In this document: one piece after another, positions 1-64,000 of the stretch
Layout: every line of letters begins with the position of its first letter
Position numbering within the stretch: the stretch's first letter is position 1
NCBI RefSeq assembly: GCF_020723905.1
Contig: NZ_DYHZ01000004.1
Coordinates: 1 to 64,000 of the forward strand
Reading direction: 5' to 3'
Source: Anaerolinea thermophila
GTDB taxonomy: Bacteria > Chloroflexota > Anaerolineae > Anaerolineales > Anaerolineaceae
Length of the DNA stretch: 64,000 bases
The notes under the pieces: model-generated
Seen by the model: only the letters and a program-made list of their open reading frames with translations
What the model was told of the DNA's origin: nothing
Database searches by the model: none
Made by a program: the position numbers and the translations under genes

Positions 1-203
1 TCTCAGTGCCCTTCCTTACTGTCTCTCCCTATCACTCTTCAGTTGTTAAGGTGCTGTTCGACCGACTTCTTTCGACAAAAAGCCCGATGCCTTCAACATT
101 GCTGCTGCGACATCGGATGCTTTCCTCGACGCCTGCCGGTACCGGTAATTTTCTCTTGTAAACGATCCGCCGCTCTTGTCAGCAGGATCTTCACCGTTTG
201 AGC
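1..203 (-). ncRNA. Leader of an rRNA transcription unit running off the left edge
   Basis: There is no protein gene here. Read on the minus strand, the stretch starts just after a consensus promoter, passes a boxA-like element and ends at the window edge with a purine-rich tract. The spacing of boxA followed by about 40 nt resembles the region just before the mature 5' end of bacterial 23S rRNA. The mature gene itself would lie outside the window. The promoter and boxA are seen directly. The identity of the rRNA (23S more likely than 16S, because no 16S start signature is visible) is inference. Confidence 0.6.
43..55 (-). promoter_or_regulatory. boxA-like antitermination element (proximal)
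   Basis: On the minus strand this reads AGCACCTTAACAA, matching the classical rRNA boxA TGCTCTTTAACAA at 10 of 13 positions. boxA recruits NusB/NusE to make RNA polymerase resist termination in rRNA operons. Confidence 0.6.
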
Positions 204-209
204 GTTTTT

Positions 210-237
210 ATTATAACCATTTCGCTCGTTTTGTCAA
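210..237 (-). promoter_or_regulatory. rrn-type promoter P1 (proximal)
   Basis: Minus strand -35 TTGACA (232-237) and -10 TATAAT (210-215) are both perfect consensus with a 16-bp spacer. Transcription would start near 203 and run off the left edge. No protein gene lies downstream within the window, which fits an rRNA promoter. Confidence 0.85.
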
Positions 238-252
238 GAGATTTTTCCGCTT

Positions 253-265
253 TTTTCAAGGTGCT
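253..265 (-). promoter_or_regulatory. boxA-like element between the tandem promoters
   Basis: On the minus strand this reads AGCACCTTGAAAA. It shares its first eight bases with the proximal boxA-like element at 43-55 and resembles the Firmicutes-type boxA ending in TTTGAAAA. Only transcripts from the distal promoter would contain it. Confidence 0.45.
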
Positions 266-308
266 GTTTTGCTTTTGCGCCAGACGCTGTGCGCCAGCGC
301 GGTTTTGA

Positions 309-336
309 ATTATACGCAGAGGCGCGCTTCTGTCAA
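309..336 (-). promoter_or_regulatory. rrn-type promoter P2 (distal)
   Basis: Minus strand -35 TTGACA (331-336) and -10 TATAAT (309-314) are perfect consensus with the same 16-bp spacer as the proximal promoter about 100 bp downstream. Tandem strong promoters are typical of rRNA operons. The neighbouring minus-strand gene stops at 357, so the promoter begins immediately after it. Confidence 0.85.
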
Positions 337-356
337 TGGAATTTTTGTTCTTTTTT

Positions 357-2762
357 TCAGTTTTTTGGAAATTCCTTCAGCAGAGAGGGCTTCCATTTGC
401 CCTGCTTCAGCATACGGGCAATCTGCCCGGGGAACTGCGGACGGGCAAACAGGAACCCCTGAGCGCGATCACAGCCATTCTCCAGCAAAAAACGATACTC
501 CTCTTCGTTTTCAACCCCTTCGGCAATGGTCTCCATCTCCAGCGAATGCGCCGCGGCAATCATCGCCTGGACAATGGCAGCGTTATCCCGATCCAGGGGC
601 AGTCCCTGAATAAACTGACGATCAATCTTGAGCGCATCTACCGGCATCTGCTTGAGCGCCCACAGCGTGGAGTAGCCCGTCCCAAAATCATCAATGCACA
701 GGCGCACGCCGAGTTGCTTCAACCGCTCCAGCGACTGCATGAAATGGCTGAAGTTCGAGGCGAGATCCGTTTCCAGAATCTCGACTTCAAGACGTTCGGG
801 TGGAATCCGATGTTCTCTGAGCACGCCGCCCAGCCAGTCCACAAAATGACCTTCTTGCAGGGAAAGCGCACTGAAATTCAGCGCCAGGTTTACCGGCGGA
901 AGTTCTTCCGCGTCCCAGGCGTGCAGTTGCGCCAGCGCTTTTTCCACCACCACCCGATCCAGCAAGGGCATCAATCCATGAGACTGGGCAACCTCAAGGA
1001 ACGTTCCGGGCAAGAGCAATCCCCTCTCGGGATGCTTCCAGCGCAAGAGGGCTTCCACGCCCGTGATCCTGCCATCCAGCAGGCGCACCACCGGCTGGTA
1101 GGCCAGGTAAAACTGATCTTCCTCCAGTGCCGTGCGCAAATCATTTGCCAGGTCAATTTGATCGCGCAGTTGCTGGTGCATTTCCTCATCAAACACCATC
1201 ACCCGCGATTTACCCCTGCCTTTGGCGGCGTACATCGCCATATCGGCATTGCGCAAAATTTCCTCCCCGCGCTGGTGCGGCGAGACCACGGCAATGCCTG
1301 CGCTCATCGAAAGGAACACCTGCCTGCCACCCAGATCAAACGGCTGACGGGTAACCTGAATGAGCCGTTCGGCAATGTGGATTGCCTCATCCAGCGATGC
1401 CGTATCTTCCAGCAGGATGGCAAACTCATCCCCACCCAGCCGGGCGATGAAATCGCCCCCACGCAGCGAGCGCTTCAGGCGTTCGGCAAAGACGCACAGC
1501 ACCTGATCGCCCACCGAATGGTCATAGGTGTCATTGACCATCTTGAAACCGTCCAGGTCCAGAAAGATCAGCACCGAATGTTTTTCTGGATCGTGCTGTG
1601 CCCCCTGAACCACCTGCTGAAGACGCTCAAAGAAGTACAGGCGGTTGGGAAACCCCGTCAGGGGGTCGTGACGGGCTTGATGATTGAGCCGGTCCTGATC
1701 TTTGCGGATGCGCTCCGCCGAGCGTTCCAGCGCTTCCAGAGTCGCGTTGATGTGCCGCGCCAGCAGGGCAATCTCGTTGTGTCCCTCTTCCGGTAAGCGC
1801 ATGGAGAGATCTTCCGTCTCACGGATGTGCTGTAAACGCTCCACCAGCCTCACCAGCGGTTGAATTGCCAGCCTCTTCACCCCCTGCGACACCACCAGCC
1901 CGTACACCGCGCCGGAGAGCATCAGGGTGACGACAAAGAAGGAGATGGCTTGCTGACCCTGATGGAAGATGGCGCGTTCCATCTGCACCGCAATCCGGAA
2001 GGCAGGGCGCAGGTAAATATCCTGAAACACCGCTGAACCCCGCACCCATTCCCCATCCAGCGGCTGGACCTGGATGGACATGCTCTGTTCCAGACTCACC
2101 GGCTGTGCCGCGACCGGCAGATCTTCAAACGTTAACTGCAAACCGCTTTCTTCTGCAAGGGCGCGCCGGAATGAGTCGGTGATTTGCCGCGCCACCACCA
2201 GCGTTCCGGCGCGCGGACCGCTGAAATCACTGCGCAAAACAGGGAAGGCCGCCACCAGCCAGAAACCCTCGGGGGTGCGCACAATTCCCTGCAGAGGTGC
2301 GACGTTTTCACTGCGCTCTGCCAGATAAGGGTGTTTCAAAATTTCCTGCAAAAAAGAACTGGACGGGTAACTCACCCATTCCCGCCGCTCCAGATGGAAC
2401 TGGCGGTAGAAAACCACGTTTCGCTCAGCATCTACCAGCAGAAAGAGGTTAAACCCCTGGTTGATAAATGTGGCTTCGGCTAAATTGTTCTCAATGTATG
2501 CAGAAGAAGGCTCAAGGACAAAATCGTAAGTATCGTCCCAGGGACCCCAGTCCTGCACAAACCGCACCAGTTTTTCCTGTTCCTTCTGAAGAAGAGACAC
2601 CGCCAGGCGGGTTTGCTGACGGACGGCTTCGCTTTCCAGATTCAGGAAACTTTGCTGAAACAGGAGCAGACTCATCAAAATCAAGCCGGAGATGATGGCT
2701 ACCGAAGTCACCACCACCAGCAACAGGGTCTGCAACCGGAGAGAGGCTGGGGCTTTCTTCAT
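357..2762 (-). CDS. CHASE4-HAMP-GGDEF-EAL cyclic-di-GMP turnover protein
   Basis: The 801-residue membrane sensor has a TM helix near residues 12-33, an extracytoplasmic CHASE4-like domain (about 40-285), a second TM, a HAMP linker (about 300-355), a GGDEF domain and an EAL domain. The diguanylate cyclase signature GGDEF is intact (G443-F447) and the EAL motif is at E570-L572, so both synthesis and hydrolysis of cyclic-di-GMP are possible. DDFGTGYS, the EAL loop-6 motif, is also intact. The start ATG at 2762 has a close GGGAG Shine-Dalgarno and a -10 just upstream. It is monocistronic and convergent with nothing; the rRNA-type promoters begin right after its stop. Confidence 0.93.
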   Translation of the reverse strand: MKKAPASLRLQTLLLVVVTSVAIISGLILMSLLLFQQSFLNLESEAVRQQTRLAVSLLQKEQEKLVRFVQDWGPWDDTYDFVLEPSSAYIENNLAEATFINQGFNLFLLVDAERNVVFYRQFHLERREWVSYPSSSFLQEILKHPYLAERSENVAPLQGIVRTPEGFWLVAAFPVLRSDFSGPRAGTLVVARQITDSFRRALAEESGLQLTFEDLPVAAQPVSLEQSMSIQVQPLDGEWVRGSAVFQDIYLRPAFRIAVQMERAIFHQGQQAISFFVVTLMLSGAVYGLVVSQGVKRLAIQPLVRLVERLQHIRETEDLSMRLPEEGHNEIALLARHINATLEALERSAERIRKDQDRLNHQARHDPLTGFPNRLYFFERLQQVVQGAQHDPEKHSVLIFLDLDGFKMVNDTYDHSVGDQVLCVFAERLKRSLRGGDFIARLGGDEFAILLEDTASLDEAIHIAERLIQVTRQPFDLGGRQVFLSMSAGIAVVSPHQRGEEILRNADMAMYAAKGRGKSRVMVFDEEMHQQLRDQIDLANDLRTALEEDQFYLAYQPVVRLLDGRITGVEALLRWKHPERGLLLPGTFLEVAQSHGLMPLLDRVVVEKALAQLHAWDAEELPPVNLALNFSALSLQEGHFVDWLGGVLREHRIPPERLEVEILETDLASNFSHFMQSLERLKQLGVRLCIDDFGTGYSTLWALKQMPVDALKIDRQFIQGLPLDRDNAAIVQAMIAAAHSLEMETIAEGVENEEEYRFLLENGCDRAQGFLFARPQFPGQIARMLKQGKWKPSLLKEFPKN

Positions 2763-2777
2763 TAACTCCCTGAATGG

Positions 2778-2783
2778 ATTGTA
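2778..2783 (-). promoter_or_regulatory. -10 element of the GGDEF/EAL gene
   Basis: Minus strand TACAAT lies 15 nt upstream of the ATG at 2762, with a Shine-Dalgarno GGGAG between them. No good -35 was seen, so this is a modest prediction. Confidence 0.4.
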
Positions 2784-2931
2784 CCCTAAAGTTAGAAAAC
2801 GAATAACAAGAAGTTATAAAAATTTTGGGTGTTCTGGATGAAAACCAGAATGTTCAACCCCCGAAAGATGCCCCTGAACGAGCCAACCGGCACACAGTAT
2901 ACTCCAAATTCCCCGAAATGAGCAGTTTTTG

Positions 2932-2972
2932 AAAACGTTTCCACCCTCAGCCTGCAACGAATTTGCAACGAA
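2932..2972. repeat. AAAACGTTT site plus 9-bp direct repeat in a divergent intergenic region
   Basis: In the 282-bp gap between two divergent genes there is an AAAACGTTT element (2932-2940). A 9-bp direct repeat TGCAACGAA follows at 2953-2961 and 2964-2972, an 11-bp period or one helical turn. The layout suggests binding sites for a regulator. No function is known. Confidence 0.35.
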
Positions 2973-3044
2973 CGGAGAGAAAAATTTGCAATAAAATAAC
3001 TGAAAGATAACCCCATTTCGACCTTTGCGTGCCGCCCAACCACC

Positions 3045-3815
3045 ATGATTCACCCTGACCTGTTCCCTGCCCTGCCGCCGGATGTGGAAGACATGGATAT
3101 TGAAAACCTTTGCAGTGCCCTGGAAAACATACGCCGTCCGCTGGTACAGGCTGTCTTTGCCGATCTGTACCGCAATCCCTTCTGGGAAGACCGCTATGGC
3201 GAAACAGGACGCCTGAGCATCCCCCGCGATCTCGACCAGCATCTGGATTACCTGCTGACCGCCCTGCGTTTGCGCAGCCCGGAATACCTCACCGAGTACT
3301 TCCGCTGGGTGCGGCATGCCGTCATCTTGCGGGGAATGTGCACCCATCACCTCACACAGGTGCTGGCATCCCTGTCCGTGAATCTTGCCACCCTGCTGAG
3401 TGAAGAAGATTTCCAGGCTCTGACGCCCTTTCTGGAGGCAGCGCGCCACTCTCTGGAATACAGCCATTTTGCCTGCCGCGCCCTCTCCCCCCATGTGGAC
3501 CTTATCTCCCGGCAGACGGCGCAGTTCGCCTACCCTGAGGAGGAACAGCACGCCCGCCGGGAACTGTGCCGCCGCGACGTGTTGATTTACCTGTCCTACC
3601 TGATGGACGCGGTGGAAAAAAACAACCCGGAAATTTTCTCTGGCTATCTGGAATGGTTGAAAGGGTTTGACCGCAAGTACGGCATTTCTACGCGGGAACT
3701 GGTGCTCTCACTGGGCGAGATTCACCGGCAGATTGAGCAACGGCTGGACGCAGAATACGCCCAACCGTTCATTCACATCCTGACTCATCTGCCTGCTTTA
3801 AACGGAAATAACTAG
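3045..3815 (+). CDS. Unrecognised alpha-helical protein with internal duplication
   Basis: The 256-residue protein is soluble, has no signal peptide or TM and is predicted to be mainly helical. I do not recognise the family. Residues 66-115 and 181-230 align without gaps at an offset of 116 residues. Matching residues are L67/L183, Y69/Y185, L70/L186, A73/A189, P79/P195, E80/E196, Y85/Y201, W88/W204, G97/G213 and T100/T216, so the protein is a tandem duplication of one helical module. It resembles in style the helical sensor domains of RsbR-like or globin-sensor proteins, but that is a guess. The ATG at 3045 has no obvious Shine-Dalgarno. The stop shares the palindrome CTAG with the convergent tmk stop. 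Confidence 0.8.
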   Translation: MIHPDLFPALPPDVEDMDIENLCSALENIRRPLVQAVFADLYRNPFWEDRYGETGRLSIPRDLDQHLDYLLTALRLRSPEYLTEYFRWVRHAVILRGMCTHHLTQVLASLSVNLATLLSEEDFQALTPFLEAARHSLEYSHFACRALSPHVDLISRQTAQFAYPEEEQHARRELCRRDVLIYLSYLMDAVEKNNPEIFSGYLEWLKGFDRKYGISTRELVLSLGEIHRQIEQRLDAEYAQPFIHILTHLPALNGNN

Positions 3816-4429
3816 CGGGACAGCACCCGCTGATGGAAGGCTCGCCGGATGTCTTCCTGAACGTCCTCAATTGTCCGCGAAGCATCCACCACCACCCAGC
3901 GGTGCGGTTCGGCTTGCGCCATCTCCAGATACCCCGCCCGCACCCGTTGATGAAACCCCAGATCGTACGCATCCAGCCGGTTCCATTCTCCCTTGCGCTG
4001 TTTGCGCTCCAGCCCGCGGGCAGGGTCCACATCCAGCAGAAAGGTCAGGTCGGGGGTCAATCCACCGGTGGCAAAGGCGATCAGCCGGCGCAGTTCTTCC
4101 AGAGGATATCCATGTCCGTATCCCTGATATGCCAGAGTGCTGTCGGCATAGCGATCGGAAATGACCAGCGCCCCACGGTTCAACGCCGGACGGATGACCT
4201 GCTCCACCAGTTGCGCGCGCGCCGCCTGAAAGAGTAAAATCTCAGTGCGCGGGTGCATGGCAGTATTGCGCAGGTTCATCAGCACGGCGCGAATCTGATC
4301 GCTGATCTCCGTGCCCCCCGGTTCGCGGGTGGTCAGCACTTCATTGCCACGGGCGCGTAAAAATTCCGCCAGCAGGCGAATCTGGGTGGTTTTTCCGCTT
4401 CCCTCCGGACCTTCAAAGGTGATGAACAT
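3812..4429 (-). CDS. tmk: Thymidylate kinase
   Basis: It phosphorylates dTMP to dTDP with ATP in the cytosol for DNA precursor supply. The 205-residue product has the P-loop GPEGSGKTT near its N-terminus, the DR(Y) substrate motif (ISDRYADSTLAYQG) and a basic LID segment (ERKQRKGEW), all typical of bacterial Tmk (about 205-215 residues). I chose the ATG at 4429 over the TTG five codons upstream because AGAGAGG sits as a Shine-Dalgarno exactly over those extra codons. It is the last gene of the pdxS-pdxT-R3H cluster, but a hairpin separates it from the R3H gene. Its stop overlaps the convergent upstream gene by 4 nt. Confidence 0.95.
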   Translation of the reverse strand: MFITFEGPEGSGKTTQIRLLAEFLRARGNEVLTTREPGGTEISDQIRAVLMNLRNTAMHPRTEILLFQAARAQLVEQVIRPALNRGALVISDRYADSTLAYQGYGHGYPLEELRRLIAFATGGLTPDLTFLLDVDPARGLERKQRKGEWNRLDAYDLGFHQRVRAGYLEMAQAEPHRWVVVDASRTIEDVQEDIRRAFHQRVLSR

Positions 4430-4456
4430 GTTGCCTCTCTGCAAAGAGGGTGAAGA

Positions 4457-4488
4457 AAAAGGGAGAAAGGCGCGCCTCTCTCCCTTTT
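4457..4488 (-). terminator. Hairpin between the R3H ATPase gene and tmk
   Basis: A 10-bp stem pairs AAAAGGGAGA (4457-4466) with TCTCCCTTTT (4479-4488) around a GC-rich loop. Read on the minus strand the stem ends in a T-run. It could partly terminate transcripts coming from the pdx operon before tmk. Confidence 0.6.
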
Positions 4489-4495
4489 CATTTTA

Positions 4496-6112
4496 TCATT
4501 CGCGGTAGATTCTTACCCGCCGGTTGGGTTCCTTGCCGTACGAGTGCGAGGTGAGTTGATACTGGCGCGCCATCTCGTGCTGCATGCGGCGGATTGCCGC
4601 CGACGCCGGCGCCAGATCCACATAGCGCTCGCCGTTCATCACCATTTGAATGGCAGCCTGAGTTTGCGCCATGGTCTCTTCCCATTCGTCGCCATCCTCG
4701 GGCTGCATGCTCAGGTTGAACAGTTCCGCCAGCAATTGCTCAATCTGCGTGTTGGTGTTGGCGCGCAGAACATAGATGGGCATGCCGCGCTGTTCAGCCT
4801 CCAGAATGGTCTGCTGGCGACTGCGGTAATAAGCCCGCAGGGTGATGAGCACATCGGCTTCTTCCAGCGCGCGCACAATCAGGGCAGGTACGCCCAGACG
4901 CTTGGCGCTTTGCTGAAGGCGGTTGCGCGCCACCCCGTACGGATAAATGCGAATGGGTTGAAGGCGTTCCCCACGCATGGAGCGCGGCTCGCTTTCGGGT
5001 TCTTCGCGGCGCCCGGGAGTCATCTCCGTGGAACGCGCGCCGGTGGGTTCGTTCATCAGGCGGCGGAAGCCCGCCTGCATGGCGCCGTACCCGTTGCGCG
5101 CCGCCGGTTGAGCGGGTGGCTTTTCCACATGGATGTTGCCCTCGGCGTCACGGTAGCGAATCTCCGGCGGGAGCGGATTGTTGCGCACCAGCGCATCCAC
5201 CGCCGCCGCCACGTCGGGATGAATGGCAAGGCGGTCGCGTTCCTGAATCTCGATGAGCACGTCAAAGGTCGGCGGTGCGCGGCGTTCCAGCACCGTCTTC
5301 TGCGTGCCGCGGCGGCGGGCTTCCTCATCGGAAAGGGTTACCGCCTCAATACCGCCCACCAGATCGGACAGAGTCGGGTTGAGCAGGAGGTTTTCCAGCG
5401 TGCGCCCGTGCGCCGTGCCAATCAACTGCACGCCCCGCTCGGCAATGGTGCGCGCAGCGGCGGCTTCCAGTTCGCGCCCGATTTCATCAATGACGATGAC
5501 CTCCGGGTTGTGGTTCTCCACCGCCTCGATCATCACCTCATGCTGAAGTGAGGGTTTGGGCACCTGCATGCGGCGCGCCGCCCCCACGGCTGGATGCGGC
5601 ACATCGCCATCACCGCCAATTTCGTTCGAGGTATCCACAATGACCACGCGCTTCTTTTCTGCCAGAATGCGCGCCGCCTCGCGGAGCATGGTGGTCTTGC
5701 CGATGCCGGGTCGTCCCAGAATCAGTACGCTCTTCCCCGACTCGATCAGGTCCTGAATGATGTCAATGGTGCTGTACACCGCCCGCCCCACGCGGCAGGT
5801 CAACCCAACAATGTGGCCCCGCCGGTTGCGGATGGCAGAGATGCGATGCAGGGTGCGCTCCAGCCCGGCGCGGTTATCGGCATCAAATTCACCGATGCGC
5901 GACACGGTAAAGTCCAGGTCGTCATGGGTCACTTCCTCTTCCAGCAGGGTCAGATCACCGTTGGTGAAACGCGCCACCGGCTTGCGCCCCAGATCCATGA
6001 CAATCTCGAGCAGTTGATCGCTATTATTGGCTTTTTGCACCGCCTCGGCAATGCGCGGCGGCAAAACGCCCATAAGAACATGTAAATCGTCGGTTATTCT
6101 TCTCTGTGTCAT
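4496..6112 (-). CDS. SpoIIIAA/Ycf45-like AAA ATPase with C-terminal R3H domain
   Basis: The 538-residue cytosolic ATPase has an N-terminal domain (about 1-110) and a RecA/VirB11-like ATPase core with Walker A GRPGIGKTT (from about G133) and Walker B VIVIDEIGRE. A degenerate linker, a nucleotide-binding-like segment and a C-terminal R3H motif region (the last about 60 residues, RRMQHEMARQY...RVRIYR) follow. R3H domains bind single-stranded nucleic acid. This architecture is known from Firmicutes, cyanobacteria and Chloroflexota but its function is unsettled. The frame is open 25 codons further upstream, but ATG 6112 lies 4 nt after the stop of the preceding gene, so coupling favours it. Confidence 0.85.
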   Translation of the reverse strand: MTQRRITDDLHVLMGVLPPRIAEAVQKANNSDQLLEIVMDLGRKPVARFTNGDLTLLEEEVTHDDLDFTVSRIGEFDADNRAGLERTLHRISAIRNRRGHIVGLTCRVGRAVYSTIDIIQDLIESGKSVLILGRPGIGKTTMLREAARILAEKKRVVIVDTSNEIGGDGDVPHPAVGAARRMQVPKPSLQHEVMIEAVENHNPEVIVIDEIGRELEAAAARTIAERGVQLIGTAHGRTLENLLLNPTLSDLVGGIEAVTLSDEEARRRGTQKTVLERRAPPTFDVLIEIQERDRLAIHPDVAAAVDALVRNNPLPPEIRYRDAEGNIHVEKPPAQPAARNGYGAMQAGFRRLMNEPTGARSTEMTPGRREEPESEPRSMRGERLQPIRIYPYGVARNRLQQSAKRLGVPALIVRALEEADVLITLRAYYRSRQQTILEAEQRGMPIYVLRANTNTQIEQLLAELFNLSMQPEDGDEWEETMAQTQAAIQMVMNGERYVDLAPASAAIRRMQHEMARQYQLTSHSYGKEPNRRVRIYRE

Positions 6113-6116
6113 ACAC

Positions 6117-6983
6117 TCAATTTTTGTAAATGGTCGAACTCTGTACCATGGGCACGGTTGCCTCATGGTTGAAGGTTTCTCCGGCAATCTGCCGCGCCAG
6201 CATACTTGCCCGCGCTGTCGCTACCAGATGACGCACCAGCAATGCCTGCCGCGGCGAAACATACCCGCCCAGACGGTTCAGCACCGGTTCCAGCCATGCC
6301 TGGTAGGAACGCGCCGCCACATACACCGGTCGGGCAGGTAACCCCAAGAAGCACCCCAGCAGGGCTTGCAGAGCCTCTTCGGGGTGTTTCAAGCCCGGGT
6401 GCATCAACGGCTGGATGAAGACGCCCTCGGGACCGTAGAGCAAATCGGCATACGCCAGAATCTCTCTGTCCTGGCGGTATACTAGGCGCTCACCGGTCTG
6501 CCCGGCAAAGGGCTCGGCGGCTTGCACCAGCGGCGGCACCAGCAGTTGATACAGACTGCGGACGGCGTTTTCCTCGGTGGGAAGCGGCGGACGCCACTCG
6601 CCCGAACGGCGCGAAACCGGCGCCGGGTCGAACTTCCAGATCGTCTGCCAGCCGTACACAGCAAACCCGCTGCGCCGGAAGGCTTCCAGCGCGGGGTGAC
6701 TCTCTTCCACCTCTGCCAGCAGGTTGAGCGCTCCCCACGAACCTGCCGTCACCGCCAGGCTTTCCATCAGCGCCGGTAAGCCGGGATGTTCCACTCCGCT
6801 GGCGGGCATCAGAAACGCCAGATGCGCGGAGCGGTCACCCGGAGTATAGACCATGCGCCCGATGAGCGAGGGAAAACCCTTGTGAGAAGGACAGACCGCC
6901 GTGTACGATCCGCGCAGAGGGTCGAGCGACGCCAGCACCGAGAGCGGCGCCAGCACCCCGCCGCGCGTCAGCAATAACGCCAT
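6117..6983 (-). CDS. GNAT-like protein of unknown substrate, start probably upstream
   Basis: This is a 288-residue protein from ATG 6983. It has the look of an N-acetyltransferase-like fold: a central segment (SHPALEAFRRSGFAVYGWQTIW) is typical of the GNAT motif B/C region. The same frame stays open upstream and encodes a plausible conserved start region (TIRSFAWHDLITLFRYR), reaching the pdxT stop at 7055. No ATG, GTG or TTG is available there, only rare candidates such as ATT at 7052. The real protein is therefore probably about 311 residues with an unusual start. It sits between pdxT and the R3H ATPase in one operon. The substrate is unknown. Confidence 0.75.
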   Translation of the reverse strand: MALLLTRGGVLAPLSVLASLDPLRGSYTAVCPSHKGFPSLIGRMVYTPGDRSAHLAFLMPASGVEHPGLPALMESLAVTAGSWGALNLLAEVEESHPALEAFRRSGFAVYGWQTIWKFDPAPVSRRSGEWRPPLPTEENAVRSLYQLLVPPLVQAAEPFAGQTGERLVYRQDREILAYADLLYGPEGVFIQPLMHPGLKHPEEALQALLGCFLGLPARPVYVAARSYQAWLEPVLNRLGGYVSPRQALLVRHLVATARASMLARQIAGETFNHEATVPMVQSSTIYKN

Positions 6984-7054
6984 ATCCGTGTACAGGAACT
7001 GTCGCCGGTACCGGAAGAGGGTAATCAGGTCGTGCCAGGCAAACGAACGAATGG

Positions 7055-7630
7055 TTACCGTGCTAACTCCACAAAATAGCGGTGGAAGCGATCATCTCCG
7101 GTCAGTTCCGGGTGGAAGGAAGTTGCCAGCAGTTTGCCCTGCTGCGCGGCAACGATGCGCCCATCGCCCAGGGTGATGAGCGCCCGCGCATTGCCGTACA
7201 CTTTTTGGATAATGGGTGCGCGGATGAACACCGCATGAAAGGGTCTACCGTTGTACTCCCTGCCCATGAAACTGATATCCAGATCGGTCTCAAAACTATC
7301 CACCTGACGTCCAAAGGCATTGCGCTGAACCGAGATATCCATCAACTGCAGAAGCGGTTGCGGACGTCCCACATCTTTGGAGAGAAAAATTGCTCCGGCG
7401 CAGGTGCCCCAGATAGCGCGCTCGCGCCCAAATTCACGGAGAGGCTCCAGCAAGCCAAAATCTACCGCCAGTTTGCCAATGGTGGTGGATTCGCCGCCGG
7501 GGATGATCAACCCCGCCAGCCCTTCCAGATGAGACGGCAGGCGCACCTGCTGAACCTCGACGCCCAGCCGTTCCAGCATGGTCTGATGTTCGATGAAGTC
7601 GCCCTGTAATGCCAGAACACCAACTCTCAT
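7055..7630 (-). CDS. pdxT: Pyridoxal 5'-phosphate synthase glutaminase subunit
   Basis: PdxT hydrolyses glutamine and channels ammonia to PdxS for deoxyxylulose-independent vitamin B6 synthesis. The 191-residue product carries the class I amidotransferase triad: the nucleophile Cys in GTCAGAIF and His-Glu in FHPEL, plus the PGGESTT oxyanion loop. The ATG at 7630 is 10 nt after the pdxS stop. A ten-codon upstream extension would overlap pdxS and lacks homology. It is co-transcribed with pdxS. Confidence 0.96.
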   Translation of the reverse strand: MRVGVLALQGDFIEHQTMLERLGVEVQQVRLPSHLEGLAGLIIPGGESTTIGKLAVDFGLLEPLREFGRERAIWGTCAGAIFLSKDVGRPQPLLQLMDISVQRNAFGRQVDSFETDLDISFMGREYNGRPFHAVFIRAPIIQKVYGNARALITLGDGRIVAAQQGKLLATSFHPELTGDDRFHRYFVELAR

Positions 7631-7640
7631 ATCTTTTGCG

Positions 7641-8531
7641 CTACCATCCTCTACCGGCAATCAATTCGGTTTCAGGGATGGCGGAGATCTGCCGTCCCAC
7701 CATCGGCTCGCCGAGGTTGCGGCTGACTTCCGCCAGAATCTTCGGGTCGTTGTAATGCGTGACGGCTTTGACGATTGCCGCGGCGCGTTTGGCAGGATCG
7801 CCAGACTTGAAGATTCCCGACCCAACGAAAACGCCGTCCATACCCAGTTGCATCATCAGGGCGGCATCAGCGGGGGTGGCAATCCCACCTGCGGCAAAAT
7901 TCACCACCGGCAGGCGACCCAGTTTGCGGGTTTCCAGCACCAGTTCATAGGGCGCACCGATTTCTTTGGCGAACGCCATCACTTCCTCGTCCGGCAGGTT
8001 CTGCAGGCGGCGGATTTCGCCCATTACCGCGCGGGCATGGCGCACCGCTTCAACCACGTCGCCGGTGCCAGCCTCGCCCTTGGTGCGGATCATCGCCGCG
8101 CCCTCTCCAATGCGTCGCAGGGCTTCGCCCAGGTTGCGCGCGCCACACACAAAAGGCACTTTGAAAGCGTGCTTGTAAATGTGGTGTTCCTCATCTGCCG
8201 GGGTCAGCACCTCGGACTCGTCAATGTAGTCCACGCCGATGGCTTCGAGAATTTGCGCCTCCACAAAATGCCCGATGCGGCATTTCGCCATCACCGGAAT
8301 GCTGACCGCATCCATGATTTTGAGAATGAGTTCAGGGTCGCTCATGCGGGCAACGCCGCCGTGTGCACGAATATCGGCAGGGACGCGCTCCAGCGCCATC
8401 ACCGCCACTGCGCCGGCATCTTCGGCAATGCGGGCATGCTCTGGCGTCACCACATCCATGATCACGCCCCCCTTCAGCATCTGCGCCAGACCCTTTTTTA
8501 CCGCAAAGGATCCAGTAATATTCTCTTCCAT
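7641..8531 (-). CDS. pdxS: Pyridoxal 5'-phosphate synthase lyase subunit
   Basis: PdxS condenses ribose 5-phosphate, glyceraldehyde 3-phosphate and ammonia (from PdxT) to PLP. The 296-residue (beta/alpha)8 protein is highly conserved: the N-terminal [15 protein letters not shown], the [10 protein letters not shown] loop and the C-terminal phosphate-binding [10 protein letters not shown] and [10 protein letters not shown] segments are all present. The ATG at 8531 has an AGGAGG Shine-Dalgarno 9 nt upstream. It is the first gene of the operon pdxS-pdxT-GNAT-like-R3H and has its own promoter at 8578-8605. Confidence 0.97.
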
Positions 8532-8577
8532 GTTTGTTGTCCTCCTCATCTATTAAACACCTTCAAGGTTCACTTTG

Positions 8578-8605
8578 ATTCTACCACGCCCACCCAAAGC
8601 GTCAA
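8578..8605 (-). promoter_or_regulatory. pdxS operon promoter
   Basis: Minus strand -35 TTGACG (8600-8605) and -10 TAGAAT (8578-8583) are separated by 16 bp. The start site would be near 8571, leaving a leader of about 40 nt before the pdxS ATG. Confidence 0.7.
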
Positions 8606-8661
8606 CCTCGCATCCACAGTTGTAGATTGCCCCATCCAACCCAGCCTGATCGGTGCCGTTT

Positions 8662-9336
8662 CTAAAACCGAAACAGGTAAGGAAGGATGGAGTAATACGT
8701 CCAGAAAATGGGCAGCAGGTTCAAAATGAAATGCGGAATGAAGGTAAAGACCATCTGGCGCGATTGTCTCCACACGACCAGATGTAGAAAACCCGAAAGG
8801 GAGGTCAGCACCACAAAGAGCGTGCCAAAAATCGTTCCGGGATCAACGGTCTGTAAAAACCGCGTCCAGAAGAAGGTGTGAATCATGCCAACAAAAGCAG
8901 CAAAGAACAGCAGTCCTGTTGCGCGGTACAGGATGGCAGTTTTCTTGGGATACAGATCCCACGCTTCAAAGAGATAAATCCACAGGATTTGCTCGGTGGC
9001 GGCGTTGACCGGCGCCCAGACCAGCGCCGTCAACAGCATGCCCGGCAGTTGAATGCTCGGATTGACAATGGGAGAAAGCCAGGCACACACCAGCGAGAGC
9101 GCAATCACACCAAGGTTGATATAAAAGGCAATGGGCGGTTTGGGTGGAAAGGGATTGAGATACCCAATGGATCCCCGTCTCCACTTGACCAATCCCCATG
9201 CCAGACCGTAATACAGCAACATGGGCAGGAAGGCTCCCGTACGCAGGTACAGAAAGCCCGCCACGAAAGGGAAAGCCAGGGCAATCCCAGCCGATAGAGC
9301 AAGATCCAGTTTCGCAGGTTCCCAGGTTTTGTCCAT
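8662..9336 (-). CDS. CPBP-like polytopic membrane protein
   Basis: The 224-residue inner-membrane protein has about six TM helices and no signal peptide. Three conserved-looking polar clusters fall in helices: ATEQILWIYLF, FVGMIHTFFW and PHFILNLLP. They resemble the three motifs of CPBP (Abi/Rce1-type) intramembrane proteases, where motif 3 is HxxxN (here H-F-I-L-N). Motif 1 has E-Q rather than E-E, so catalysis is doubtful. The ATG has a GGAGGG Shine-Dalgarno. It is monocistronic, upstream of the pdx operon. Confidence 0.7.
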   Translation of the reverse strand: MDKTWEPAKLDLALSAGIALAFPFVAGFLYLRTGAFLPMLLYYGLAWGLVKWRRGSIGYLNPFPPKPPIAFYINLGVIALSLVCAWLSPIVNPSIQLPGMLLTALVWAPVNAATEQILWIYLFEAWDLYPKKTAILYRATGLLFFAAFVGMIHTFFWTRFLQTVDPGTIFGTLFVVLTSLSGFLHLVVWRQSRQMVFTFIPHFILNLLPIFWTYYSILPYLFRF

Positions 9337-9504
9337 TTCACCCTCCAGTGCAGCGATGAGATCGCGTGGGAGCAGTCCCCCGCCGGACTGGATTATAAAA
9401 CAGGTTCAACCCGTCAGGTCACTGTGCAGTCGGGTGAAAAAACTCTGAATCTCTCACCCCTGTTTCCCAAACTTTCGGTAAAATCAGAAGAAAGGATTTC
9501 CTTC

Positions 9505-10089
9505 ATGCCGGCTTTTGACCATTTTGACCTGCTGGCGCCCTTCTACGAGCGCTTCATCCAGCCGCGACCGCCCGAGGAACTGCTGACCCATCTGGATTTG
9601 CCCGCGCAGGGAGCCCTCCTCGACGCCGGAGGCGGAACGGGAAGAGTGTCTCAGTTCCTTCGGGAACATGCCCAACCGGTGGTGGTTGCCGACCTGTCCT
9701 GCCGGATGCTGGCGCAAGCCCGCCAGAAGGAGGGTCTGCACCCGGTCTGCTCGCACACCGAGCGCCTGCCCTTCCCCGACGAGACCTTTGCGCGCATCAT
9801 CATGGTGGACGCCCTGCACCACGTCTGCGATCAGCGCGCCACCGCCCACGAGTTATGGCGCCTGCTTCAGCCGGGCGGTCGCCTGGTGATTGAAGAGCCG
9901 GATCTGCGGCGTTTTGCCGTGAAAGGGATTGCCCTTGCCGAAAAACTGGCTCTGATGCGCAGTCACTTTCTGGCGCCTGCGGACATTGCCGCGCTGTTCA
10001 ATCTTCCCGGAGCGCAGGTAAGTATCGCCTCAGGCGGATTCAACGCCTGGATCGTGGTGAAAAAACCGGCAACCCCTTCAGCCCGTTAA
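9505..10089 (+). CDS. Class I SAM-dependent methyltransferase
   Basis: The 194-residue cytosolic protein has methyltransferase motif I LLDAGGGTGR near residue 40, an acidic residue after strand 2 (VVADLS), and the post-I to IV region DALHHV, as in the UbiE/COQ5-like Methyltransf_11 family. The substrate cannot be deduced. I chose ATG 9505 because AAAGGA precedes it and the fold begins directly after it (FDLLAPFYERF). The last 4 nt overlap the convergent DinB-like gene. Confidence 0.88.
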   Translation: MPAFDHFDLLAPFYERFIQPRPPEELLTHLDLPAQGALLDAGGGTGRVSQFLREHAQPVVVADLSCRMLAQARQKEGLHPVCSHTERLPFPDETFARIIMVDALHHVCDQRATAHELWRLLQPGGRLVIEEPDLRRFAVKGIALAEKLALMRSHFLAPADIAALFNLPGAQVSIASGGFNAWIVVKKPATPSAR

Positions 10090-10562
10090 TCGTGCACCCA
10101 TCCCACCCAGTCAATGTGCGCGCCGGTGCGGGAACCCAGTCGTTCCATCAACTCGCCGGTGTGCTGCATCAGATGGCGCAGGGAATAAATCTGCAGTTCC
10201 GCCGTCAACAGGGTACGATCGCCGTGCCCTTCCACTTCATCCAGTTTCAACTGGAACATGCGCTCACGCACATGCCCCTGCAGAAAAACCAGGTATTCCA
10301 GAAGCGTCGCCTTATCGTATGGCTCAAAGGACTGCGTTTCATCAAAGTCGTACACCTCGCGGTGCTTTTCCCACGGCACGAACGTCTCCGGAGAGTCCGC
10401 CAGATATTCGTGAACGAAATACAGGGCGTGGTACGCTACCTGCCAGAATTTATTACGATCTTCCGGGGCATTCCAGAGATCTTCAGGGCATAATGTGATG
10501 GTCTGTTTGAGCATTTCCAGCCCCGCCAGAAACTGTGAAACCAGAATTGCGGCTAGATTCAT
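10086..10562 (-). CDS. DinB-superfamily four-helix protein
   Basis: The 158-residue soluble protein has the DinB/YfiT-like pattern: a helix with WQVAYHALYFVHEYL early and a late helix LRHLMQHTGELMERLG. These two histidine-bearing helices usually form the metal site with a third histidine. Members include thiol-dependent transferases and uncharacterised proteins, and no specific function can be given here. It is convergent with the methyltransferase gene; their stop codons share the palindrome TTAA. Confidence 0.75.
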   Translation of the reverse strand: MNLAAILVSQFLAGLEMLKQTITLCPEDLWNAPEDRNKFWQVAYHALYFVHEYLADSPETFVPWEKHREVYDFDETQSFEPYDKATLLEYLVFLQGHVRERMFQLKLDEVEGHGDRTLLTAELQIYSLRHLMQHTGELMERLGSRTGAHIDWVGWVHD

Positions 10563-10627
10563 CCTGTCACCTCCCCTTTGATTGTAACGGCAATTTATCT
10601 GGAGGGGGCAAACCCCTGCACATGCGC

Positions 10628-10655
10628 TGGACTTCCCGGAAAAATGGTCTATAAT
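10628..10655 (+). promoter_or_regulatory. Ferritin promoter
   Basis: The -10 TATAAT (10650-10655) is perfect, with -35-like TGGACT (10628-10633) 16 bp upstream. Its start site near 10662 gives a 40-nt leader with an AGGAAGGAG Shine-Dalgarno. Confidence 0.65.
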
Positions 10656-10702
10656 GACTTTGTTGCATCACCATATTTCGGTGTAGGAAGGAGCAATGCC
10701 CG

Positions 10703-11194
10703 ATGTTAAGCAAACGACTGCTTGATGAAATGAATACCCAGATCAAACTGGAACTGTACTCGGCTTACCTGTACCTTGCCATGGCGGCGCACTTTGAGGA
10801 GAATAACTGGGGCGGTTTTGCCAAGTGGATGGCAATGCAGGCAAAAGAGGAACAGGAACATGCCCTCAAGTTCTTTGAGTACATCCACGACCGAGGCGGC
10901 AAGGTGACCCTGCAAGCCATTGACGCTCCGCCCTCTGCCTTTGGTACCCCCGAGGAGATTTTCGCCGAGGTGCTCAAGCATGAGCAGAGCGTCACCGCAC
11001 GCATTCACCTGCTGTACAGCATCGCCGTGGAGGACAAGGACTACGCCAGCCAGGAGTTCCTCAACTGGTTCGTCAAGGAACAGGTCGAAGAAGAGAAGAA
11101 CGCCACCCAGGTGCTGGAATGGCTGAAGATGGCGGGCGGCTCGACCCCGGCGCTCTTCCAGATTAACGCCCTGCTTGCCCAGCGCGGAGGATAA
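10703..11194 (+). CDS. ftnA: Non-haem bacterial ferritin
   Basis: It oxidises Fe2+ and stores the mineral inside a 24-subunit cytosolic shell. The 163-residue protein has all ferroxidase-centre residues at their FtnA positions: E17, E50, H53, E94, Q127 and E130, plus Y24. It lacks a haem ligand, so it is not bacterioferritin. It has its own promoter and a strong Shine-Dalgarno, and ends before a perfect hairpin. A TerC-family metal-related membrane protein is convergent on the other side of that hairpin. Confidence 0.96.
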   Translation: MLSKRLLDEMNTQIKLELYSAYLYLAMAAHFEENNWGGFAKWMAMQAKEEQEHALKFFEYIHDRGGKVTLQAIDAPPSAFGTPEEIFAEVLKHEQSVTARIHLLYSIAVEDKDYASQEFLNWFVKEQVEEEKNATQVLEWLKMAGGSTPALFQINALLAQRGG

Positions 11195-11261
11195 CATTCC
11201 GGCGCACACGCCGACTGCCCGGCAAGCCCGTCGAGTCGAAGTGTGCCCCGCACACACAAGC

Positions 11262-11298
11262 ATCAACCGCCCGTGGAGAAAATCCACGGGCGGTTGAT
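11262..11298. terminator. Bidirectional terminator between ferritin and TerC genes
   Basis: A perfect 16-bp inverted repeat (arms 11262-11277 and 11283-11298) closes a 5-nt loop GAAAA. It lies between two convergent genes and can serve both. Confidence 0.85.
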
Positions 11299-11318
11299 GA
11301 TTCTTCATCCAGACATCA

Positions 11319-12176
11319 TCAGGCTTTTTCGGGACGCCGCGCGGCAAGCCGCAGGAGGTACCACAATCCGCGCAGAGGCGCCAGCGCCCAGGCGATGAAG
11401 GCGTTGACAATGCCAAACCCCTGACTGAGCCACACCAGCACCGGTCGGAAGATGCGCAGGAAGGGCAGATGCGCATACGCCAGCGAAAGGGCAATGATGG
11501 ACATGGAAATGCCAAAGCGCGCCCAGTCCGAAAACTCCATAATACCCAGTTCTTCCAGCACCAGTTCAATGCCGATGCTTAACACCAGAATGTACGCCGC
11601 CGACTTGAGAATCGGCTCGCGCTGGACCACGTAACTGAAAATACCCGCGGCAAAGCGCATCACCAGAATGCCGATGAAGACGCCCAGCATCACCACCAGA
11701 ATGTGATCGGAGAGCGACACCGCCGCCACCACGTTATCCAGGCTAAAGGCAAGGTCCATCAGTTCCACGTTCAGCACAGTGAGCCAGAAGCCCACCCGTC
11801 GCACACTCCGCACTTCGCCATCCTCTTCCGAGCCCTGCTCCCCTGGGGCGCTTAAGTCATCCAGCGCCAGACGGATGAGGTATGCCGCCCCCACCAGTTT
11901 TAACCACGGGTTGCGGATGATAAAACTGGCGGCGAGGAGCATCAGTCCGCGCCCCACATACGCCCCCAGCAAACCCACCCGCAGCGCTGCCAGCCGCTGC
12001 GGACCCAGCACACCGTCCAGCAAGTGTCCCACCCGCCTGAGTGCAGGGGGCCAGGGGATGGGGTCTTTATCGGACAGGGTGGAAACCATTGCGCCCAGCA
12101 CAGCGGCGTTATCAATGGAGAGGATGCCTTCCAGGAAGATCAACTGCAGAACGATGACCAGAAAAGAAAGGTCCAT
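11319..12176 (-). CDS. TerC-family integral membrane protein
   Basis: The 285-residue protein has about seven to nine TM helices. It carries two copies of the TerC hallmark acidic motif inside helices: EGILSIDNA near the N-terminus and ELMDLAFSLDNV near residue 145. TerC-family proteins are implicated in metal (notably Mn2+) export, some loading secreted metalloproteins, but this member's substrate is inferred. Unlike many TerC genes, I found no yybP-ykoY aptamer in its own 5' leader. The ATG has GGGAG 9 nt upstream. Confidence 0.85.
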   Translation of the reverse strand: MDLSFLVIVLQLIFLEGILSIDNAAVLGAMVSTLSDKDPIPWPPALRRVGHLLDGVLGPQRLAALRVGLLGAYVGRGLMLLAASFIIRNPWLKLVGAAYLIRLALDDLSAPGEQGSEEDGEVRSVRRVGFWLTVLNVELMDLAFSLDNVVAAVSLSDHILVVMLGVFIGILVMRFAAGIFSYVVQREPILKSAAYILVLSIGIELVLEELGIMEFSDWARFGISMSIIALSLAYAHLPFLRIFRPVLVWLSQGFGIVNAFIAWALAPLRGLWYLLRLAARRPEKA

Positions 12177-12405
12177 TTCTCGGCACTCCCATTGGAGGAT
12201 TCAGATCCCCACCGGAGGCGGATGGCAGTTTTGGCGCAGGATGGTACGCCTGGCACAGGGGGACATAAAAGCGTTTATAGCACAAATTCCGTACTTATAG
12301 GGAAAGATTAAGCCGAATTTCGGCAGGGTGAGGATATTCTTCCCACTCTCAGCGTGCGCATTGTAAAAGGTGGTTTACAATTCACATCAGAAGGAAGGTT
12401 TCACC

Positions 12406-13680
12406 ATGCAACCGCATCATCGGCACGGAATCATTCTCACTGTTCTTGCCCTTGGATTTCTGGCAGGATTATGGAGCGGATGCGCCCCTGCGCCTTCACT
12501 CCTCTCGCCCCAGCCTTCCCCCTCAGCCACGATGATTCTCAACATCCCCAAAGCCACTCCGCTCCCCGAAACGATGGACTGTGTGCTGGTCAGCGCGGAG
12601 CCCACCCCCACCCCCAGCAGTGAGCCGCCGCTCTTCCCGCCCCCCTCGGCGCAGGACTGGACGCTCGGTCCCGAAAACGCCCTGCTCACCTTTGTGGAGT
12701 ACACCGACCTGCAAGCCCCCGCCAGCCCGGCGCTGAACGGGCCGCTGACGCGCCTTCAGGAACGCTACCCCGATAAGGTTCGGCGGGTATTCCGGCATTT
12801 TCCCCTGCCCACCAATGATAAATCCATGCTGGCAGGCGCCGCCGCTGAAGCCGCAGGCGCGCAGGGCAGGTTCTGGGAAATGACGGGTCTGCTGTTGGAG
12901 CGTCAGGACGAATGGACGGCGCTCCCCGAGGCAGATTTCCGCGCCTGGCTGGAAACTCAAGCCGCCGGGCTGGCTCTGGACAAACCCGCCTTCCTCGCCG
13001 CGCTGGACGACCCCGCCGTGCGTCAGAAACTTCAGCAGGCGCAGGAAGAGGGCTTCCGTCTGGGCATCCCCACCATGCCGTTTGTGCTGATCAACCAGCG
13101 CATTTATCAGGGACCGCGCGATTACCGCAGTCTGGAAACCCTGCTCCTGCTGGAAAACCTGAAGAGCCGCCAGTTCCGCCAGTGCCCCCCCTTCGTCATC
13201 AATCCGGCACACACCTACGTTGCCGTGCTGGAAACCACCCGGGGAGAACTGCGCATTCAGTTGTTTGCCGATCAAGCCCCGCAAACGGTCAACAACTTTG
13301 TTTTTCTGGCGCGGCAGGGCTGGTACGATGGGGTGATCTTCCACCGCGTCCTGCCCGGCTACATTGCCCAGAGCGGCGACCCCAGCGGGAGCGGCTTTGG
13401 CACCCCCGGATACGCCTTCGCCGATGAGATCACCCCCCTGCGCTTTGACCAGCCCGGACGGGTGGCAATGGCAAACGCCGGACCCGACAGCAACGGCAGT
13501 CAGTTCTTCATCGCCTACACCGCCCTGCCCGACCTGGACGGGCAGTACCCCATCTTCGGGCAGGTCATCGCCGGGCTGGACGTGCTTCAGCGCCTCACCC
13601 CGCGTGACCCCGCTTCATCCGCCGACCTGCCGGAAGGCGACCGCATCCTGCGGGTGACCATCCTCGAATCGGCACCGTAA
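12406..13680 (+). CDS. Lipoprotein fusing a cysteine-less DsbA-like domain to a cyclophilin
   Basis: The 424-residue exported protein has a signal peptide with lipobox-like LWSGC (Cys about residue 25). A low-complexity linker, a DsbA/thioredoxin-fold domain (about 85-255) and a cyclophilin-type peptidyl-prolyl isomerase (about 270-424) follow. At the thioredoxin active site the usual C-P-x-C is A104-P105-A106-S107, so redox catalysis is lost, whereas the cis-Pro loop (GIPTMPFVLIN) remains. The cyclophilin looks active: FHRV, QSGDPSGSG, GSQFFIAY. The likely role is folding or chaperoning of exported proteins. ATG 12406 follows AAGGAAGG; a longer in-frame start is less likely. Confidence 0.9.
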   Translation: MQPHHRHGIILTVLALGFLAGLWSGCAPAPSLLSPQPSPSATMILNIPKATPLPETMDCVLVSAEPTPTPSSEPPLFPPPSAQDWTLGPENALLTFVEYTDLQAPASPALNGPLTRLQERYPDKVRRVFRHFPLPTNDKSMLAGAAAEAAGAQGRFWEMTGLLLERQDEWTALPEADFRAWLETQAAGLALDKPAFLAALDDPAVRQKLQQAQEEGFRLGIPTMPFVLINQRIYQGPRDYRSLETLLLLENLKSRQFRQCPPFVINPAHTYVAVLETTRGELRIQLFADQAPQTVNNFVFLARQGWYDGVIFHRVLPGYIAQSGDPSGSGFGTPGYAFADEITPLRFDQPGRVAMANAGPDSNGSQFFIAYTALPDLDGQYPIFGQVIAGLDVLQRLTPRDPASSADLPEGDRILRVTILESAP

Positions 13681-13745
13681 AACGGCACAACAGCAAGGTT
13701 ATAAAAAAAATAAATCACCCCTTCCCCAAAAAAGAAAGAACATGA

Positions 13746-13751
13746 TAGAAT
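13746..13751 (+). promoter_or_regulatory. -10 element of the riboswitch-P-type ATPase transcript
   Basis: TAGAAT lies 6 bp before the aptamer start, so transcription would begin near 13758, the first bases of the riboswitch. No convincing -35 was found. Confidence 0.55.
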
Positions 13752-13756
13752 AACAG

Positions 13757-13863
13757 CAGGTTGGGGAGTAGCACCTGCTCCGCCGGAGCGGGGAGGCAAT
13801 CGTCAACACGGAGTTTTCTCCCGGTTGTCCTCAAAAGTCATCATCCACTGCGAGACCACCGTG
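13757..13863 (+). promoter_or_regulatory. yybP-ykoY family manganese riboswitch
   Basis: Conserved blocks of the yybP-ykoY aptamer are present in order: GGGGAGTAGC (13763-13772), CGTCAACACGG (13801-13811) and CTGCGAGACC (13848-13857), with a P1 helix pairing CAGGT and ACC(G)TG. This family senses Mn2+. The aptamer 3' segment AGACCACC is also the 5' arm of a terminator hairpin next to the ATPase start, so ligand binding should switch expression on. The motif match is direct; the Mn2+ ligand is from family knowledge. Confidence 0.9.
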
Positions 13864-13890
13864 ATACCGTTTCAAGGAGGTCTTTTTTTT
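13853..13890 (+). terminator. Riboswitch expression platform: terminator enclosing the Shine-Dalgarno
   Basis: AGACC-A-CC (13853-13860) can pair with GG-A-GGTCT (13876-13883), giving seven pairs around an A/A mismatch with a 15-nt loop. An eight-T run to 13890 follows, directly before the ATG at 13891. The 3' arm contains the AAGGAGG Shine-Dalgarno, so the hairpin would block both elongation and initiation. Confidence 0.7.
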
Positions 13891-16629
13891 ATGTCTGTAG
13901 CCAATCAAGAAACTGAATGGTATCGAAAGAGCATTGAGGAAACTGCCCGCTTGCTGGACACTTCACCGCAAGACGGCTTAAGCGAAGCCGAAGCCGCCCG
14001 TCGTCTTCAGCAGTACGGTTACAACGAACTGCTTGACCGCGGCGGGAAGAGCCCCCTGAAGATTCTTCTGGAGCAACTGACCGGCATCATGACGGTGGTG
14101 CTGTTTATTGCCGGAGCCATTTCTCTCGTACTGGGGGATAAAGAAGACGCCATCGCCATCCTCGCTATCATCATCCTCAACACCGTGCTGGGATTTTCTC
14201 AGGAATACCGCGCCGAAAAAGCCATGGCGGCGCTCAAGAAGATGTCTGCCCCGGTGGTCAAAGTGCGCCGTGATGGACACACCCGCGAGATTTCCTCGCG
14301 CGAGGTGGTTCCGGGCGATGTTGTTCTACTGGAAGCGGGCAACCTTGTCCCGGCAGACGGCAGGCTGGCAGAAGCGGTCAACCTGCGCGTTCAGGAAGCC
14401 GTGCTGACCGGTGAATCTGAGCCGGTGGAGAAGATCACCGCCGTCCTGGAGAAAGATCACCTGCCCCTGGGCGATCAACGCAACCGCGCCTTCATGGGCA
14501 CGCTGGTCACCTACGGACGCGGCACGCTCATCATCACCGAGACCGGCATGCGCACCGAACTGGGCAAAATTGCCGAGATGCTTCAGACCGTTGAGCAGGA
14601 AAAAACGCCCATGCAAAAACGCCTGGAGCAACTGGCGCGCACGCTGGCGCTGGCGGCGCTGGGCATCGTCATCCTCGTCTTTGTGCTGGGCATTCTGCGC
14701 GGCGAGGACATCCGGCTGATGTTCCTGACCGCGGTGAGCATGGCGGTTGCAGCCATTCCCGAAGGATTGCCCACCGTGGTAACCATCGGGCTGGCGCTGG
14801 GCGCCCAAGCCATGCTGCGGCGCAAAGCCCTCATCCGTAAACTGCCCGCCGTCGAGACCCTGGGTTCCGTCACCACCATCTGTTCAGATAAAACCGGCAC
14901 GCTGACCGAAAACCGCATGACCGTCACCGTGCTGGATGTTGCCAATCACGAACTGGACTTGAAAGAACAGGTACAGAACTTCAGCCCGCGGGTGCGCCGC
15001 GATCAGGTTGAGCCGGTTCTGCGCCAGAACGGCGCCATCCCGCTGTTGCTGACGGTGGGCGCGCTGTGCAATGACGCCGTGCTGGAAGCCGATCCGAACC
15101 GTCCGGATGAATACAGTTCGGTTGGCGATCCCACCGAAGGCGCACTGGTGATTGCCGCCGCACGTGCTGGCTTGTGGAAAGAGGAACTGGAACACACCTT
15201 CCCGCGGGTGGCGGAACTGCCCTTTGATTCAGACCGCAAGCGCATGACCACCGTGCACCGCGTACCGCAGGACGCCCTGCCCGACCTGTTTACGGGCTTT
15301 TTTGCCGACGGGCGCGCCCCCTTCATCGCCCTGACCAAAGGCTCGGTAGACGGCATGTTAGAGGTCAGCGCCGCCGTCTGGGTGGATGGCAGGGTCATCC
15401 CGATGGATGAGCAGTGGCGCGAGCGCATCCGCGCCAACAATGACAGACTGGCGCGCGGCGGGATGCGCGTGCTGGGCATGGCGTACCGCCTGCGCTCCAG
15501 CGATGCCGTCAACCTGCCGGATGATCCGCTGGAAAGCGGTCTGATCTTCATCGGCATGGCGGCAATGATGGACCCCGCCCGCCCTGAGGTGTTCGATGCT
15601 GTTCGGGTAGCAAAGCAAGCCGGCATCCGCCCGATCATGATCACCGGCGATCATCCCCTCACCGCGCTTGCCATCGCCCGCGAACTGGGCATCGCCACCA
15701 GCGAGCGGGTTGTCACCGGCACGGAACTGGCGCTCATGGACGTGCCCACGCTGGCTCAGGTGGTGAAAGAGGTCAGCGTGTTCGCGCGGGTTTCGCCAGA
15801 GCATAAACTCAAAATCGTTGAAGCCCTGCAGAGCCACGGCGAAATTGTCGCCATGACCGGAGACGGCGTCAACGACGCGCCGGCGCTGAAGAAAGCCGAT
15901 ATTGGCGTCGCCATGGGCATCACCGGCACGGATGTGTCCAAAGAAGCCGCCGACATGGTCTTGCTGGATGACAACTTCGCCACCATCGTTGCCGCGGTAG
16001 AAGAAGGCAGGCGCATTTACGAAAACATCCGCAAGTTCATCCGCTACACGCTGGGCTCCAACCTGGGAGAAATTCTGGTGGTGCTGGGTGCGCCTTTCCT
16101 GGGTATGCCCATCCCGCTGACGCCGCTGCAAATCCTGTGGGTCAACCTGGTCACAGATGGTCTGCCCGGGCTGGCGCTGACGGTGGAGCAAGCCGAGCGC
16201 GGGACGATGCAACGTCCGCCGCATCCACCGCAGGAGAACGTCTTTGCCCGCGGGCTGTGGAGCAACATCTTTTATGCCGGGTTCATGATGACCCTGCTGA
16301 CACTCACAGTCGGTTATGGCGCCTGGAGCATGGGTGTGGAAGCCTGGCGAACCATGGCGTTCACCACCCTCACCCTGGCACAGATGGGCAACGCCCTGGC
16401 ATTGCGCACCGGCAACGAGTCAGTCTTCCGCGAGGGCTTCTTTAGAAACCGCGCCATGATCGGCGCCGTCCTGCTCACCTTTGTCCTGCAACTGGCGGTA
16501 GTTTACGTGCCGTTCCTGCAGCCCTTCTTTGCCACGCAGGCGCTCAGCGCCGCCGAACTGGGCGTGTGTCTGCTTGCCAGCGCCGCCATGTTCGGGCTGG
16601 TGGAACTGGAAAAGCGCCTGCGCCGCTAA
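13891..16629 (+). CDS. P2-type cation ATPase, probably Mn2+ (Ca2+) exporter
   Basis: The 912-residue SERCA-like pump has ten TM helices. Actuator motif TGES is at T173-S176, the phosphorylated Asp of DKTGT at D333 and the hinge GDGVND at G657-D662. Ion-site residues matching SERCA are E291 (PEGLP, E309), N724 and E727 (N768/E771), and N752, T755, D756 (N796/T799/D800). The M8 acidic residue E908 appears as Gln in AQMGNAL. By sequence this is a Ca2+-type pump. The upstream yybP-ykoY riboswitch, which in other bacteria controls Mn2+ efflux ATPases such as YoaB, points to Mn2+ export. ATG 13891 follows AAGGAGG. Confidence 0.93.
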
Positions 16630-16664
16630 TCCCTTTCTTTGCCATCTTCCTTCCTCTGTTGTAA

Positions 16665-16699
16665 ATCCACCTTCCCCACCTGCCATGGGGAAGGTGGAT
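16665..16699 (+). terminator. Hairpin downstream of the P-type ATPase gene
   Basis: A perfect 13-bp stem (16665-16677 with 16687-16699) has a 9-nt loop. The following T-run is weak. Confidence 0.6.
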
Positions 16700-16745
16700 G
16701 ATTCTACCGGCGGGCAAGGTAAGGGGACAAATTCCCAAAACCCCC

Positions 16746-16773
16746 TTGACTTCTCCAGAATTCTTCTTATAAT
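16746..16773 (+). promoter_or_regulatory. Promoter of the T-box-trpB2 transcript
   Basis: The -35 TTGACT (16746-16751) and perfect -10 TATAAT (16768-16773) have a 16-bp spacer. The start site near 16780 lies just before the T-box stem I. Confidence 0.8.
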
Positions 16774-16789
16774 CATTCAAAACTGCATA

Positions 16790-17107
16790 ACGCAAAGACG
16801 TTGAAGAGGACGAGTAAGCGTCGCCCCGTCGGTACAGAGAGCAGGGAAAAGGTGAAAGCCTGCCCGAACCGCGGCGCCGAATGGACCTCGGAGTTGCAGG
16901 GCGAAAGGACTGCCGAGTAGCCTGCGCCGGAGTTGCCACCGTTATCCGGGCAAAGGGTATCGCCTTCGGGCTGTACCCGCAATGAGTGAGGCTGGCTTTC
17001 TTTCCCTGTTGTGCATCACGACAGGGATTTTTGATTAAAGCCCCGCCTAATCTGGGTGGCACCACGGACCTGCGTTCGTCCCGGAAGGAACGGACGCAGG
17101 TCTTTCG
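16790..17107 (+). promoter_or_regulatory. T-box riboswitch with UGG (tryptophan) specifier
   Basis: The 318-nt leader shows the T-box order. Stem I base is ACGTTGAAGAGGACGAGTA and the specifier-loop context is GAA-TGG-A with TGG at 16882-16884. Stem II/III follows, then the T-box bulge GGGTGGCACCACGG (17054-17067) and a terminator stem with arms about 17068-17082 and 17087-17101 before a T-run. UGG is the tryptophan codon, so uncharged tRNA-Trp should pair and antiterminate. The downstream gene is a tryptophan synthase beta chain, which fits. Confidence 0.93.
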
Positions 17108-17147
17108 TTAAGTCAAAGGTGGAAATTCTTTATTCAGGAGGAGTACC

Positions 17148-18521
17148 ATGTCCAACCAAACCCGTTTTTTGCTGAGCGAGAACGACATTCCCCGCTTTTA
17201 CTACAATGTCCTCGCCGACAGTCCCATTCCCCCCGCGCCGGTGCTGAATCCCATCACCCGCGAACCGGTCACCCCGGACTTCCTTGCCGCCATTTTTCCC
17301 ATGGAGATCATCCTGCAGGAAGTCTCTCAGGAACGCTATATTGAGATTCCCGAACCGGTGCGCGAAGCCTACAAACTCTACCGCCCCACCCCGTTGATTC
17401 GCGCCCTGCGCCTGGAAAAGGCGCTGGATACCCCCGCCCATATCTACTACAAGTACGAAGGCGTCTCGCCATCGGGCAGTCACAAGTCCAACACCGCGCT
17501 GGCGCAAGCCTTCTACAACAAAATCTCCGGCACCCGTGCCATCACCACCGAGACCGGCGCCGGTCAATGGGGGTCGGCGCTCTCCATGGCGTGCCGCTTC
17601 TTCGGCATGGATCTGGAAGTGTACATGGTGAAGGTCTCCTACGAGCAGAAGCCCTACCGCCGCTTCCTCATGGAAACCTACGGCGCGCAGGTCTTTGCCA
17701 GCCCCACCACCCGCACCCAGGCGGGACGCTCCATTCTGGAGAAGGATCCCAACAGCCCCGGATCGCTGGGCATCGCCATCTCCGAAGCGGTAGAAGTTGC
17801 CGCCACCTCTGGCGGTGAAAAGAAGTACGCCCTCGGCTCGGTGTTGAACCATGTCCTCCTGCATCAGAGCGTTATTGGCGAGGAAGCCCTCAAGCAGATG
17901 GACATGGCGGGCGAGTACCCCGACATGGTGATCGGCTGTGTGGGCGGCGGCTCCAACTTTGCCGGCATTGCCTACCCCTTCCTGCGCTACAACCTCACCG
18001 AGGGCAAGAAAACCCGCCTGATTGCGGTGGAACCCAAAGCGGCGCCTTCTCTTACCCGCGGCATTTACTCGTTCGACTACGGCGATACCGCCCGGATGGC
18101 GCCGATTGTGAAGATGCACACCCTCGGGCACGATTTCATCCCGCCCGCCATCCACGCCGGTGGACTGCGCTACCATGGCATGGCGCCCAGCCTTTCGGCG
18201 TTCTACGACGCCGGGCTGATCGAAGCCGTAGCCGTCGGACAGCGCGCTGTCTTCGAGGCGGCGGTGCTCTTCACCCAGCAGGAAGGTATCCTGCCCGCCC
18301 CCGAGTCTGCGCATGCCATCCGCGTGGCAATGGACGAAGCCCTGAAATGCAGAGAAACCGGCGAGAAGAAGGTCATCCTCTTCAACCTCTCCGGTCACGG
18401 GCACTTCGACTTGAGCGCCTACAACAAATACCTCAGCGGGCAACTGGAAGATTACGAGTTCCCCGAAGAAGCCATCGCCACCATTGCCCAGCGGGTGCCG
18501 CAGGTCTCCATCCCTGCTTAA
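17148..18521 (+). CDS. trpB: Tryptophan synthase beta chain, TrpB2 type
   Basis: This PLP enzyme condenses indole (or a related substrate) with serine to tryptophan. At 457 residues it is longer than TrpB1 (about 400) and carries the N-terminal extension of the TrpB2/TrpB-like class. The Schiff-base lysine is K113 in SGSHKSN, and the PLP-phosphate loop is GCVGGGSNF. It stands alone with no trpA adjacent, as is usual for TrpB2, and may salvage indole. An AGGAGG Shine-Dalgarno lies 6 nt before the ATG. Expression is controlled by the tryptophan T-box immediately upstream. Confidence 0.93.
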   Translation: MSNQTRFLLSENDIPRFYYNVLADSPIPPAPVLNPITREPVTPDFLAAIFPMEIILQEVSQERYIEIPEPVREAYKLYRPTPLIRALRLEKALDTPAHIYYKYEGVSPSGSHKSNTALAQAFYNKISGTRAITTETGAGQWGSALSMACRFFGMDLEVYMVKVSYEQKPYRRFLMETYGAQVFASPTTRTQAGRSILEKDPNSPGSLGIAISEAVEVAATSGGEKKYALGSVLNHVLLHQSVIGEEALKQMDMAGEYPDMVIGCVGGGSNFAGIAYPFLRYNLTEGKKTRLIAVEPKAAPSLTRGIYSFDYGDTARMAPIVKMHTLGHDFIPPAIHAGGLRYHGMAPSLSAFYDAGLIEAVAVGQRAVFEAAVLFTQQEGILPAPESAHAIRVAMDEALKCRETGEKKVILFNLSGHGHFDLSAYNKYLSGQLEDYEFPEEAIATIAQRVPQVSIPA

Positions 18522-18544
18522 GCCTGTGTTCCTCCCCCCATCGA

Positions 18545-18576
18545 AAAGCCCCCGAACATCTCCGTTCGGGGGCTTT
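18545..18576. terminator. Terminator between trpB2 and kbl (convergent)
   Basis: A perfect 13-bp stem AAAGCCCCCGAAC / GTTCGGGGGCTTT has a 6-nt loop and A/T-rich ends, so it can terminate from both sides. Confidence 0.85.
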
Positions 18577-18601
18577 GCTTGCGATGATGTTATGCGCCGA
18601 A

Positions 18602-19786
18602 TCAGGCAATCACGCCGAGACGTTTGCCCACCCGCGCAAAGGCTTCCAGACCTCTATCGAGGTCATCCTTGCTGTGCGCCGCCGAGAGCATTACGCGGAT
18701 GCGGGCTTTGCCGTGCGGCACGGTGGGGTAGCCAATTGCCATGGCAAACACGCCTTCCTCGAACAATGCACGGCTGAACTGCTGTGCCAGCGGCGCCTCT
18801 CCCAGCATGATGGGGGTGATGGGGGTGACGCTCACGCCGGTATCGAAGCCAAGTTTCTTCATCTCTGCCTTGAAGTAGCGGGCATTCTCCCACAGGCGAT
18901 CCACCAGTTCGGTGGACTCTTCCAGCACATCCACAGCGGCAATGCAGGCGGCAACATCGGCGGCGGGGGTTGCCGATGAGAACAGGAAGGGACGCCCGCG
19001 CTGTCTCAGCCATTCCACCACCAGCGGAGACCCGGCTGAGACGCCGCCCACCACGCCAAAGGCTTTGGAGAAGGTGCCAACTTCGATATCCACCTTGCCA
19101 TGCAGGTTGAAGTGATCCACGATGCCGCGTCCACCCCTGCCCAGCACACCCTCGCCGTGCGCATCGTCCACCATCAACATCACATTGTAGGCGCTGGTGA
19201 CGGCGTAAATCTTATCCAGCGGGGCAATATCGCCGTCCATGCTGAATACGCCGTCGGTAATGGCAATGGCGCGCCGATAGGTGCCCTCGTTCTCGCGGAT
19301 GCGGGCTTCCAGATCCACCGGATCACAGTGCGCATAGCGTACAATGCGCGCCCCGGAAAGGCGGCAACCGTCAATGATGCTGGCATGGTTGAGTTCGTCG
19401 GAGAAGATGACGTCTTCTTTACCCACCAGCGCCGAGATGGTGGCAAGGTTGGCGGTAAACCCCGATTGGAAGGTAATTGCCGCTTCCACACCCTTGAAGG
19501 CGGCGATGCGCCGTTCCAGTTCCAGATGCAGGTCCAGCGTCCCGGCGATACTGCGCACCGCCGCCGGACCCACCCCGTACTTCTCCAGCGCCTGACGGGC
19601 TTTTTCCACCAGCCGCGGATGGTTGGCAAAACCCAGATAGTTGTTGGAACAGAAATTGAGCACGCGCTTGCCGTCCACCACCAGCCATGCCCCCTGCGGG
19701 GTGGAGATGGTGCGAATGCGGTTGTACAGTCCGGATTCTTTCAAACGATCGAGTTCATCCTGAATCCACTGCAGACGTTCGCTCAT
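18602..19786 (-). CDS. kbl: Glycine C-acetyltransferase (2-amino-3-ketobutyrate CoA ligase)
   Basis: It cleaves 2-amino-3-ketobutyrate with CoA to glycine and acetyl-CoA in threonine breakdown. The 394-residue member of the alpha-oxoamine synthase family has the PLP lysine K241 in [12 protein letters not shown], the [11 protein letters not shown] motif and the N-terminal [11 protein letters not shown]. Related enzymes (BioF, KAS) are possible, but overall it looks closest to Kbl. No threonine dehydrogenase gene is adjacent. ATG 19786 has GAGGAG upstream; an in-frame GTG five codons earlier lies on that Shine-Dalgarno and is rejected. It follows the rhomboid gene closely. Confidence 0.88.
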
Positions 19787-19804
19787 GATGGTACTCCTCA
19801 CGGG

Positions 19805-20581
19805 TTAGAAAAAGGTAAATACGACCAGAAACAGAAGCACCAGGGCTTCTGCCACTGCCACACCAACCGCGCGGCGAAAACTGCGCGTATCTTCCAGCGA
19901 GAGATGGGGGTACTCGCCGCGCAGGTTCAACAGCGGACCTGCCAGCGCGGCATACGCTCCTCCAGCAATCAGCCCGCCCAGATGCCCCCAGTTGTCAATG
20001 CCCGGCGACAAGCCCAGCACCAGATTGACCCCGATGATAAACATGGTGTTCCACAGCGCCGAAACCGCTTCCTTGCCGAACCACTTGCGGTTGTAGTACA
20101 GAAAAACCGCTTCCGCCGCCACCACACCAAAGAGAGCCGTAGAAGCCCCTGCAGAGTCCTCCGGCGAGAACAGGTAAGAAAACACCACCCCGCCCAGTCC
20201 ACCCAGGAAGTAAAGCAAAAGGAAGCGCCGCCGTCCGTAATGCCGCTCCAGCGAGACGCCAAAGGAATACAGCGCGTACATATTGAAGGCAATGTGCGGA
20301 AGCGAGACGTGCAGGAAGACCGGCGTAATCAGACGCCAGAACTGCCCCTGCTGAATCAGGAGGTTGCTTTTGGCACCCACTGCCAGCAAAAGATCGAAAC
20401 CAAAGAGGGGACGCGAGAGCATCTGTAACAGGTAGATGGCAATGGTAACCCCCAGGAGGATGTACGTCACCAGCGGTCTGGTGAGGGGGACACGCACCTG
20501 CACAGGTTCGATCCTGCCCAGTTCAGCGGACGCCCGCTCTTCAGCAGGTGGGCGTTCGGGCAAGTCGGAAGGCAAACTCAC
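19805..20581 (-). CDS. Rhomboid-family intramembrane serine protease
   Basis: The 258-residue protein has a cytosolic N-terminal stretch of about 35 residues, then six or seven TM helices. The catalytic Ser is S147 in GAST and the catalytic His is H200 in NWGHLGG; N100 in HIAFNMY matches the oxyanion Asn. All active-site elements are present, so it should cleave TM substrates within the membrane. I chose GTG 20581 because GGGAGG lies 7 nt upstream; the GTG two codons earlier is too close to it. The start overlaps the gmk stop. Confidence 0.9.
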   Translation of the reverse strand: MSLPSDLPERPPAEERASAELGRIEPVQVRVPLTRPLVTYILLGVTIAIYLLQMLSRPLFGFDLLLAVGAKSNLLIQQGQFWRLITPVFLHVSLPHIAFNMYALYSFGVSLERHYGRRRFLLLYFLGGLGGVVFSYLFSPEDSAGASTALFGVVAAEAVFLYYNRKWFGKEAVSALWNTMFIIGVNLVLGLSPGIDNWGHLGGLIAGGAYAALAGPLLNLRGEYPHLSLEDTRSFRRAVGVAVAEALVLLFLVVFTFF

Positions 20582-21228
20582 AGGCACACCTCCCGGTGAT
20601 CAATGCGGTGATGCTCGGCTTCGATGATGGCGGTAATGATGCGCACGGCTTCATCCAGACGGTCGTGTGCGTTGACCACCACGTAATCAAAGTGCGAAAA
20701 CTGTTTGAGTTCCTCGCGGGCGGTCTCCACGCGCAGTTTAAGGGCTTCTTCGGTTTCGGTTTTGCGGTTCTTCAGTCGCCACAGCCACTCATCTTTGTTG
20801 GCAGGAATGAGGAAAATCAACACCGCTTCGGGGCACAGACGGCGTACCGTCTCGGCGCCCTGCACATCCACCCGCAGGATAACATCCTTGCCGCTTGCCA
20901 TGGCATCGCGGATTTGCGAGCGGGGAATGCCCTTGTAATCGCCGTACACATTGGCGTATTCAATGAACTCATCGGCGGCAATTAATTCCTCGAAGCGTTC
21001 GCGGCTGACGAAGAAGTAATCCACCCCATCCACCTCGCCGGGGCGGATGGGGCGGCTGGTCATGGTCACCACAAAATGGAAGGGCAAGCCCTTCTCTTTC
21101 ATGGCTTTGATGACCGCATCCTTGCCCACACCGGAGGGTCCGGAAATGACAATTAACAACGGTTTGGGATGGTGCAGGTCAAAATCAAGCGGCAGTTGCT
21201 CCATGGGCTCCATCATCGGGGTTAACAA
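20578..21228 (-). CDS. gmk: Guanylate kinase
   Basis: It phosphorylates GMP to GDP with ATP. The 216-residue product has the P-loop SGPSGVGKD, GMP-binding TSRPIRPGEVDGVDYFF and the ANVYGDYKG segment. The start is uncertain: TTG 21228 has a weak GGA upstream, while ATG 21216 and 21213 have no Shine-Dalgarno. About 20 residues precede the P-loop domain, longer than usual. It is first in the gmk-rhomboid-kbl cluster and divergent from the FmdB-like gene. Confidence 0.95.
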   Translation of the reverse strand: MLTPMMEPMEQLPLDFDLHHPKPLLIVISGPSGVGKDAVIKAMKEKGLPFHFVVTMTSRPIRPGEVDGVDYFFVSRERFEELIAADEFIEYANVYGDYKGIPRSQIRDAMASGKDVILRVDVQGAETVRRLCPEAVLIFLIPANKDEWLWRLKNRKTETEEALKLRVETAREELKQFSHFDYVVVNAHDRLDEAVRIITAIIEAEHHRIDHREVCL

Positions 21229-21245
21229 AATTCCAAGATAAGATG

Positions 21246-21253
21246 ATTATAAT
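21246..21253. promoter_or_regulatory. Overlapping divergent -10 elements
   Basis: The palindrome ATTATAAT provides TATAAT on both strands, one facing gmk (minus) and one facing the FmdB-like gene (plus). No clear -35 was found on either side. Confidence 0.45.
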
Positions 21254-21286
21254 TGAAAAGCCACAAACTGAGCCGGAGGAATTAAG

Positions 21287-21706
21287 ATGCCCTATTACGA
21301 TTACCGCTGTCTGGATTGCAACCGCCGCTTCAGCCTGTTTTTCACCTATGCCGAATACGGCGTCAAGCCTGCGGTTTGCCCGCACTGCGGGAGCGAGCAT
21401 GTCCAGCGGAGAATCAATAAAGTGCGCATTGCCCGCTCAGAGGAAAGTCGTCTGGAAAGCCTTGCCGACCCGTCCAATCTGGAAGGACTGGATGAAGACC
21501 CCCGCGCCCTTGGGCGTATGATGCGCGAAATGAGCCGCGAAGTGGGCGAAGACATGGGTCCCGAACTGGACGAGGTGATTCACCGCCTTGAATCGGGACA
21601 AACTCCTGAGCAAATAGAGCAGGAAATGCCCGAACTGGCGGAGAGTCTCGGCGCAGGCGGGGAAGACGAAGGCGGTTTTGACGGCGATTTTGGGGGCGAA
21701 GAGTAA
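21287..21706 (+). CDS. FmdB-family zinc-ribbon protein
   Basis: The 139-residue protein starts with the FmdB/CxxC regulatory-protein signature MPYYDYRCLDC, with the second Cys pair at CPHC, forming a zinc ribbon in the first 45 residues. A helical middle and a very acidic, glycine-rich tail (GEDEGGFDGDFGGEE) follow. The family is widespread and of unknown role. CCGGAGGAA gives a strong Shine-Dalgarno. It is convergent with the Kelch gene 3 nt downstream. Confidence 0.85.
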   Translation: MPYYDYRCLDCNRRFSLFFTYAEYGVKPAVCPHCGSEHVQRRINKVRIARSEESRLESLADPSNLEGLDEDPRALGRMMREMSREVGEDMGPELDEVIHRLESGQTPEQIEQEMPELAESLGAGGEDEGGFDGDFGGEE

Positions 21707-21709
21707 ACC

Positions 21710-23074
21710 CTACGGACTATCCAGAATAAACGGAATGGCAACCGTGTACAGCGCCTGATAGGACAGGTGTTCGCGCTGAAGGGTTTGCCCATCCCTGCCG
21801 CCAAAGAAGTGCAGGTAGTTACCATGCGCCACCAGCGCACCCTGCGCGCCCAGCGGAACAGGCGCAGAATCGAGCATTTGCCAGAGTCCGTCGGCAGGGG
21901 TGAAGACCCAGCCAGGCATATTGCCCGCGCCGCCGGAAGAGATCCCGCCCAGCAGATAAATGGAATTGATCAACCCCGCCGCGCTCATCTCCGCACGGGG
22001 CGCCGGCATGGCAGGCAGGGCTTCCCACACTGTGCCGCCGCTGGCTTCACGGGCGGGGTAATACGCCCACACCTCATCCAGGGCTTGACTGCCGTCGCTC
22101 CCGCCAAAGAGCAGAATACGACCCTCCACCGCAATGGCGGCGGCAAAGGCGCGCGGCGAGGGTAGAGGGGTGCGTTCTTCCCAGCGGTCGCTTTCAGGGT
22201 CGTAGGCATACACTGCCGCCGACGGCGATGTGCCATCCCAGCCGCCAAACAGATACAGATTGCCCTCAAAGGCGGTCAGCGCGTACCCTGCCAGCGCCTG
22301 AGGAAGGGGGGAGCGCGTCTGCCAGGTATCTGTGAGAGGACTGTACACTTCCAGCACCGTTGTGGGACGCCGGGCAGAGGTCATCCCTCCGGGCAGGTAA
22401 ATCTGCTCGCCCAGCCGCGCCGCCCCAATCTGGGTGACGGCGGTAGGTTTGCCGCTCAGCGCCTGCCAGGACTGGCTGGCAGGGTCATACGCCAGCGTAT
22501 CGTTGCTGATGCCGGTGGCAGTCTCGCCGCCAAAGAGGTACAGGCGCTCGTTGAAGGCAATCGCCGCCATGCCGGCGCGTCCCTCGGGCAGGGCGGGCAG
22601 GGCAGTCCAGCGCGGCGGAACAATGGGGGTGCCCTGCATCCCCGCCGGTGTGGGGGTCAGGAGTGTCGGGCGGGAGGCATTCCAGATCAACGCCCCCACC
22701 GCCAGCAGAATCAGCAACAGCGCCACCGCCAGCGCCCACGGATGCACTCCCCGCCGGACAGGGACGGGAAGGGCTTCGCCTTCCGACACCGTGGAGACCG
22801 GAAGAGGGCTTTCTGGCACAACGCCTTCCCCCTCTGCCGGTGAAGCCTCGGGAAGAGAAAGCCCCGGCGGGGTGATGCCATTTCGGATGGCATACAGGGT
22901 GGCTTCGGTGCGCGAAACCACCCCAATTTTGGCAAAGATGTTGCGCAGATGCACTTTAACCGTGTTGGGACTGATAGACAATGCCTGAGCAATTTCTTTG
23001 TTGGATGCGCCGGTTGCCACCAGACGCAAAATTTCCACTTCGCGTTCGCTCAGGGGCTCGTTGGGCAACTCCAT
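21710..23074 (-). CDS. Membrane-anchored LuxR-type HTH regulator with outer Kelch propeller
   Basis: The 454-residue protein has a LuxR/GerE HTH at residues 8-65 (LSEREVEILRLVATG, SPNTVKVHLRNIFAKIG). A Pro/Ser-rich linker follows, then one TM helix at about 112-132 preceded by VRRG (cytosolic side), and a six-blade Kelch beta-propeller (about 155-445, repeated LYLFGG and W motifs). Topology places DNA binding inside and the propeller outside, like ToxR-type one-component sensors. The ligand is unknown. The ATG at 23074 has no Shine-Dalgarno and lies 7 nt after TATAAT, so the mRNA is probably leaderless. Confidence 0.88.
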   Translation of the reverse strand: MELPNEPLSEREVEILRLVATGASNKEIAQALSISPNTVKVHLRNIFAKIGVVSRTEATLYAIRNGITPPGLSLPEASPAEGEGVVPESPLPVSTVSEGEALPVPVRRGVHPWALAVALLLILLAVGALIWNASRPTLLTPTPAGMQGTPIVPPRWTALPALPEGRAGMAAIAFNERLYLFGGETATGISNDTLAYDPASQSWQALSGKPTAVTQIGAARLGEQIYLPGGMTSARRPTTVLEVYSPLTDTWQTRSPLPQALAGYALTAFEGNLYLFGGWDGTSPSAAVYAYDPESDRWEERTPLPSPRAFAAAIAVEGRILLFGGSDGSQALDEVWAYYPAREASGGTVWEALPAMPAPRAEMSAAGLINSIYLLGGISSGGAGNMPGWVFTPADGLWQMLDSAPVPLGAQGALVAHGNYLHFFGGRDGQTLQREHLSYQALYTVAIPFILDSP

Positions 23075-23081
23075 GCCGTTT

Positions 23082-23087
23082 ATTATA
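23082..23087 (-). promoter_or_regulatory. -10 element giving a leaderless LuxR-Kelch mRNA
   Basis: Minus strand TATAAT ends 7 nt before the ATG at 23074, placing the transcription start at or next to the start codon. No Shine-Dalgarno exists. Confidence 0.65.
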
Positions 23088-23166
23088 CCGTCAACTTGCC
23101 GGGGAGGTGTTCACCTCTGGCAGTCCCCCCCTTGCCAAGTTGGGTAATCCTGTCAGGAGAAAGCGC

Positions 23167-24639
23167 ATGATATTTGATATAATTTATCAGAAAACAGCCT
23201 TAGATAACATGGAAATCTTTCAATCTTTTTTCCAGCAAAACGAAACTTTTCTTGAATTTATTTATGGGTTGACTTTTTTCGTTCTGGGTGTCGCCATTTC
23301 CCTGCAATCTCGCTATTCTTCCCGCCTGGAACTTGCCCGCAGTCTGCGCTGGCTGGCGGCATTTGGCTTTTCCCACGGGTTGTATGTGTGGGGAAAATCG
23401 TTTATACCCATTCAAGCAACCTATCTGTACCCTTCTTTAGCCCATGGGGTACATTTTCTACACCTGTTGCTCCTTATCCTTTCCTATGTGTGCCTTTTTG
23501 AGTTCGGTATTGCCCTGCTCCGCCCCTTCCGCATAAGTAAAACGCTGAACTGGATCCTGGCAGGATGGCACACACTTTTCACCCTGTTGATGGTGAGTGT
23601 CTCTCTGTCTACCCCTTTCGATTTAAAAACCTTTCATGACCACATTGAGGCTCTGGCAGGCTACATGATTGCCTTTCCCAGCGGGTTATTCGCCGCATAT
23701 GGCTTGCGTGAACAAACCTATCGCCTGATTGCCCCACTGGAGGCTCCTTACGTGGTAAGCATGTTGCGTACTGCTGGAATATCTCTGGCGGTATTCGGCG
23801 TTCTGCGTGGTTTTGTTCCCCCACCCGTACAGTTCTTTCCCGGCAACTGGCTGAATCTTCTTACCTTTGAGAATACTTTAGGTATCCCCGTGCTGGTATT
23901 CCTGGTGCTGGCTGGCGGTGTGTTGCTGTTTTCGATGGTACGCGCGCTGGAGGTGTTCCACGTAGAAATGGAGCGCACTATTGAACACATGGAGCAACAA
24001 CAAATCTTGCTGGCAGAGCGCGAACGCATCGCCCGCGAACTGCACGACAACACCCTGCAAATGGCATATACCGCAGGACTTCTCATAGACTCCGCACGAA
24101 AACTGGCTGATCCCGACAGCGCCATCGCCCTGCGATTGGATCGGGCAGTACAGGCACTGAACGAAGTCATTGCCGAATTACGCCGCAATATGAACACGCT
24201 ACACTCTCCACTGACCGGGGAAGCCCCCCGGCAGGCCATCCGCCAGTTGACAGACGACCCCCGTTTCCGCACCCTGGTTGATATTCATCTGGAAGATGCC
24301 CTACCCGAAAACTGGACGCTTCCTCCCCGGCACTCTGGGCATTTGCTGGCTATTTTGCAAGAAGCACTTTCCAACGTGGTACGCCATTCAGGTGCCAGCC
24401 GCGTAACCCTGCATCTTCACCAGGACGAGAAAGGGAACACCCTGCTGATTCTGGAAGACGATGGTACAGGATTGCCCGCTCAGATCCGTGAAGGATATGG
24501 ATTACGCAACATGCGCGAGCGTGCCCGAATGATGGGGGGAACCCTCACTTTGAGCAACCGCTCTCCCGAAAAAGGCACCCGCCTGGCCCTGGTAATTCCA
24601 CCAGAAAGAACTTCTCCACCAGAATGGACTCGAGAATGA
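23167..24639 (+). CDS. NarL-type sensor histidine kinase
   Basis: The 490-residue kinase has about seven or eight TM helices in its first 260 residues and no large outer domain. A coiled stretch, a HisKA_3 phosphoacceptor region (ERERIARELHDNTLQ, H293) and a HATPase_c domain (N box EALSNVVRHS, G box DDGTGLP and GYGLRNMRERA) follow. It phosphorylates the response regulator encoded next, with which it overlaps by ATGA. ATG 23167 has AGGAG 7 nt upstream; the frame is open further upstream but that part is not conserved-looking. The signal is unknown, perhaps membrane-related. Confidence 0.9.
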   Translation: MIFDIIYQKTALDNMEIFQSFFQQNETFLEFIYGLTFFVLGVAISLQSRYSSRLELARSLRWLAAFGFSHGLYVWGKSFIPIQATYLYPSLAHGVHFLHLLLLILSYVCLFEFGIALLRPFRISKTLNWILAGWHTLFTLLMVSVSLSTPFDLKTFHDHIEALAGYMIAFPSGLFAAYGLREQTYRLIAPLEAPYVVSMLRTAGISLAVFGVLRGFVPPPVQFFPGNWLNLLTFENTLGIPVLVFLVLAGGVLLFSMVRALEVFHVEMERTIEHMEQQQILLAERERIARELHDNTLQMAYTAGLLIDSARKLADPDSAIALRLDRAVQALNEVIAELRRNMNTLHSPLTGEAPRQAIRQLTDDPRFRTLVDIHLEDALPENWTLPPRHSGHLLAILQEALSNVVRHSGASRVTLHLHQDEKGNTLLILEDDGTGLPAQIREGYGLRNMRERARMMGGTLTLSNRSPEKGTRLALVIPPERTSPPEWTRE

Positions 24640-25298
24640 ACCGCATTCGAATTGTCATTGTTGATGATCATGCATTGGTCCGCATAGGATTGACAACCCT
24701 CATCGGTGACCGCCCCGACATGGAAGTGGTAGGTGAAGCCAGCGACCTTTCCCAGGCTCTGCGCGTCATCCAGGAAACTCAGCCACATATCGTATTGATG
24801 GATATTCGTATGCCTGGTCAGAGCGGCATCGAAGCCACCCATCAAATCGTTCAGCGTTTTCCACATACCCGCGTCATCATCCTCACTTCTTTTATCGAAG
24901 ATGACCTGGTGATGCGCGCTATTCATGCAGGTGCGGCAGGTTACATACTCAAACAAGCCGATAACGACGTCCTGCTCAACGCCATTCAGACGGTAGCACG
25001 TGGCGAATCTCTGCTCGACCCCACTACCACAACGCGCCTGCTAAACTATGTACGGGAAATGGAACGCAAAGCGGAACAAAATGTTTTCAGCAGCCTTTCA
25101 GATCGCGAGTTAAGCGTTCTGGCAGAACTTTCAAAGGGCAAGACCAACGCCGAGATTGGCAAAACCCTGCACCTCAGTGAAAAAACCGTTCGTAACCACG
25201 TCAGTGTGATCCTGGAGAAACTGCACCTCTCCAACCGTGTCGAACTGGCGACCTACGCAGTAGAGCATCATATCTTCGACCTGATAAAAAAAGGATAA
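24636..25298 (+). CDS. NarL/FixJ-type response regulator
   Basis: The 220-residue protein has a receiver domain (acidic pair DD about residues 9-10, phospho-acceptor D56 in VLMDIRMPG, Lys in YILKQA) and a LuxR-type HTH (about 150-210, LSDRELSVLAELSKGKTNAEIG). It is the partner of the upstream kinase; ATG 24636 overlaps the kinase TGA, so translation is coupled. A hairpin terminator follows. Confidence 0.94.
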   Translation: MNRIRIVIVDDHALVRIGLTTLIGDRPDMEVVGEASDLSQALRVIQETQPHIVLMDIRMPGQSGIEATHQIVQRFPHTRVIILTSFIEDDLVMRAIHAGAAGYILKQADNDVLLNAIQTVARGESLLDPTTTTRLLNYVREMERKAEQNVFSSLSDRELSVLAELSKGKTNAEIGKTLHLSEKTVRNHVSVILEKLHLSNRVELATYAVEHHIFDLIKKG

Positions 25299-25303
25299 AA
25301 ATG

Positions 25304-25330
25304 GGCGGCTCGTTTCCCGAACGAGCCGCC
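25304..25330 (+). terminator. Terminator of the two-component operon
   Basis: A perfect 11-bp GC-rich stem (25304-25314 with 25320-25330) has a 5-nt loop and a T-rich tail. It also lies at the end of the convergent DoxX gene. Confidence 0.8.
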
Positions 25331-25355
25331 TGTTGTGTACCAGTAAGGAATATCG

Positions 25356-25931
25356 TTATGATTGAGCCGTTTGAGATATCTTCTTTCTGCTGTTCAACCA
25401 GCGGAGGATGAAGAAGTCAGCGCCATAGTAACCTGCCACTTTCCACGCCAGAATCAGCAGAATAGCAACCAGGAAGAGCAACGGGTTGGTGCTGGCAGTA
25501 CCAGCCATCATGAAGTTCCAGTTCATCAACGCGGCAAAGAAGGCGGTAATACCCACAATTGCGCCAACGATCAGTCCAATACCAACCAGCAGTTCACCAT
25601 AAGCCACCAGTTTGGCAAACCAGGTGTACGATTGTGCATCCAGCAGATACTGAATGAAAGCGCGGTACCAATCAAAGGCGATTGGCGGTCGCGCAGGTGG
25701 CTCAGGTACGGCAACAGCCCGTGCCCAAAATCCCTTGAGCGCTTCACCCGTCACCACCCAGGCAGGATTGTTGATTTTGTGCAGGGAGGCATCAATCCAC
25801 TGCCATCCCAGCCAGATACGCACTACAAGCCACACCCAGGCAGCACGGCGGTCATTGAAAAGGAATTTAACCCAGGAAGGGTCCTGTAAATCAAGGTTTT
25901 CACCCTTGAAAAATGTGGAAATGCTTGCCAT
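25356..25931 (-). CDS. DoxX-family membrane protein
   Basis: The 191-residue protein has four TM helices with a longer loop after the first, typical of DoxX/TQO-small-subunit-like proteins (RIWLGWQWIDASLHKI; GELLVGIGLIVGA; AALMNWNFMMAG). Proposed roles in the family include a thiosulfate:quinone oxidoreductase subunit and thiol/redox stress functions; which applies here is unknown. AAGGAG provides the Shine-Dalgarno. It is monocistronic. Confidence 0.88.
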   Translation of the reverse strand: MASISTFFKGENLDLQDPSWVKFLFNDRRAAWVWLVVRIWLGWQWIDASLHKINNPAWVVTGEALKGFWARAVAVPEPPARPPIAFDWYRAFIQYLLDAQSYTWFAKLVAYGELLVGIGLIVGAIVGITAFFAALMNWNFMMAGTASTNPLLFLVAILLILAWKVAGYYGADFFILRWLNSRKKISQTAQS

Positions 25932-26077
25932 AGATCACTCCTTAATGCAGGTTGATGATGTTGAGATCGTTCATTGAACAATCCATTTGGATTGTAGAAG
26001 ATAAGTACACAAAACCACAGGGACACTCAACCCTATTTCTCTGGGACAGGTCTCCCTATTCCAAACCACTGCGAAGG

Positions 26078-26107
26078 TTCACACCCATTCGTGAATTACG
26101 GTACAAT
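26078..26107 (+). promoter_or_regulatory. Promoter of the MFS-phosphatase operon
   Basis: The -35 TTCACA (26078-26083) and -10 TACAAT (26102-26107) have an 18-bp spacer. The start site would be near 26114, inside an adjoining palindrome. Confidence 0.55.
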
Positions 26108-26110
26108 TTT

Positions 26111-26128
26111 CCTGATTCTGGAATCAGG
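26111..26128 (+). promoter_or_regulatory. Palindromic operator-like site at the MFS transcription start
   Basis: CCTGATTCTGGAATCAGG is an 18-bp near-perfect palindrome (8-bp arms) starting 3 bp after the -10 element. It is well placed for a repressor. Confidence 0.5.
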
Positions 26129-26140
26129 CAAGGAAACGGC

Positions 26141-27403
26141 ATGGCACATCCATTGATTCAGACCCTGAAAAATGTGCGGGGCAATGCCCGCGGCGCGATC
26201 CTCTCGGAACCGCTGTGGGGTATTCCGTTCAACCTCTACGCTCCCTACTTCTCGGTGTACATGCGGGCGCTGGGTTTGACCGACAGTCAAATCGGCTTGC
26301 TGGTCAGCCTGGGGCTGGCGATGCAGTTCTTCTGGGGCTTGCTGGGGGGCATCATCACCGATAAACTGGGACGCAAGCGCACTACATTCATCTTTGACGC
26401 CCTTTCCTGGAGCATCCCCACCCTGCTGTGGGCAACTGCGCGCAGTTTCTACTCCTTCCTCGCCGCCGTGCCGTTCAACAGCGCCTGGCGCGTCACCCAC
26501 AACTCGTGGACGCTGGTGCTGGTGGAAGACACCGATCCCGAAGAACTGGTGGAAATCTACTCGTGGATTTACATTGCCGGGCAACTGGCTGTCTTCTTTG
26601 CGCCCATCGCAGGACTGCTCATCGCCCGCTTTGGACTGGTGCCGACCATGCGCGGCTTGCTCCTGCTGGCGTGCGTGATGATGACTGCCAAGTTCATCGT
26701 CATGAACGCCATGGTGACCGAGACGCGCCAGGGCAAAATCCGCATGGAAGAGACGCGCCACCGCAGTATCTTCTCCCTTCTGCTGGAGTACCGCGACGTG
26801 CTGGGCATCCTCTTCCGCTCGCCCGCCACTCTGTACACGCTCGGCATTCACCTTGCCTTTTCCATTGCCGCCACAGTGAGCAATACCTTCTGGTCCATTC
26901 TGGTCACCGAGAAACTGCACATCCCCGCGGCGCACCTTTCGTTCTTCCCCATTGCCAAGTCTGCCATCATGCTTACCTTTTTCTTCCTCATCACCCCGCG
27001 CCTGCGCGGTGTGCATTTCCGCAACCCCATGGTGCTCTCATTTCTGGGTTATATGGTCGCATATTCCATTCTCCTGCTCACCCCGGCGGGCAATTACCCC
27101 CTGCTGTTCCTTTCGGTAACCATCGAGACGTGCAGTTTTGCCGTGCTGGGCACGCAGATGGACCGCCTGCTGGTGGTGACAATGAACGCCGAAGAGCGCG
27201 CCCGCCTCATGGCGCTGTTTGTGGCGACGCTGGTTGCCGCCACCTCGCCCTTCGGCTGGATTGCCGGACAGTTGTCCTCCATCGACCGCAACCTGCCCTT
27301 TGTGCTGTGCCTGATCATGTACGTCATCGGCATCGTGCTGGTGCTGCGCGCCGCGCGCCTGCCCGAAAATCAACCCCAGTCCCGCGAGGTGCCCGCCGGA
27401 TGA
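26141..27403 (+). CDS. Major facilitator superfamily transporter
   Basis: The 420-residue inner-membrane protein has twelve predicted TM helices and the MFS loop 2-3 motif GGIITDKLGRKR. The substrate cannot be assigned. ATG 26141 follows AAGGAAACGGC; the frame is open 63 codons further upstream, but that stretch contains the promoter and palindrome, so it is non-coding. The stop overlaps the phosphatase start by ATGA. Confidence 0.88.
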   Translation: MAHPLIQTLKNVRGNARGAILSEPLWGIPFNLYAPYFSVYMRALGLTDSQIGLLVSLGLAMQFFWGLLGGIITDKLGRKRTTFIFDALSWSIPTLLWATARSFYSFLAAVPFNSAWRVTHNSWTLVLVEDTDPEELVEIYSWIYIAGQLAVFFAPIAGLLIARFGLVPTMRGLLLLACVMMTAKFIVMNAMVTETRQGKIRMEETRHRSIFSLLLEYRDVLGILFRSPATLYTLGIHLAFSIAATVSNTFWSILVTEKLHIPAAHLSFFPIAKSAIMLTFFFLITPRLRGVHFRNPMVLSFLGYMVAYSILLLTPAGNYPLLFLSVTIETCSFAVLGTQMDRLLVVTMNAEERARLMALFVATLVAATSPFGWIAGQLSSIDRNLPFVLCLIMYVIGIVLVLRAARLPENQPQSREVPAG

Positions 27404-27993
27404 GCGCCGTCCTGTGGCTGATCCGTCACGGCGAGACCGACTGGAACCGCGAGGGGCGCTGGCAGGGCTGGCGCGATGTGCCTCTCAACCCCACGGGACT
27501 GGCGCAGGCTGAAGCCATGGCGGAACGGCTGGCACGGGCAGGGGTGGTATTTGGCGCCCTGTATGCCAGTCCCCTGCGCCGCGCTCTGCAAACGGCACAC
27601 CCCACAGCACGCCGTCTGGGGCTGGAGATTCGCATCGATGAGCGCCTGCGTGAGATTCATCAGGGGGTGTTTGAGGGATTGACCCACGCGGAAATTGCCC
27701 AACGCTTTGCCGCCGAACTGGAAGCCATCCGCCGCGCGCCAGCCCTCACCTCTGCCCCCGGCGGGGAGACGGTCACCCAGGTTGCCGCACGTGTGCGCGC
27801 CGCCGCCGACGACATCGCCCATCAGCACGAGGGGCAGACCGTGCTGGTGTTCGGGCATGGACTGGCGCTGGCGACCCTGTACTGTCAGGCGCACGCCATC
27901 CCGCTGGAAGAGGCGCCCCGCTACATCCCCGCCAACGGGGATATTCTGGTGGTGGAGTGGAACGGCGCATCCCCGAGTGACAGCAGGGAGTAG
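27400..27993 (+). CDS. Histidine phosphatase (phosphoglycerate mutase-like)
   Basis: The 197-residue cytosolic protein has the phosphohistidine motif LIRHGETDWN at the N-terminus, the EIHQGVFEGLTHAEI segment and the second catalytic His in VLVFGHGLAL. It is closest to CobC/GpmB-type broad-specificity phosphatases. The frame extends far upstream as an overlap with the MFS gene, but ATG 27400 in the ATGA overlap is the real start, directly preceding the catalytic RHG motif. Confidence 0.9.
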   Translation: MSAVLWLIRHGETDWNREGRWQGWRDVPLNPTGLAQAEAMAERLARAGVVFGALYASPLRRALQTAHPTARRLGLEIRIDERLREIHQGVFEGLTHAEIAQRFAAELEAIRRAPALTSAPGGETVTQVAARVRAAADDIAHQHEGQTVLVFGHGLALATLYCQAHAIPLEEAPRYIPANGDILVVEWNGASPSDSRE

Positions 27994-28014
27994 TGCACCC
28001 TCATTCCCGCTCTT

Positions 28015-28038
28015 TCTCCCCGCGGGAGAGGCTTTTTT
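28015..28038 (+). terminator. Terminator after the histidine phosphatase gene
   Basis: TCTCCC-CGC-GGGAGA stem (28015-28029) is followed by GGC and six T. Confidence 0.7.
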
Positions 28039-28096
28039 CTTCAGGAAAGCAGGGCTGTATCCTTGTGGTGCTTTTGTGATACACTAAAAGTATCGT

Positions 28097-29692
28097 ATGA
28101 GCGCCTCGGTTCTGGTTGCCACGCCGCACGCCGCCTTTGGCGAACTGATCCGCCTAAGCCTCGAAGAGGAAGGGCGCTATCAGGTGCGCCTGGTGAGCAG
28201 TGCCCGCGAAGCCGCCGCCGCAGTGGTCAACCCCTACTACCGCATCGTCATCCTCGACTGCGACCTGCCGGATCTGCCTCTTGCCGAACTGAGCGCTGTC
28301 CTTCTGCACGACCACCCCGGCTTGAAACTGGTGCTGATCCCCCCCGAAAACGACCCTCAGCATCCTGCCGTACGCGACATCCCCGCGCACGGATACCTTT
28401 CCCGCCCCTTTTACCTGCCCGATTTACTCGACCTGCTGGCAGGGCTGGATAGCGCCGAGCCCCCGCCGCCCGCCGGAGAGGAAGGACTGCCCGTCTGGGT
28501 GGACGAACAGGCTCTGGAACATCTGCTGGCAAACAGCACCGCTGAAGGCGGAATAATTCTGCACCGCAGTGGCGCGCAGGTTGTCCGCACCTCCGCCGCC
28601 GAAGCCCTCAAGGCGCAGATCGAACGCCTGTGGGAGATGGAAGAAGCCACCGATGTGGTGCGCTTTGCCCGCCTGAGCGAAGAACTGGGCGAACGCATCC
28701 TTTACGTTACCGCGCTGACCCCGCACATGGCGCTGGGGCTGGTATACCCGCTCAAAACGCCTCTCAGCCGCATCCGCACCGAAGCCCTGCAGATGACCCG
28801 CACCCTCACCAACGGCAGCGCACCCGCCTCCCCGGAAAAAACCGTCCCTCCTCAGCCCCGGGCGGCACCCGCCTCCCCTGCGGCATGGCTCCCCGAAACC
28901 CTGCCGCCTGAGGAAGAAACCGCAGAAGAAGACCTGCCCGAACAAATCTCGCTGGCAGATTTGCTGGGCGACGTGCCCCCGCCCGACCCCCAGCCCGCCA
29001 CAGAGTGGGTGCCGGAGATTGACCTCTCCCTGCCGCGCGTCTCCGTGGAGACGCCCGCCCCTCCCATCCACGAAGCGCCTGCTGTGGAAGCACCTCCGCC
29101 TCCCGAACCCGAACCCGCCCCCGCGCAGTCTGCCAGCGCCGAAACCCTGCCCGCCCTCCTGCCCGAAGAAGAGGAACTGGCGGTCAACCATGCCACCGTC
29201 CTGCCCGATTTAACCAGCATCCAGCAAATCGAACCGGTCTCCACCGCGTTCAGCCAGATTTTCTACACCTGCGTGCTCATCCCGCGCCTGCCTTCGCACT
29301 TCCTCACCGGCGCGCTGGGCGAACAGGTCAGCCAGCGCGTCCAGCAGTTGTGCCTGGCGTTTGGCTGGCGGCTGGAAGGCATTGCCGTACGCCCGCAGTA
29401 CATGCAGTGGTCGGTGCAGGTCAGCCCGTCCATTGCCCCGGCGACGCTCATCCGCGTGATTCGCCAGCGCACCTCCTCCTTCATTTTTGAGCACTTCCCC
29501 GCCCTGGCAGAGGAAAACCCCTCCGGCGATTTCTGGGCAAGCGGCTACCTCATCGTCAGCGGTCCCCAGCCGCCCTCGCCGCGCCTCCTGCGCGACTATA
29601 TTGAGGAAACCCGCCGCCGTCAGGGCGTCCTGTTGCCATCTTCCTCTGACAATTTGCCGCGGCTTTCCTCATCCACGGACACATCCCATTGA
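28097..29692 (+). CDS. Pseudo-receiver / Roadblock-like / IS200 TnpA-like fusion protein
   Basis: The 531-residue protein has four parts. Residues 1-115 are a receiver fold with D54 in VILDCDLPD, but the acidic pair near residues 8-9 is A-T and the signal Lys is Arg (LSRPF). Residues about 135-240 look like a Roadblock/LC7 domain (GGIILHRSGAQVV...). Residues about 245-370 are a Pro/Glu-rich linker. Residues 389-506 match the IS200/IS605 TnpA (Y1, REP-associated) fold: FYTCVLIPR, FEHFPALAEEN, FWASGYLIV, DYIEET. The HUH site is Y435-M-Q437 instead of His-x-His, while the nucleophile-position Tyr is kept (Y501). It is therefore a domesticated, non-cleaving DNA-binding domain by inference. No Shine-Dalgarno is evident. 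polA follows 18 nt later. Confidence 0.85.
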   Translation: MSASVLVATPHAAFGELIRLSLEEEGRYQVRLVSSAREAAAAVVNPYYRIVILDCDLPDLPLAELSAVLLHDHPGLKLVLIPPENDPQHPAVRDIPAHGYLSRPFYLPDLLDLLAGLDSAEPPPPAGEEGLPVWVDEQALEHLLANSTAEGGIILHRSGAQVVRTSAAEALKAQIERLWEMEEATDVVRFARLSEELGERILYVTALTPHMALGLVYPLKTPLSRIRTEALQMTRTLTNGSAPASPEKTVPPQPRAAPASPAAWLPETLPPEEETAEEDLPEQISLADLLGDVPPPDPQPATEWVPEIDLSLPRVSVETPAPPIHEAPAVEAPPPPEPEPAPAQSASAETLPALLPEEEELAVNHATVLPDLTSIQQIEPVSTAFSQIFYTCVLIPRLPSHFLTGALGEQVSQRVQQLCLAFGWRLEGIAVRPQYMQWSVQVSPSIAPATLIRVIRQRTSSFIFEHFPALAEENPSGDFWASGYLIVSGPQPPSPRLLRDYIEETRRRQGVLLPSSSDNLPRLSSSTDTSH

Positions 29693-29710
29693 CCTTTTGT
29701 GGAGCGCCTC

Positions 29711-32527
29711 ATGCCCCCTGTGCTGTATCTGATTGATGGACATGCCTTAGCCTATCGCGCTTTTTTTGCCCTCACCACCTCTGGAATGCGCCTTTCCACT
29801 GCCAGCGGCGAGCCCACCGCCGGGGTGTACGGCTTTGCCAGCGTGCTCCTGCGCCTGCTGGAGCAGGAAAAGCCCGAGTATCTGGCGGTGGCTTTTGACG
29901 GCGGTTACTCCTTCCGCGACCAGATTTACCCCGAGTACAAAGCCACCCGCGCCAAAATGCCCGACGACCTGCGCGCCCAGATGGAGCGCATCCGCGAACT
30001 GGTGGATGCCTTCGGGTTCCCCCGCCTGGAGTTGAACGGCTACGAAGCCGACGATATCATCGCCTCCATCGCCCATCAGGCGGTCAAACAGGGTTTCGGC
30101 GCCAAGATCATCACCGGCGACCGCGACCTTCTGCAACTGGTGGATGAGCGCATTGCCGTCAATCTGGCGGGGAACAAACTCAGCGAAGCCAGAGACTTTA
30201 TCCGCCCTGAAGACGTGCAAGCCTACCTGGGCGTGCGTCCCGATCAGGTGGTGGATTTCAAAGCCCTGGCAGGCGACCCCTCCGACAATATCCCCGGCGT
30301 ACGCGGTATCGGCGAGAAGACTGCTCTTGCCCTGCTGAAGGACTACCCACATCTGGAAGACATTTACGCCCACCTGAACGAACTGCCCGCCAAAGTTCGC
30401 CAGAAACTGGAAGAAGGGCGCGAAGCGGCGTTCATGAGCCGCGAACTGGCAACCATTCAACGCGACCTGCACATCACCCTGGAACTGGCACAAGCCCGCA
30501 CCGATGCCATCCCCGTGGAGAGGGTCATTGAGTTCTTCCGCCGCATGGAGTTCCGCTCGCTCATCACCCGTCTGGAGAAAATCTTCGGCGTCTCCGCCAG
30601 CAATGCCCCACAGCAGGTTCCCCTCATCCCCCCGGAACCGGCGGCAGTGGGTCAGTTATCGCTCTTTGGCGAAGAGATGGTGCGGGTGGGCATCCCGCCC
30701 CTGCACGACCTGAACACCGTGGTGGTGAACACCCCCGAAGCGCTGGCAGACCTGTGTGTACACCTGGCGCAAGCCGAATGGATTGCCCTGGACACCGAAA
30801 CCACCTCCACCGACCCGCTGACCGGCACGCTGGTGGGTATCTCGCTGGCGGTGGAGCCCGGCACAGGCTACTACCTGCCGGTAGGACACCTCACCGCCGA
30901 ACCCCAACTGCCGCTGGAGAACATTCGCACAGCCCTGTCGCCCTTTCTCAATGACCCCGGCAAGCCCAAAGTGGGACAAAACCTTAAGTACGATCTGCTG
31001 GCGCTCCGCCTGGCAGGCATCGAGGCGCAGGGGCTGGCGTTCGACACCATGATCGCCGAGTGGCTGGTGGATCCCGCCTCGCACTACCTGGGACTGAAAG
31101 AGATGGCAGAGCGTTACCTGGGGGTGCAGATGACCCACATCGAGGAACTCATCGGCACGGGAAAGAACCAGCGCACCATGGCGCAGGTGCCCGTTGCTCA
31201 GGTTGCCCCCTACGCCGCCGCCGACGCTGAGATTGTCCTGCGGCTCAAGCCCATCCTGGAAGAGCGCATGCTCAAAGCGGGCGTCACCCGCCTGTTTCAG
31301 GAAGTGGAAATGCCGCTGGTGCCGGTGCTGGCGGAAATGGAGTGGAACGGCATCCTGCTGGATACGCCCTTCCTTCAGAGGATGAGCGTGGAACTCAGCC
31401 AGCGCCTTGCCGAGATCGAAAAAGAAATTTACGCCCTGGTGGGACATCCCTTCAACATTAACTCCACCCAGCAGTTATCGCGGGTGCTCTTTGAGGAACT
31501 GCGCCTGGAGCCGCCCGACCGCCGCAAGAAGACCAGCGCCGGGCTGTACTCCACCTCGGCAGAGGTGCTGGAAGAATTGCGCGGCAAACATCCGGTGGTG
31601 GATTTAATCCTCGAAAACCGCGAGTTGAGCAAACTCAAATCCACCTATGTAGACGCCCTCCCTCAGCAGGTCAACCCGCGCACGGGCAGGGTGCATACCC
31701 GCTTCAACCAGACTGGCTCGGTCACGGGACGGCTGGCATCTTCCGACCCCAACCTGCAGAACATCCCCACCCGCACCGACCTGGGTCGGCAGGTGCGCAA
31801 AGCCTTCATCGCCGACGAAGGCTGGGTTCTGCTCTCGGTGGATTACTCGCAAATCGAACTGCGCATTGTGGCACATGTGGCAAACGATGAAGCCATGCTG
31901 GCGGCGTTCCGCGCCGGGCAGGACATCCACGCCGCCACGGCGGCGGCGGTGTACGGCGTACCGCTCGAGGCGGTCACCCGCGAGATGCGCCGCCACGCCA
32001 AAGCCATTAACTTCGGGCTGATCTACGGCATGAGCGCCTTTGGCTTGAGCCGTTCCGCCGACCTGACTCTGGCAGAAGCCGAAAACTTCGTCAAGGCATA
32101 CTTCGATCAGTTCCCCGGCGTCAAACGCTACCTGGACGACCTGCGCCGCCGCGCCGCCCGTGAGGGCTACGTGGAAACCCTGCTGGGGCGCCGCCGCTAC
32201 TTCCCCAACCTGAAGAACCCCGCCAGCCCGGCACTCAAAGCCCGCGAGGAACGCGAAGCCATCAACGCCCCCATTCAGGGCACAGCCGCAGACATCATCA
32301 AACTGGCCATGATTCGCCTGCCCGATGCCCTGCGCGCGGCGGGCAGTCGCGCGCGCCTGCTGTTGCAGGTGCACGACGAACTGGTGCTGGAGGTCCCCCG
32401 CGAAGAACTGCCGGAGACAGCGAAACTCGTCCAGCGCGTCATGGAAACAGCCTTCCCGCTCCAGATTCCCCTCACCACCGAAGCCCGCTGGGGAATCAAC
32501 TGGGGAGAGATGACGCCCCTCTCATGA
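29711..32527 (+). CDS. polA: DNA polymerase I
   Basis: The 938-residue replication and repair polymerase has a 5'-3' exonuclease (about 1-300), a 3'-5' proofreading domain (about 340-530) and a family A polymerase domain. The proofreading site is intact: D361-T-E363 in ALDTETT and the late YAAADAEIV. Polymerase motif A is VDYSQIELR (D711) and motif C is VHDELVL (D889). The O helix RRHAKAINFGLIYGM is present. ATG 29711 has GGAG 7 nt upstream; an in-frame GTG four codons earlier overlaps that site. It is probably co-transcribed with the TnpA-like fusion gene. Confidence 0.97.
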   Translation: MPPVLYLIDGHALAYRAFFALTTSGMRLSTASGEPTAGVYGFASVLLRLLEQEKPEYLAVAFDGGYSFRDQIYPEYKATRAKMPDDLRAQMERIRELVDAFGFPRLELNGYEADDIIASIAHQAVKQGFGAKIITGDRDLLQLVDERIAVNLAGNKLSEARDFIRPEDVQAYLGVRPDQVVDFKALAGDPSDNIPGVRGIGEKTALALLKDYPHLEDIYAHLNELPAKVRQKLEEGREAAFMSRELATIQRDLHITLELAQARTDAIPVERVIEFFRRMEFRSLITRLEKIFGVSASNAPQQVPLIPPEPAAVGQLSLFGEEMVRVGIPPLHDLNTVVVNTPEALADLCVHLAQAEWIALDTETTSTDPLTGTLVGISLAVEPGTGYYLPVGHLTAEPQLPLENIRTALSPFLNDPGKPKVGQNLKYDLLALRLAGIEAQGLAFDTMIAEWLVDPASHYLGLKEMAERYLGVQMTHIEELIGTGKNQRTMAQVPVAQVAPYAAADAEIVLRLKPILEERMLKAGVTRLFQEVEMPLVPVLAEMEWNGILLDTPFLQRMSVELSQRLAEIEKEIYALVGHPFNINSTQQLSRVLFEELRLEPPDRRKKTSAGLYSTSAEVLEELRGKHPVVDLILENRELSKLKSTYVDALPQQVNPRTGRVHTRFNQTGSVTGRLASSDPNLQNIPTRTDLGRQVRKAFIADEGWVLLSVDYSQIELRIVAHVANDEAMLAAFRAGQDIHAATAAAVYGVPLEAVTREMRRHAKAINFGLIYGMSAFGLSRSADLTLAEAENFVKAYFDQFPGVKRYLDDLRRRAAREGYVETLLGRRRYFPNLKNPASPALKAREEREAINAPIQGTAADIIKLAMIRLPDALRAAGSRARLLLQVHDELVLEVPREELPETAKLVQRVMETAFPLQIPLTTEARWGINWGEMTPLS

Positions 32528-32599
32528 GGCACATTTCAGTTTCCCAACAGTTTGGCAAATACGGGTTGGGTTGCAAAATTTCATGTTATTCTTAAGCAT

Positions 32600-34936
32600 A
32601 TGGCAGGGAATCAGGCAGTTTTCCAACAGGCAATGAATCAGGGGCATTCCGCCGCATGGGATCAGGACTGGGTAAAAGCCGCCCAGTTTTATGCACAGGC
32701 GCTGGAAGAAATGCCCGATAGCCCGCTGGCGCTCTCCAGCCTCGGGCTGGCGTATTTTGAACTGGGCGAGTTGGAGCGGGCGCTGGAGTGTTATCAGCGT
32801 GCCTCTAAAATTGCTCCCACCGACCCCGTTCCCTACGAGAAGTTAACGCGCATTTACGAGCGCATGGGCAAAATCAAAGAAGCCAGCGAGGTGTGCCTGC
32901 AGGCGGCAGAACTGCACCTGCGCGCCCGCGATGTGGACAAAGCCATCGAAGACTGGGTGCATGTGCTCAGCCTGTACCCCGAACACCTGCCTACCCGCCA
33001 GCGGCTTGCCGCCGTGTATGAGCGCATGGGGCGCAAAATGGAAGCCATCAATGAGTATATCGCCATTGCCAGCATCTTCCAGCGCACCGGCGATATGCCC
33101 CGCGCGCTAAAATCGGTGGAGTATGCCCTGCGGCTGATGCCCGAAAGCCAGGAAGCCCGTTTTGCCCTGCACATGTTGCGAACCAATCAACTCCTGCCGC
33201 CGCCCTCTCGCCCCAAAGGCAGCACCGGACCCATCCGCATGGCGTCGGTGCGCAGTGAGGAAAAGGGCAAGGGCGAACGCAAAGCCGAAGGCGCGGGCTT
33301 GAACCCGGTAGAAGAAGGGCGCCAGAAGGCACTGGAGCAACTGGCATCCCTGTTGTTTGATCAGGTGGAGGAAACCCAGCGCGAAGCCGCACCGCGCAGT
33401 GGGCTTGCCGCGCTGGCGCGCGGGGTGACCGGTCCGCTCAGCATGGCGGGCGACCGCACCCGCATGGCACTGCACATTGGGCAGGCCATCGATTCGCAAA
33501 TGCAGGGCGATGTCACCAATGCCATTGCCGAACTGGAACGCGCCGCCGATGCCGGACTGCGCCACGCCGCCCTGTACTACGACCTGGGCTACCTGCTGGC
33601 AGATCGAGACGGCGACAAAGCCCTGCGCTACCTGCAGGAAGCCGCCAAACACCCCGAATACCTGCTGCCCGCCAGCCTTCTGCGCGGAAAAATTTTGCTG
33701 GACAAAGGAATGCTCCCCGAAGCCGCGGCGGCGTATCTGCAGGCGCTGGCGCAGGCCGATGTAGCCCTGGTGCCCGAAGCCCATCAGGAAGCCCTGCGCC
33801 AGTCCTATGAGCCGCTCATTGATGCGGTTGCCAGCGAGGAAGACCTGAAAAGCCTGGAAACTCTGTGTCTTCAGGTGCGCGACCAACTCCTGCGCCCCGA
33901 CTGGCGCGATTTGTTGACCAAAGCCCGCGAGAATTTACCACAATCGGCGCCCGATGCCGCCCCCTCGCCTGTCGCCGAGATTTTACTGGAAACGCGCGGC
34001 GGTCAGGTGGTGGAAGCCATCGCGCGGGTGCGGGAACTTTCTCAGATGGGGCTTTCGCGCACCGCCCAGGAAGAAGCCTTTTACGCCCTGCAACTGGCGC
34101 CCCATTACCTGCCCCTGCACGAACAGATTGGCGAACTGCTCCTGCAGGAAGGGCGCAGGGAAGACGCCAGCCGCAAGTTTCAGGTGGTTGCCGAACTCTA
34201 TGCCGTGCGCGGTGAAGTTGCCCGCGCCGCGCGCCTTTACCGCCGTGTGCTTCAGATGAACCCCATGGATCTGGCAGTGCGCGAGCAACTGATCGAACTG
34301 CTGGTCACGCAGGAACGCATTGACGAAGCCCTGGAAGAGTACATGGAACTGGCAGACGCCTACTACCGCCTGGCAGAACTGGACAAAGCCCGTCAGACCT
34401 ACCTCAACGCGTTGAAGATTGCCCAGCAGTCCCGCCAGAACCGCACCTGGGGAGTGGAGATTCTGCTCAAGGTGGCGGATATTGACATGCAGCGGCTCAA
34501 TTTCCGGCAGGCTCTGCGCATCTACGAACAGATTCGCACCATCCAGCCCGATAACCCCCAGACCCGCCTGCAACTGGTGCAGTTAAACCTGCGCATGGGG
34601 CAAGCCTCCGCCGCCCTGGGCGAGGTGGATTCGTTCATCAACCTGATGGAAAGCACCGGCAGGCGCGCCCAGGCAGTACAGTTCCTGCAGGACCTTATCG
34701 CCGAAGCGGGCGCCAATGTGGACCTGTACCGCCGTCTGGCAGACCTGTACGTGCGCGAAGGGCGCATCGAGGAAGGCGTGGCGCAGATGGACGCCGCCGC
34801 CAATCTGTATCTGGACGAAGGCAAAGTGATGGAAGCCATCAACCTGCTGGAGACCATTGTCTCGCTTAACCCGCCCAATGTTCAGGACTACCGTGAAGCC
34901 CTGAACACCCTCAGGCGCGACAGTCTGCGTCGGTAA
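32600..34936 (+). CDS. Large tetratricopeptide-repeat protein
   Basis: The 778-residue soluble protein is made almost wholly of TPR-type helix pairs (e.g. ALSSLGLAYFELGELERALECYQRA). A low-complexity basic linker near residues 210-240 splits an N-terminal group of about five repeats from a long C-terminal group. There is no signal peptide or catalytic domain, so it is probably a scaffold for protein complexes; its partners are unknown. ATG 32600 has no Shine-Dalgarno and a weak TATTCT -10 lies just upstream, so the mRNA could be leaderless. It sits between polA and the HD-GYP gene. Confidence 0.85.
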   Translation: MAGNQAVFQQAMNQGHSAAWDQDWVKAAQFYAQALEEMPDSPLALSSLGLAYFELGELERALECYQRASKIAPTDPVPYEKLTRIYERMGKIKEASEVCLQAAELHLRARDVDKAIEDWVHVLSLYPEHLPTRQRLAAVYERMGRKMEAINEYIAIASIFQRTGDMPRALKSVEYALRLMPESQEARFALHMLRTNQLLPPPSRPKGSTGPIRMASVRSEEKGKGERKAEGAGLNPVEEGRQKALEQLASLLFDQVEETQREAAPRSGLAALARGVTGPLSMAGDRTRMALHIGQAIDSQMQGDVTNAIAELERAADAGLRHAALYYDLGYLLADRDGDKALRYLQEAAKHPEYLLPASLLRGKILLDKGMLPEAAAAYLQALAQADVALVPEAHQEALRQSYEPLIDAVASEEDLKSLETLCLQVRDQLLRPDWRDLLTKARENLPQSAPDAAPSPVAEILLETRGGQVVEAIARVRELSQMGLSRTAQEEAFYALQLAPHYLPLHEQIGELLLQEGRREDASRKFQVVAELYAVRGEVARAARLYRRVLQMNPMDLAVREQLIELLVTQERIDEALEEYMELADAYYRLAELDKARQTYLNALKIAQQSRQNRTWGVEILLKVADIDMQRLNFRQALRIYEQIRTIQPDNPQTRLQLVQLNLRMGQASAALGEVDSFINLMESTGRRAQAVQFLQDLIAEAGANVDLYRRLADLYVREGRIEEGVAQMDAAANLYLDEGKVMEAINLLETIVSLNPPNVQDYREALNTLRRDSLRR

Positions 34937-35038
34937 GAAAATTTGTTACCATTTTGTAACCATTTTCTCATCAATTCGTAAGGTAATTCCCACTGTTTTG
35001 GGTTAAAATTGCCCCGGTTTAGGGGTGGTTTCATTTTT

Positions 35039-37696
35039 ATGGCGGGTTCTCTGTTTTCCAATCTCTCCAGAGATGCCTTATGGTCGGCAAAATCTCCGAC
35101 CCCGGCAGACTCCCGATTCTCCTATCTGGACATTCTCATTCTGACCACCGGCGGCGGGATTGCGGCAGGCGTACTGGCGCTCTGGCTGACCATGCGCACC
35201 GCCCCCCTGTTTCTTTTCCTGAACGGCATTTTCTTACTGGTGCTGGGGGGCATCTGGGTTGCCCGCTCCCGACTGTCTTCAAGGGTCATCCGCTTGCTTT
35301 TGTTTGGGGTGTTCTGGGTCCATTACACCATTATCATGCTCTTTACCGGCGGGGTGCACAGCCCCATGGCAGGGATGATGCTCATCCTGATTTACGTTTC
35401 CGGGCTGCTTCTTGGCTTCAAAGGCAGTCTGGTGTCCATTGTGCTTGGGGCAGGCGTGCTGTTGCTCTCCCTCTCGGTGGAACAGGCAGGGCTCCTGCCC
35501 TCTTCCACTGTGCCCATCACCCCCGTAATGGAGGTACTTTTCCGATTTCTCATCGGTGCCATTTTCATTCTCATTGTGTACTTCACCAACCACATGCTGG
35601 CAAATTACCAGCGCATGCTGGAAATAGAACTGGCGCAACGCCAGGCGACGCAGAACGCGCTTGCCCTGCAAACCGCCCAGATGCAGATGGTGCTGGAAAA
35701 GAGTTTCGACGCCTTCATCCTGATTGATGAAACCGGCCGGGTGGCGGAATGGAATCCGGGCGCAGAACGCCTGCTGGGCTACCCCCGCGCAGAGATGCAG
35801 GGGCAGGCGACTGTGAAAGTTCTCGAACACATTGCCCTGCCGGCTTACCGCACCCCTCCGGCGCTGTCCAAACTGACGCGGGCATTCACAGAAGCCCTGA
35901 AAACCGGCAAAAGCCCCTTTTTCAACCGGAAAACCGAAGCCCGTTTTCTGCATGCCAGCGGGCAGGTGCGCATATGTGAACTGAACAGTTTTGCCCTGCC
36001 CACCCCGCAGGGATACCGCATTGGCATGGTGTTGCGCGATGTGACCGTCGAACGCGAAGCGCAGGAACAACTGCGCCTGCGCCTCAAACACCTCGAAGCC
36101 CTCAACCGCATTTCCACGCTGGCGCGCGAACAGTCGCAGGTGACCGTCTTCCTTGAAAGGGTCATGGATATCCTGCTGGAGACGCTGGACGCCCCGGCTG
36201 GCGGTATCGCTCAGGTGGATCGAGAGAATCAATGCTTCCAGGCGCTGGCAGTGCGCGGCTGGGCAAAACCCTTTGAGGGCAAAACCTTCCCTCTGCGCGG
36301 CGGGCTGGTGGAAAAAGCCTTTGAAAGGGATTATCCCATTTTCAGCGAAGACCTGCACAACGACCCAGGTTCCAACAAAGACATCACCCGTCTGATTCCG
36401 GCAGGCTGGCGCGCCGTACTGGCTCCTTTACGCGCCGGTCAGGAACATCTGGGCGTACTGCTGATTTCAGTGGAACACCCCCGCCTCTTCACCGAGGCGG
36501 AAGTCCGCCTGGTCCAGACCGCGGGTGATATCATCGGGAGCGTCCTGCGCCGCGCGCAACTGGATGCAGAAGTGCACACCCGCCTGGAGCAACTGGCATC
36601 CCTGCACGAAATTGACACTGCCATTTCCTCCAGCCACAACCTGAAAGCCACCGCCAACATCCTGCTCCAGCAGTGCCTGCGCACGCTTAAAGTGGATGCC
36701 GCCCTGCTGTACGAATTTGACCCCCTCCATTTCCACCTCGATTGCGTTGCCACGATGGGATTGAACACCACCCGCCTGGAACACATCCGCGTGCGTCCGG
36801 GCGAATCGCTGGTGGGCAAAGCCATGCTGGAAGGCAAACTGAGCGGCGGAAAGGTAGAATGGACAACCCTGCCCGAAGGCTCCCACGACCGTCTGATGTG
36901 GGAAAAAGGCTTCCAGCAGATTTTTACCGTCCCGCTGGTCAGCAAATCCCGAGTGGTGGGGGTGCTGGAAGTGTGCCGCCGCAAAGTCTCTCCCGCGCCG
37001 CAGGAATGGCTGGAACTGCTGAACACCCTGGCGGGACAGGCGGCCATTGCCATCGAAAACGCGCGCCTGTTTGAGGATCTCCAGCGCACCAACGCCGAAC
37101 TGACCACCGCCTACGATGCCACCCTGGAAGGCTGGGCGCTGGCGCTGGGACTGCGCGACAGCAACACCGAAGACCACACCCGTCGGGTGGTGGAAGCCTC
37201 CGTAGAACTGGGTAAAGCCATGGGCTTGAGCCACGAAGACCTGATTCAACTGCGCCGCGGCGCCATTTTGCACGACATCGGCAAACTGGGCATTCCCGAT
37301 ACCATCCTGCTCAAGCCCTCCTTCCTCACCGAAGAAGAGCGCGAAATCATGCGCCGCCACACCCTGTATGCCCGCGAATGGCTAGCGCGCATCCCCTACC
37401 TGCGCCCGGCAATGGATATCCCCACCTTCCATCACGAGCACTGGGACGGGAGCGGTTATCCCTACGGCTTACGTGGCGAGCAGATTCCGCTGGCGGCGCG
37501 CATCTTCTCAGTCGTGGACGTGTGGGACGCGCTCTCCACCGACCGCCCCTACCGCAAAGCCTGGCCCCGCGAAAAAGTCCTTCAGTACATTCAGGCACAG
37601 GCTGGTTTGCAGTTCGACCCGCAGGTGGTCAAAACCTTTGTGCAAATCATTGACCGCGTCGAAAAAATTCTGGAAAAAGGGCATTTTGTCCCCTGA
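35039..37696 (+). CDS. Membrane PAS-GAF-GAF-HD-GYP cyclic-di-GMP phosphodiesterase
   Basis: The 885-residue sensor has five or six TM helices (about 30-190), a PAS domain (about 220-340), two GAF domains (about 360-500 and 515-670) and an HD-GYP domain (about 690-870). Metal and signature residues are present: HDIGK at H745-K749 and HHEHWDGSGYP from H798. The GYP variant here reads G806-Y807-P808. It should hydrolyse cyclic-di-GMP in response to signals bound by PAS/GAF. ATG 35039 has GGGGTGG about 9 nt upstream. Together with the GGDEF/EAL protein at 357 it shows c-di-GMP signalling in this organism. Confidence 0.93.
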   Translation: MAGSLFSNLSRDALWSAKSPTPADSRFSYLDILILTTGGGIAAGVLALWLTMRTAPLFLFLNGIFLLVLGGIWVARSRLSSRVIRLLLFGVFWVHYTIIMLFTGGVHSPMAGMMLILIYVSGLLLGFKGSLVSIVLGAGVLLLSLSVEQAGLLPSSTVPITPVMEVLFRFLIGAIFILIVYFTNHMLANYQRMLEIELAQRQATQNALALQTAQMQMVLEKSFDAFILIDETGRVAEWNPGAERLLGYPRAEMQGQATVKVLEHIALPAYRTPPALSKLTRAFTEALKTGKSPFFNRKTEARFLHASGQVRICELNSFALPTPQGYRIGMVLRDVTVEREAQEQLRLRLKHLEALNRISTLAREQSQVTVFLERVMDILLETLDAPAGGIAQVDRENQCFQALAVRGWAKPFEGKTFPLRGGLVEKAFERDYPIFSEDLHNDPGSNKDITRLIPAGWRAVLAPLRAGQEHLGVLLISVEHPRLFTEAEVRLVQTAGDIIGSVLRRAQLDAEVHTRLEQLASLHEIDTAISSSHNLKATANILLQQCLRTLKVDAALLYEFDPLHFHLDCVATMGLNTTRLEHIRVRPGESLVGKAMLEGKLSGGKVEWTTLPEGSHDRLMWEKGFQQIFTVPLVSKSRVVGVLEVCRRKVSPAPQEWLELLNTLAGQAAIAIENARLFEDLQRTNAELTTAYDATLEGWALALGLRDSNTEDHTRRVVEASVELGKAMGLSHEDLIQLRRGAILHDIGKLGIPDTILLKPSFLTEEEREIMRRHTLYAREWLARIPYLRPAMDIPTFHHEHWDGSGYPYGLRGEQIPLAARIFSVVDVWDALSTDRPYRKAWPREKVLQYIQAQAGLQFDPQVVKTFVQIIDRVEKILEKGHFVP

Positions 37697-37800
37697 GGCT
37701 CTGTCCCGGCATCCGCAGGGAGTAAGTCACTGCACAGAAAGAATGCGGTAATCCTCATGCAAAAAGGCTGTTTTTGCCTCAACAAGGAACGCCCTGAGGA

Positions 37801-37809
37801 TGTTATAAT
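37801..37809 (+). promoter_or_regulatory. Extended -10 promoter giving a leaderless GTG start
   Basis: TGTTATAAT is a perfect extended -10 (TGn-TATAAT), 6 nt before the GTG at 37816. The transcript would start at the initiation codon. No -35 and no Shine-Dalgarno are visible. Confidence 0.65.
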
Positions 37810-37815
37810 GAAAGC

Positions 37816-38238
37816 GTGCCTCGTCAAGCCCTGTTTGCCGGTCTGGTCATTGATGAATTCGATCAGCCTGTCGAGGTGGCGTATGTGGGCGATGAGCCGT
37901 GTTACGTGGTCAATGACCGCGGCTTCCGCCGCCACATCCCCGCCGAGCAGGTCGATCGGCAGGTGCTGGCATGGATGCGCGAACAAATGCGCGGGCACGA
38001 GGACATCATCAGCGAACAGACCGCTCAAATGCTCGGTCAGGATGACATTTTTTCCCGCGCCATCATTGAACAGCAATTAAAAAACATGGATCAGCAGTTC
38101 GAGCAACTGCTGGAAGTGGGTATTCCGGAAGAAGCACGCGCCTATCTGGGAATGATGGGCTTTCGGGTGGTGATTAACCTGCACGGCGATGTGATTCGGG
38201 TGGATCAGCCTGCCATGCCATCGGGAGATGAAGAATGA
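37816..38238 (+). CDS. Unrecognised small acidic protein
   Basis: The 140-residue soluble protein belongs to no family I recognise. It begins with a beta-rich segment (LFAGLVIDEF...VEVAYVGDEPCYVVNDRGF), followed by charged helices (DRQVLAWMREQMRGHEDIISEQTAQML) and an amphipathic C-terminal half. The start is GTG, apparently leaderless. Its stop overlaps the start of the DUF4037 gene by ATGA, so the two probably work together. Confidence 0.75.
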   Translation: MPRQALFAGLVIDEFDQPVEVAYVGDEPCYVVNDRGFRRHIPAEQVDRQVLAWMREQMRGHEDIISEQTAQMLGQDDIFSRAIIEQQLKNMDQQFEQLLEVGIPEEARAYLGMMGFRVVINLHGDVIRVDQPAMPSGDEE

Positions 38239-39407
38239 ACGCCCATTCTCTCCCCCCTTATTATTCAGAAAGTCCAGGTGGAGAGAATATGGGTGAGCCG
38301 TTTGATCCCGCAACCGTTCCTTTTATCCCGGGTCTGGGATTATCCAGACAGTACTATGTCAAAGCCGTCCGTCCCATTGTAGACAGTGCCTTCCCCGGAC
38401 TGCGCCACTCTGCCGCCCTGGTCGGCTACGGTTCGGATGTAGTCGGGCTGGACACCGAACGCTCCCGCGATCACATGTGGGGACCGCGCATGGTGCTGTT
38501 TGTCGAGCCGTCCTTCAACACCGCCGAACGCAGTTTTCTCTTTCAGGCTTTGCGTCAGCGCCTGCCGGTGCAGTTCATGGGCTACCCCACCCATTTTGGT
38601 CCGCCGGATGAAGAGGGGGTGCGCCTGATGCGCAAACTCCAGCACGGACCGGTGGATCATCTCATTGAAATCACCACCATACCGGAGTACTTCCGCAAAG
38701 AAATCGGCTGGGATACCCACACTCCTCTCACCATTCAGGACTGGATGACCTTCTCCGAGCACAAACTGCTCAGCCTGACCGGCGGCGGGGTATGGCACGA
38801 CGATCTGGGGCTGGAACGCCTGCGCCAGCAACTGGTGTATTACCCGCGCGAGATATGGATGTACCTGCTGGCGGCGCAGTGGATGAAACTGGGGCAGGAA
38901 GAAGCCTTTGTCGGGCGCACTGCCGAAGTGCATGACGATCTGGGATCGCGCATCATCACCGCACGGCTGGTACAGATTGTCATCGGGCTGGCGTTTCTGA
39001 TCGAACGCAGGTACGCCCCGTACAGCAAATGGTTTGGGAGCGCCTTCCAGCGCCTGAACATGGCGCCGCGCCTTCAACCCTATCTGGAGGGAGCCCTGCG
39101 CGCCAACAACTTCCCCGAACGCGAATCGCATCTCTGCCAGGCATACTCCATTTGCGCAGAGGAATTCAACCGCCTGGACTTGATTCCACCGGTGGATACC
39201 ACCCCCTCTTTCTTCCACAACCGTCCCTACCGCGTCATCCACGGTGACCGGATCGCCCACCAGATTCGCGCCGCCATCCCGGACGAGCGCATCCGCAACC
39301 TGCCCAATTTCCTGGGATCGATCAACCAGATTTCCACCAGCACCGACTTAATCTCCGAAACCGAAGTGTGCCTGAGCCTGAAGTATCTTTACAATACCGG
39401 TGAATGA
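38235..39407 (+). CDS. DUF4037 nucleotidyltransferase-like protein
   Basis: The 390-residue soluble protein has the DUF4037 pattern: FIPGLGLSRQYYVKAVRPIV, then GYGSDVVGLDTERSRDHMWGP, which resembles a nucleotidyltransferase G-S...D-x-D active site, then a helical C-terminal half. Members are thought to modify antibiotics or other small molecules but are uncharacterised. ATG 38235 overlaps the upstream stop (ATGA) and has GGGAG; ATG 38289, also with a good GGTGGAGAG, removes 18 poorly conserved residues and may be the real start. An aldo/keto reductase gene follows after a hairpin. Confidence 0.85.
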   Translation: MNAHSLPPYYSESPGGENMGEPFDPATVPFIPGLGLSRQYYVKAVRPIVDSAFPGLRHSAALVGYGSDVVGLDTERSRDHMWGPRMVLFVEPSFNTAERSFLFQALRQRLPVQFMGYPTHFGPPDEEGVRLMRKLQHGPVDHLIEITTIPEYFRKEIGWDTHTPLTIQDWMTFSEHKLLSLTGGGVWHDDLGLERLRQQLVYYPREIWMYLLAAQWMKLGQEEAFVGRTAEVHDDLGSRIITARLVQIVIGLAFLIERRYAPYSKWFGSAFQRLNMAPRLQPYLEGALRANNFPERESHLCQAYSICAEEFNRLDLIPPVDTTPSFFHNRPYRVIHGDRIAHQIRAAIPDERIRNLPNFLGSINQISTSTDLISETEVCLSLKYLYNTGE

Positions 39408-39422
39408 AGGCATAATAAGCGT

Positions 39423-39444
39423 ACGGGCTGAAAGCGCCCGTTTT
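39423..39444 (+). terminator. Small terminator after the DUF4037 gene
   Basis: ACGGGC (39423-39428) pairs with GCCCGT (39436-39441), followed by T-run TTTT. Confidence 0.6.
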
Positions 39445-39488
39445 CTCAAACATCATTCCGTTATCGTTCACGGAAAAGGAGGGACTCT

Positions 39489-40451
39489 ATGGAATACCGC
39501 AGATTGGGCAATTCCGGGCTGAAGGTGGCGCGCATCTGTCTGGGGACAATGCAGTTTGGCTGGACCGCCGACGAGAAAACCGCCTTCGAGGTGATGGACG
39601 CCTACTTCGAGGCGGGCGGCAACTTCATTGACACCGCCGACGTGTACTCGGCATGGGTGCCGGGCAACCCCGGCGGCGTCAGCGAGGAAATTATCGGGCG
39701 CTGGATGAAAGCCCGCAAGAACCGCCACCTCATCGTACTGGCGACCAAATTCAATGGACGCATGTGGGAAGGTCCCAACGGTGATGGGTTAAGCCGCGGG
39801 CATGTGATGAAAGCCATCGAGGACTCCCTGCGGCGTCTGCAAACCGATTACATTGACCTGTACCAGACCCACTGGCCGCACTACGATACTCCGCAGGAAG
39901 AAACCCTGCGCGCCCTGGACGACTTAATCAAAGCCGGAAAGGTGCGCTACATCGGCGCGTCCAACGAACCGGCATGGCGCCTGATGAAAGCCATGTGGAT
40001 CAGCGACAAATACAACCTCAACCGCTTCATCAGCCTGCAGCCGCCCTACAGTCTGGTCAAGCGCGCCGAGTTTGAGCGTGAACTGGAGGCGGTGTGTCTG
40101 GATCAGGGCATTGGCGTGATTCCCTACAGCCCCCTGCAGGGCGGTTTCCTCACCGGCAAGTACCGCCGCGGCGTGATTCCCGACAGCGCCCGCGCCGAGG
40201 GCTTGAAGCGTTTCTTCACCGAAAAGAACTTTGCCCTGATTGATTTGCTGGAGGAGACGGGTAAGAAGCACAACGCCACCGTCACGCAGGTGGCACTGGC
40301 GTGGATGCTCCAGCGTCCTGCCATCACCGCGCCCATCATCGGAGCAAATAACGTGGCGCAACTGCGCGACATTCTGGGCAGTCTGAACGTGCAACTGACG
40401 CCGGAAGACGTCACCGCCATTGACCAGGCCAGCGACTGGCGCGAGTCCTAG
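39489..40451 (+). CDS. Aldo/keto reductase
   Basis: The 320-residue NADPH-dependent TIM-barrel oxidoreductase has the full catalytic tetrad: D48, Y53, K87 and H128 (DTADVY, ATKF, YQTHW). The C-terminal cofactor region [12 protein letters not shown] is typical of the YajO/general stress GSP69 group. The substrate is unknown. AAAAGGAGGG gives a strong Shine-Dalgarno. It is monocistronic, with a terminator after it. Confidence 0.93.
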
Positions 40452-40472
40452 GCATGGTTCTTTAACCGCACA

Positions 40473-40506
40473 CAGGGCAGTCCTCTGGAAGGATTGCCCT
40501 GTTTTT
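40473..40506 (+). terminator. Terminator of the aldo/keto reductase gene
   Basis: CAGGGCAGTCC (40473-40483) pairs with GGATTGCCCTG (40491-40501) with one A/G mismatch and a 7-nt loop, followed by TTTTT. Confidence 0.85.
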
Positions 40507-40524
40507 GCTTTACGGGCATGCGGG

Positions 40525-40530
40525 TATAAT
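40525..40530 (+). promoter_or_regulatory. -10 element upstream of the ADH-Gfo/Idh fusion
   Basis: A perfect TATAAT lies about 110 nt before the ATG at 40641. The -35 is unclear. The leader includes a GGGAGGGGAC tract. Confidence 0.5.
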
Positions 40531-40640
40531 GGGAGGGGACGGCGGAATGCCTGCGGAAAGGCACTATCTGTCAGGGAGGTCAGAAAACCTTCCTTCCATT
40601 CGTCCAGACCATTCCAAACGGGAGTACTCATTTACACCCC

Positions 40641-42764
40641 ATGAAACAACTGCTTCAAAACATGCGTGATGGAAAAGCCGAAGTTGCCGAAGTCCCCGTG
40701 CCGGTGGTGCGGCGCGGTACCGCGCTGGTGCGCACGGCAACCTCGCTGGTCTCGGCAGGCACCGAACGCATGGTGGTGGAATTTGCCGGGAAAAACCTGC
40801 TCGAAAAAGCCCGCTCGCGCCCTGATCTGGTGCGCCAGGTGCTGGAGAAAGCCCGCCGTGAAGGGCTGATTCCCACCCTGCAGGCGGCATTCAACCGTCT
40901 GGATCAAGCCATGGCGCTGGGATATTCCTCAACGGGGGTCATCGTTGAGGTGGGTGAGGGCATGGAGGGCTTTGCCCCCGGCGACCGCGTGGCTTGTGCG
41001 GGCGGCGGGTACGCCGTCCATGCTGAGTATGCGGTGGTGCCGAAAAATCTGCTGGTGAAACTGCCCGACAGCGTGGATTTCGAGTCGGCGGCGTTCACCA
41101 CGCTGGGCGCCATCGCCCTGCACGGCTTTCGTCTGGCACAGCCTCAGGTGGGCGAGCGCATTGCCATCATCGGACTGGGCTTGCTGGGGTTGCTCAGCGT
41201 GGGGCTGGCGCGCGCCGCGGGCTGTCATGTCTTCGGCGTGGATCTCAGCCCGGAACGGGTGGAACTGGCAAAGCGCATGGGCGCTCATGGCGCCGTTTTG
41301 CGACCGGATGCGGAGAGCGCCGGTGCGGCGTTCACCGCCGGGCAGGGCTTTGATGCCGTGCTGATCTGCGCCGATGCCCGTTCCAACGACCCGGTGACGC
41401 TGGCAGGCACACTGGCGCGGGACCGCGCCCATGTGGTTGCCGTCGGCGCCGTGGGGCTGGACCTGCCCCGCAAGGTGTATTACGAGAAGGAACTCACCTT
41501 TCTGGTCTCCCGTTCCTACGGACCGGGGCGCTACGACCCCACCTACGAAGAGCGCGGGCAGGATTACCCCATCGGTTATGTGCGCTGGACGGAAGGGCGC
41601 AACCTGCAAGCCGTTGTAGACCTGATGGCAGGCGGCTTGCTGGATGTGCACCCCCTCATCTCCCACCGCATTCCCATTGAACAGGGGGCAGAAGCCTACG
41701 CCCTCATCACCGGCAAACGCAACGAGCCGTTTCTGGGTGTTCTGCTCACCTATCCGCAAACGCCGGAGGAAACCCCCACCCGGCGCATTGAACTGCGCCC
41801 GCCTGTGTCTGCCGTGCAGGGGTTGCCCGGCATCGGGGTGCTGGGGGCGGGCAACTACGCCACGGCGACCTTCCTGCCCGCCATTCAGCGGGTGGGAGGC
41901 GCGCGTCTGGAGGGCATCGCCAGCGCTTCCGGACTGACCGCCCGCCGCGCCGCGCAAAAATTCGGCTTCCGCTTTGCCACCTCGCAGGAAGAGGAAATCC
42001 TCACCGCCGCGGAGATTCAGGCGGTGGCGATCCTCACCCGTCACCATCAACACGCCCGCCAGACCCTGCAAGCCCTGCGCGCCGGGAAGGCGGTGTACTG
42101 CGAAAAACCTCTGGCGCTGACGCTGGAAGAACTGGAAGAAATTGAACGCGCCCTGCAAACCGAAAACCTGCCCCTGCTGATGGTGGGCTTTAACCGCCGT
42201 TTTGCCCCGCTGGCACAGCGCATGAAAGGTCGCCTGGAAGGGCGCGCCGAGCCGCTGGTGGCGCATTACCGCGTCAACGCAGGCTATCTGCCCCCGCAAC
42301 ACTGGACGCAGGACCCGTCCGTGGGCGGCGGGCGCATCGTCGGCGAAGCCTGTCATTTTGTGGATTTTCTCACCTTTCTGGTGGGAACACCGCCGGTTGC
42401 GGTGGAGGCACGCTACCTGCCCGATGGCGGTCGCTACTGCGGCGATAACGCCGTGCTTACCCTGAGTTTTGCCGACGGCTCGCTGGGAACGGTCTCTTAC
42501 CTTGCAAACGGCGATCGCGCCATGTCCAAAGAACGGGTGGAGGTGTTCTGCGGCGGCACCGCCATGGTGCTGGAGGATTTCACCCGTCTGGAGGTGTACC
42601 GCAACAACCGCAGAGAAGAGACACGCACAGGCGGTCAGGACAAAGGGCACGCCGCCGCGTGGCAAGCCTTCCTCACCGCGCTCAGGCAGGGCGGCACTCC
42701 GCCCATCCCCTACGAGCAGTTGCTTGCCGTCGCCCGCTGGATGATTGCGGTAAGCCGCCGGTAG
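40641..42764 (+). CDS. Fused zinc-type alcohol dehydrogenase and Gfo/Idh/MocA oxidoreductase
   Basis: The 707-residue protein has two NAD(P) oxidoreductase modules. Residues 1-370 are a medium-chain dehydrogenase (GDRVACAGGGYAVHAEY, Rossmann IIGLGLLGLLSVGLA). Residues about 395-707 are a Gfo/Idh/MocA domain (GIGVLGAGNYATATFLPA, catalytic-type EKPLALTLEE, GGGRIVGEACHFVD). Such bi-domain proteins usually sit in polysaccharide biosynthesis clusters with heparinase-like and glycosyltransferase genes, none of which is next to it here. It likely oxidises and reduces a nucleotide-sugar or sugar substrate. No cysteine zinc ligands are evident in the first domain. Confidence 0.9.
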   Translation: MKQLLQNMRDGKAEVAEVPVPVVRRGTALVRTATSLVSAGTERMVVEFAGKNLLEKARSRPDLVRQVLEKARREGLIPTLQAAFNRLDQAMALGYSSTGVIVEVGEGMEGFAPGDRVACAGGGYAVHAEYAVVPKNLLVKLPDSVDFESAAFTTLGAIALHGFRLAQPQVGERIAIIGLGLLGLLSVGLARAAGCHVFGVDLSPERVELAKRMGAHGAVLRPDAESAGAAFTAGQGFDAVLICADARSNDPVTLAGTLARDRAHVVAVGAVGLDLPRKVYYEKELTFLVSRSYGPGRYDPTYEERGQDYPIGYVRWTEGRNLQAVVDLMAGGLLDVHPLISHRIPIEQGAEAYALITGKRNEPFLGVLLTYPQTPEETPTRRIELRPPVSAVQGLPGIGVLGAGNYATATFLPAIQRVGGARLEGIASASGLTARRAAQKFGFRFATSQEEEILTAAEIQAVAILTRHHQHARQTLQALRAGKAVYCEKPLALTLEELEEIERALQTENLPLLMVGFNRRFAPLAQRMKGRLEGRAEPLVAHYRVNAGYLPPQHWTQDPSVGGGRIVGEACHFVDFLTFLVGTPPVAVEARYLPDGGRYCGDNAVLTLSFADGSLGTVSYLANGDRAMSKERVEVFCGGTAMVLEDFTRLEVYRNNRREETRTGGQDKGHAAAWQAFLTALRQGGTPPIPYEQLLAVARWMIAVSRR

Positions 42765-42792
42765 GGCAACCCTCACCGGGCGCCGCAGGCGG

Positions 42793-43026
42793 TCATCGGT
42801 TCAGCCAGCGGGCAAGCAGATTCAACAGGATGGTGAGCACCAGGCTCAGGACAATCGAAGCCAGCAGAGGGAAGATGCAGGTCACCCCGCCGCCTTCAAT
42901 GCGAATCGTCCCCGGCAGGCGGCTGAAATCGGGCAGGAAGCGCCCCGCCAGCCAGAGCAAGCCGCCCACCAGCAGAAGCACGGCACCCAGCAGCATCAAC
43001 CCCGCGCCAATGCGCTCCAGTCCCAT
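42793..43026 (-). CDS. DUF2905 two-TM membrane protein
   Basis: The 77-residue protein is two TM helices around the short conserved segment FSRLPGTIRIEGGG, the DUF2905 signature, with the second helix rich in Leu and Ser. Function is unknown. ATG 43026 has GAGG 8 nt upstream; a GTG three codons earlier overlaps the previous stop and has no Shine-Dalgarno. It is the last gene of a three-gene operon. Confidence 0.85.
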   Translation of the reverse strand: MGLERIGAGLMLLGAVLLLVGGLLWLAGRFLPDFSRLPGTIRIEGGGVTCIFPLLASIVLSLVLTILLNLLARWLNR

Positions 43027-43031
43027 AGGCT

Positions 43032-43337
43032 TCACCTCAACCAGTCGCCAATTTCTGCCCAGGCATATTCCAGGTGATCCGCCAGGACGCGCCCGGCTTT
43101 GCGGGCAACATGGCGGTAGGCGTACTCCATCAACGCGCGTCCGCCAATGGCGTGCAGGCGTTCGCCAATCTCGCGAGCACGGATGTGGCGCAACTGCAGG
43201 TTGAAACCGGGCGTGAAGCGTTCGGCAAGGAAATCATCCCGTTTGCCGATGTCCACCAGTTCGTCCAGCAGGCGCGTCACCTCGGCATGGGCAGAAGATG
43301 GGTAAGGTTTGAAGAAGAGATCTTGAAACCAGTTCAT
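43032..43337 (-). CDS. Unrecognised 101-residue helical protein
   Basis: It is short, soluble and charged, with predicted helices throughout (EVTRLLDELVDIGKRDDFLAERF; EIGERLHAIGGRALMEYAYRHV). I recognise no domain. Its start overlaps the GNAT stop (ATGA), and its stop lies 5 nt before the DUF2905 start, so it is translated with both. Confidence 0.7.
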   Translation of the reverse strand: MNWFQDLFFKPYPSSAHAEVTRLLDELVDIGKRDDFLAERFTPGFNLQLRHIRAREIGERLHAIGGRALMEYAYRHVARKAGRVLADHLEYAWAEIGDWLR

Positions 43338-43792
43338 CTCTGTTCCTCAGATGGTTGCAGGTCTTTCTGCATCCACACCACCTGGGTGGTGCCAAAGTAA
43401 TGGGTGGGCAAACCGGCAATGCGGTAACCCAGTTTCTCAAAGTAATCGGTGGTATTCAGGCGAGAAAAGCATCCCAGCGCGCGGAAGCCGCGCTTTCGGG
43501 CTTCTTCTTCCACGTGAGCAACCAGCATTTTTCCAATGCCCTTTTTCTGGTATGCCGGCGCCACCGCCAGATGGGAGAACCAGCCCACCCCCGGCTCTTT
43601 CTCGAGCAGTTTGACCACGCCGACAATTTCACGGGTATCCTCACGAACTGCCATGAAATGCTGACTGATCGGCTCATAGTCGTCTTTTTCTGTGCCGCGC
43701 GGCTGCCCCCACGGCTCACGCAGGACCCGGTAGCGCAGGTCGTAGTAGGCTTTGAACTCTTCGCGGGTGGTAGGAGATTGAATGACAATCAT
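43334..43792 (-). CDS. GNAT-family N-acetyltransferase
   Basis: The 152-residue protein has the acetyl-CoA site of GNATs: VGWFSHLAVAPAYQKKGIGKMLV (motif A, Q/R-x-x-G-x-G/A in QKKGIG), then the ALGCFSRLNTTDYFEKLGYR segment. The substrate is unknown. It is first in the operon with the two short genes; the promoter is in the intergenic region beyond 43792. Confidence 0.9.
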   Translation of the reverse strand: MIVIQSPTTREEFKAYYDLRYRVLREPWGQPRGTEKDDYEPISQHFMAVREDTREIVGVVKLLEKEPGVGWFSHLAVAPAYQKKGIGKMLVAHVEEEARKRGFRALGCFSRLNTTDYFEKLGYRIAGLPTHYFGTTQVVWMQKDLQPSEEQR

Positions 43793-43864
43793 GGGGCAGT
43801 CTCCTCATCGGAAAGGGATGTTAAGATTATAATCCATCCCCCGCCGCACAGCAGGGAAAACAAT

Positions 43865-43905
43865 AGCCCCCGCTGAGGGCGGTGGGGGAAAACTCAGCGG
43901 GGGCT
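43865..43905 (+). terminator. Hairpin of unknown role in the GNAT/CRP intergenic region
   Basis: AGCCCCCGCTGAG (43865-43877) pairs perfectly with CTCAGCGGGGGCT (43893-43905). The T-run after it is only two bases, so it may be structural rather than a terminator. Confidence 0.45.
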
Positions 43906-44115
43906 TTCGCCAAAGGAGGAGACAGCCTAAATCTTTTCTTACAGGAGGTGTGCGCCCGTCTCCATGGCGTAATCATACTCCTTTTCCCCGTAAAGGGTAG
44001 ATTAGGGAAGTCACTCCTGGCGTGTGAACATTATCATTCTCTCCATGTGACACTCGCAACCCCTCAGGGGGTGAACTTTGCCCTGATTTTGTGACACCTG
44101 CTTCGCCTGAAAATA

Positions 44116-44148
44116 CGAGGAAAATGGTCATAAAAAAGCGAGGAAAAT
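44116..44148. repeat. 10-bp direct repeat upstream of the CRP-like gene
   Basis: CGAGGAAAAT occurs at 44116-44125 and 44139-44148, 23 bp apart (about two helical turns), directly before the CRP-like gene. It may be a regulator site. Confidence 0.4.
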
Positions 44149-44160
44149 CATCCAGGAATC

Positions 44161-44709
44161 ATGTATATTTGCCACTACAATTCCCCCGCGGCATTTATTA
44201 AGATTAGTACAATGTTCAGACAGGAGTACGCGCATCTTGCCATTTTTGAAGGGCTGAATCCCCAGCAGATTCAAGCCCTCTCTCCCTTTCTGGAAGAGAT
44301 GCGCTACCCCTCGGGCACGGTGATTTTTCAGCAGGGCAATCTTGCCGATGCCCTGTGCATCGTTCTGGAAGGCGAGGTTCAGATTCGCTACAAACCCTAC
44401 GATGGTCCCTCGCTGGTGGTGGCGCGCATCTCCCCGGGCGGGGTGTGCGGCTGGTCTGCGGCGCTGGGGCGGGATGTGTACACCAGTTCAGCGGTGGCAA
44501 AGACCGACGTGGTGGCGTACCGCCTCAAACGCGCCTGCCTGCAAACCCTGTGTGAACGCAACCCCGACCTCGGACGGGTCTGGCTGGAACGGCTGGCGAG
44601 CGTCATTGCGGAACGCCTGCGCAACACCCATATCTCCATCCTCGAAATGCTCACCACCGGTATGGAAATGCAACCCACGTCAGAAGGTTGTCAGAAACAG
44701 GAGGGGTAA
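44161..44709 (+). CDS. CRP/FNR-type cyclic-nucleotide-binding domain protein without HTH
   Basis: The 182-residue protein consists of a cNMP-binding beta-barrel (SGTVIFQQGNLADALCIVLEG, then GGVCGWSAALGRDVYTSSAVAKTDV) and one following helix. The usual C-terminal winged helix of CRP/FNR regulators is absent, so it cannot bind DNA by itself in the normal way. The phosphate-cassette arginine of cAMP binders is not evident. ATG 44161 has AGGA upstream; ATG 44212 (MFRQEYA) begins where homology starts and is an alternative. The NFU gene starts 5 nt after its stop. Confidence 0.8.
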   Translation: MYICHYNSPAAFIKISTMFRQEYAHLAIFEGLNPQQIQALSPFLEEMRYPSGTVIFQQGNLADALCIVLEGEVQIRYKPYDGPSLVVARISPGGVCGWSAALGRDVYTSSAVAKTDVVAYRLKRACLQTLCERNPDLGRVWLERLASVIAERLRNTHISILEMLTTGMEMQPTSEGCQKQEG

Positions 44710-44713
44710 AACA

Positions 44714-44989
44714 ATGGTTACAACCAACGGCAATTCCCTGGAGTATTCCACCGAGGAGCGCCTGCGTGCACTTATTGAAACGCTGGACACCTACATTCAG
44801 CAGTATCACGGCGGTTCGGTGGAGATGGTGAGTTTTGACGGGAAGGTGCTCAAGGTGCGCCTGGGCGGCGCCTGTGAGGGGTGTCCGCTCTCGCCTACGA
44901 CCATCAACGGCTGGGTAGCGGGGACGGTGCGTCAATTCTTCCCTGAAATTGAAAAAGTCGAAGCCGTCGAGGAAAAACCCCAGAAGTAA
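44714..44989 (+). CDS. NFU-domain iron-sulfur scaffold protein
   Basis: The 91-residue protein matches the C-terminal NifU (NFU) domain: [33 protein letters not shown] with C54-x-x-C57, which binds an Fe-S cluster between two subunits and passes it to target proteins. The frame is open far upstream as an overlap with the CRP-like gene, but ATG 44714 has a strong AGGAGGGG. It is co-transcribed with the CRP-like sensor, which suggests redox or metabolic control of Fe-S delivery. Confidence 0.9.
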
Positions 44990-45161
44990 TTTCTCTGAGT
45001 GAATCTTCCCTGCGCCGGGCAAAGTTCTGCCGGGTGAGTAAGCCCTGTCTGTACCCGATGGACAGGCTCACCTCGCGCGCCTTCATTCAGCCTCACGGCA
45101 CTCCCGAATTCAGGCATTCACCCAAAAAATCGTGTAAAATTGACCTGAATGATGATGATTC

Positions 45162-45196
45162 CTGCCTGCCGGGGGAAACATGCCCCTCACAGGCAG
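45162..45196 (+). promoter_or_regulatory. 5' leader hairpin of the ZIP transporter gene
   Basis: CTGCCTG (45162-45168) pairs with CAGGCAG (45190-45196), and inside it GGGG with CCCC. It lies about 40 nt before the start codon, after a weak TAAAAT -10. It could be a regulatory leader; no known riboswitch class is recognised. Confidence 0.35.
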
Positions 45197-45234
45197 ATGA
45201 GATTAACCATTTCCCGAGAGAGGATGACAACACG

Positions 45235-46047
45235 ATGATGGAATGGTTCGCACAACAACCCCCTGTGCTTCAAGCCCTGTCAGGCACCCTGTTCACCTGG
45301 GGAGTAACCGCGCTCGGCGCCGCAATGGTGTTCTTCTTCAAGAGCATTGAGCGGCGCGTGCTGGATACCATGCTGGGGTTTGCCGCCGGGGTGATGATCG
45401 CCGCCAGTTTCTGGTCCCTGCTGGCACCTGCCATTGACATGGCGCAGGAAAACGGTCAGCCGGGCTGGCTGCCGGCGGTGGTGGGCTTTCTGGCAGGCGG
45501 CGGCTTCCTGTGGCTGGTGGACCGCATCCTGCCGCACCTGCATCTGGGCCTGCCGCTGGAAGAAGCCGAAGGCATCAAAACCTCATGGCAGAGGAGCATT
45601 CTGCTGGTGCTGGCAATTACCCTGCACAATTTTCCCGAAGGGCTGGCGGTGGGCGTTGCCTTTGGCGCAGTGGCGGCGGGCATCCCCTCGGCGACGCTTG
45701 CCGGGGCACTGGCGCTGGCGCTGGGCATTGGCTTGCAAAACTTCCCCGAAGGGGCAGCCGTTTCCATTCCCCTGCGGCGGGAAGGTTTTTCACGTTTCAA
45801 AGCCTTCCTGTACGGACAGGCATCCGGTGTGGTGGAACCCATCGCCGGAGTGCTGGGAGCGGCGGCAGTCCTGCTGATGCGCCCGCTCCTGCCGTATGCT
45901 CTGGCATTTGCCGCCGGCGCCATGATTTACGTGGTTGTGGAGGAACTCATCCCTGAAGCGCAACAGGAAAAAGACACCCACGCCGCCACCTTTGGCGCCA
46001 TGCTGGGTTTTGCAGTGATGATGTTCCTCGATGTAGCGCTGGGATGA
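45235..46047 (+). CDS. GufA-type ZIP metal transporter
   Basis: The 270-residue membrane protein has eight TM helices. Helix 4 carries [10 protein letters not shown] and helix 5 [10 protein letters not shown], the paired metal-site motifs of the GufA subfamily of ZIP transporters (Zn2+ and other divalent cations into the cytosol). Helices 1-3 are glycine-rich and conserved ([18 protein letters not shown]). The frame is open 67 codons upstream, but ATG 45235 (or 45238) follows GAGAGAGG and the family begins here. The stop overlaps the GNAT start by ATGA. Confidence 0.9.
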
Positions 46048-46577
46048 CCTCCATCTGGATTCGCCCGGCAGTGCCAGAAGACGCTCCTGCGCTGGCAAGC
46101 GTGAACGTCACCACCTGGCGCGCCGCATACCGCGGCATCATCGCGGCGGAATTTCTGGAAAATCTGAACGAAACGAAACTGGAAGAACGCTGGCGCCAGC
46201 GGCTCACCAGCGGCGAATCGGCCACCTTTGTGGCAGTGACCGACCGCGGGGAGGTGGTGGGATACGTGAACGCCGGCATCGAGCGGGAAGGGCTGAAGCC
46301 TCAGGCCGGCGAGATTTATGCGGTGTACCTTCTGCCCGCCTACCATCGGCAGGGCGTGGGTAAACGCCTGATGCGCCGCGCCATGCGCTGGCTGAAATCG
46401 CAGGGCATGCGCGCCTGTGTGGTGTGGGTTCTGGAAGATAACCTCCCCGCGCGGCAGTTTTACGAGGCGCTGGGCGGTATCCTCTACCGCGAGCAAAACA
46501 TCACCATTGGCAGGCAGACCCTGCGCGAGGTGGCTTATCTCTGGGAAGATGTGGACAGCGTTCTGAACCCGGGTTAA
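46044..46577 (+). CDS. GNAT-family N-acetyltransferase
   Basis: The 177-residue protein has GNAT motif [23 protein letters not shown] (Q/R-x-x-G-x-G in RQGVG) and the end motif [13 protein letters not shown] typical of RimI/PA4866-like acetyltransferases. The substrate is not known. It is coupled to the ZIP gene by a 4-nt overlap. A hairpin follows. Confidence 0.9.
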
Positions 46578-46579
46578 AC

Positions 46580-46620
46580 GGAAGACCGCCCGAGTCTGTC
46601 CCCTTCTCGAACGGTCTTCC
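46580..46620 (+). terminator. Hairpin after the GNAT gene
   Basis: GGAAGACCG (46580-46588) pairs with CGGTCTTCC (46612-46620); the 23-nt loop and lack of a T-run make it a moderate prediction. Confidence 0.5.
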
Positions 46621-46644
46621 ACTGCAAGTCCCCTATGCTTGCAA

Positions 46645-46691
46645 CCGGTGGCACTGGAGTATTTTATTCTGCTCTCATCATACTCCACCGG
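46645..46691. repeat. Bulged inverted repeat in a convergent gap
   Basis: CCGGT plus GGAGTAT (46645-46649, 46656-46662) is mirrored by ATACTCC plus ACCGG (46680-46691), with a 6-nt bulge on the left arm. It could terminate the minus-strand BTAD gene or be a protein site. Confidence 0.4.
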
Positions 46692-46752
46692 CGTTGACAA
46701 AGCGTTGACAAAAACGTTTTCATCGGTTCTTTTTATTGCAAAAACGTTGCAA
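46691..46752. repeat. Direct repeat and LacI-like palindromes at the end of the BTAD gene
   Basis: GCGTTGACAAA is repeated head to tail (46691-46701, 46702-46712), each copy holding a consensus -35 TTGACA on the plus strand. AAAACGTTTT (46711-46720) follows, and then TTGCAA-N5-TTGCAA (46736-46752), which overlaps the stop of the minus-strand BTAD gene. No plus-strand gene follows. Confidence 0.45.
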
Positions 46753-49700
46753 TCCAGCCCTGCAGACGCTCCGCATACCCTTCCAGGGGGGTGTTGCGGG
46801 CATTTTGATGCAGGGAATGCAGGCGCTCCTGTAAAGTCTGGACAAAAGGCGCCACATCTTCCCCCATGCGCCGTGCCGCACGAATCAGAACCACCAGAGC
46901 GTAAATTTCCATGAACACCACTTGATGATCGCCGGCACGGCTGAGCAGAGCCATGGCTTTCATGCGCGCTTCCAGTGGATTGTTTTGCTTCAACGCCACA
47001 ATCGCCATGGCAAGATGCGCAAAAGCAAAGGTCAGCATATCCGCCGGAGAGGGCATGACCGCCGACAGTTGCGCCGTCAGGGCACTGGATTCCTCGCACC
47101 TGCCCATCAACGCCAGCGCCAGCGCGCGCGCCGCATCAGCCAGACAGGCAATCAGCAGAATGCCTTCCGCGCGCATTTTTCGGCTGGTTTCTTCCAGCAA
47201 TGCCAGCCCGGCGGCGCCATCCCCGGTCAGGGTCCGCCCTATCCCCCATCGCACCATGGCTTCAGCGCGGTACACGTCCCCCACCGGTAAAGTGGCAATC
47301 GGCTCATACACGCGGTTGGCTTCCTCAATCGCCCCCAGCAACTGCAGGGCATCTCCCCAGATGCGCTGACTCCACGCCTGAACAACACTCACCTTTGCAG
47401 TGCGACTTTCCCGCCGGATTTCCTCCATGGATTTCCAGAAGGCTTCCAGTTTGCCCTGCGCCAGCAAGACCATGGCGCTCAGCGAACTGGCAATGGCGAA
47501 AAGACGGGGGTTGTCCATGTAGCGGAGCATTGCGCGGGTCATTTCCGCCTGCTGCAGAGCCTGGTCATAGCGTCCGAGGTAAAAGTTTGCCATTGCCAGG
47601 GCTGGCAGTACTCGCGCCCCGGCGCTGTGGCTTAACGCCCGCCGCGCCTCCTCCAGGGCTTGCCCGGCAATCTGCTGGGCTTCCTCCAGCCGCCCCAAAA
47701 AAATCAGCACCTGAGCATATCGTGCTCCCAGACTGGCGTGCAGTTCCAGCAACGGGCGGTCTCCTTCCACCTGCCAGCGCGTCCACGCCTCGCCGAGCAC
47801 CTCCAGGGCTTCCCGAAGGTTTCCCTGCACCATCGCCGCCAGTCCGCCTCTGTGGAAGGCGTACCGAAGCCACACGGCAGGCTCGTTGACCATCTCCACA
47901 TACGGCAGGGCAGAAGCCAGATGCTCCTGCATGTCCTCCCCGCGGTTTTGCAGTTCGGCGGCAAGCACCTTCTGCAGGAAGGCGCCTGCCAGCAACCGGG
48001 GATTCTGGCGCAGATACCCCTGTGAGAGCAGATGTTCGGCGGCGCGCTGACTCTCCCAGAACTGATGCAGGTCAAACGCCAGGGCGCACCACTCCTCATA
48101 TAGCGCCAGCACCTGTTCATCAGGGACGTTCATCCCCAGACGGTCCAGCATGCGTTCGGCGTTCTGGAACGCCTGCCGCGCCTGCTGAACGGCATACACC
48201 CGCCGGTGATAGCGCGCCGCCTCAAGCCAGTACGTCAATGCCTGCGCATAGTCCCCTGCCTGCTCGAAATAGTCGGCGATTTTACCCGCCAGCGCACGCG
48301 GCTGATCTCCCCCCTGTTCTTTAAACAGTTGCACCGCCCGCCGGTACAGAAGCCGGCGGTAGGGATCGCTCAGATTGAGTAAAGCCACCGTGCGCACCAT
48401 CTCGTGTTGAAAGCGATAGGACGATGTCTCTCCATGAACGATTAACTGAGATTGAATCAATTCTTCCAACCCCTGAGCCACCTGCTCTTCCGAAAGCGTC
48501 AGAATCCGCATGAGATGCGCCAGAGAAAACTCACTCCCCAGCACCGCCGCCCCTTCCAGCGTCTGCCGCGCCAGCGGGCTGAGATGCTCCAGACGGCGTC
48601 TCACCAGGGCATGCAACTGGCGGGAGAGTACCTGACCGGCGCCGGTAATCAGCGCGCCGGGCGATCCTTCTTTCACCATGGCACGCAAGAGTTCCTGCAG
48701 GAGCAGGGGGTTGCCGCCGCTTTCGCGATGCAGTTGATCCACCAGATCGGGTCGGGGTTCCACATTGCCCAGTTTCTGGAGCAGCCAGCGCACTTCCTGC
48801 CGCGTCAACCCGTGCAGTTCAATCAGGGTGATATCCGTGAGGGGAATGTCCCTCAGGATGCGCAACAGCGTCGGAGACGAGGGATTGGGAATGGTGCAGA
48901 TTACCAGCAGGGCATTTTCGTTGAAAAAACGCTGACGGATGAGAAACTCCAGCGCTTCCAGCGAAGACTCGTCGCACCAGTGGGCATTATCAAACCACAA
49001 CGCCATGGGCATGTCCTGCCTGACCACCTCTAAAAGGCGCTGAATGCCCTCAAACATCATGGTAGGCAGAAACGAAGTCTCTCTCGCCGGTGGGGGTAAA
49101 TCGGGGAAAGAATCGCGCAGTTCGCCCAGCAAAAGGCTGAAGAATGCCAGCCAGTTCTGGGAAAGCCCCGCCCAGTGCCGGGGAGAAACGTCCTTTCGGA
49201 ATACCTGTATCCAGGAATGGTAAGGGAGCGAACGATCCGGCGGGAAGGCACTGGCCGAAAGCACACGGCGTAGCGAAGTGGAGTGTGATAAACACTCCCG
49301 CACCAGGCGGGTTTTGCCCACCCCTTCTTCGCCAGTGATCACCACCACCCCGCCGCGAAAGCAAGCCCGATGCAGTTCTTCCAGTTCTTCCTTTCGTCCC
49401 ACCCAGGGCAGAAGCGCAGGCGTTTCGAAGCCCACCCCCGCGCCAGAGAGGCGCTCCGGCGCGGTGCGCAGACGCTCGCGCCAGTCGGCAATCCAGGACG
49501 GCGGGTCCAGTTCTTCCGCCTGAAAACGGCGAATCACTCCATCCAGATGAGCCTGCGCCTGGGTGAACCAGCCGCGCCGCTCCAGCAGTTCCAGCAGGGC
49601 ATGATTCAAACCCTCGTCCAGCGGAGCAAACTCCAGACCGCGGTTGAGCCACTCCATGGCTTGCTCCACGTTGCCCTGCGCGGCTTCATGCGCCCCCATG

Positions 49701-50227
49701 CGCTCCAGCAGGCGGGTCTGCATGCCCAGCAGGAAATCGCCATAGGTAGCGTACCACCTTTCCAGGTCAGGCGAATCGGGCAGGCGCACTTCGGCGAGGA
49801 ACCGCCTGCCTGTCCACATGGTGACCGTTCGGCGCAACTGTGCCGCCAGCACATCGGGCAGAGGCGTCATCAGCGGGATGGGCGCCAGCGCAGGGAGCAA
49901 TGCGCGGGCGTTGTTTTCAAATTCCAGCGCGTCGCAGAAAACATAATCCGGGTGGAGAAAGACATCCTCGCCGGGGGTCTGAATGAGATTGCGGATGGGA
50001 AAAACGCTCTTCAGGCGTGCCAGCGCCTCACGCAGGCGTTTGCGGGCGGTTTCCTCGGGGTAATCGCCCCAGAAGAGCAAGGTCAACCGGGCGCGGGAGA
50101 CGGGTTCCCGCTGACAGGCAAGAAAATACAGCAGGGCGCGCACCTCACGGCGTGGAATCTCCAGCGGTTGACTGTCCATGTACACCGCAGGCGTTCCCAG
50201 CAGATGAATGCGCACCGGAGGATTCAT
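46733..50227 (-). CDS. BTAD-type transcriptional regulator with AAA ATPase and TPR domains
   Basis: The 1164-residue regulator has an OmpR-like winged helix (about 1-95), a bacterial transcriptional activation domain (about 97-250) and an AAA/NB-ARC-like ATPase with Walker A GEEGVGKTR (G299-R307) and a Walker B-like MALWFDNAHW. A long TPR-like helical array follows to the C-terminus. This is the SARP/AfsR/MalT-like STAND architecture, in which a ligand opens the ATPase and frees the HTH. The ATG overlaps the recN stop (ATGA), so it is translated with recN. The target genes are unknown. Confidence 0.9.
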   Translation of the reverse strand: MNPPVRIHLLGTPAVYMDSQPLEIPRREVRALLYFLACQREPVSRARLTLLFWGDYPEETARKRLREALARLKSVFPIRNLIQTPGEDVFLHPDYVFCDALEFENNARALLPALAPIPLMTPLPDVLAAQLRRTVTMWTGRRFLAEVRLPDSPDLERWYATYGDFLLGMQTRLLERMGAHEAAQGNVEQAMEWLNRGLEFAPLDEGLNHALLELLERRGWFTQAQAHLDGVIRRFQAEELDPPSWIADWRERLRTAPERLSGAGVGFETPALLPWVGRKEELEELHRACFRGGVVVITGEEGVGKTRLVRECLSHSTSLRRVLSASAFPPDRSLPYHSWIQVFRKDVSPRHWAGLSQNWLAFFSLLLGELRDSFPDLPPPARETSFLPTMMFEGIQRLLEVVRQDMPMALWFDNAHWCDESSLEALEFLIRQRFFNENALLVICTIPNPSSPTLLRILRDIPLTDITLIELHGLTRQEVRWLLQKLGNVEPRPDLVDQLHRESGGNPLLLQELLRAMVKEGSPGALITGAGQVLSRQLHALVRRRLEHLSPLARQTLEGAAVLGSEFSLAHLMRILTLSEEQVAQGLEELIQSQLIVHGETSSYRFQHEMVRTVALLNLSDPYRRLLYRRAVQLFKEQGGDQPRALAGKIADYFEQAGDYAQALTYWLEAARYHRRVYAVQQARQAFQNAERMLDRLGMNVPDEQVLALYEEWCALAFDLHQFWESQRAAEHLLSQGYLRQNPRLLAGAFLQKVLAAELQNRGEDMQEHLASALPYVEMVNEPAVWLRYAFHRGGLAAMVQGNLREALEVLGEAWTRWQVEGDRPLLELHASLGARYAQVLIFLGRLEEAQQIAGQALEEARRALSHSAGARVLPALAMANFYLGRYDQALQQAEMTRAMLRYMDNPRLFAIASSLSAMVLLAQGKLEAFWKSMEEIRRESRTAKVSVVQAWSQRIWGDALQLLGAIEEANRVYEPIATLPVGDVYRAEAMVRWGIGRTLTGDGAAGLALLEETSRKMRAEGILLIACLADAARALALALMGRCEESSALTAQLSAVMPSPADMLTFAFAHLAMAIVALKQNNPLEARMKAMALLSRAGDHQVVFMEIYALVVLIRAARRMGEDVAPFVQTLQERLHSLHQNARNTPLEGYAERLQGWIATFLQ

Positions 50228-51966
50228 ATCTTCACAGCAAGTTCCTGCATGCGCTGCTGCGCCGAGAGACGGGTTTCGCGGGCGGCGGTGAGGTTGGCGG
50301 GGTTGACGCCTCCCAGCATGAGCGCCAGTTCGGTGAGGCGTTCCTCCTCTTCCAGCGCCTGTACCTGCGTGGTGGTGCGCCCCTCGTGCACGCTCTTGCG
50401 CACGCTGAAGTGCAGGTCTCCATATGCCGCCAGTTGCGGCAGGTGGGTCACGCAGAGGACTTCATGCCGCCGCCCCAACTGCCAAAGTTTTTCGCCCACC
50501 ACCGCGCCCACGCGCCCGCCAATGCCCTGATCAATCTCGTCGAAAATCAGTGTGGGGACGTAATCGGCTTGCGCCAGCACGTTCTTCAACGCCAGCATCA
50601 GTCGCGAGGTCTCGCCGCCCGAGGCAATTTTGACCAGCGGTTTCAGCCCCTCGCCCAGATTGGGGGCAATGAGAAACTCCACCCGGTCAAAGCCCAGCGC
50701 ATCAAATGCCACCCGCGAGCCATCGGGCAGGCTGATGCCCTCAGGATCGGGGTCGGTGCGGAAATCCACGGCAAAGCGCGCGCCGTTCATGCTCAGGTCG
50801 CTCAGTTCGCGCTCCACGGCTTTTTCCAGGCGCGCGGCGGCTTCCTTGCGCCGCTCCGAAAGCGTGCGGGCGCGGGCAGAGAGTTCCTGCAGGGCGCGGG
50901 TTTCTTCCTCTTCCAGTTCTGCAATGCGCTCCGTGGCGTGGGCAATGGTCTCCAGTTCGGCGCGGGCTTTCTCGGCAAACGCCAGCGCCGATTCGATACT
51001 GCCGTTGTACTTGCGCTGGATTTTGTGAATCACATCCAGGCGCTCTTCCACCTGCGCCAGACGGCGCGGATTGAATTCAATGCCATCCAGATAGGTTTGC
51101 AGAGAACGGCTCAAATCGCTGGCAAGTTCCGCCAGCGTCTGCGCCTGTTCCAGCAAATCGCTCTGCGAAGCATCCATGCGCACCATGCCGTGAAGCAACT
51201 GCACCAGTTGCCCTGCCAGATCGCTCAGCGCAGGGGTGTCGGGCGTGCCTTCGTCCAGCAGGGTGAGGCTCTGCTGCGCCAGCGACGCCAGATTTTCGGC
51301 GTTTGCCAGACGGTCGCGCTCTTTGCGCAGTTCTTCATCCTCGCCCACCCGCAGGCGTGCCGATTCAATTTCCTGCAACTGGTAGGTCAGCAGGTCAGTG
51401 CGGCGCTCGGCTTCGGCTTCGATCTGACGCAGTTTTTCCAGTTCGCGGCGGATGCCCTGCAGGCGCTGATATTCGCTGCGATAATCCTCCAGCAACTCCT
51501 GCAGTCCCGCAAAGCGATCCAGCAGGTGAATGTGTTCGCGGACGTTGAGCAGAGAAAGATGCTCCGACTGCCCGTGGATATCCACCAGAAAACTGCCCAG
51601 TTCACGCATCAAGCCCGCGCTGACCGCCCGCCCGTTCACCCGCGCCACACTGCGCCCCTCGCGGCGGATTTCCCGCGACAGCAGGATCGTATCGGGGTCG
51701 TCCAGCAGGTCTTCGCGCATCAAAATTTCATGCACCGCCGCGCGAACTTCCCCGGGCAGGGTGAAAGTGGCTTCCACCAGGGCACGGTCAGCGCCCGCGC
51801 GAATCATGGCGGGCTCTACCTTACCGCCAATCACCGCGGCAATGGCGTCCAGAATGATGGATTTGCCCGCGCCGGTCTCTCCGGTGAAGGCGATCAGCCC
51901 CTGCCGCAGAGAGAGGGTCAGCCGGTCAATGATGGCAAAATTTTCAATGCGCAGTTCGCTCAACAT
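50224..51966 (-). CDS. recN: DNA repair protein RecN
   Basis: The 580-residue SMC-like ATPase acts early in double-strand break repair. N-terminal Walker A GETGAGKS follows LRIENFAIID; a central coiled coil (about 160-360) carries the hinge-like region; the ABC signature (ASGGETSRLMLALK) and Walker B LIFDEIDQGIGG are in the C-terminal half. The order and length are typical of RecN. It lies in the cluster nadK - B-box membrane protein - recN - BTAD regulator, the common nadK-recN neighbourhood of many bacteria. Confidence 0.96.
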   Translation of the reverse strand: MLSELRIENFAIIDRLTLSLRQGLIAFTGETGAGKSIILDAIAAVIGGKVEPAMIRAGADRALVEATFTLPGEVRAAVHEILMREDLLDDPDTILLSREIRREGRSVARVNGRAVSAGLMRELGSFLVDIHGQSEHLSLLNVREHIHLLDRFAGLQELLEDYRSEYQRLQGIRRELEKLRQIEAEAERRTDLLTYQLQEIESARLRVGEDEELRKERDRLANAENLASLAQQSLTLLDEGTPDTPALSDLAGQLVQLLHGMVRMDASQSDLLEQAQTLAELASDLSRSLQTYLDGIEFNPRRLAQVEERLDVIHKIQRKYNGSIESALAFAEKARAELETIAHATERIAELEEEETRALQELSARARTLSERRKEAAARLEKAVERELSDLSMNGARFAVDFRTDPDPEGISLPDGSRVAFDALGFDRVEFLIAPNLGEGLKPLVKIASGGETSRLMLALKNVLAQADYVPTLIFDEIDQGIGGRVGAVVGEKLWQLGRRHEVLCVTHLPQLAAYGDLHFSVRKSVHEGRTTTQVQALEEEERLTELALMLGGVNPANLTAARETRLSAQQRMQELAVKI

Positions 51967-51972
51967 CTCGGT

Positions 51973-52500
51973 TCAGACCTGAATACCGCTCAAACGGTAG
52001 TAGGTACTGCTGGTCACCAGCACCATGTACAAACCGCTCCACACCAGCGACAGAATACTGCCGCCCGCGCCACCCAGCATGATCAGACTCAACAGGGTGA
52101 CGAGGAAAATGGGAAGCCCACCCAGCGCCGCCGCTACCGCCGCCACGCGGAAAAGCAGGCGCGACCGCCGTTTACGCACCGCCCAGCGCACCGCCTCGGC
52201 GATGAAGAACCCCGCCACAGGCGCAATGAAGATGGTAAAGAACCCCATGAACTGCGCCACCCACGACCCCAGCAAACTGATGAGTCCCGCAAGGAAGAAC
52301 GCCAGCGGGTAATCCCACCACTGCGAAGTCTCATAAACTTTTTGCTGCCCGCGGATGCACTCCGGACAGCGGTAGCCGGTGGGGGTCAGCACAGCACAGG
52401 AGGTGCAGATGTAGCGGTCACAGCGAGAACAGCGCAGAAGGGTCTCGCGATCGGGGTGACGGTAACACACCGTCTGGGGAAGGCCTGGCATTTCACTCAT
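51973..52500 (-). CDS. B-box zinc-finger membrane protein
   Basis: The 175-residue protein starts with a B-box-like zinc finger, CYRHPDRETLLRCSRC...CTSC...CPEC (residues about 12-47), followed by three or four TM helices. Such B-box plus membrane proteins are common in Chloroflexota and Actinobacteria and often precede rhomboid proteins, but here the rest is not a rhomboid. Function unknown. Its start overlaps the nadK stop and its stop is 6 nt before recN. Confidence 0.8.
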   Translation of the reverse strand: MSEMPGLPQTVCYRHPDRETLLRCSRCDRYICTSCAVLTPTGYRCPECIRGQQKVYETSQWWDYPLAFFLAGLISLLGSWVAQFMGFFTIFIAPVAGFFIAEAVRWAVRKRRSRLLFRVAAVAAALGGLPIFLVTLLSLIMLGGAGGSILSLVWSGLYMVLVTSSTYYRLSGIQV

Positions 52501-53378
52501 GAACGGGCTCCAGTAGCGGGGTTTTGCTCCATATAAGCGGTGATGTTGCGGTAGAAGTAACCGGGGTCTTCAAACCGCACAAAATGGACGGTCAAATCGG
52601 ACGCCTGCACGCTCACCTGATCGCCATCCGCCAGCGGCAACGGGGGATGTCCATCCACGCTCACCACGGCATCGTGGTCGGCGTCAATGAGGACGCGCAG
52701 TTCCACGCACGCCCCCTGAGAGAGGATGATAGCGCGATCCATGGACAGGTGCGGCGCAACGGGGATGAGCAGGATGTTGCGCAGTTCCGGCGGCATGATG
52801 GGACCGCCCGCCGCCAGCGCGTAAGCGGTGCTCCCCGTGGGGGTGGCGGCAATCACCCCGTCGGCTACGTAGGTGGTGAGGGTGTAGCCATCCACGCATG
52901 CCTGCACATGGATGGGGCGCACGAACTTTCCGCGGCACACCACCACCTCGTTCAGCACCAGCCAGTTGCCCAGCGAGGTATCACCGCGCCACAACTCGGC
53001 TTTGAGCATCATGCGCTCTTCCAGGCGGTACCTGCCCTGCAGGAGCAAATCCATCCCCTGCCGCCATTCGTCCTTGCGAATCTCGGTGAGAAAGCCCACC
53101 CTGCCCATGTTAATGCCCAGGACGGGGATGTTCAACGGCGCACACAGATGCCCCGCCCTCAGCATGGTGCCATCACCGCCCAGCGCAATTAACAGATCAA
53201 ACTCCCTGCGTTGCAGGCGTTCCAGCAGCATTTTATCCAGAAAACTGCCCCCCACCACCAGCGGAACTCCGGCATCCTTCAGGTACTGCGTCAGCGGTTC
53301 AACCTGTTCCAGCGCGCCGGGGGTGGCAGGGTATGCCAGAATCAACATGCTCTGCGGGATGGGAAGATGACTGTCCAT
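52497..53378 (-). CDS. nadK: NAD kinase
   Basis: It phosphorylates NAD to NADP with ATP or polyphosphate. The 293-residue product has the diacylglycerol-kinase-like GGDGT motif (G67-T71), the NE motif in VLNEVVV and GVIAATPTGSTAYALAAGGPI. I chose ATG 53378 although the frame is open 46 codons more: a promoter with TATAAT lies only 10 nt before it, so the mRNA is nearly leaderless. An alternative is ATG 53348 (MLILAYP). Confidence 0.95.
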   Translation of the reverse strand: MDSHLPIPQSMLILAYPATPGALEQVEPLTQYLKDAGVPLVVGGSFLDKMLLERLQRREFDLLIALGGDGTMLRAGHLCAPLNIPVLGINMGRVGFLTEIRKDEWRQGMDLLLQGRYRLEERMMLKAELWRGDTSLGNWLVLNEVVVCRGKFVRPIHVQACVDGYTLTTYVADGVIAATPTGSTAYALAAGGPIMPPELRNILLIPVAPHLSMDRAIILSQGACVELRVLIDADHDAVVSVDGHPPLPLADGDQVSVQASDLTVHFVRFEDPGYFYRNITAYMEQNPATGARS

Positions 53379-53388
53379 AACAGGTACT

Positions 53389-53417
53389 ATTATATTGTAC
53401 GCAGGGCAGGGGAGCAA
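53389..53417 (-). promoter_or_regulatory. nadK operon promoter
   Basis: Minus strand -35 TTGCTC (53412-53417) and -10 TATAAT (53389-53394) have a 17-bp spacer. The start site is near 53382, four bases before the nadK ATG, so there is no room for a Shine-Dalgarno. The rest of the 285-bp gap up to 53663 shows no other clear feature. Confidence 0.7.
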
Positions 53418-53663
53418 ACCCATTTTTGCCCGGTTGTGGAACGATACGGGCAGGCACGCGCTCCGGCAAACTCGCTGCGCTTCCGGGTGTCGTCCCTGCG
53501 CGCCAAACGCCCTCAAAGGGACGGGACTTCCGGCGAATGGGGGACAAAATCGTGACCAGACAAATCATTTTCTTTACAACTCCATCCTTCTTCATCCCCC
53601 CTTAACCTTTCTTTCGTAAAATCAATCAAAACCCGCTTCGCAGAAAGGACTTGGTTTATACTT

Positions 53664-54980
53664 ATGTCCATGATGGTGAAACGTCTCCAACTGGCATTGA
53701 TTCACACCGCCGTGGCGGTGACCCTTGTCCCCATCAACAGCACGCTCAACCGCGTGATGATTAAAGAACTGGGTATTTCAGCGGCGCTGGTAGCACTGCT
53801 GGCGTCACTCCCTTACGTGTTTTCCCCCCTGCAGGTGATCATCGGCTCCTATTCTGACCGTCATCCTGTGCTGGGACTGCGGCGCACCCCGTACATCGTG
53901 CTGGGTTTGCTCTTCTGCGCCGTCGGCGTGGTACTGGCGCCGCTGGCGACGGTGGAGATTCCCGTTCAGCCCATCCTGGGGCTGATCCTGACTCTGCTGG
54001 TGTTCATGGCATGGGGAATGGGCTTCAACCTTGCCAGTGTGTCTTATCTGGCGCTGGCTTCGGAAATCTCCGGCGAAAAGGGGCGCTCCCGCACCGTTGC
54101 CATCATGTGGGTGATGATGGTGGTGGGCATCATCCTCACCGCGGCGACACTGGGCGGTATGCTGGAGCGCTTCGATTACGCGGCGCTGAACCGCGCCTTC
54201 CTCACCGTAGCGGCAGGCGCACTGGCGCTGGGCACGCTGGGGCTGATCGGACTGGAAAAGAAAGTCTCCGGACAGTCTGCCACCGTCTCACCGGATGAAG
54301 AACGCGAGTCCTGGCAGAGCATCTTCCGCAAAGTGTTTGCCAACCCGGAAGCGCGCCTGTTCTTTGGTTACCTGCTTCTCCTGTTGACTGCCCTGCTCGG
54401 GCAGGACATCCTGCTGGAACCCTACGCCGCCGAGGCCTTCAATCTTGCGGTCTCCGCCACCACCCGCATCACCTCCATCTGGGGCGGTGTGATGCTCATC
54501 GCCATGCTGGTGACGGGCTTTCTGGAAACCCGCCTTGCCAAGAAGACGCTGGCGCGTGTGGGTGGATGGGTAGGCGTGCTGGGTTTTGCCCTGATTGCGG
54601 TTTCGGGCTTGCTGGCTCAGCGCGGCATGTTCTACGGCGGGGTGGTGTTGCTGGGAGCCGGCACGGGAATCGCCACCATCTCCAACCTCTCGCTCATGCT
54701 GGATATGACTACCAGACGGGTGGGGCTGTACATCGGCGCATGGGGAGTTGCCAGCGCGCTGGCGCGCGTGGTGGGCAACCTGCTCTCCGGCGTGTTGCGC
54801 GATGCCGTCAACCTGATGAGCCAGAACCCTCTGGCGGGCTATCTGACCGTGTTCGTCCTGCAGGGGCTGTTTTTGCTCATCTCGCTCTTCCTGCTTTCCC
54901 GCGTGGACGTGCACCGTTTCCAGGAACGCGAACGGCTGACCTTTGTCGAACGCGCCGCCATTGCGGGCGACCTTTCCTGA
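53664..54980 (+). CDS. PucC/BCD-family MFS carrier
   Basis: The 438-residue inner-membrane protein has twelve TM helices. The N-terminal half (LQLALIHTAVAVTLVPINS, TLNRVMIKELGISAALVALL, then GSYSDRHPVLGLRRTPYI) matches the PucC/LhaA/Bch2 family. That family delivers bacteriochlorophyll to light-harvesting complexes in phototrophs. No other photosynthesis gene is in the window, so the substrate here is open; a role with another hydrophobic molecule is possible. A Shine-Dalgarno AGAAAGGA lies somewhat far from the ATG. The HerA gene follows 28 nt downstream. Confidence 0.88.
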   Translation: MSMMVKRLQLALIHTAVAVTLVPINSTLNRVMIKELGISAALVALLASLPYVFSPLQVIIGSYSDRHPVLGLRRTPYIVLGLLFCAVGVVLAPLATVEIPVQPILGLILTLLVFMAWGMGFNLASVSYLALASEISGEKGRSRTVAIMWVMMVVGIILTAATLGGMLERFDYAALNRAFLTVAAGALALGTLGLIGLEKKVSGQSATVSPDEERESWQSIFRKVFANPEARLFFGYLLLLLTALLGQDILLEPYAAEAFNLAVSATTRITSIWGGVMLIAMLVTGFLETRLAKKTLARVGGWVGVLGFALIAVSGLLAQRGMFYGGVVLLGAGTGIATISNLSLMLDMTTRRVGLYIGAWGVASALARVVGNLLSGVLRDAVNLMSQNPLAGYLTVFVLQGLFLLISLFLLSRVDVHRFQERERLTFVERAAIAGDLS

Positions 54981-55008
54981 ATCATTCATCCACACCTGGA
55001 GGGGAAAC

Positions 55009-56688
55009 ATGCCTTCTGAAAATCCAGCCATCGGGTACATCGTCGGGGGAAACCTCAAAACGGCTGTGCGCGCCCGCCTGACCGTCCCCACGCGGGATGT
55101 TCAGGAAGGGGCTTTTGTGGTGATTGAAGACGGCGATTTCAAGTTCTACGGCTCGGTAACCGACATCCAGCTGGGCTCCACGAATGAGCGCTTTGCCGAT
55201 GAACAGAGCGAACAGCGCCTGCCCGCCGACCTGGCAAAACTGCTCCACGGACAGACCCTCTACACCACGCTGGAGATCATGCTCTCGCAGATGGTGCACA
55301 GTCCCGAGGGGCTCACACAGCCGCTCTTCAGCGGTCCGGTGCCGGTCAAAACCATCCCCTCGCACCATGCCACGGTGCGTCTGGCGGGTGAGGGCGATTT
55401 TGCCGAAATCTTTGGCGACCCCCACGCGCCGGGCAACCTCGTCATTGGCTACAACCGCGAACAGGGGCACCCCATCCCGGTTAAACTGGGGGAACTGGTC
55501 AAGCGCTCCTCGGGAGTGTTTGGCGCCACCGGCACGGGCAAATCCTTCCTCACCCGCATCGTGCTGGCGGGCATCATTCAGCACGACGTTGCCGCCTCGC
55601 TGATTTTCGACATGCACAACGAGTACGGGCCCAACGGCATTGACTCAGACCGCAACCAGGCCGTGCCAGGCTTGCGCCAGAAGTTCCCCGCCAAAGTGCG
55701 CCTGGTGGGGCTGGGCAAAACCACCCTCATCAACGGCATGCAGGTGGATTTCTCGCTGGAAATTGGCGAAGAAGATATTCAACCCGGCGACATCGAAATG
55801 CTTACCCGCGAACTGAACCTCAAAGAAACCACCCCCGCCACCCTCTCCGCTCTGGAGCATCAGTTTGGCAAAAAATGGTTCTCGGCATTTAAAAACATGG
55901 AAGTGGGCACGAAAATAGAAGGAGAGGATGGCAAACCCATACCCGCGCCCAACAGCGTGGAATACTGGGCGAGAGAAGCCGGGGTGAACGAGATGGCGGC
56001 GGTGGCACTGCACAGCAAACTCCAGCGCGTTTTCCGCCTGCCATACATCGTCCCGAAGCCTGCCGCCGACCCGCTCAATGCCCTGCTGGAGCATCTGGAA
56101 AAAGGGCATCATATCGTCCTCTCCTTCGGTGAATACGACCGCGACCTGGATTACCTGCTGGTGACCAACATCCTCACGCGGCGCATCCGCGAGGCGTGGC
56201 AGGAGAAGACCGATACGTATCGTGCCAGCCCGCAAACAACGAAACAGCCCCGCCAGTTGCTCATCGTGGTGGAAGAAGCCCATAAACTGCTCAGCCGCGA
56301 GATGGCGTCGCAGACCATCTTCAGCACCATTGCCCGCGAACTGCGCAAGTACTACGTCACCCTGCTGATTGTGGATCAACGTCCCTCGCAGATTGACGAT
56401 GAGGTGATGTCTCAACTGGGCACGCGCATCTGCGGCTGGCTGGGCGATGATTCCGATATTCAGGCGGTGCTCTCCGGCTTGCCCGGGAAAGACGCTCTGC
56501 GCGGTTTCCTCTCCCGCCTGCAACCCAAAGAGGAAGCCATGATGATGGGCTGGGGCATTGCCACTCCCATCCCCTTCCGCACCCGCAAATACGATGAGCA
56601 TTTCTGGAAAGACCTGCAGGGAGACAGATTCAAAAAGCAGAGCGAATCGGACTTAATCAAAGCCCTCGGCATTCGCGACTCGGATTAA
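55009..56688 (+). CDS. HerA-type ATPase/translocase
   Basis: The 559-residue protein has an N-terminal HAS-like barrel (about 1-110) and an FtsK/HerA ATPase core with Walker A GATGTGKS (G172-S179), Walker B LLIVVEEAH (E422-E423) and an arginine-rich sensor region (ELRKYYVTLLIVDQRPSQ). HerA translocates double-stranded DNA and in archaea works with the nuclease NurA for end resection; in bacteria it also forms defence complexes with Sir2 or DUF4297 partners. No such partner is adjacent here. ATG 55009 follows GGAGGGG; the frame open upstream overlaps the PucC gene. Confidence 0.88.
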   Translation: MPSENPAIGYIVGGNLKTAVRARLTVPTRDVQEGAFVVIEDGDFKFYGSVTDIQLGSTNERFADEQSEQRLPADLAKLLHGQTLYTTLEIMLSQMVHSPEGLTQPLFSGPVPVKTIPSHHATVRLAGEGDFAEIFGDPHAPGNLVIGYNREQGHPIPVKLGELVKRSSGVFGATGTGKSFLTRIVLAGIIQHDVAASLIFDMHNEYGPNGIDSDRNQAVPGLRQKFPAKVRLVGLGKTTLINGMQVDFSLEIGEEDIQPGDIEMLTRELNLKETTPATLSALEHQFGKKWFSAFKNMEVGTKIEGEDGKPIPAPNSVEYWAREAGVNEMAAVALHSKLQRVFRLPYIVPKPAADPLNALLEHLEKGHHIVLSFGEYDRDLDYLLVTNILTRRIREAWQEKTDTYRASPQTTKQPRQLLIVVEEAHKLLSREMASQTIFSTIARELRKYYVTLLIVDQRPSQIDDEVMSQLGTRICGWLGDDSDIQAVLSGLPGKDALRGFLSRLQPKEEAMMMGWGIATPIPFRTRKYDEHFWKDLQGDRFKKQSESDLIKALGIRDSD

Positions 56689-56731
56689 GACGGACGGGTT
56701 TGCCCACAGCACCCGCCCGCGGGAGGTGACC

Positions 56732-57400
56732 ATGATTTCAGAAGGTGAGATTTTTGTGCGCGTGCTGGTAGCCGCGCTTCTGGGCGCGGTGATCGGCGTT
56801 GAGCGGGAAATCAGCAACCAGCCCGCGGGGATGCGCACGCACATCGTGCTGGTAACGGGCGCGGCGCTTGCCATGACCCTCTCCATCAACCTCTCCATGC
56901 AGTTTTCCGGCAGCGCTCCCGGCGGCGACCCGGCCCGGCTGGCGGCGCAGGTGCTTTCGGGCATCGGTTTTCTGGGGGCGGGCGCCATCCTGCGCTTTGG
57001 AGCAACCATCAAAGGTCTGACCACCGCCGCCTCGCTGTGGACGATGGCGGTGGTGGGGCTGGCAACCGGCGCCGGCTATTTTGGCATAGCCGGTGGGGTG
57101 ACTGCGCTCCTGCTGGTGGTGCTCACCCTGATTAATCTGCTGGAAGACCGCTACATCAACCCCAACGTTACTGTGGAATTCACCATCGTCATTGAGGATG
57201 AGCCGGGGGTAGTGCCGAAAATTCGCGCCATTCTGCAGGAAAACAGCCGCGCGCTGGAAGCGTTCCGCCTGCGCCATCATGTCCGCCATCAACGTTTTCG
57301 GGTGGATGCCATTGTGCGCCTGCGCCGGAACGATGACGTGGAGGCGCTTCATCAAAAGTTAAGCGAACTCAAAGGGGTAAAGATCGTCCGCTATCTCTAG
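56732..57400 (+). CDS. MgtC/SapB-family membrane protein
   Basis: The 222-residue protein has five TM helices with the MgtC signature GVEREISNQPAGMRTHIVLV and GIGFLGAGAI, and a C-terminal ACT-like regulatory domain of about 70 residues. Family roles include Mg2+ homeostasis and F-ATPase inhibition in pathogens; in this organism it is probably linked to metal or membrane stress. ATG 56732 has GGGAGG 5 nt upstream. Confidence 0.88.
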   Translation: MISEGEIFVRVLVAALLGAVIGVEREISNQPAGMRTHIVLVTGAALAMTLSINLSMQFSGSAPGGDPARLAAQVLSGIGFLGAGAILRFGATIKGLTTAASLWTMAVVGLATGAGYFGIAGGVTALLLVVLTLINLLEDRYINPNVTVEFTIVIEDEPGVVPKIRAILQENSRALEAFRLRHHVRHQRFRVDAIVRLRRNDDVEALHQKLSELKGVKIVRYL

Positions 57401-57473
57401 CCGTGTGGGCTGGCTGAAAGCCTGTCCGGGGTATGCCCACGCGCCCTGCCTTTTAAAACCACTGGAACTGGCA

Positions 57474-57503
57474 AACAAAAAGGGCTGTTCGATGAACAGC
57501 CCT
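57474..57503 (-). terminator. Terminator of the L35-L20 operon
   Basis: AGGGCTGTTC-GAT-GAACAGCCCT forms a perfect 10-bp stem with a 3-nt loop; on the minus strand it is followed by TTTTTGTTT. Confidence 0.9.
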
Positions 57504-57533
57504 CTGGAGATTTCGCTGCCTGATTCAGACGAC

Positions 57534-57884
57534 TCAGGCGGCTTTGGCTTTTTCGACCACTGCGGCAAAGGCTTTGGGATCGCGCACCGCCAGATTGGCG
57601 AGCACTTTGCGGTTCAGGGCAATCCCGGCCTGCTTCAGAGCATGGATGAACTGACTGTAGGTCATGCCGTTCAGGCGCGCCGCGGCGTTGATACGGGCAA
57701 TCCACAGTTTGCGCATATCGCGCTTGCGCACACGGCGATCGCGCGTGGCATACCACAGGCTCTTCAGCATTGCCTCATTGGCGCGGCGGAACAGGCGATG
57801 CCGCGTGCCAAAGTAGCCTTCCGTCATCTTCAAAATCTTCTTGTGTCGCAGATGTCCTTTCGGACCACCTTTTACACGTGCCAT
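57534..57884 (-). CDS. rplT: Large ribosomal subunit protein bL20
   Basis: The 116-residue basic protein is a typical L20: [19 protein letters not shown], then the globular RNA-binding half with [21 protein letters not shown]. It binds 23S rRNA early in 50S assembly. It follows rpmI by 106 nt; in some bacteria L20 represses this operon by binding its leader. The spacer here has a C/G-rich structured stretch that could serve such control. Confidence 0.98.
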
Positions 57885-57990
57885 GTTTTACTCCTTTGCG
57901 AACCCCCGGGCGCCGGTCTGATGACCTGTTGCGAACACCCGACAGCCGCTCCCAAAAAAAACCGAAAACGACGAACTGCCCTGCAGGCGA

Positions 57991-58227
57991 TTAATCCTGC
58001 TTCTTCAGATAGGGAGCCAGGCGCTCAATACGCTTGATAATGCCCTCTCCCTGAACGGGAAGCATTTCCGTGAACAGGGCTTTGGTGCGCTTGGAGGTGC
58101 GGCGGCGCAGGTGGCTCTTGCCGCCCTTGGTGCGCACCAGCACACCCGACCCGGTCAGGCGAAAGCGTTTGCTGGTCGCCTTGTGGGTCTTCAACTTAAA
58201 TTTTCCGGGTTTAACTTTGCGTGGCAC
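57991..58227 (-). CDS. rpmI: Large ribosomal subunit protein bL35
   Basis: The 78-residue basic protein has the L35 core KLKTHKATSKRFRLTGSGV and GGKSHLRRRTSKRTK. It is about 12 residues longer than the usual 64-66, mostly at both ends. GTG is the start, with GGAG 7 nt upstream. infC, which normally precedes rpmI-rplT, is not adjacent. Confidence 0.95.
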   Translation of the reverse strand: MPRKVKPGKFKLKTHKATSKRFRLTGSGVLVRTKGGKSHLRRRTSKRTKALFTEMLPVQGEGIIKRIERLAPYLKKQD

Positions 58228-58296
58228 AGCGAAACTCCTTCTTTTCTAAAAAACTTGCTTAAATAAAAAGTCACACGTTTGCTCGCGCGAGGGCGG

Positions 58297-58302
58297 ATTA
58301 TA
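58297..58302 (-). promoter_or_regulatory. -10 element upstream of rpmI
   Basis: Minus strand TATAAT lies about 70 nt before the rpmI GTG, giving a leader of about 60 nt. No clear -35. Confidence 0.5.
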
Positions 58303-58378
58303 CTACGGAATCGCTCCCATGGGGAGAGATTCCGCCCCGATTCACCGGGATTTCACCACCAGAGGGAGATGCCCGCCC

Positions 58379-59905
58379 TCACCCGCCGGATGGACGCGGC
58401 GGGCGCACCCGATCGTACACCCAGCCGCCCACCAGCACCAGCGCGCTCAAGCCTGCAATCAACGCGCCCATTGCCGGCAGAGAAAGCCGCCCGCCCAGAT
58501 GCAGATAACGGCTGAGGTACCACTGCAGGAACACCGCCAGGAAGATGCCTTCAACCGCCAGAATGCGCCACAGCCAGCGGTCTGCGGTACGACGGGCAAA
58601 ATCCAGCGCCCAGCCCACCGCCAGCCCCGCCAGCGGCAGGAGCAGCAACCGGTAGCGCGGATTGTCGGTCATATCGCCGCCGCCGCGCAGGGCAGAGATG
58701 AGCGCCCACGCCCAGAACGCCCCCGCCGCCCACAAAATCAGCCGCCGGTCTTCCTCTTTCGAAGTTCTCCACCCCGCCAGAAGACTGTACACCAGCAAAG
58801 GCGCCAGCGCATACCATCCCGCCGAGCGCAGGAGAATGACGATCTTTGCCAGCGGAATGGCAGGCTCCACCAGCGCGGCAGGGAAAACCGGCTGTGCCAG
58901 CCCGTAGCCCACAATGGTCGGCACAATGTAGCGTTCGCCCACATCGGCGATAAACGCCGCCAGGCGCCCCGAGGCTCTCAGAGTCAGCACGCGGTCGTAC
59001 ACCGCCGCCTCGCGGAACCAGCCCCATGTCAGCACAAACGCCACCCCGCCCGCCAGCAGAATGCCGATCCAGCCCAGCGCCTTCCAGCCCCTGCCCGGGT
59101 GCCGCGCGGTGAACTCCAGCCACGCCAGCAGAATCAGAATGCCAGCGGCGAATACCGCCGAGCGGGTGGAGATGAACAGCATCCCCGCAAGGGCGAGCAA
59201 GCCCGCCGTCACCGCCGCGCGCGGACGCTCCCGCCAGCGGAGGACCAACCACAGCCCCACACACAGCAAGCCCAGCATAAAAGGTTCGCGCATCTGCGAG
59301 GCGGTAAAGAACAAACCGTCGGGATAAAGCAGGTAAATCCATACCGCAACCTGCGCCGCCCCTTCCGAAAGCCTTGCCTGTGCGGCGCGGTAGAGAAACG
59401 GCACGCCCAGGGCAAAGAACAGCGCGCCCAGAATCAGCACCAGCGCCGGACGGTGAGCATCGGCGCTCAGGGTGCGGTACACCAGCGCACTGATCATCCC
59501 CAGTCCGCCGTACTGATCCGAACCCAGTTTCAGACTGGGATTGAAGAGCAGGCGCTCGCCCGAGAGGGCAACCTCGTAGGCTTCGCGGTCGCGGTGATAG
59601 GCATCGCGGAAGACGTACCCCGCGTTGTACTCAGGTTCATCGTAACCCCACAGTGGATAGGCAATGCTGAAGAACAGTCCCAGTCCCAGGCGCAGGACGA
59701 ACGCCAGCGTCATCCACACCGCCAGCATCCTGCCGCCGCCCATCCCGCGCCAGAGCCAGAACAGCGCCAGCGCGCTCCCGCCGATGAGCAGGAAGGAAGC
59801 CCCGAAGCCGCGCCAGAACGCCCCCGGGCTGAGCCACGCCGTCAGCACAGAAAGCGCCGCCACCCCGAAAATCAGCCCCGGGATTTTCAGCCCTGTTTTC
59901 ACCAT
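58379..59905 (-). CDS. Polytopic membrane protein of the GT-C glycosyltransferase type
   Basis: The 508-residue protein has about eleven TM helices and a loop after helix 2-3 with acidic residues (YPLWGYDEPEYNAG) as in GT-C/GT39-like enzymes that use a lipid-linked sugar. Such enzymes sit in the inner membrane with the loop outside. The specific sugar transfer is unknown. Its start overlaps the end of the GT4 gene, so the two are in one operon and probably act on the same surface glycan. Confidence 0.7.
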   Translation of the reverse strand: MVKTGLKIPGLIFGVAALSVLTAWLSPGAFWRGFGASFLLIGGSALALFWLWRGMGGGRMLAVWMTLAFVLRLGLGLFFSIAYPLWGYDEPEYNAGYVFRDAYHRDREAYEVALSGERLLFNPSLKLGSDQYGGLGMISALVYRTLSADAHRPALVLILGALFFALGVPFLYRAAQARLSEGAAQVAVWIYLLYPDGLFFTASQMREPFMLGLLCVGLWLVLRWRERPRAAVTAGLLALAGMLFISTRSAVFAAGILILLAWLEFTARHPGRGWKALGWIGILLAGGVAFVLTWGWFREAAVYDRVLTLRASGRLAAFIADVGERYIVPTIVGYGLAQPVFPAALVEPAIPLAKIVILLRSAGWYALAPLLVYSLLAGWRTSKEEDRRLILWAAGAFWAWALISALRGGGDMTDNPRYRLLLLPLAGLAVGWALDFARRTADRWLWRILAVEGIFLAVFLQWYLSRYLHLGGRLSLPAMGALIAGLSALVLVGGWVYDRVRPPRPSGG

Positions 59906-61026
59906 GTCTCGCCTCCCAGAATGCGCGCCTGACGCGCCTGCCAGTCGTATTGTTCTGCCAGCGCATGCGCCCGCTCCGCCAGCCTGCGGCGCAAACCGGC
60001 ATCCGCCAGCAGAGGGCGGAGCGCCTCAATCCAGCCCGCCGCATCTTCGGGCGGCGCGAACACAGCCGTGTCCTCATCCAGCACCTCGCGGATGACCGGC
60101 AAATCGCTGGAAAGGATGGCGCGCCCCACCGCCAGATAATCGAACAGTTTCATAGGACTGCAAATCTCCGCCGAATTGCCCCCGCTGGAACCGGCAATGC
60201 TCTTCCCGTAGGGCATGAGCAAAATATCCGCCGCCGCCTGAACCAGCGGCAAACGCGCCTGCGGGATGAAGCCGGTAAAGGTCACGTTGGCAAGGGCTCG
60301 TTCCTGCGCCAGACGGCGGTAGGACTGCACATCCTCTTCCCGTCCGCCCGCCCAGAGGAACTGCGCCTGCGGAAACGCCTGCGCCAGCGCCAGGAACAAC
60401 TCGCCGCCCCGCCCGGCGTAGAGATGCCCGCTGCACCCCACGGTGACGCCCTCTGCCAGTCCCAGTTGCGCCCGCGCCGAGGGCGGGTCGGGCAGGTCGC
60501 GGTAGCGGTCAAGGTCCACCCCGTTGGGCGCAATCACCACCTGATGCTCCGGCAGGCGCACGGCAAAGCGCGCCTCCAGCGCCCGGCGCAGGGCACGGGT
60601 GATGCACACCAGACGCCTGCGCCCCGGCAGACGCAGGAAAACGCGCATCCACAGCGGACCCAGTCTGCCGGTGGGCAGATCATGGGCTTCAAACACCGCA
60701 GGCATGCCCGACACCAGCGCCATCACTGCCGACTGGATCGCCCAGGTGTAGACCATCTCCGCGCGCTCACGGCGGGCAAGGCGCACCGCCCGCAGGGCAA
60801 AATCGTTGCGCTTTGCCAGCGGCAGGGCAGAAAGCCAGCGCACCGGAAAGGGTTGACTCAACCCGTACAGGTCGGCAAGCGTCTCCCAGTCTGTTGCCGG
60901 TTTGCCCGGCACGTACAGGGTGACCTCGTGTCCGTTGCGCGCCAGGGCATGGCAAACTTTCATCACCTGAATGCTGTTGGCAGTGATGGACGGCACCTGC
61001 GCGGTGGCAATACAGGCAATCTTCAC
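59899..61026 (-). CDS. GT4-family glycosyltransferase
   Basis: The 375-residue cytosolic retaining GT-B enzyme starts with a nucleotide-sugar fold MKIACIATAQVPSITANSIQ; its C-terminal half has the sugar-nucleotide site (SPMKLFDYLAVGRAILSSDLP with the E-type acidic residue in PVIREVLDE). It likely adds a sugar to an envelope glycan. It overlaps the EEP hydrolase gene upstream and the GT-C gene downstream. Confidence 0.9.
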   Translation of the reverse strand: MKIACIATAQVPSITANSIQVMKVCHALARNGHEVTLYVPGKPATDWETLADLYGLSQPFPVRWLSALPLAKRNDFALRAVRLARRERAEMVYTWAIQSAVMALVSGMPAVFEAHDLPTGRLGPLWMRVFLRLPGRRRLVCITRALRRALEARFAVRLPEHQVVIAPNGVDLDRYRDLPDPPSARAQLGLAEGVTVGCSGHLYAGRGGELFLALAQAFPQAQFLWAGGREEDVQSYRRLAQERALANVTFTGFIPQARLPLVQAAADILLMPYGKSIAGSSGGNSAEICSPMKLFDYLAVGRAILSSDLPVIREVLDEDTAVFAPPEDAAGWIEALRPLLADAGLRRRLAERAHALAEQYDWQARQARILGGETW

Positions 61027-61817
61027 AGGCGCACCTTTGCCCAGACGGGATAATGATCGGAAGGGTACACCCCCTCCCGGTTGCAGCAGGCAACCCCGGC
61101 ATCCTCCACGGGCATCTCGCGCGAGACCAGCACCCAGTCAATGGCTTGCAGGCGCGGGAGCGTGCCAAAAGCGTGGAAAGTGCCTTCGTTCCTGCCATCG
61201 GTGTGGATGGCGCGGTAAGCATCCTGCAGGCGGTGCACCGATGCCCCTTCTCCCAGCAGGGTGCGGTACACGCAGGAACGCTTTCCAGCGTTGAAATCGC
61301 CGGTGACCAGCACCCTGAGCGCGGGCGGCAGGGCGTCAATGCGCCGCCGCACCAGTTTTGCCCCTTCCAGGCGCGCCTGCGGCAGGTAATCCAGATGAGT
61401 GTTGAACCAGGCAACCTCCGCGCCGCTCAAACAACTGCGCAGGTGCAGGAAAATCGCCGTGCGCACGTAGGCACTCCCCCACGAGCGGCTTCCCGGTATC
61501 TCCGGCGTACGGCTGAGCCAGAAAAACTGCCGATCCAGCACCTCAAAAGCGCCGCGGCGCACCAGCGCCACGTTCATCTCCAGCGGTGCGGCGCCGTTTC
61601 CACCGCGGCGCACCCCAATCCACTCATAGTCGGGAAACGCCTCGCGTACATCCCGCGCCTGCACATCGTCGTGCACTTCCTGCAAGCCGATCAAATCCGC
61701 ATCCAGCGCGCGCAGGCAGTCCACCACCACATTGCGGCGGCGGCACCAGGAATATTCGCCGTCCTGCGCTTCGGCTGTGCGCAGGTTAAAAGTCATCAGC
61801 GTGAAGGGATGCTCCAT
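61023..61817 (-). CDS. Endonuclease/exonuclease/phosphatase-family hydrolase
   Basis: The 264-residue protein has the EEP motifs in order: MTFNLRTAEAQDG, GLQEVHDD (metal-binding Glu), WFNTHLDYL, VTGDFNAGKRS and the end SDHYPVWA, giving all catalytic Asp, Asn and His residues. It has no signal peptide. Family members hydrolyse DNA, phosphoinositides or lipids; which applies is unclear. The start ATG follows TGAACAACG without a clear Shine-Dalgarno. Confidence 0.9.
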   Translation of the reverse strand: MEHPFTLMTFNLRTAEAQDGEYSWCRRRNVVVDCLRALDADLIGLQEVHDDVQARDVREAFPDYEWIGVRRGGNGAAPLEMNVALVRRGAFEVLDRQFFWLSRTPEIPGSRSWGSAYVRTAIFLHLRSCLSGAEVAWFNTHLDYLPQARLEGAKLVRRRIDALPPALRVLVTGDFNAGKRSCVYRTLLGEGASVHRLQDAYRAIHTDGRNEGTFHAFGTLPRLQAIDWVLVSREMPVEDAGVACCNREGVYPSDHYPVWAKVRL

Positions 61818-61841
61818 CGTTGTTCAGCGCGGCGGGCAGAT

Positions 61842-62393
61842 TCAGTCGGTGAAGACGGGCAAATGTCCCAGCGCAATGATCTGTGCCCACTTGGCGCGTT
61901 CGCCCTCGGTGAGAATGGCGGCTTCTGCCACCACTTCGGCGCCGGCTTTCTGCAGGAGCATGCGCATGCCCTGCAGGGTCGAGCCGGTGCTGATCACATC
62001 GTCCACGATGATGACCTTCTTGCCCTTCATCATCTCGCGGTCTTTTTCATCGAGATACAGGGTTTGCGGCTGACCGGTGGTGATGGAAAGCGTCTCGGCG
62101 CGCAGGGCATCGCCCATGTAGGGCTTGTAGGACTTGCGCAGAATCACGTAAGGCTTGCCGGTTTCCACCGAAAGGGCATGCGCCAGCGGGATGCTCTTGG
62201 CTTCGGCGGTGACCAGCACGTCGTAGTCCACTGCCTTCAGTTTTTCCGCCAGGGCGCGGGCGCAAGCCGTCACCAGTTCGGTATCGCCCAGAATGTTGAG
62301 GATGGCGATGCGCAAACCGGGCTTGATTTCAAACAAAGGCAGTTCACGATGCACACCGGCAATGTCAATCGGATAGGTTTCGCGTTCGGTCAT
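61842..62393 (-). CDS. Purine phosphoribosyltransferase-like protein
   Basis: The 183-residue type I phosphoribosyltransferase has the PRPP-binding motif VIIVDDVISTGST and the early AEAKSIPLAHALS base-site region seen in adenine phosphoribosyltransferases (Apt), which recycle adenine to AMP. The length fits Apt (about 170-185), but xanthine or other purine use cannot be excluded. GGAGGAG gives a strong Shine-Dalgarno. Confidence 0.85.
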   Translation of the reverse strand: MTERETYPIDIAGVHRELPLFEIKPGLRIAILNILGDTELVTACARALAEKLKAVDYDVLVTAEAKSIPLAHALSVETGKPYVILRKSYKPYMGDALRAETLSITTGQPQTLYLDEKDREMMKGKKVIIVDDVISTGSTLQGMRMLLQKAGAEVVAEAAILTEGERAKWAQIIALGHLPVFTD

Positions 62394-62399
62394 GGAATT

Positions 62400-62663
62400 T
62401 CACTCCTCCAGATTCAAAGGTAAGGCGCACAGCGCCTGTTTTTGAGCATGGGAAAGGCGTTTAAGTTGACGTTCGCGGCGCATGGCGGCGGCGCGGTCGG
62501 GCTGAGGTTCGACATACGCCAGGCGCACCGGCAGGCGGGTGCGCGTGTAACGCGCCCCGCGTCCGGCATTGTGCTGACGGGCGCGCCGATCCGGGTCGGT
62601 CGTCCAGCCGGTGTAGTAGGTGCCGTCGGCGCACTCCAGCAGATAGCAGTAACACATGCCCAC
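62400..62663 (-). CDS. GIY-YIG endonuclease domain protein (UPF0213/YhbQ type)
   Basis: The 87-residue protein is a single GIY-YIG domain: CYCYLLECADGTYYTGWTTD (the G-Y-Y / Y-T-G core), RRARQHNAGRGARYTR and the C-terminal ALCALPLNLEE. Homologues nick or bind DNA weakly and are common. I chose GTG 62663, with GGGGAG 9 nt upstream; ATG 62657 is next. A longer in-frame start overlaps the TyrA-like gene. Confidence 0.88.
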   Translation of the reverse strand: MGMCYCYLLECADGTYYTGWTTDPDRRARQHNAGRGARYTRTRLPVRLAYVEPQPDRAAAMRRERQLKRLSHAQKQALCALPLNLEE

Positions 62664-62688
62664 GCCAGTGCACTCCCCGGTGATGGGT

Positions 62689-63675
62689 TTAATCGCGTTT
62701 GGGACGGATGCCCAGCAGGCGCCCAATGGATTCGCCAAAGCGCGGCATACCGGGCGATTTTTCCTCGCTGGCTTCGGGATACTGATTCTTCAAACGCTGG
62801 CTCCACCACGACTGGCGCGCCTGACGCGCCTGCTCAAAGCGGGCGTGCAGGGCTTCGCCATCCTCGCGGGCAATCGCATCGCGAATATCCACCAGCTCGC
62901 GGATAAAGTGATCCAGCACCGCCACCAGGGTGGTATGGCTGAAGATTTCGTTTTGTCCCAGTTTGCCCTTCTCGGCAAAGAAGAAAGCGGGTTCGGTCAT
63001 GCGGGCGTACATCTGCCCGGCAATCTTGCGGATATCCGACCAGCCGGGCTGTCCGGCGGTGGCGTTGACCAGCGCCGCCGAAAGCACCTCCGGTAGCAGG
63101 TGACTGGACGCCAGCAACCCGCTCACCTCCACCGCATCGGAGAAGATGGGCTTGGCGCCGAGCATCTCGGCAAGGCTTTCCGCCAGCGTCAGCGCCGAGG
63201 AATCGGTTCCGGCGGGCGCGGTGATCATCATGATGGTATCTTTGAACAGGTCTGCCTGAGCCGATGCCGTGCCGCGGTCGCTTTCCAGCAGGTACTTTGC
63301 CGCCACCGTCGGCGTAAGAGTGACGAAGTAGCGGTCCTCGCGGGGGAGCGCCTTCTGCGCCCATTCCGTCGAGGCGGCAGGAATGGGAGAGGTATCCACC
63401 ACGGTACAGCCGGGCTTGAGGTGCGGGGCAATGGCTTCCAGCGTAAAGCGCAGTTCATCGGCGGGCAGGGAGAGGATGACCACATCGGCGTTCTCTACCG
63501 CCGCCGGAAGGGTGAAGACCACCTTATCCACCGCGCCCATCTTCTGCGCCATGCGTGCCATGTCGGGGTCTTTATCGTGTCCCACCCGGTAAATTTGCTC
63601 CGCGGCGTTTGCCAGACCCAGCCCGAAAGATGCACCGGTTTGATCCAGACCAATCAGGGTAATCTGCACACTCAT
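62689..63675 (-). CDS. Prephenate/arogenate dehydrogenase-family protein
   Basis: The 328-residue NAD(P)-dependent enzyme has a Rossmann start LIGLDQTGASFGLGL and the helical dimerisation domain with ASSHLLPEVLSAAL, matching the catalytic-His region of TyrA proteins (tyrosine biosynthesis from prephenate or arogenate). It has an unusual C-terminal basic tail (LLGIRPKRD). Other shikimate genes are not next to it, so the exact substrate is inferred. The GIY-YIG gene follows. Confidence 0.82.
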   Translation of the reverse strand: MSVQITLIGLDQTGASFGLGLANAAEQIYRVGHDKDPDMARMAQKMGAVDKVVFTLPAAVENADVVILSLPADELRFTLEAIAPHLKPGCTVVDTSPIPAASTEWAQKALPREDRYFVTLTPTVAAKYLLESDRGTASAQADLFKDTIMMITAPAGTDSSALTLAESLAEMLGAKPIFSDAVEVSGLLASSHLLPEVLSAALVNATAGQPGWSDIRKIAGQMYARMTEPAFFFAEKGKLGQNEIFSHTTLVAVLDHFIRELVDIRDAIAREDGEALHARFEQARQARQSWWSQRLKNQYPEASEEKSPGMPRFGESIGRLLGIRPKRD

Positions 63676-63760
63676 GGGTTATGCACCTCCATTTCCACAA
63701 ACTTGCCAGACAGACAGAATGGGACTGCTTTATTCAAGGGAACATCCTCAATTCGGAGAA

Positions 63761-64000
63761 TCAGTACACCAGAGCCCGCAACAAATTGCCAATGGGCGGG
63801 TAAAGCAGAGCGCCAAAGACATCAATGCCCACCCACGGCAGGACGAACAGCACCACCATGAGGATGGCAGGTCCCATCGGGCGAATGCGTTCCAGCACCT
63901 GCGCCCACGCGGGGGGCAGGAAGAACTCGATGATTTTGTCGCCATCCAGCGGCGCCAGCGGGATGAGGTTGAAGAGCATCAACAGCAGGTTGATGACAAT
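63761..64000 (-). CDS. M50-type site-2 protease, partial (C-terminal end)
   Basis: The 79 visible residues continue off the right edge. They show the second metal-ligand motif FNLIPLAPLDGDKI (N-x-x-P-x-x-P-L-D-G) of M50 intramembrane zinc proteases, then two TM helices. The HEXXH half is outside the window. The 3' end is close to the TyrA-like gene on the same strand, so they may share an operon. Confidence 0.85.
   Translation of the reverse strand: MVINLLLMLFNLIPLAPLDGDKIIEFFLPPAWAQVLERIRPMGPAILMVVLFVLPWVGIDVFGALLYPPIGNLLRALVY

Follow-up and report, generated by a model that had tools for sequence, protein, structure and literature searches.

A putatively dead IS200/IS605-type transposase domain fused to receiver and Roadblock folds is encoded beside polA in Anaerolineae

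Introduction

TldRs, the nuclease-dead TnpB regulators, illustrate how a dead protein of the IS605 family can be turned into a regulator of its host. They are RNA-guided and have the unrelated fold of TnpB, whereas the protein described here contains a TnpA domain. Its residues 386-504 share both the fold of, and clear homology with, TnpA of IS200/IS605 elements (2ec2, 2f4f, IS608, ISDra2). It differs from these transposases in belonging to a family that lacks the HUH motif and does not conserve the tyrosine, in carrying Thr in place of the Gln, in its single copy and its fusion to receiver (REC) and Roadblock domains, and in its position adjacent to polA. Like TnpAREP proteins, or RAYTs, it is a domesticated relative of TnpA; TnpAREP/RAYT proteins keep HUH and Tyr, with several subclasses tied to REP repeats (PMC6006769, PMC8266576), whereas the HUH/Tyr core is missing here. 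A survey that took HuH and Tyr as the characteristics of TnpAY1 proteins retained the 722 of 924 sequences having them, set aside sequences without this core as probably non-functional, and discarded unexpectedly long ones (PMC6006769). These core and length filters would have removed a dead fusion family, and the terms "receiver" and "response regulator" do not occur in the text of the survey.

The fold of MglB and other Roadblock/LC7 proteins is shared by residues 132-241 of our protein, although these residues have no Pfam Robl_LC7 match, form part of a fusion, and have no known GTPase partner. In the RomR-MglB-MglA polarity module of Myxococcus, receiver and Roadblock parts likewise belong to one signaling circuit, but as separate proteins. 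We know of no TnpA domain in that module and of no link between it and polA.

Here we analyze a fusion gene within a 64,000-nucleotide stretch of Anaerolinea thermophila DNA (contig NZ_DYHZ01000004.1), hereafter the window. A first-pass annotation, made from the letters alone, had proposed that the gene joins a domesticated TnpA domain to receiver and Roadblock-like parts in an undescribed architecture. Domesticated transposases are already known; in the literature searched, which included only a minority of subscription papers, we found no paper describing a dead TnpA in a REC-Roadblock protein beside polA. Beyond that annotation, we report a predicted polA-TPR operon, conservation of the architecture across the class, and a locus in which paralogues adjoin genes for an Mrr nuclease and a histidine kinase.

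Results and Discussion

The window protein combines receiver, Roadblock, and TnpA folds

Features of the locus are listed in Table 1. Pfam Y1_Tnp matches residues 386-504 with an E value of 4.1e-11 and 43.5 bits (cut-off 23); the NCBIfam IS200 transposase model gives an E value of 1.9e-12, yet its 47.5 bits lie below the equivalog cut-off of 55. A sequence search of the PDB returned the IS200-type transposases 2ec2 and 2f4f. An AlphaFold2 model of the full protein, built from a 34-row alignment, contains separate blocks for the receiver (pLDDT 90-97), a Roadblock-type topology (residues 137-238), and TnpA (residues 391-510, pLDDT 93-98), with pLDDT below 50 over most of the linker at 241-384, the length of which is very variable among members. 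Because the full-length pTM is 0.38, the relative placement of the domains carries no meaning. In a Foldseek search of the PDB with this model, ranks 1-29 were TnpA or annotated-transposase chains (E from 7.7e-9), and CheY-like receivers were among the chains below them. Pfam added no domain to the extra length of the four long family members scanned, and the window protein had no match in PADLOC. Profile matches and models together identify residues 386-504 as a homologous Y1 fold of IS200/IS605 TnpA. The first-pass annotation had placed this fold at residues 389-506, where the structure model does contain it at high pLDDT, and its proposal that this fold is joined to a Roadblock-like part and to a receiver lacking key residues agrees with the models and Pfam.

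Table 1. Coordinates of features at the fusion gene and its flanks in the window
Feature	Position	Strand	Basis
REC-Roadblock-linker-dead TnpA fusion gene (TnpA part predicted dead)	28097..29692	+	Open ORF, 531 aa
Degenerate receiver, residues 1-118	28097..28450	+	Pfam Response_reg below cut-off; AF2 fold
Roadblock/LC7-fold domain, residues 132-241	28490..28819	+	AF2, Foldseek, VIA vs 3leq
Pro/Glu-rich linker, residues 242-384, mostly predicted disordered	28820..29248	+	pLDDT
Short linear motif SLADLLGDVPPPDP, residues 285-298	28949..28990	+	Pattern [LIFMWV]x(2,5)PxP[DEN]P
TnpA (Y1) domain, predicted catalytically dead, residues 386-511	29252..29629	+	Pfam; Foldseek
Degenerate HUH motif, Y435-M436-Q437	29399..29407	+	Alignment to 2ec2/2f4f; family alignments
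Former nucleophile position Y501 and T505 replacing metal-ligand Q	29597..29611	+	Family alignments
polA, DNA polymerase I, 5'-3' and 3'-5' exonuclease domains	29711..32527	+	Likely ATG
Gene for TPR-repeat protein, third in the predicted operon (uncertain start codon)	32552..34936	+	
Terminator-like hairpin 5' of fusion gene	28010..28041	+	Consensus only
Terminator-like hairpin 3' of TPR gene	35006..35041	+	Consensus only

The Pfam receiver match spans residues 5-113 with an E value of 3.2e-5, below the Pfam cut-off. The window protein retains the phospho-acceptor D54 and has T9/P10, P82, and R103 elsewhere in the site, at what we take to be the places of the acidic pair, the T/S, and the Lys, respectively; the acidic pair, T/S, and Lys are thus absent, as the earlier description of a receiver with D54 but without other key residues had it. 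D54 is conserved in 31/34 members from the window's order (hereafter order-level; one E and two gaps in the rest) and in 16/18 members from elsewhere in the class (class-level). K103 occurs in 13/34 and 6/18 of these, and 10 of the 18 class-level members have D at position 9. The alignment and model indicate a real but degenerate receiver; D54 together with the class-level D9 and K103 would also fit a phosphorylatable receiver in some lineages, especially among class-level members.

Modeled alone with AlphaFold2, the Roadblock part reached a pLDDT of 86 and a pTM of 0.81; MglB and Roadblock proteins ranked first in Foldseek (E 4.2e-5), and VIA-align superposed 95 aligned residues on 3leq (Z 13.2, rmsd 2.3). 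Pfam Robl_LC7 (PF03259) was absent from the matches of the window protein and of 34 members at E values up to 1, and the only PF03259 match in the window genome lies on a different contig. As this profile does not match, the Roadblock-like assignment made earlier is carried by fold evidence.

These N-terminal folds suggest an alternative in which the protein acts in signaling and has no more than its promoter in common with polA: input would arrive at the receiver, the Roadblock domain would meet a small GTPase, and the dead TnpA would serve as a dimerization block. The conservation of D54 and the histidine kinase adjoining the paralogues described below are consistent with such a role, but in the order the phosphorylation site has other residues at most of its partner positions, no GTPase gene was recognized among the unsystematically annotated neighbors of the fusion gene, and linkage to polA is far above that to any other neighbor. 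Nor does GTPase co-occurrence help: an Arf profile matched in 61/61 genomes with or without the fusion gene, with many of the frames being other GTPases, and is for this reason uninformative about a partner. We regard this alternative as rather unlikely.

In one genome, a true Robl_LC7 gene is divergently oriented about 0.7 kb from the fusion gene (L063/G027, contig C322, 3822-4091). In the window, about 3 kb upstream of the fusion gene (22981-25298), there is a HisKA_3 histidine kinase gene with an overlapping gene for a LuxR-type-looking response regulator; we did not see this linkage widely conserved.

The linker contains a recurrent proline-rich motif (Table 1), found in 81 of 144 linkers, not thinned for relatedness, against a mean of 8.05 and a maximum of 12 in 20 shuffles, and, when whole proteins differing in their C-termini are counted, in 68 of 123. 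In the class-level set it occurs in just one of 18 members, L076, at unlike places. The motif looks like a docking peptide for a further partner.

The HUH motif of TnpA is lost across the sampled family

In the alignment to 2ec2/2f4f, the HUH histidines correspond to Y435 and Q437 and the nucleophile to Y501, so the window protein lacks the metal-binding HUH motif of IS200/IS605 TnpA, consistent with the replacements recognized in the first-pass annotation. Both histidines are present in none of the 77 relatives sampled (51 order-level, 18 class-level, and 8 single-domain members) and in none of the 77 rows of an overlapping set drawn from named relatives, query included. H, H, and Y are all kept in 18 of 21 ordinary stand-alone TnpAs from the same class in the same alignment, these controls being 20 chosen short-frame matches and L034_6.

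Of the 51 order-level members, 29 have F, 21 have Y, and one has L at position 501; of the 18 class-level members, 17 have F and one has Y there. Y occurs in 5 of the 8 single-domain members and, in the named set, which is dominated by near relatives, in 59/77 rows, with F in the remaining 18/77. Four residues past the tyrosine, the window protein has T505, and Q is found in 3/51 order-level and 7/18 class-level members. According to the survey, the Gln of the class 1 Y---Q arrangement helps metal binding in IS608 TnpA (PMC6006769); a conserved Tyr with Gln four residues on is not a feature of the family. Given that Y and F interchange at 501, Y501 is no conserved catalytic remnant: the earlier statement that this tyrosine is kept is correct for the window protein but loses its significance for the family, in which F is as common. 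Judged by these alignments, catalytic HUH is gone in every sampled member.

The fusion family spans the class and its TnpA part is under purifying selection

Near genomes with a match at E <= 1e-5 number 46 of 61, the window's own included; these comprise at least one genome with only an ordinary TnpA (G011, L034_6) and two with REC-Roadblock matches without TnpA (G037, G051). Among named species, relatives occur in Anaerolinea thermolimosa and Longilinea arvoryzae. A single-protein scan of genome contigs yielded 160 pattern stretches and no relative; a later search yielded 166 relatives, of which 80 were kept as the named set, with a member called in 76 of the 80 loci. From 41 stretches (40 loci and the window) we obtained 38 genes with a TnpA domain, L041, L044, and L049 giving none, and aligned 34 of the 38, leaving out the ordinary TnpA L034_6, the single-domain L072_9, and the short L035_7 and L050_5. 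L098, in the second locus set, gave no gene call. Genes were called by a greedy longest-ORF script, which makes the starts, the gaps, and any small ORFs in between approximate.

Elsewhere in the class, the order receiver-Roadblock-TnpA is shared by all 18 class-level members, which were picked from long frames; this answers the call of the first-pass annotation for a search of Chloroflexota for the architecture. In the window's order, most of the long stretch without a match separates Roadblock from TnpA; in 17 of the 18 class-level members, most of it separates receiver from Roadblock, L093 being the one with the order-like placement. Matches in 159 of 396 class genomes mix the fusion family with ordinary TnpAs and are not a family count. 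With a Roadblock profile, 26 of 301 genomes in a phylum sample matched, 24 of them inside the class and two, with weak and short matches, outside it. Conservation across a class argues that the fusion is not a chance product.

In a 98-row tree, built on few columns and with several long branches, a branch with 100/100 support separates the ordinary TnpAs from the other rows, for which a single domestication suffices. Over the last 150 aa, dN/dS was approximately 0.25, 0.19, 0.09, and 0.11 in the four pairs with dS < 2 (a fifth had dS > 2), indicating that the TnpA part is under purifying selection. In the window genome the fusion gene is the sole Y1_Tnp match over the cut-off; with one copy, a 531-aa fusion, and fixed synteny, it does not resemble a short, mobile element. 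Its single copy, class-wide occurrence, and purifying selection bear out the earlier view that the TnpA domain is domesticated. The Pfam transposase name and the Y501 of the window protein could be read as signs of an active or recently active transposase, or of an insertion decaying in the polA leader, but the single copy and purifying selection, with HUH lost in 77/77 and a class-wide architecture, make such a reading almost certainly wrong.

The fusion gene is linked to polA

The stop of the fusion gene lies 18 nt before the likely polA ATG. Counting the window, polA follows within approximately 0.5 kb on the same strand in 32/36 order-level loci and in 15/15 more, giving 47/51 combined; because of the approximate longest-ORF calls, the distance is given no more finely than within 0.5 kb. 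Three of the four exceptions have polA 2.7-3.6 kb downstream, and one has no polA in the stretch. Class-level loci have polA close (about 0.5 kb, same strand) in 7/18 cases and within 4.4 kb in two more, with none in the stretch in nine. In the named loci, which overlap the first sets, polA lies within 0.7 kb in 65/76; one locus is at a contig end, and of the ten others three have polA 1.1-1.3 kb away. A TPR gene follows 2.8-3.2 kb downstream, behind polA, in 25/36 order-level loci, and clustering of neighbors at the same loci gave counts of 37 for polA, 26 for the TPR gene, and 11 for the next cluster. We therefore predict that the fusion gene is tied to the polA transcription unit, although operon linkage does not prove physical partnership with Pol I. 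The terminator-like hairpins flanking the three genes are supportive only, as 16 such sites were found against a mean of 7.2 in shuffles.

Where polA lies 2.7-3.6 kb downstream, the genes in between follow no shared pattern; in these three loci they encode a methionine synthase, a DUF4332 protein, and an Eco57I-type methylase. At the class-level locus L088, a gene for a TIR protein with two FHA stretches (11131-12390) lies two genes downstream of the fusion gene on the opposite strand.

We also checked 18 genomes without a match and found polA in 15 (nearly full length in 14, cut by a contig end in one); polA is present in genomes without the fusion, so Pol I itself does not need the fusion protein. 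Gene calling in the 15 corresponding stretches recovered polA in 14 and showed a gene upstream of it in 13; of these genes only that of L129 matches the family profile, weakly (E 3.4e-6). The genes directly 5' of polA in L119 and L129 (171-221 aa, small genomes; L119 judged by eye) look like Roadblock-only remnants.

L041 (8955-9914) and L049 (8799-10109) encode REC-Roadblock proteins of 320 and 437 aa, respectively, without a TnpA match (family f2 within the order), and in both the gene overlaps the start of polA. These loci indicate that the link to polA is independent of the TnpA part, that the TnpA module is dispensable, and that REC-Roadblock may be the core of the protein, with TnpA an attached reader.

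Basic positions of TnpA are partly retained in the order, and the domain is acidic elsewhere in the class

Position 399 is Arg in 21/21 ordinary TnpAs and P, S, or T in 42/51 order-level members; the arginine is absent from nearly all members, and the basic residues at 400 and 482 are mostly lost too. Positions 397 and 456, basic in 20/21 and 21/21 TnpAs, are each R in 42/51 order-level members; in the class-level set, 397 is R in 10/18 and 456 is K in 6/18. The median net charge of the domain is +7 in ordinary TnpAs, +3 (mildly basic) in order-level members, and -7 (acidic) in class-level members. On these grounds, binding of single-stranded or branched DNA in the window's lineage is possible but doubtful; protein binding or dimerization alone is likelier there, and a DNA-binding function across the whole class appears less likely still. 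The first-pass annotation's idea that a single-strand or hairpin DNA-binding module was recruited into a signaling protein thus survives as regards the fused TnpA domain, whereas the binding it implied is weakened by the loss of Arg399 and the acidic class-level domain.

An alternative role that would depend on such binding is that of a structure-specific sensor: the dead TnpA would grip single-stranded DNA, hairpins, or forks without cutting them and bring Pol I or a signaling complex to lagging-strand or repair sites. The retained fold, the linkage to polA, and the arginines and positive charge of the order-level domain are in keeping with this, as is the affinity of IS608 TnpA for fork-like DNA and its presumed contact with the sliding clamp, as reported in the survey (PMC6006769). 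Arg399 and the other basic residues are mostly gone in the order, however, class-level domains are acidic, the HUH metal ligands are lost, and some polA-linked homologues have no TnpA. The absence of TnpA beside polA in L041 and L049 tells slightly against the sensor, which we consider unlikely.

We instead favor, as the probable explanation, a scaffold or adaptor without catalytic activity that arose by exaptation of TnpA and is tied to Pol I. It builds on the three folds, the loss of HUH in all sampled members, the class-wide architecture, the linkage to polA, and purifying selection. Exaptation of an IS200/IS605-type TnpA, most simply as a single event in an ancestor of Anaerolineae, would have made it the C-terminal module of a protein otherwise composed of a degenerate receiver and a Roadblock domain and encoded in the polA unit. 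As a binding module, the dead TnpA would keep its fold and probably its dimeric state; docking of proteins or dimerization may fall to Roadblock and receiver, and the linker motif may dock a further partner. With REC-Roadblock as its core and TnpA as the attached reader, the fusion protein would position or regulate Pol I where DNA is replicated or repaired, perhaps together with the TPR protein.

Sequences lacking the HUH/Tyr core are, in this family, conserved across a class, fused to signaling-type domains, and tied to polA, which suggests that an enzyme of a jumping gene has become a fixed housekeeping part. Should the protein act on Pol I, a widespread repair enzyme would have a lineage-specific regulator; should it read DNA, the HUH fold would serve there as a non-catalytic DNA sensor.

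Single-domain paralogues recur beside an Mrr nuclease and a histidine kinase

A single clade of eight single-domain dead TnpAs (144-219 aa) lies within the polA-linked genes of the order (98/99), which identifies them as duplicates stripped of the other domains. Of 14 short rows, L243 and L244 are ordinary TnpAs with both histidines, and the other 12 lack them. Seven of these 12 (L072, L095, L111, L112, L114, L239, and L241; family f12) are followed on the same strand by genes for an Mrr-type nuclease and a histidine kinase, with a labeled TPR protein between the two in six; the remaining five comprise one tandem neighbor of a counted row, two at contig ends, and two with other neighbors. Pfam identifies the nuclease as Mrr in L111 and L095 and, in these two and L114, names the TPR protein and the 7TM-PAS-GAF kinase; the other labels are from BLAST to L111. 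The locus sometimes holds a protein of 433-448 aa (no Pfam match in the one scanned), and the Mrr gene of L111 matches the PADLOC candidate-defense models PDC-S02. In two settings, then, a dead TnpA has a DNA enzyme and a TPR protein as neighbors, which, TPR genes being common, is a hint only. The Mrr-kinase locus offers a second testable system.

Proximity to a candidate-defense nuclease, together with the dead TnpA fold and the lack of another Y1_Tnp match over the cut-off in the window genome, might suggest a decoy, a dominant-negative TnpA that blocks IS200/IS605 elements. We consider this very improbable: a fixed fusion to REC and Roadblock and synteny with polA are unlike a decoy, and the fusion coexists with ordinary TnpAs in some genomes, for example G259 and G134. 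A broader idea, in which the dead TnpA is a reusable reader that senses single-stranded or branched fork DNA, relays its state through Roadblock and receiver to Pol I and the TPR protein, and acts as a stripped paralogue at a kinase-controlled Mrr locus in an undescribed DNA-damage or defense circuit, seems improbable, and the L041/L049 result tells slightly against it also.

In a further genome (L113, G369), a single-domain dead TnpA adjoins genes resembling those for chemotaxis and the flagellar motor, as judged by eye from the starts of their sequences.
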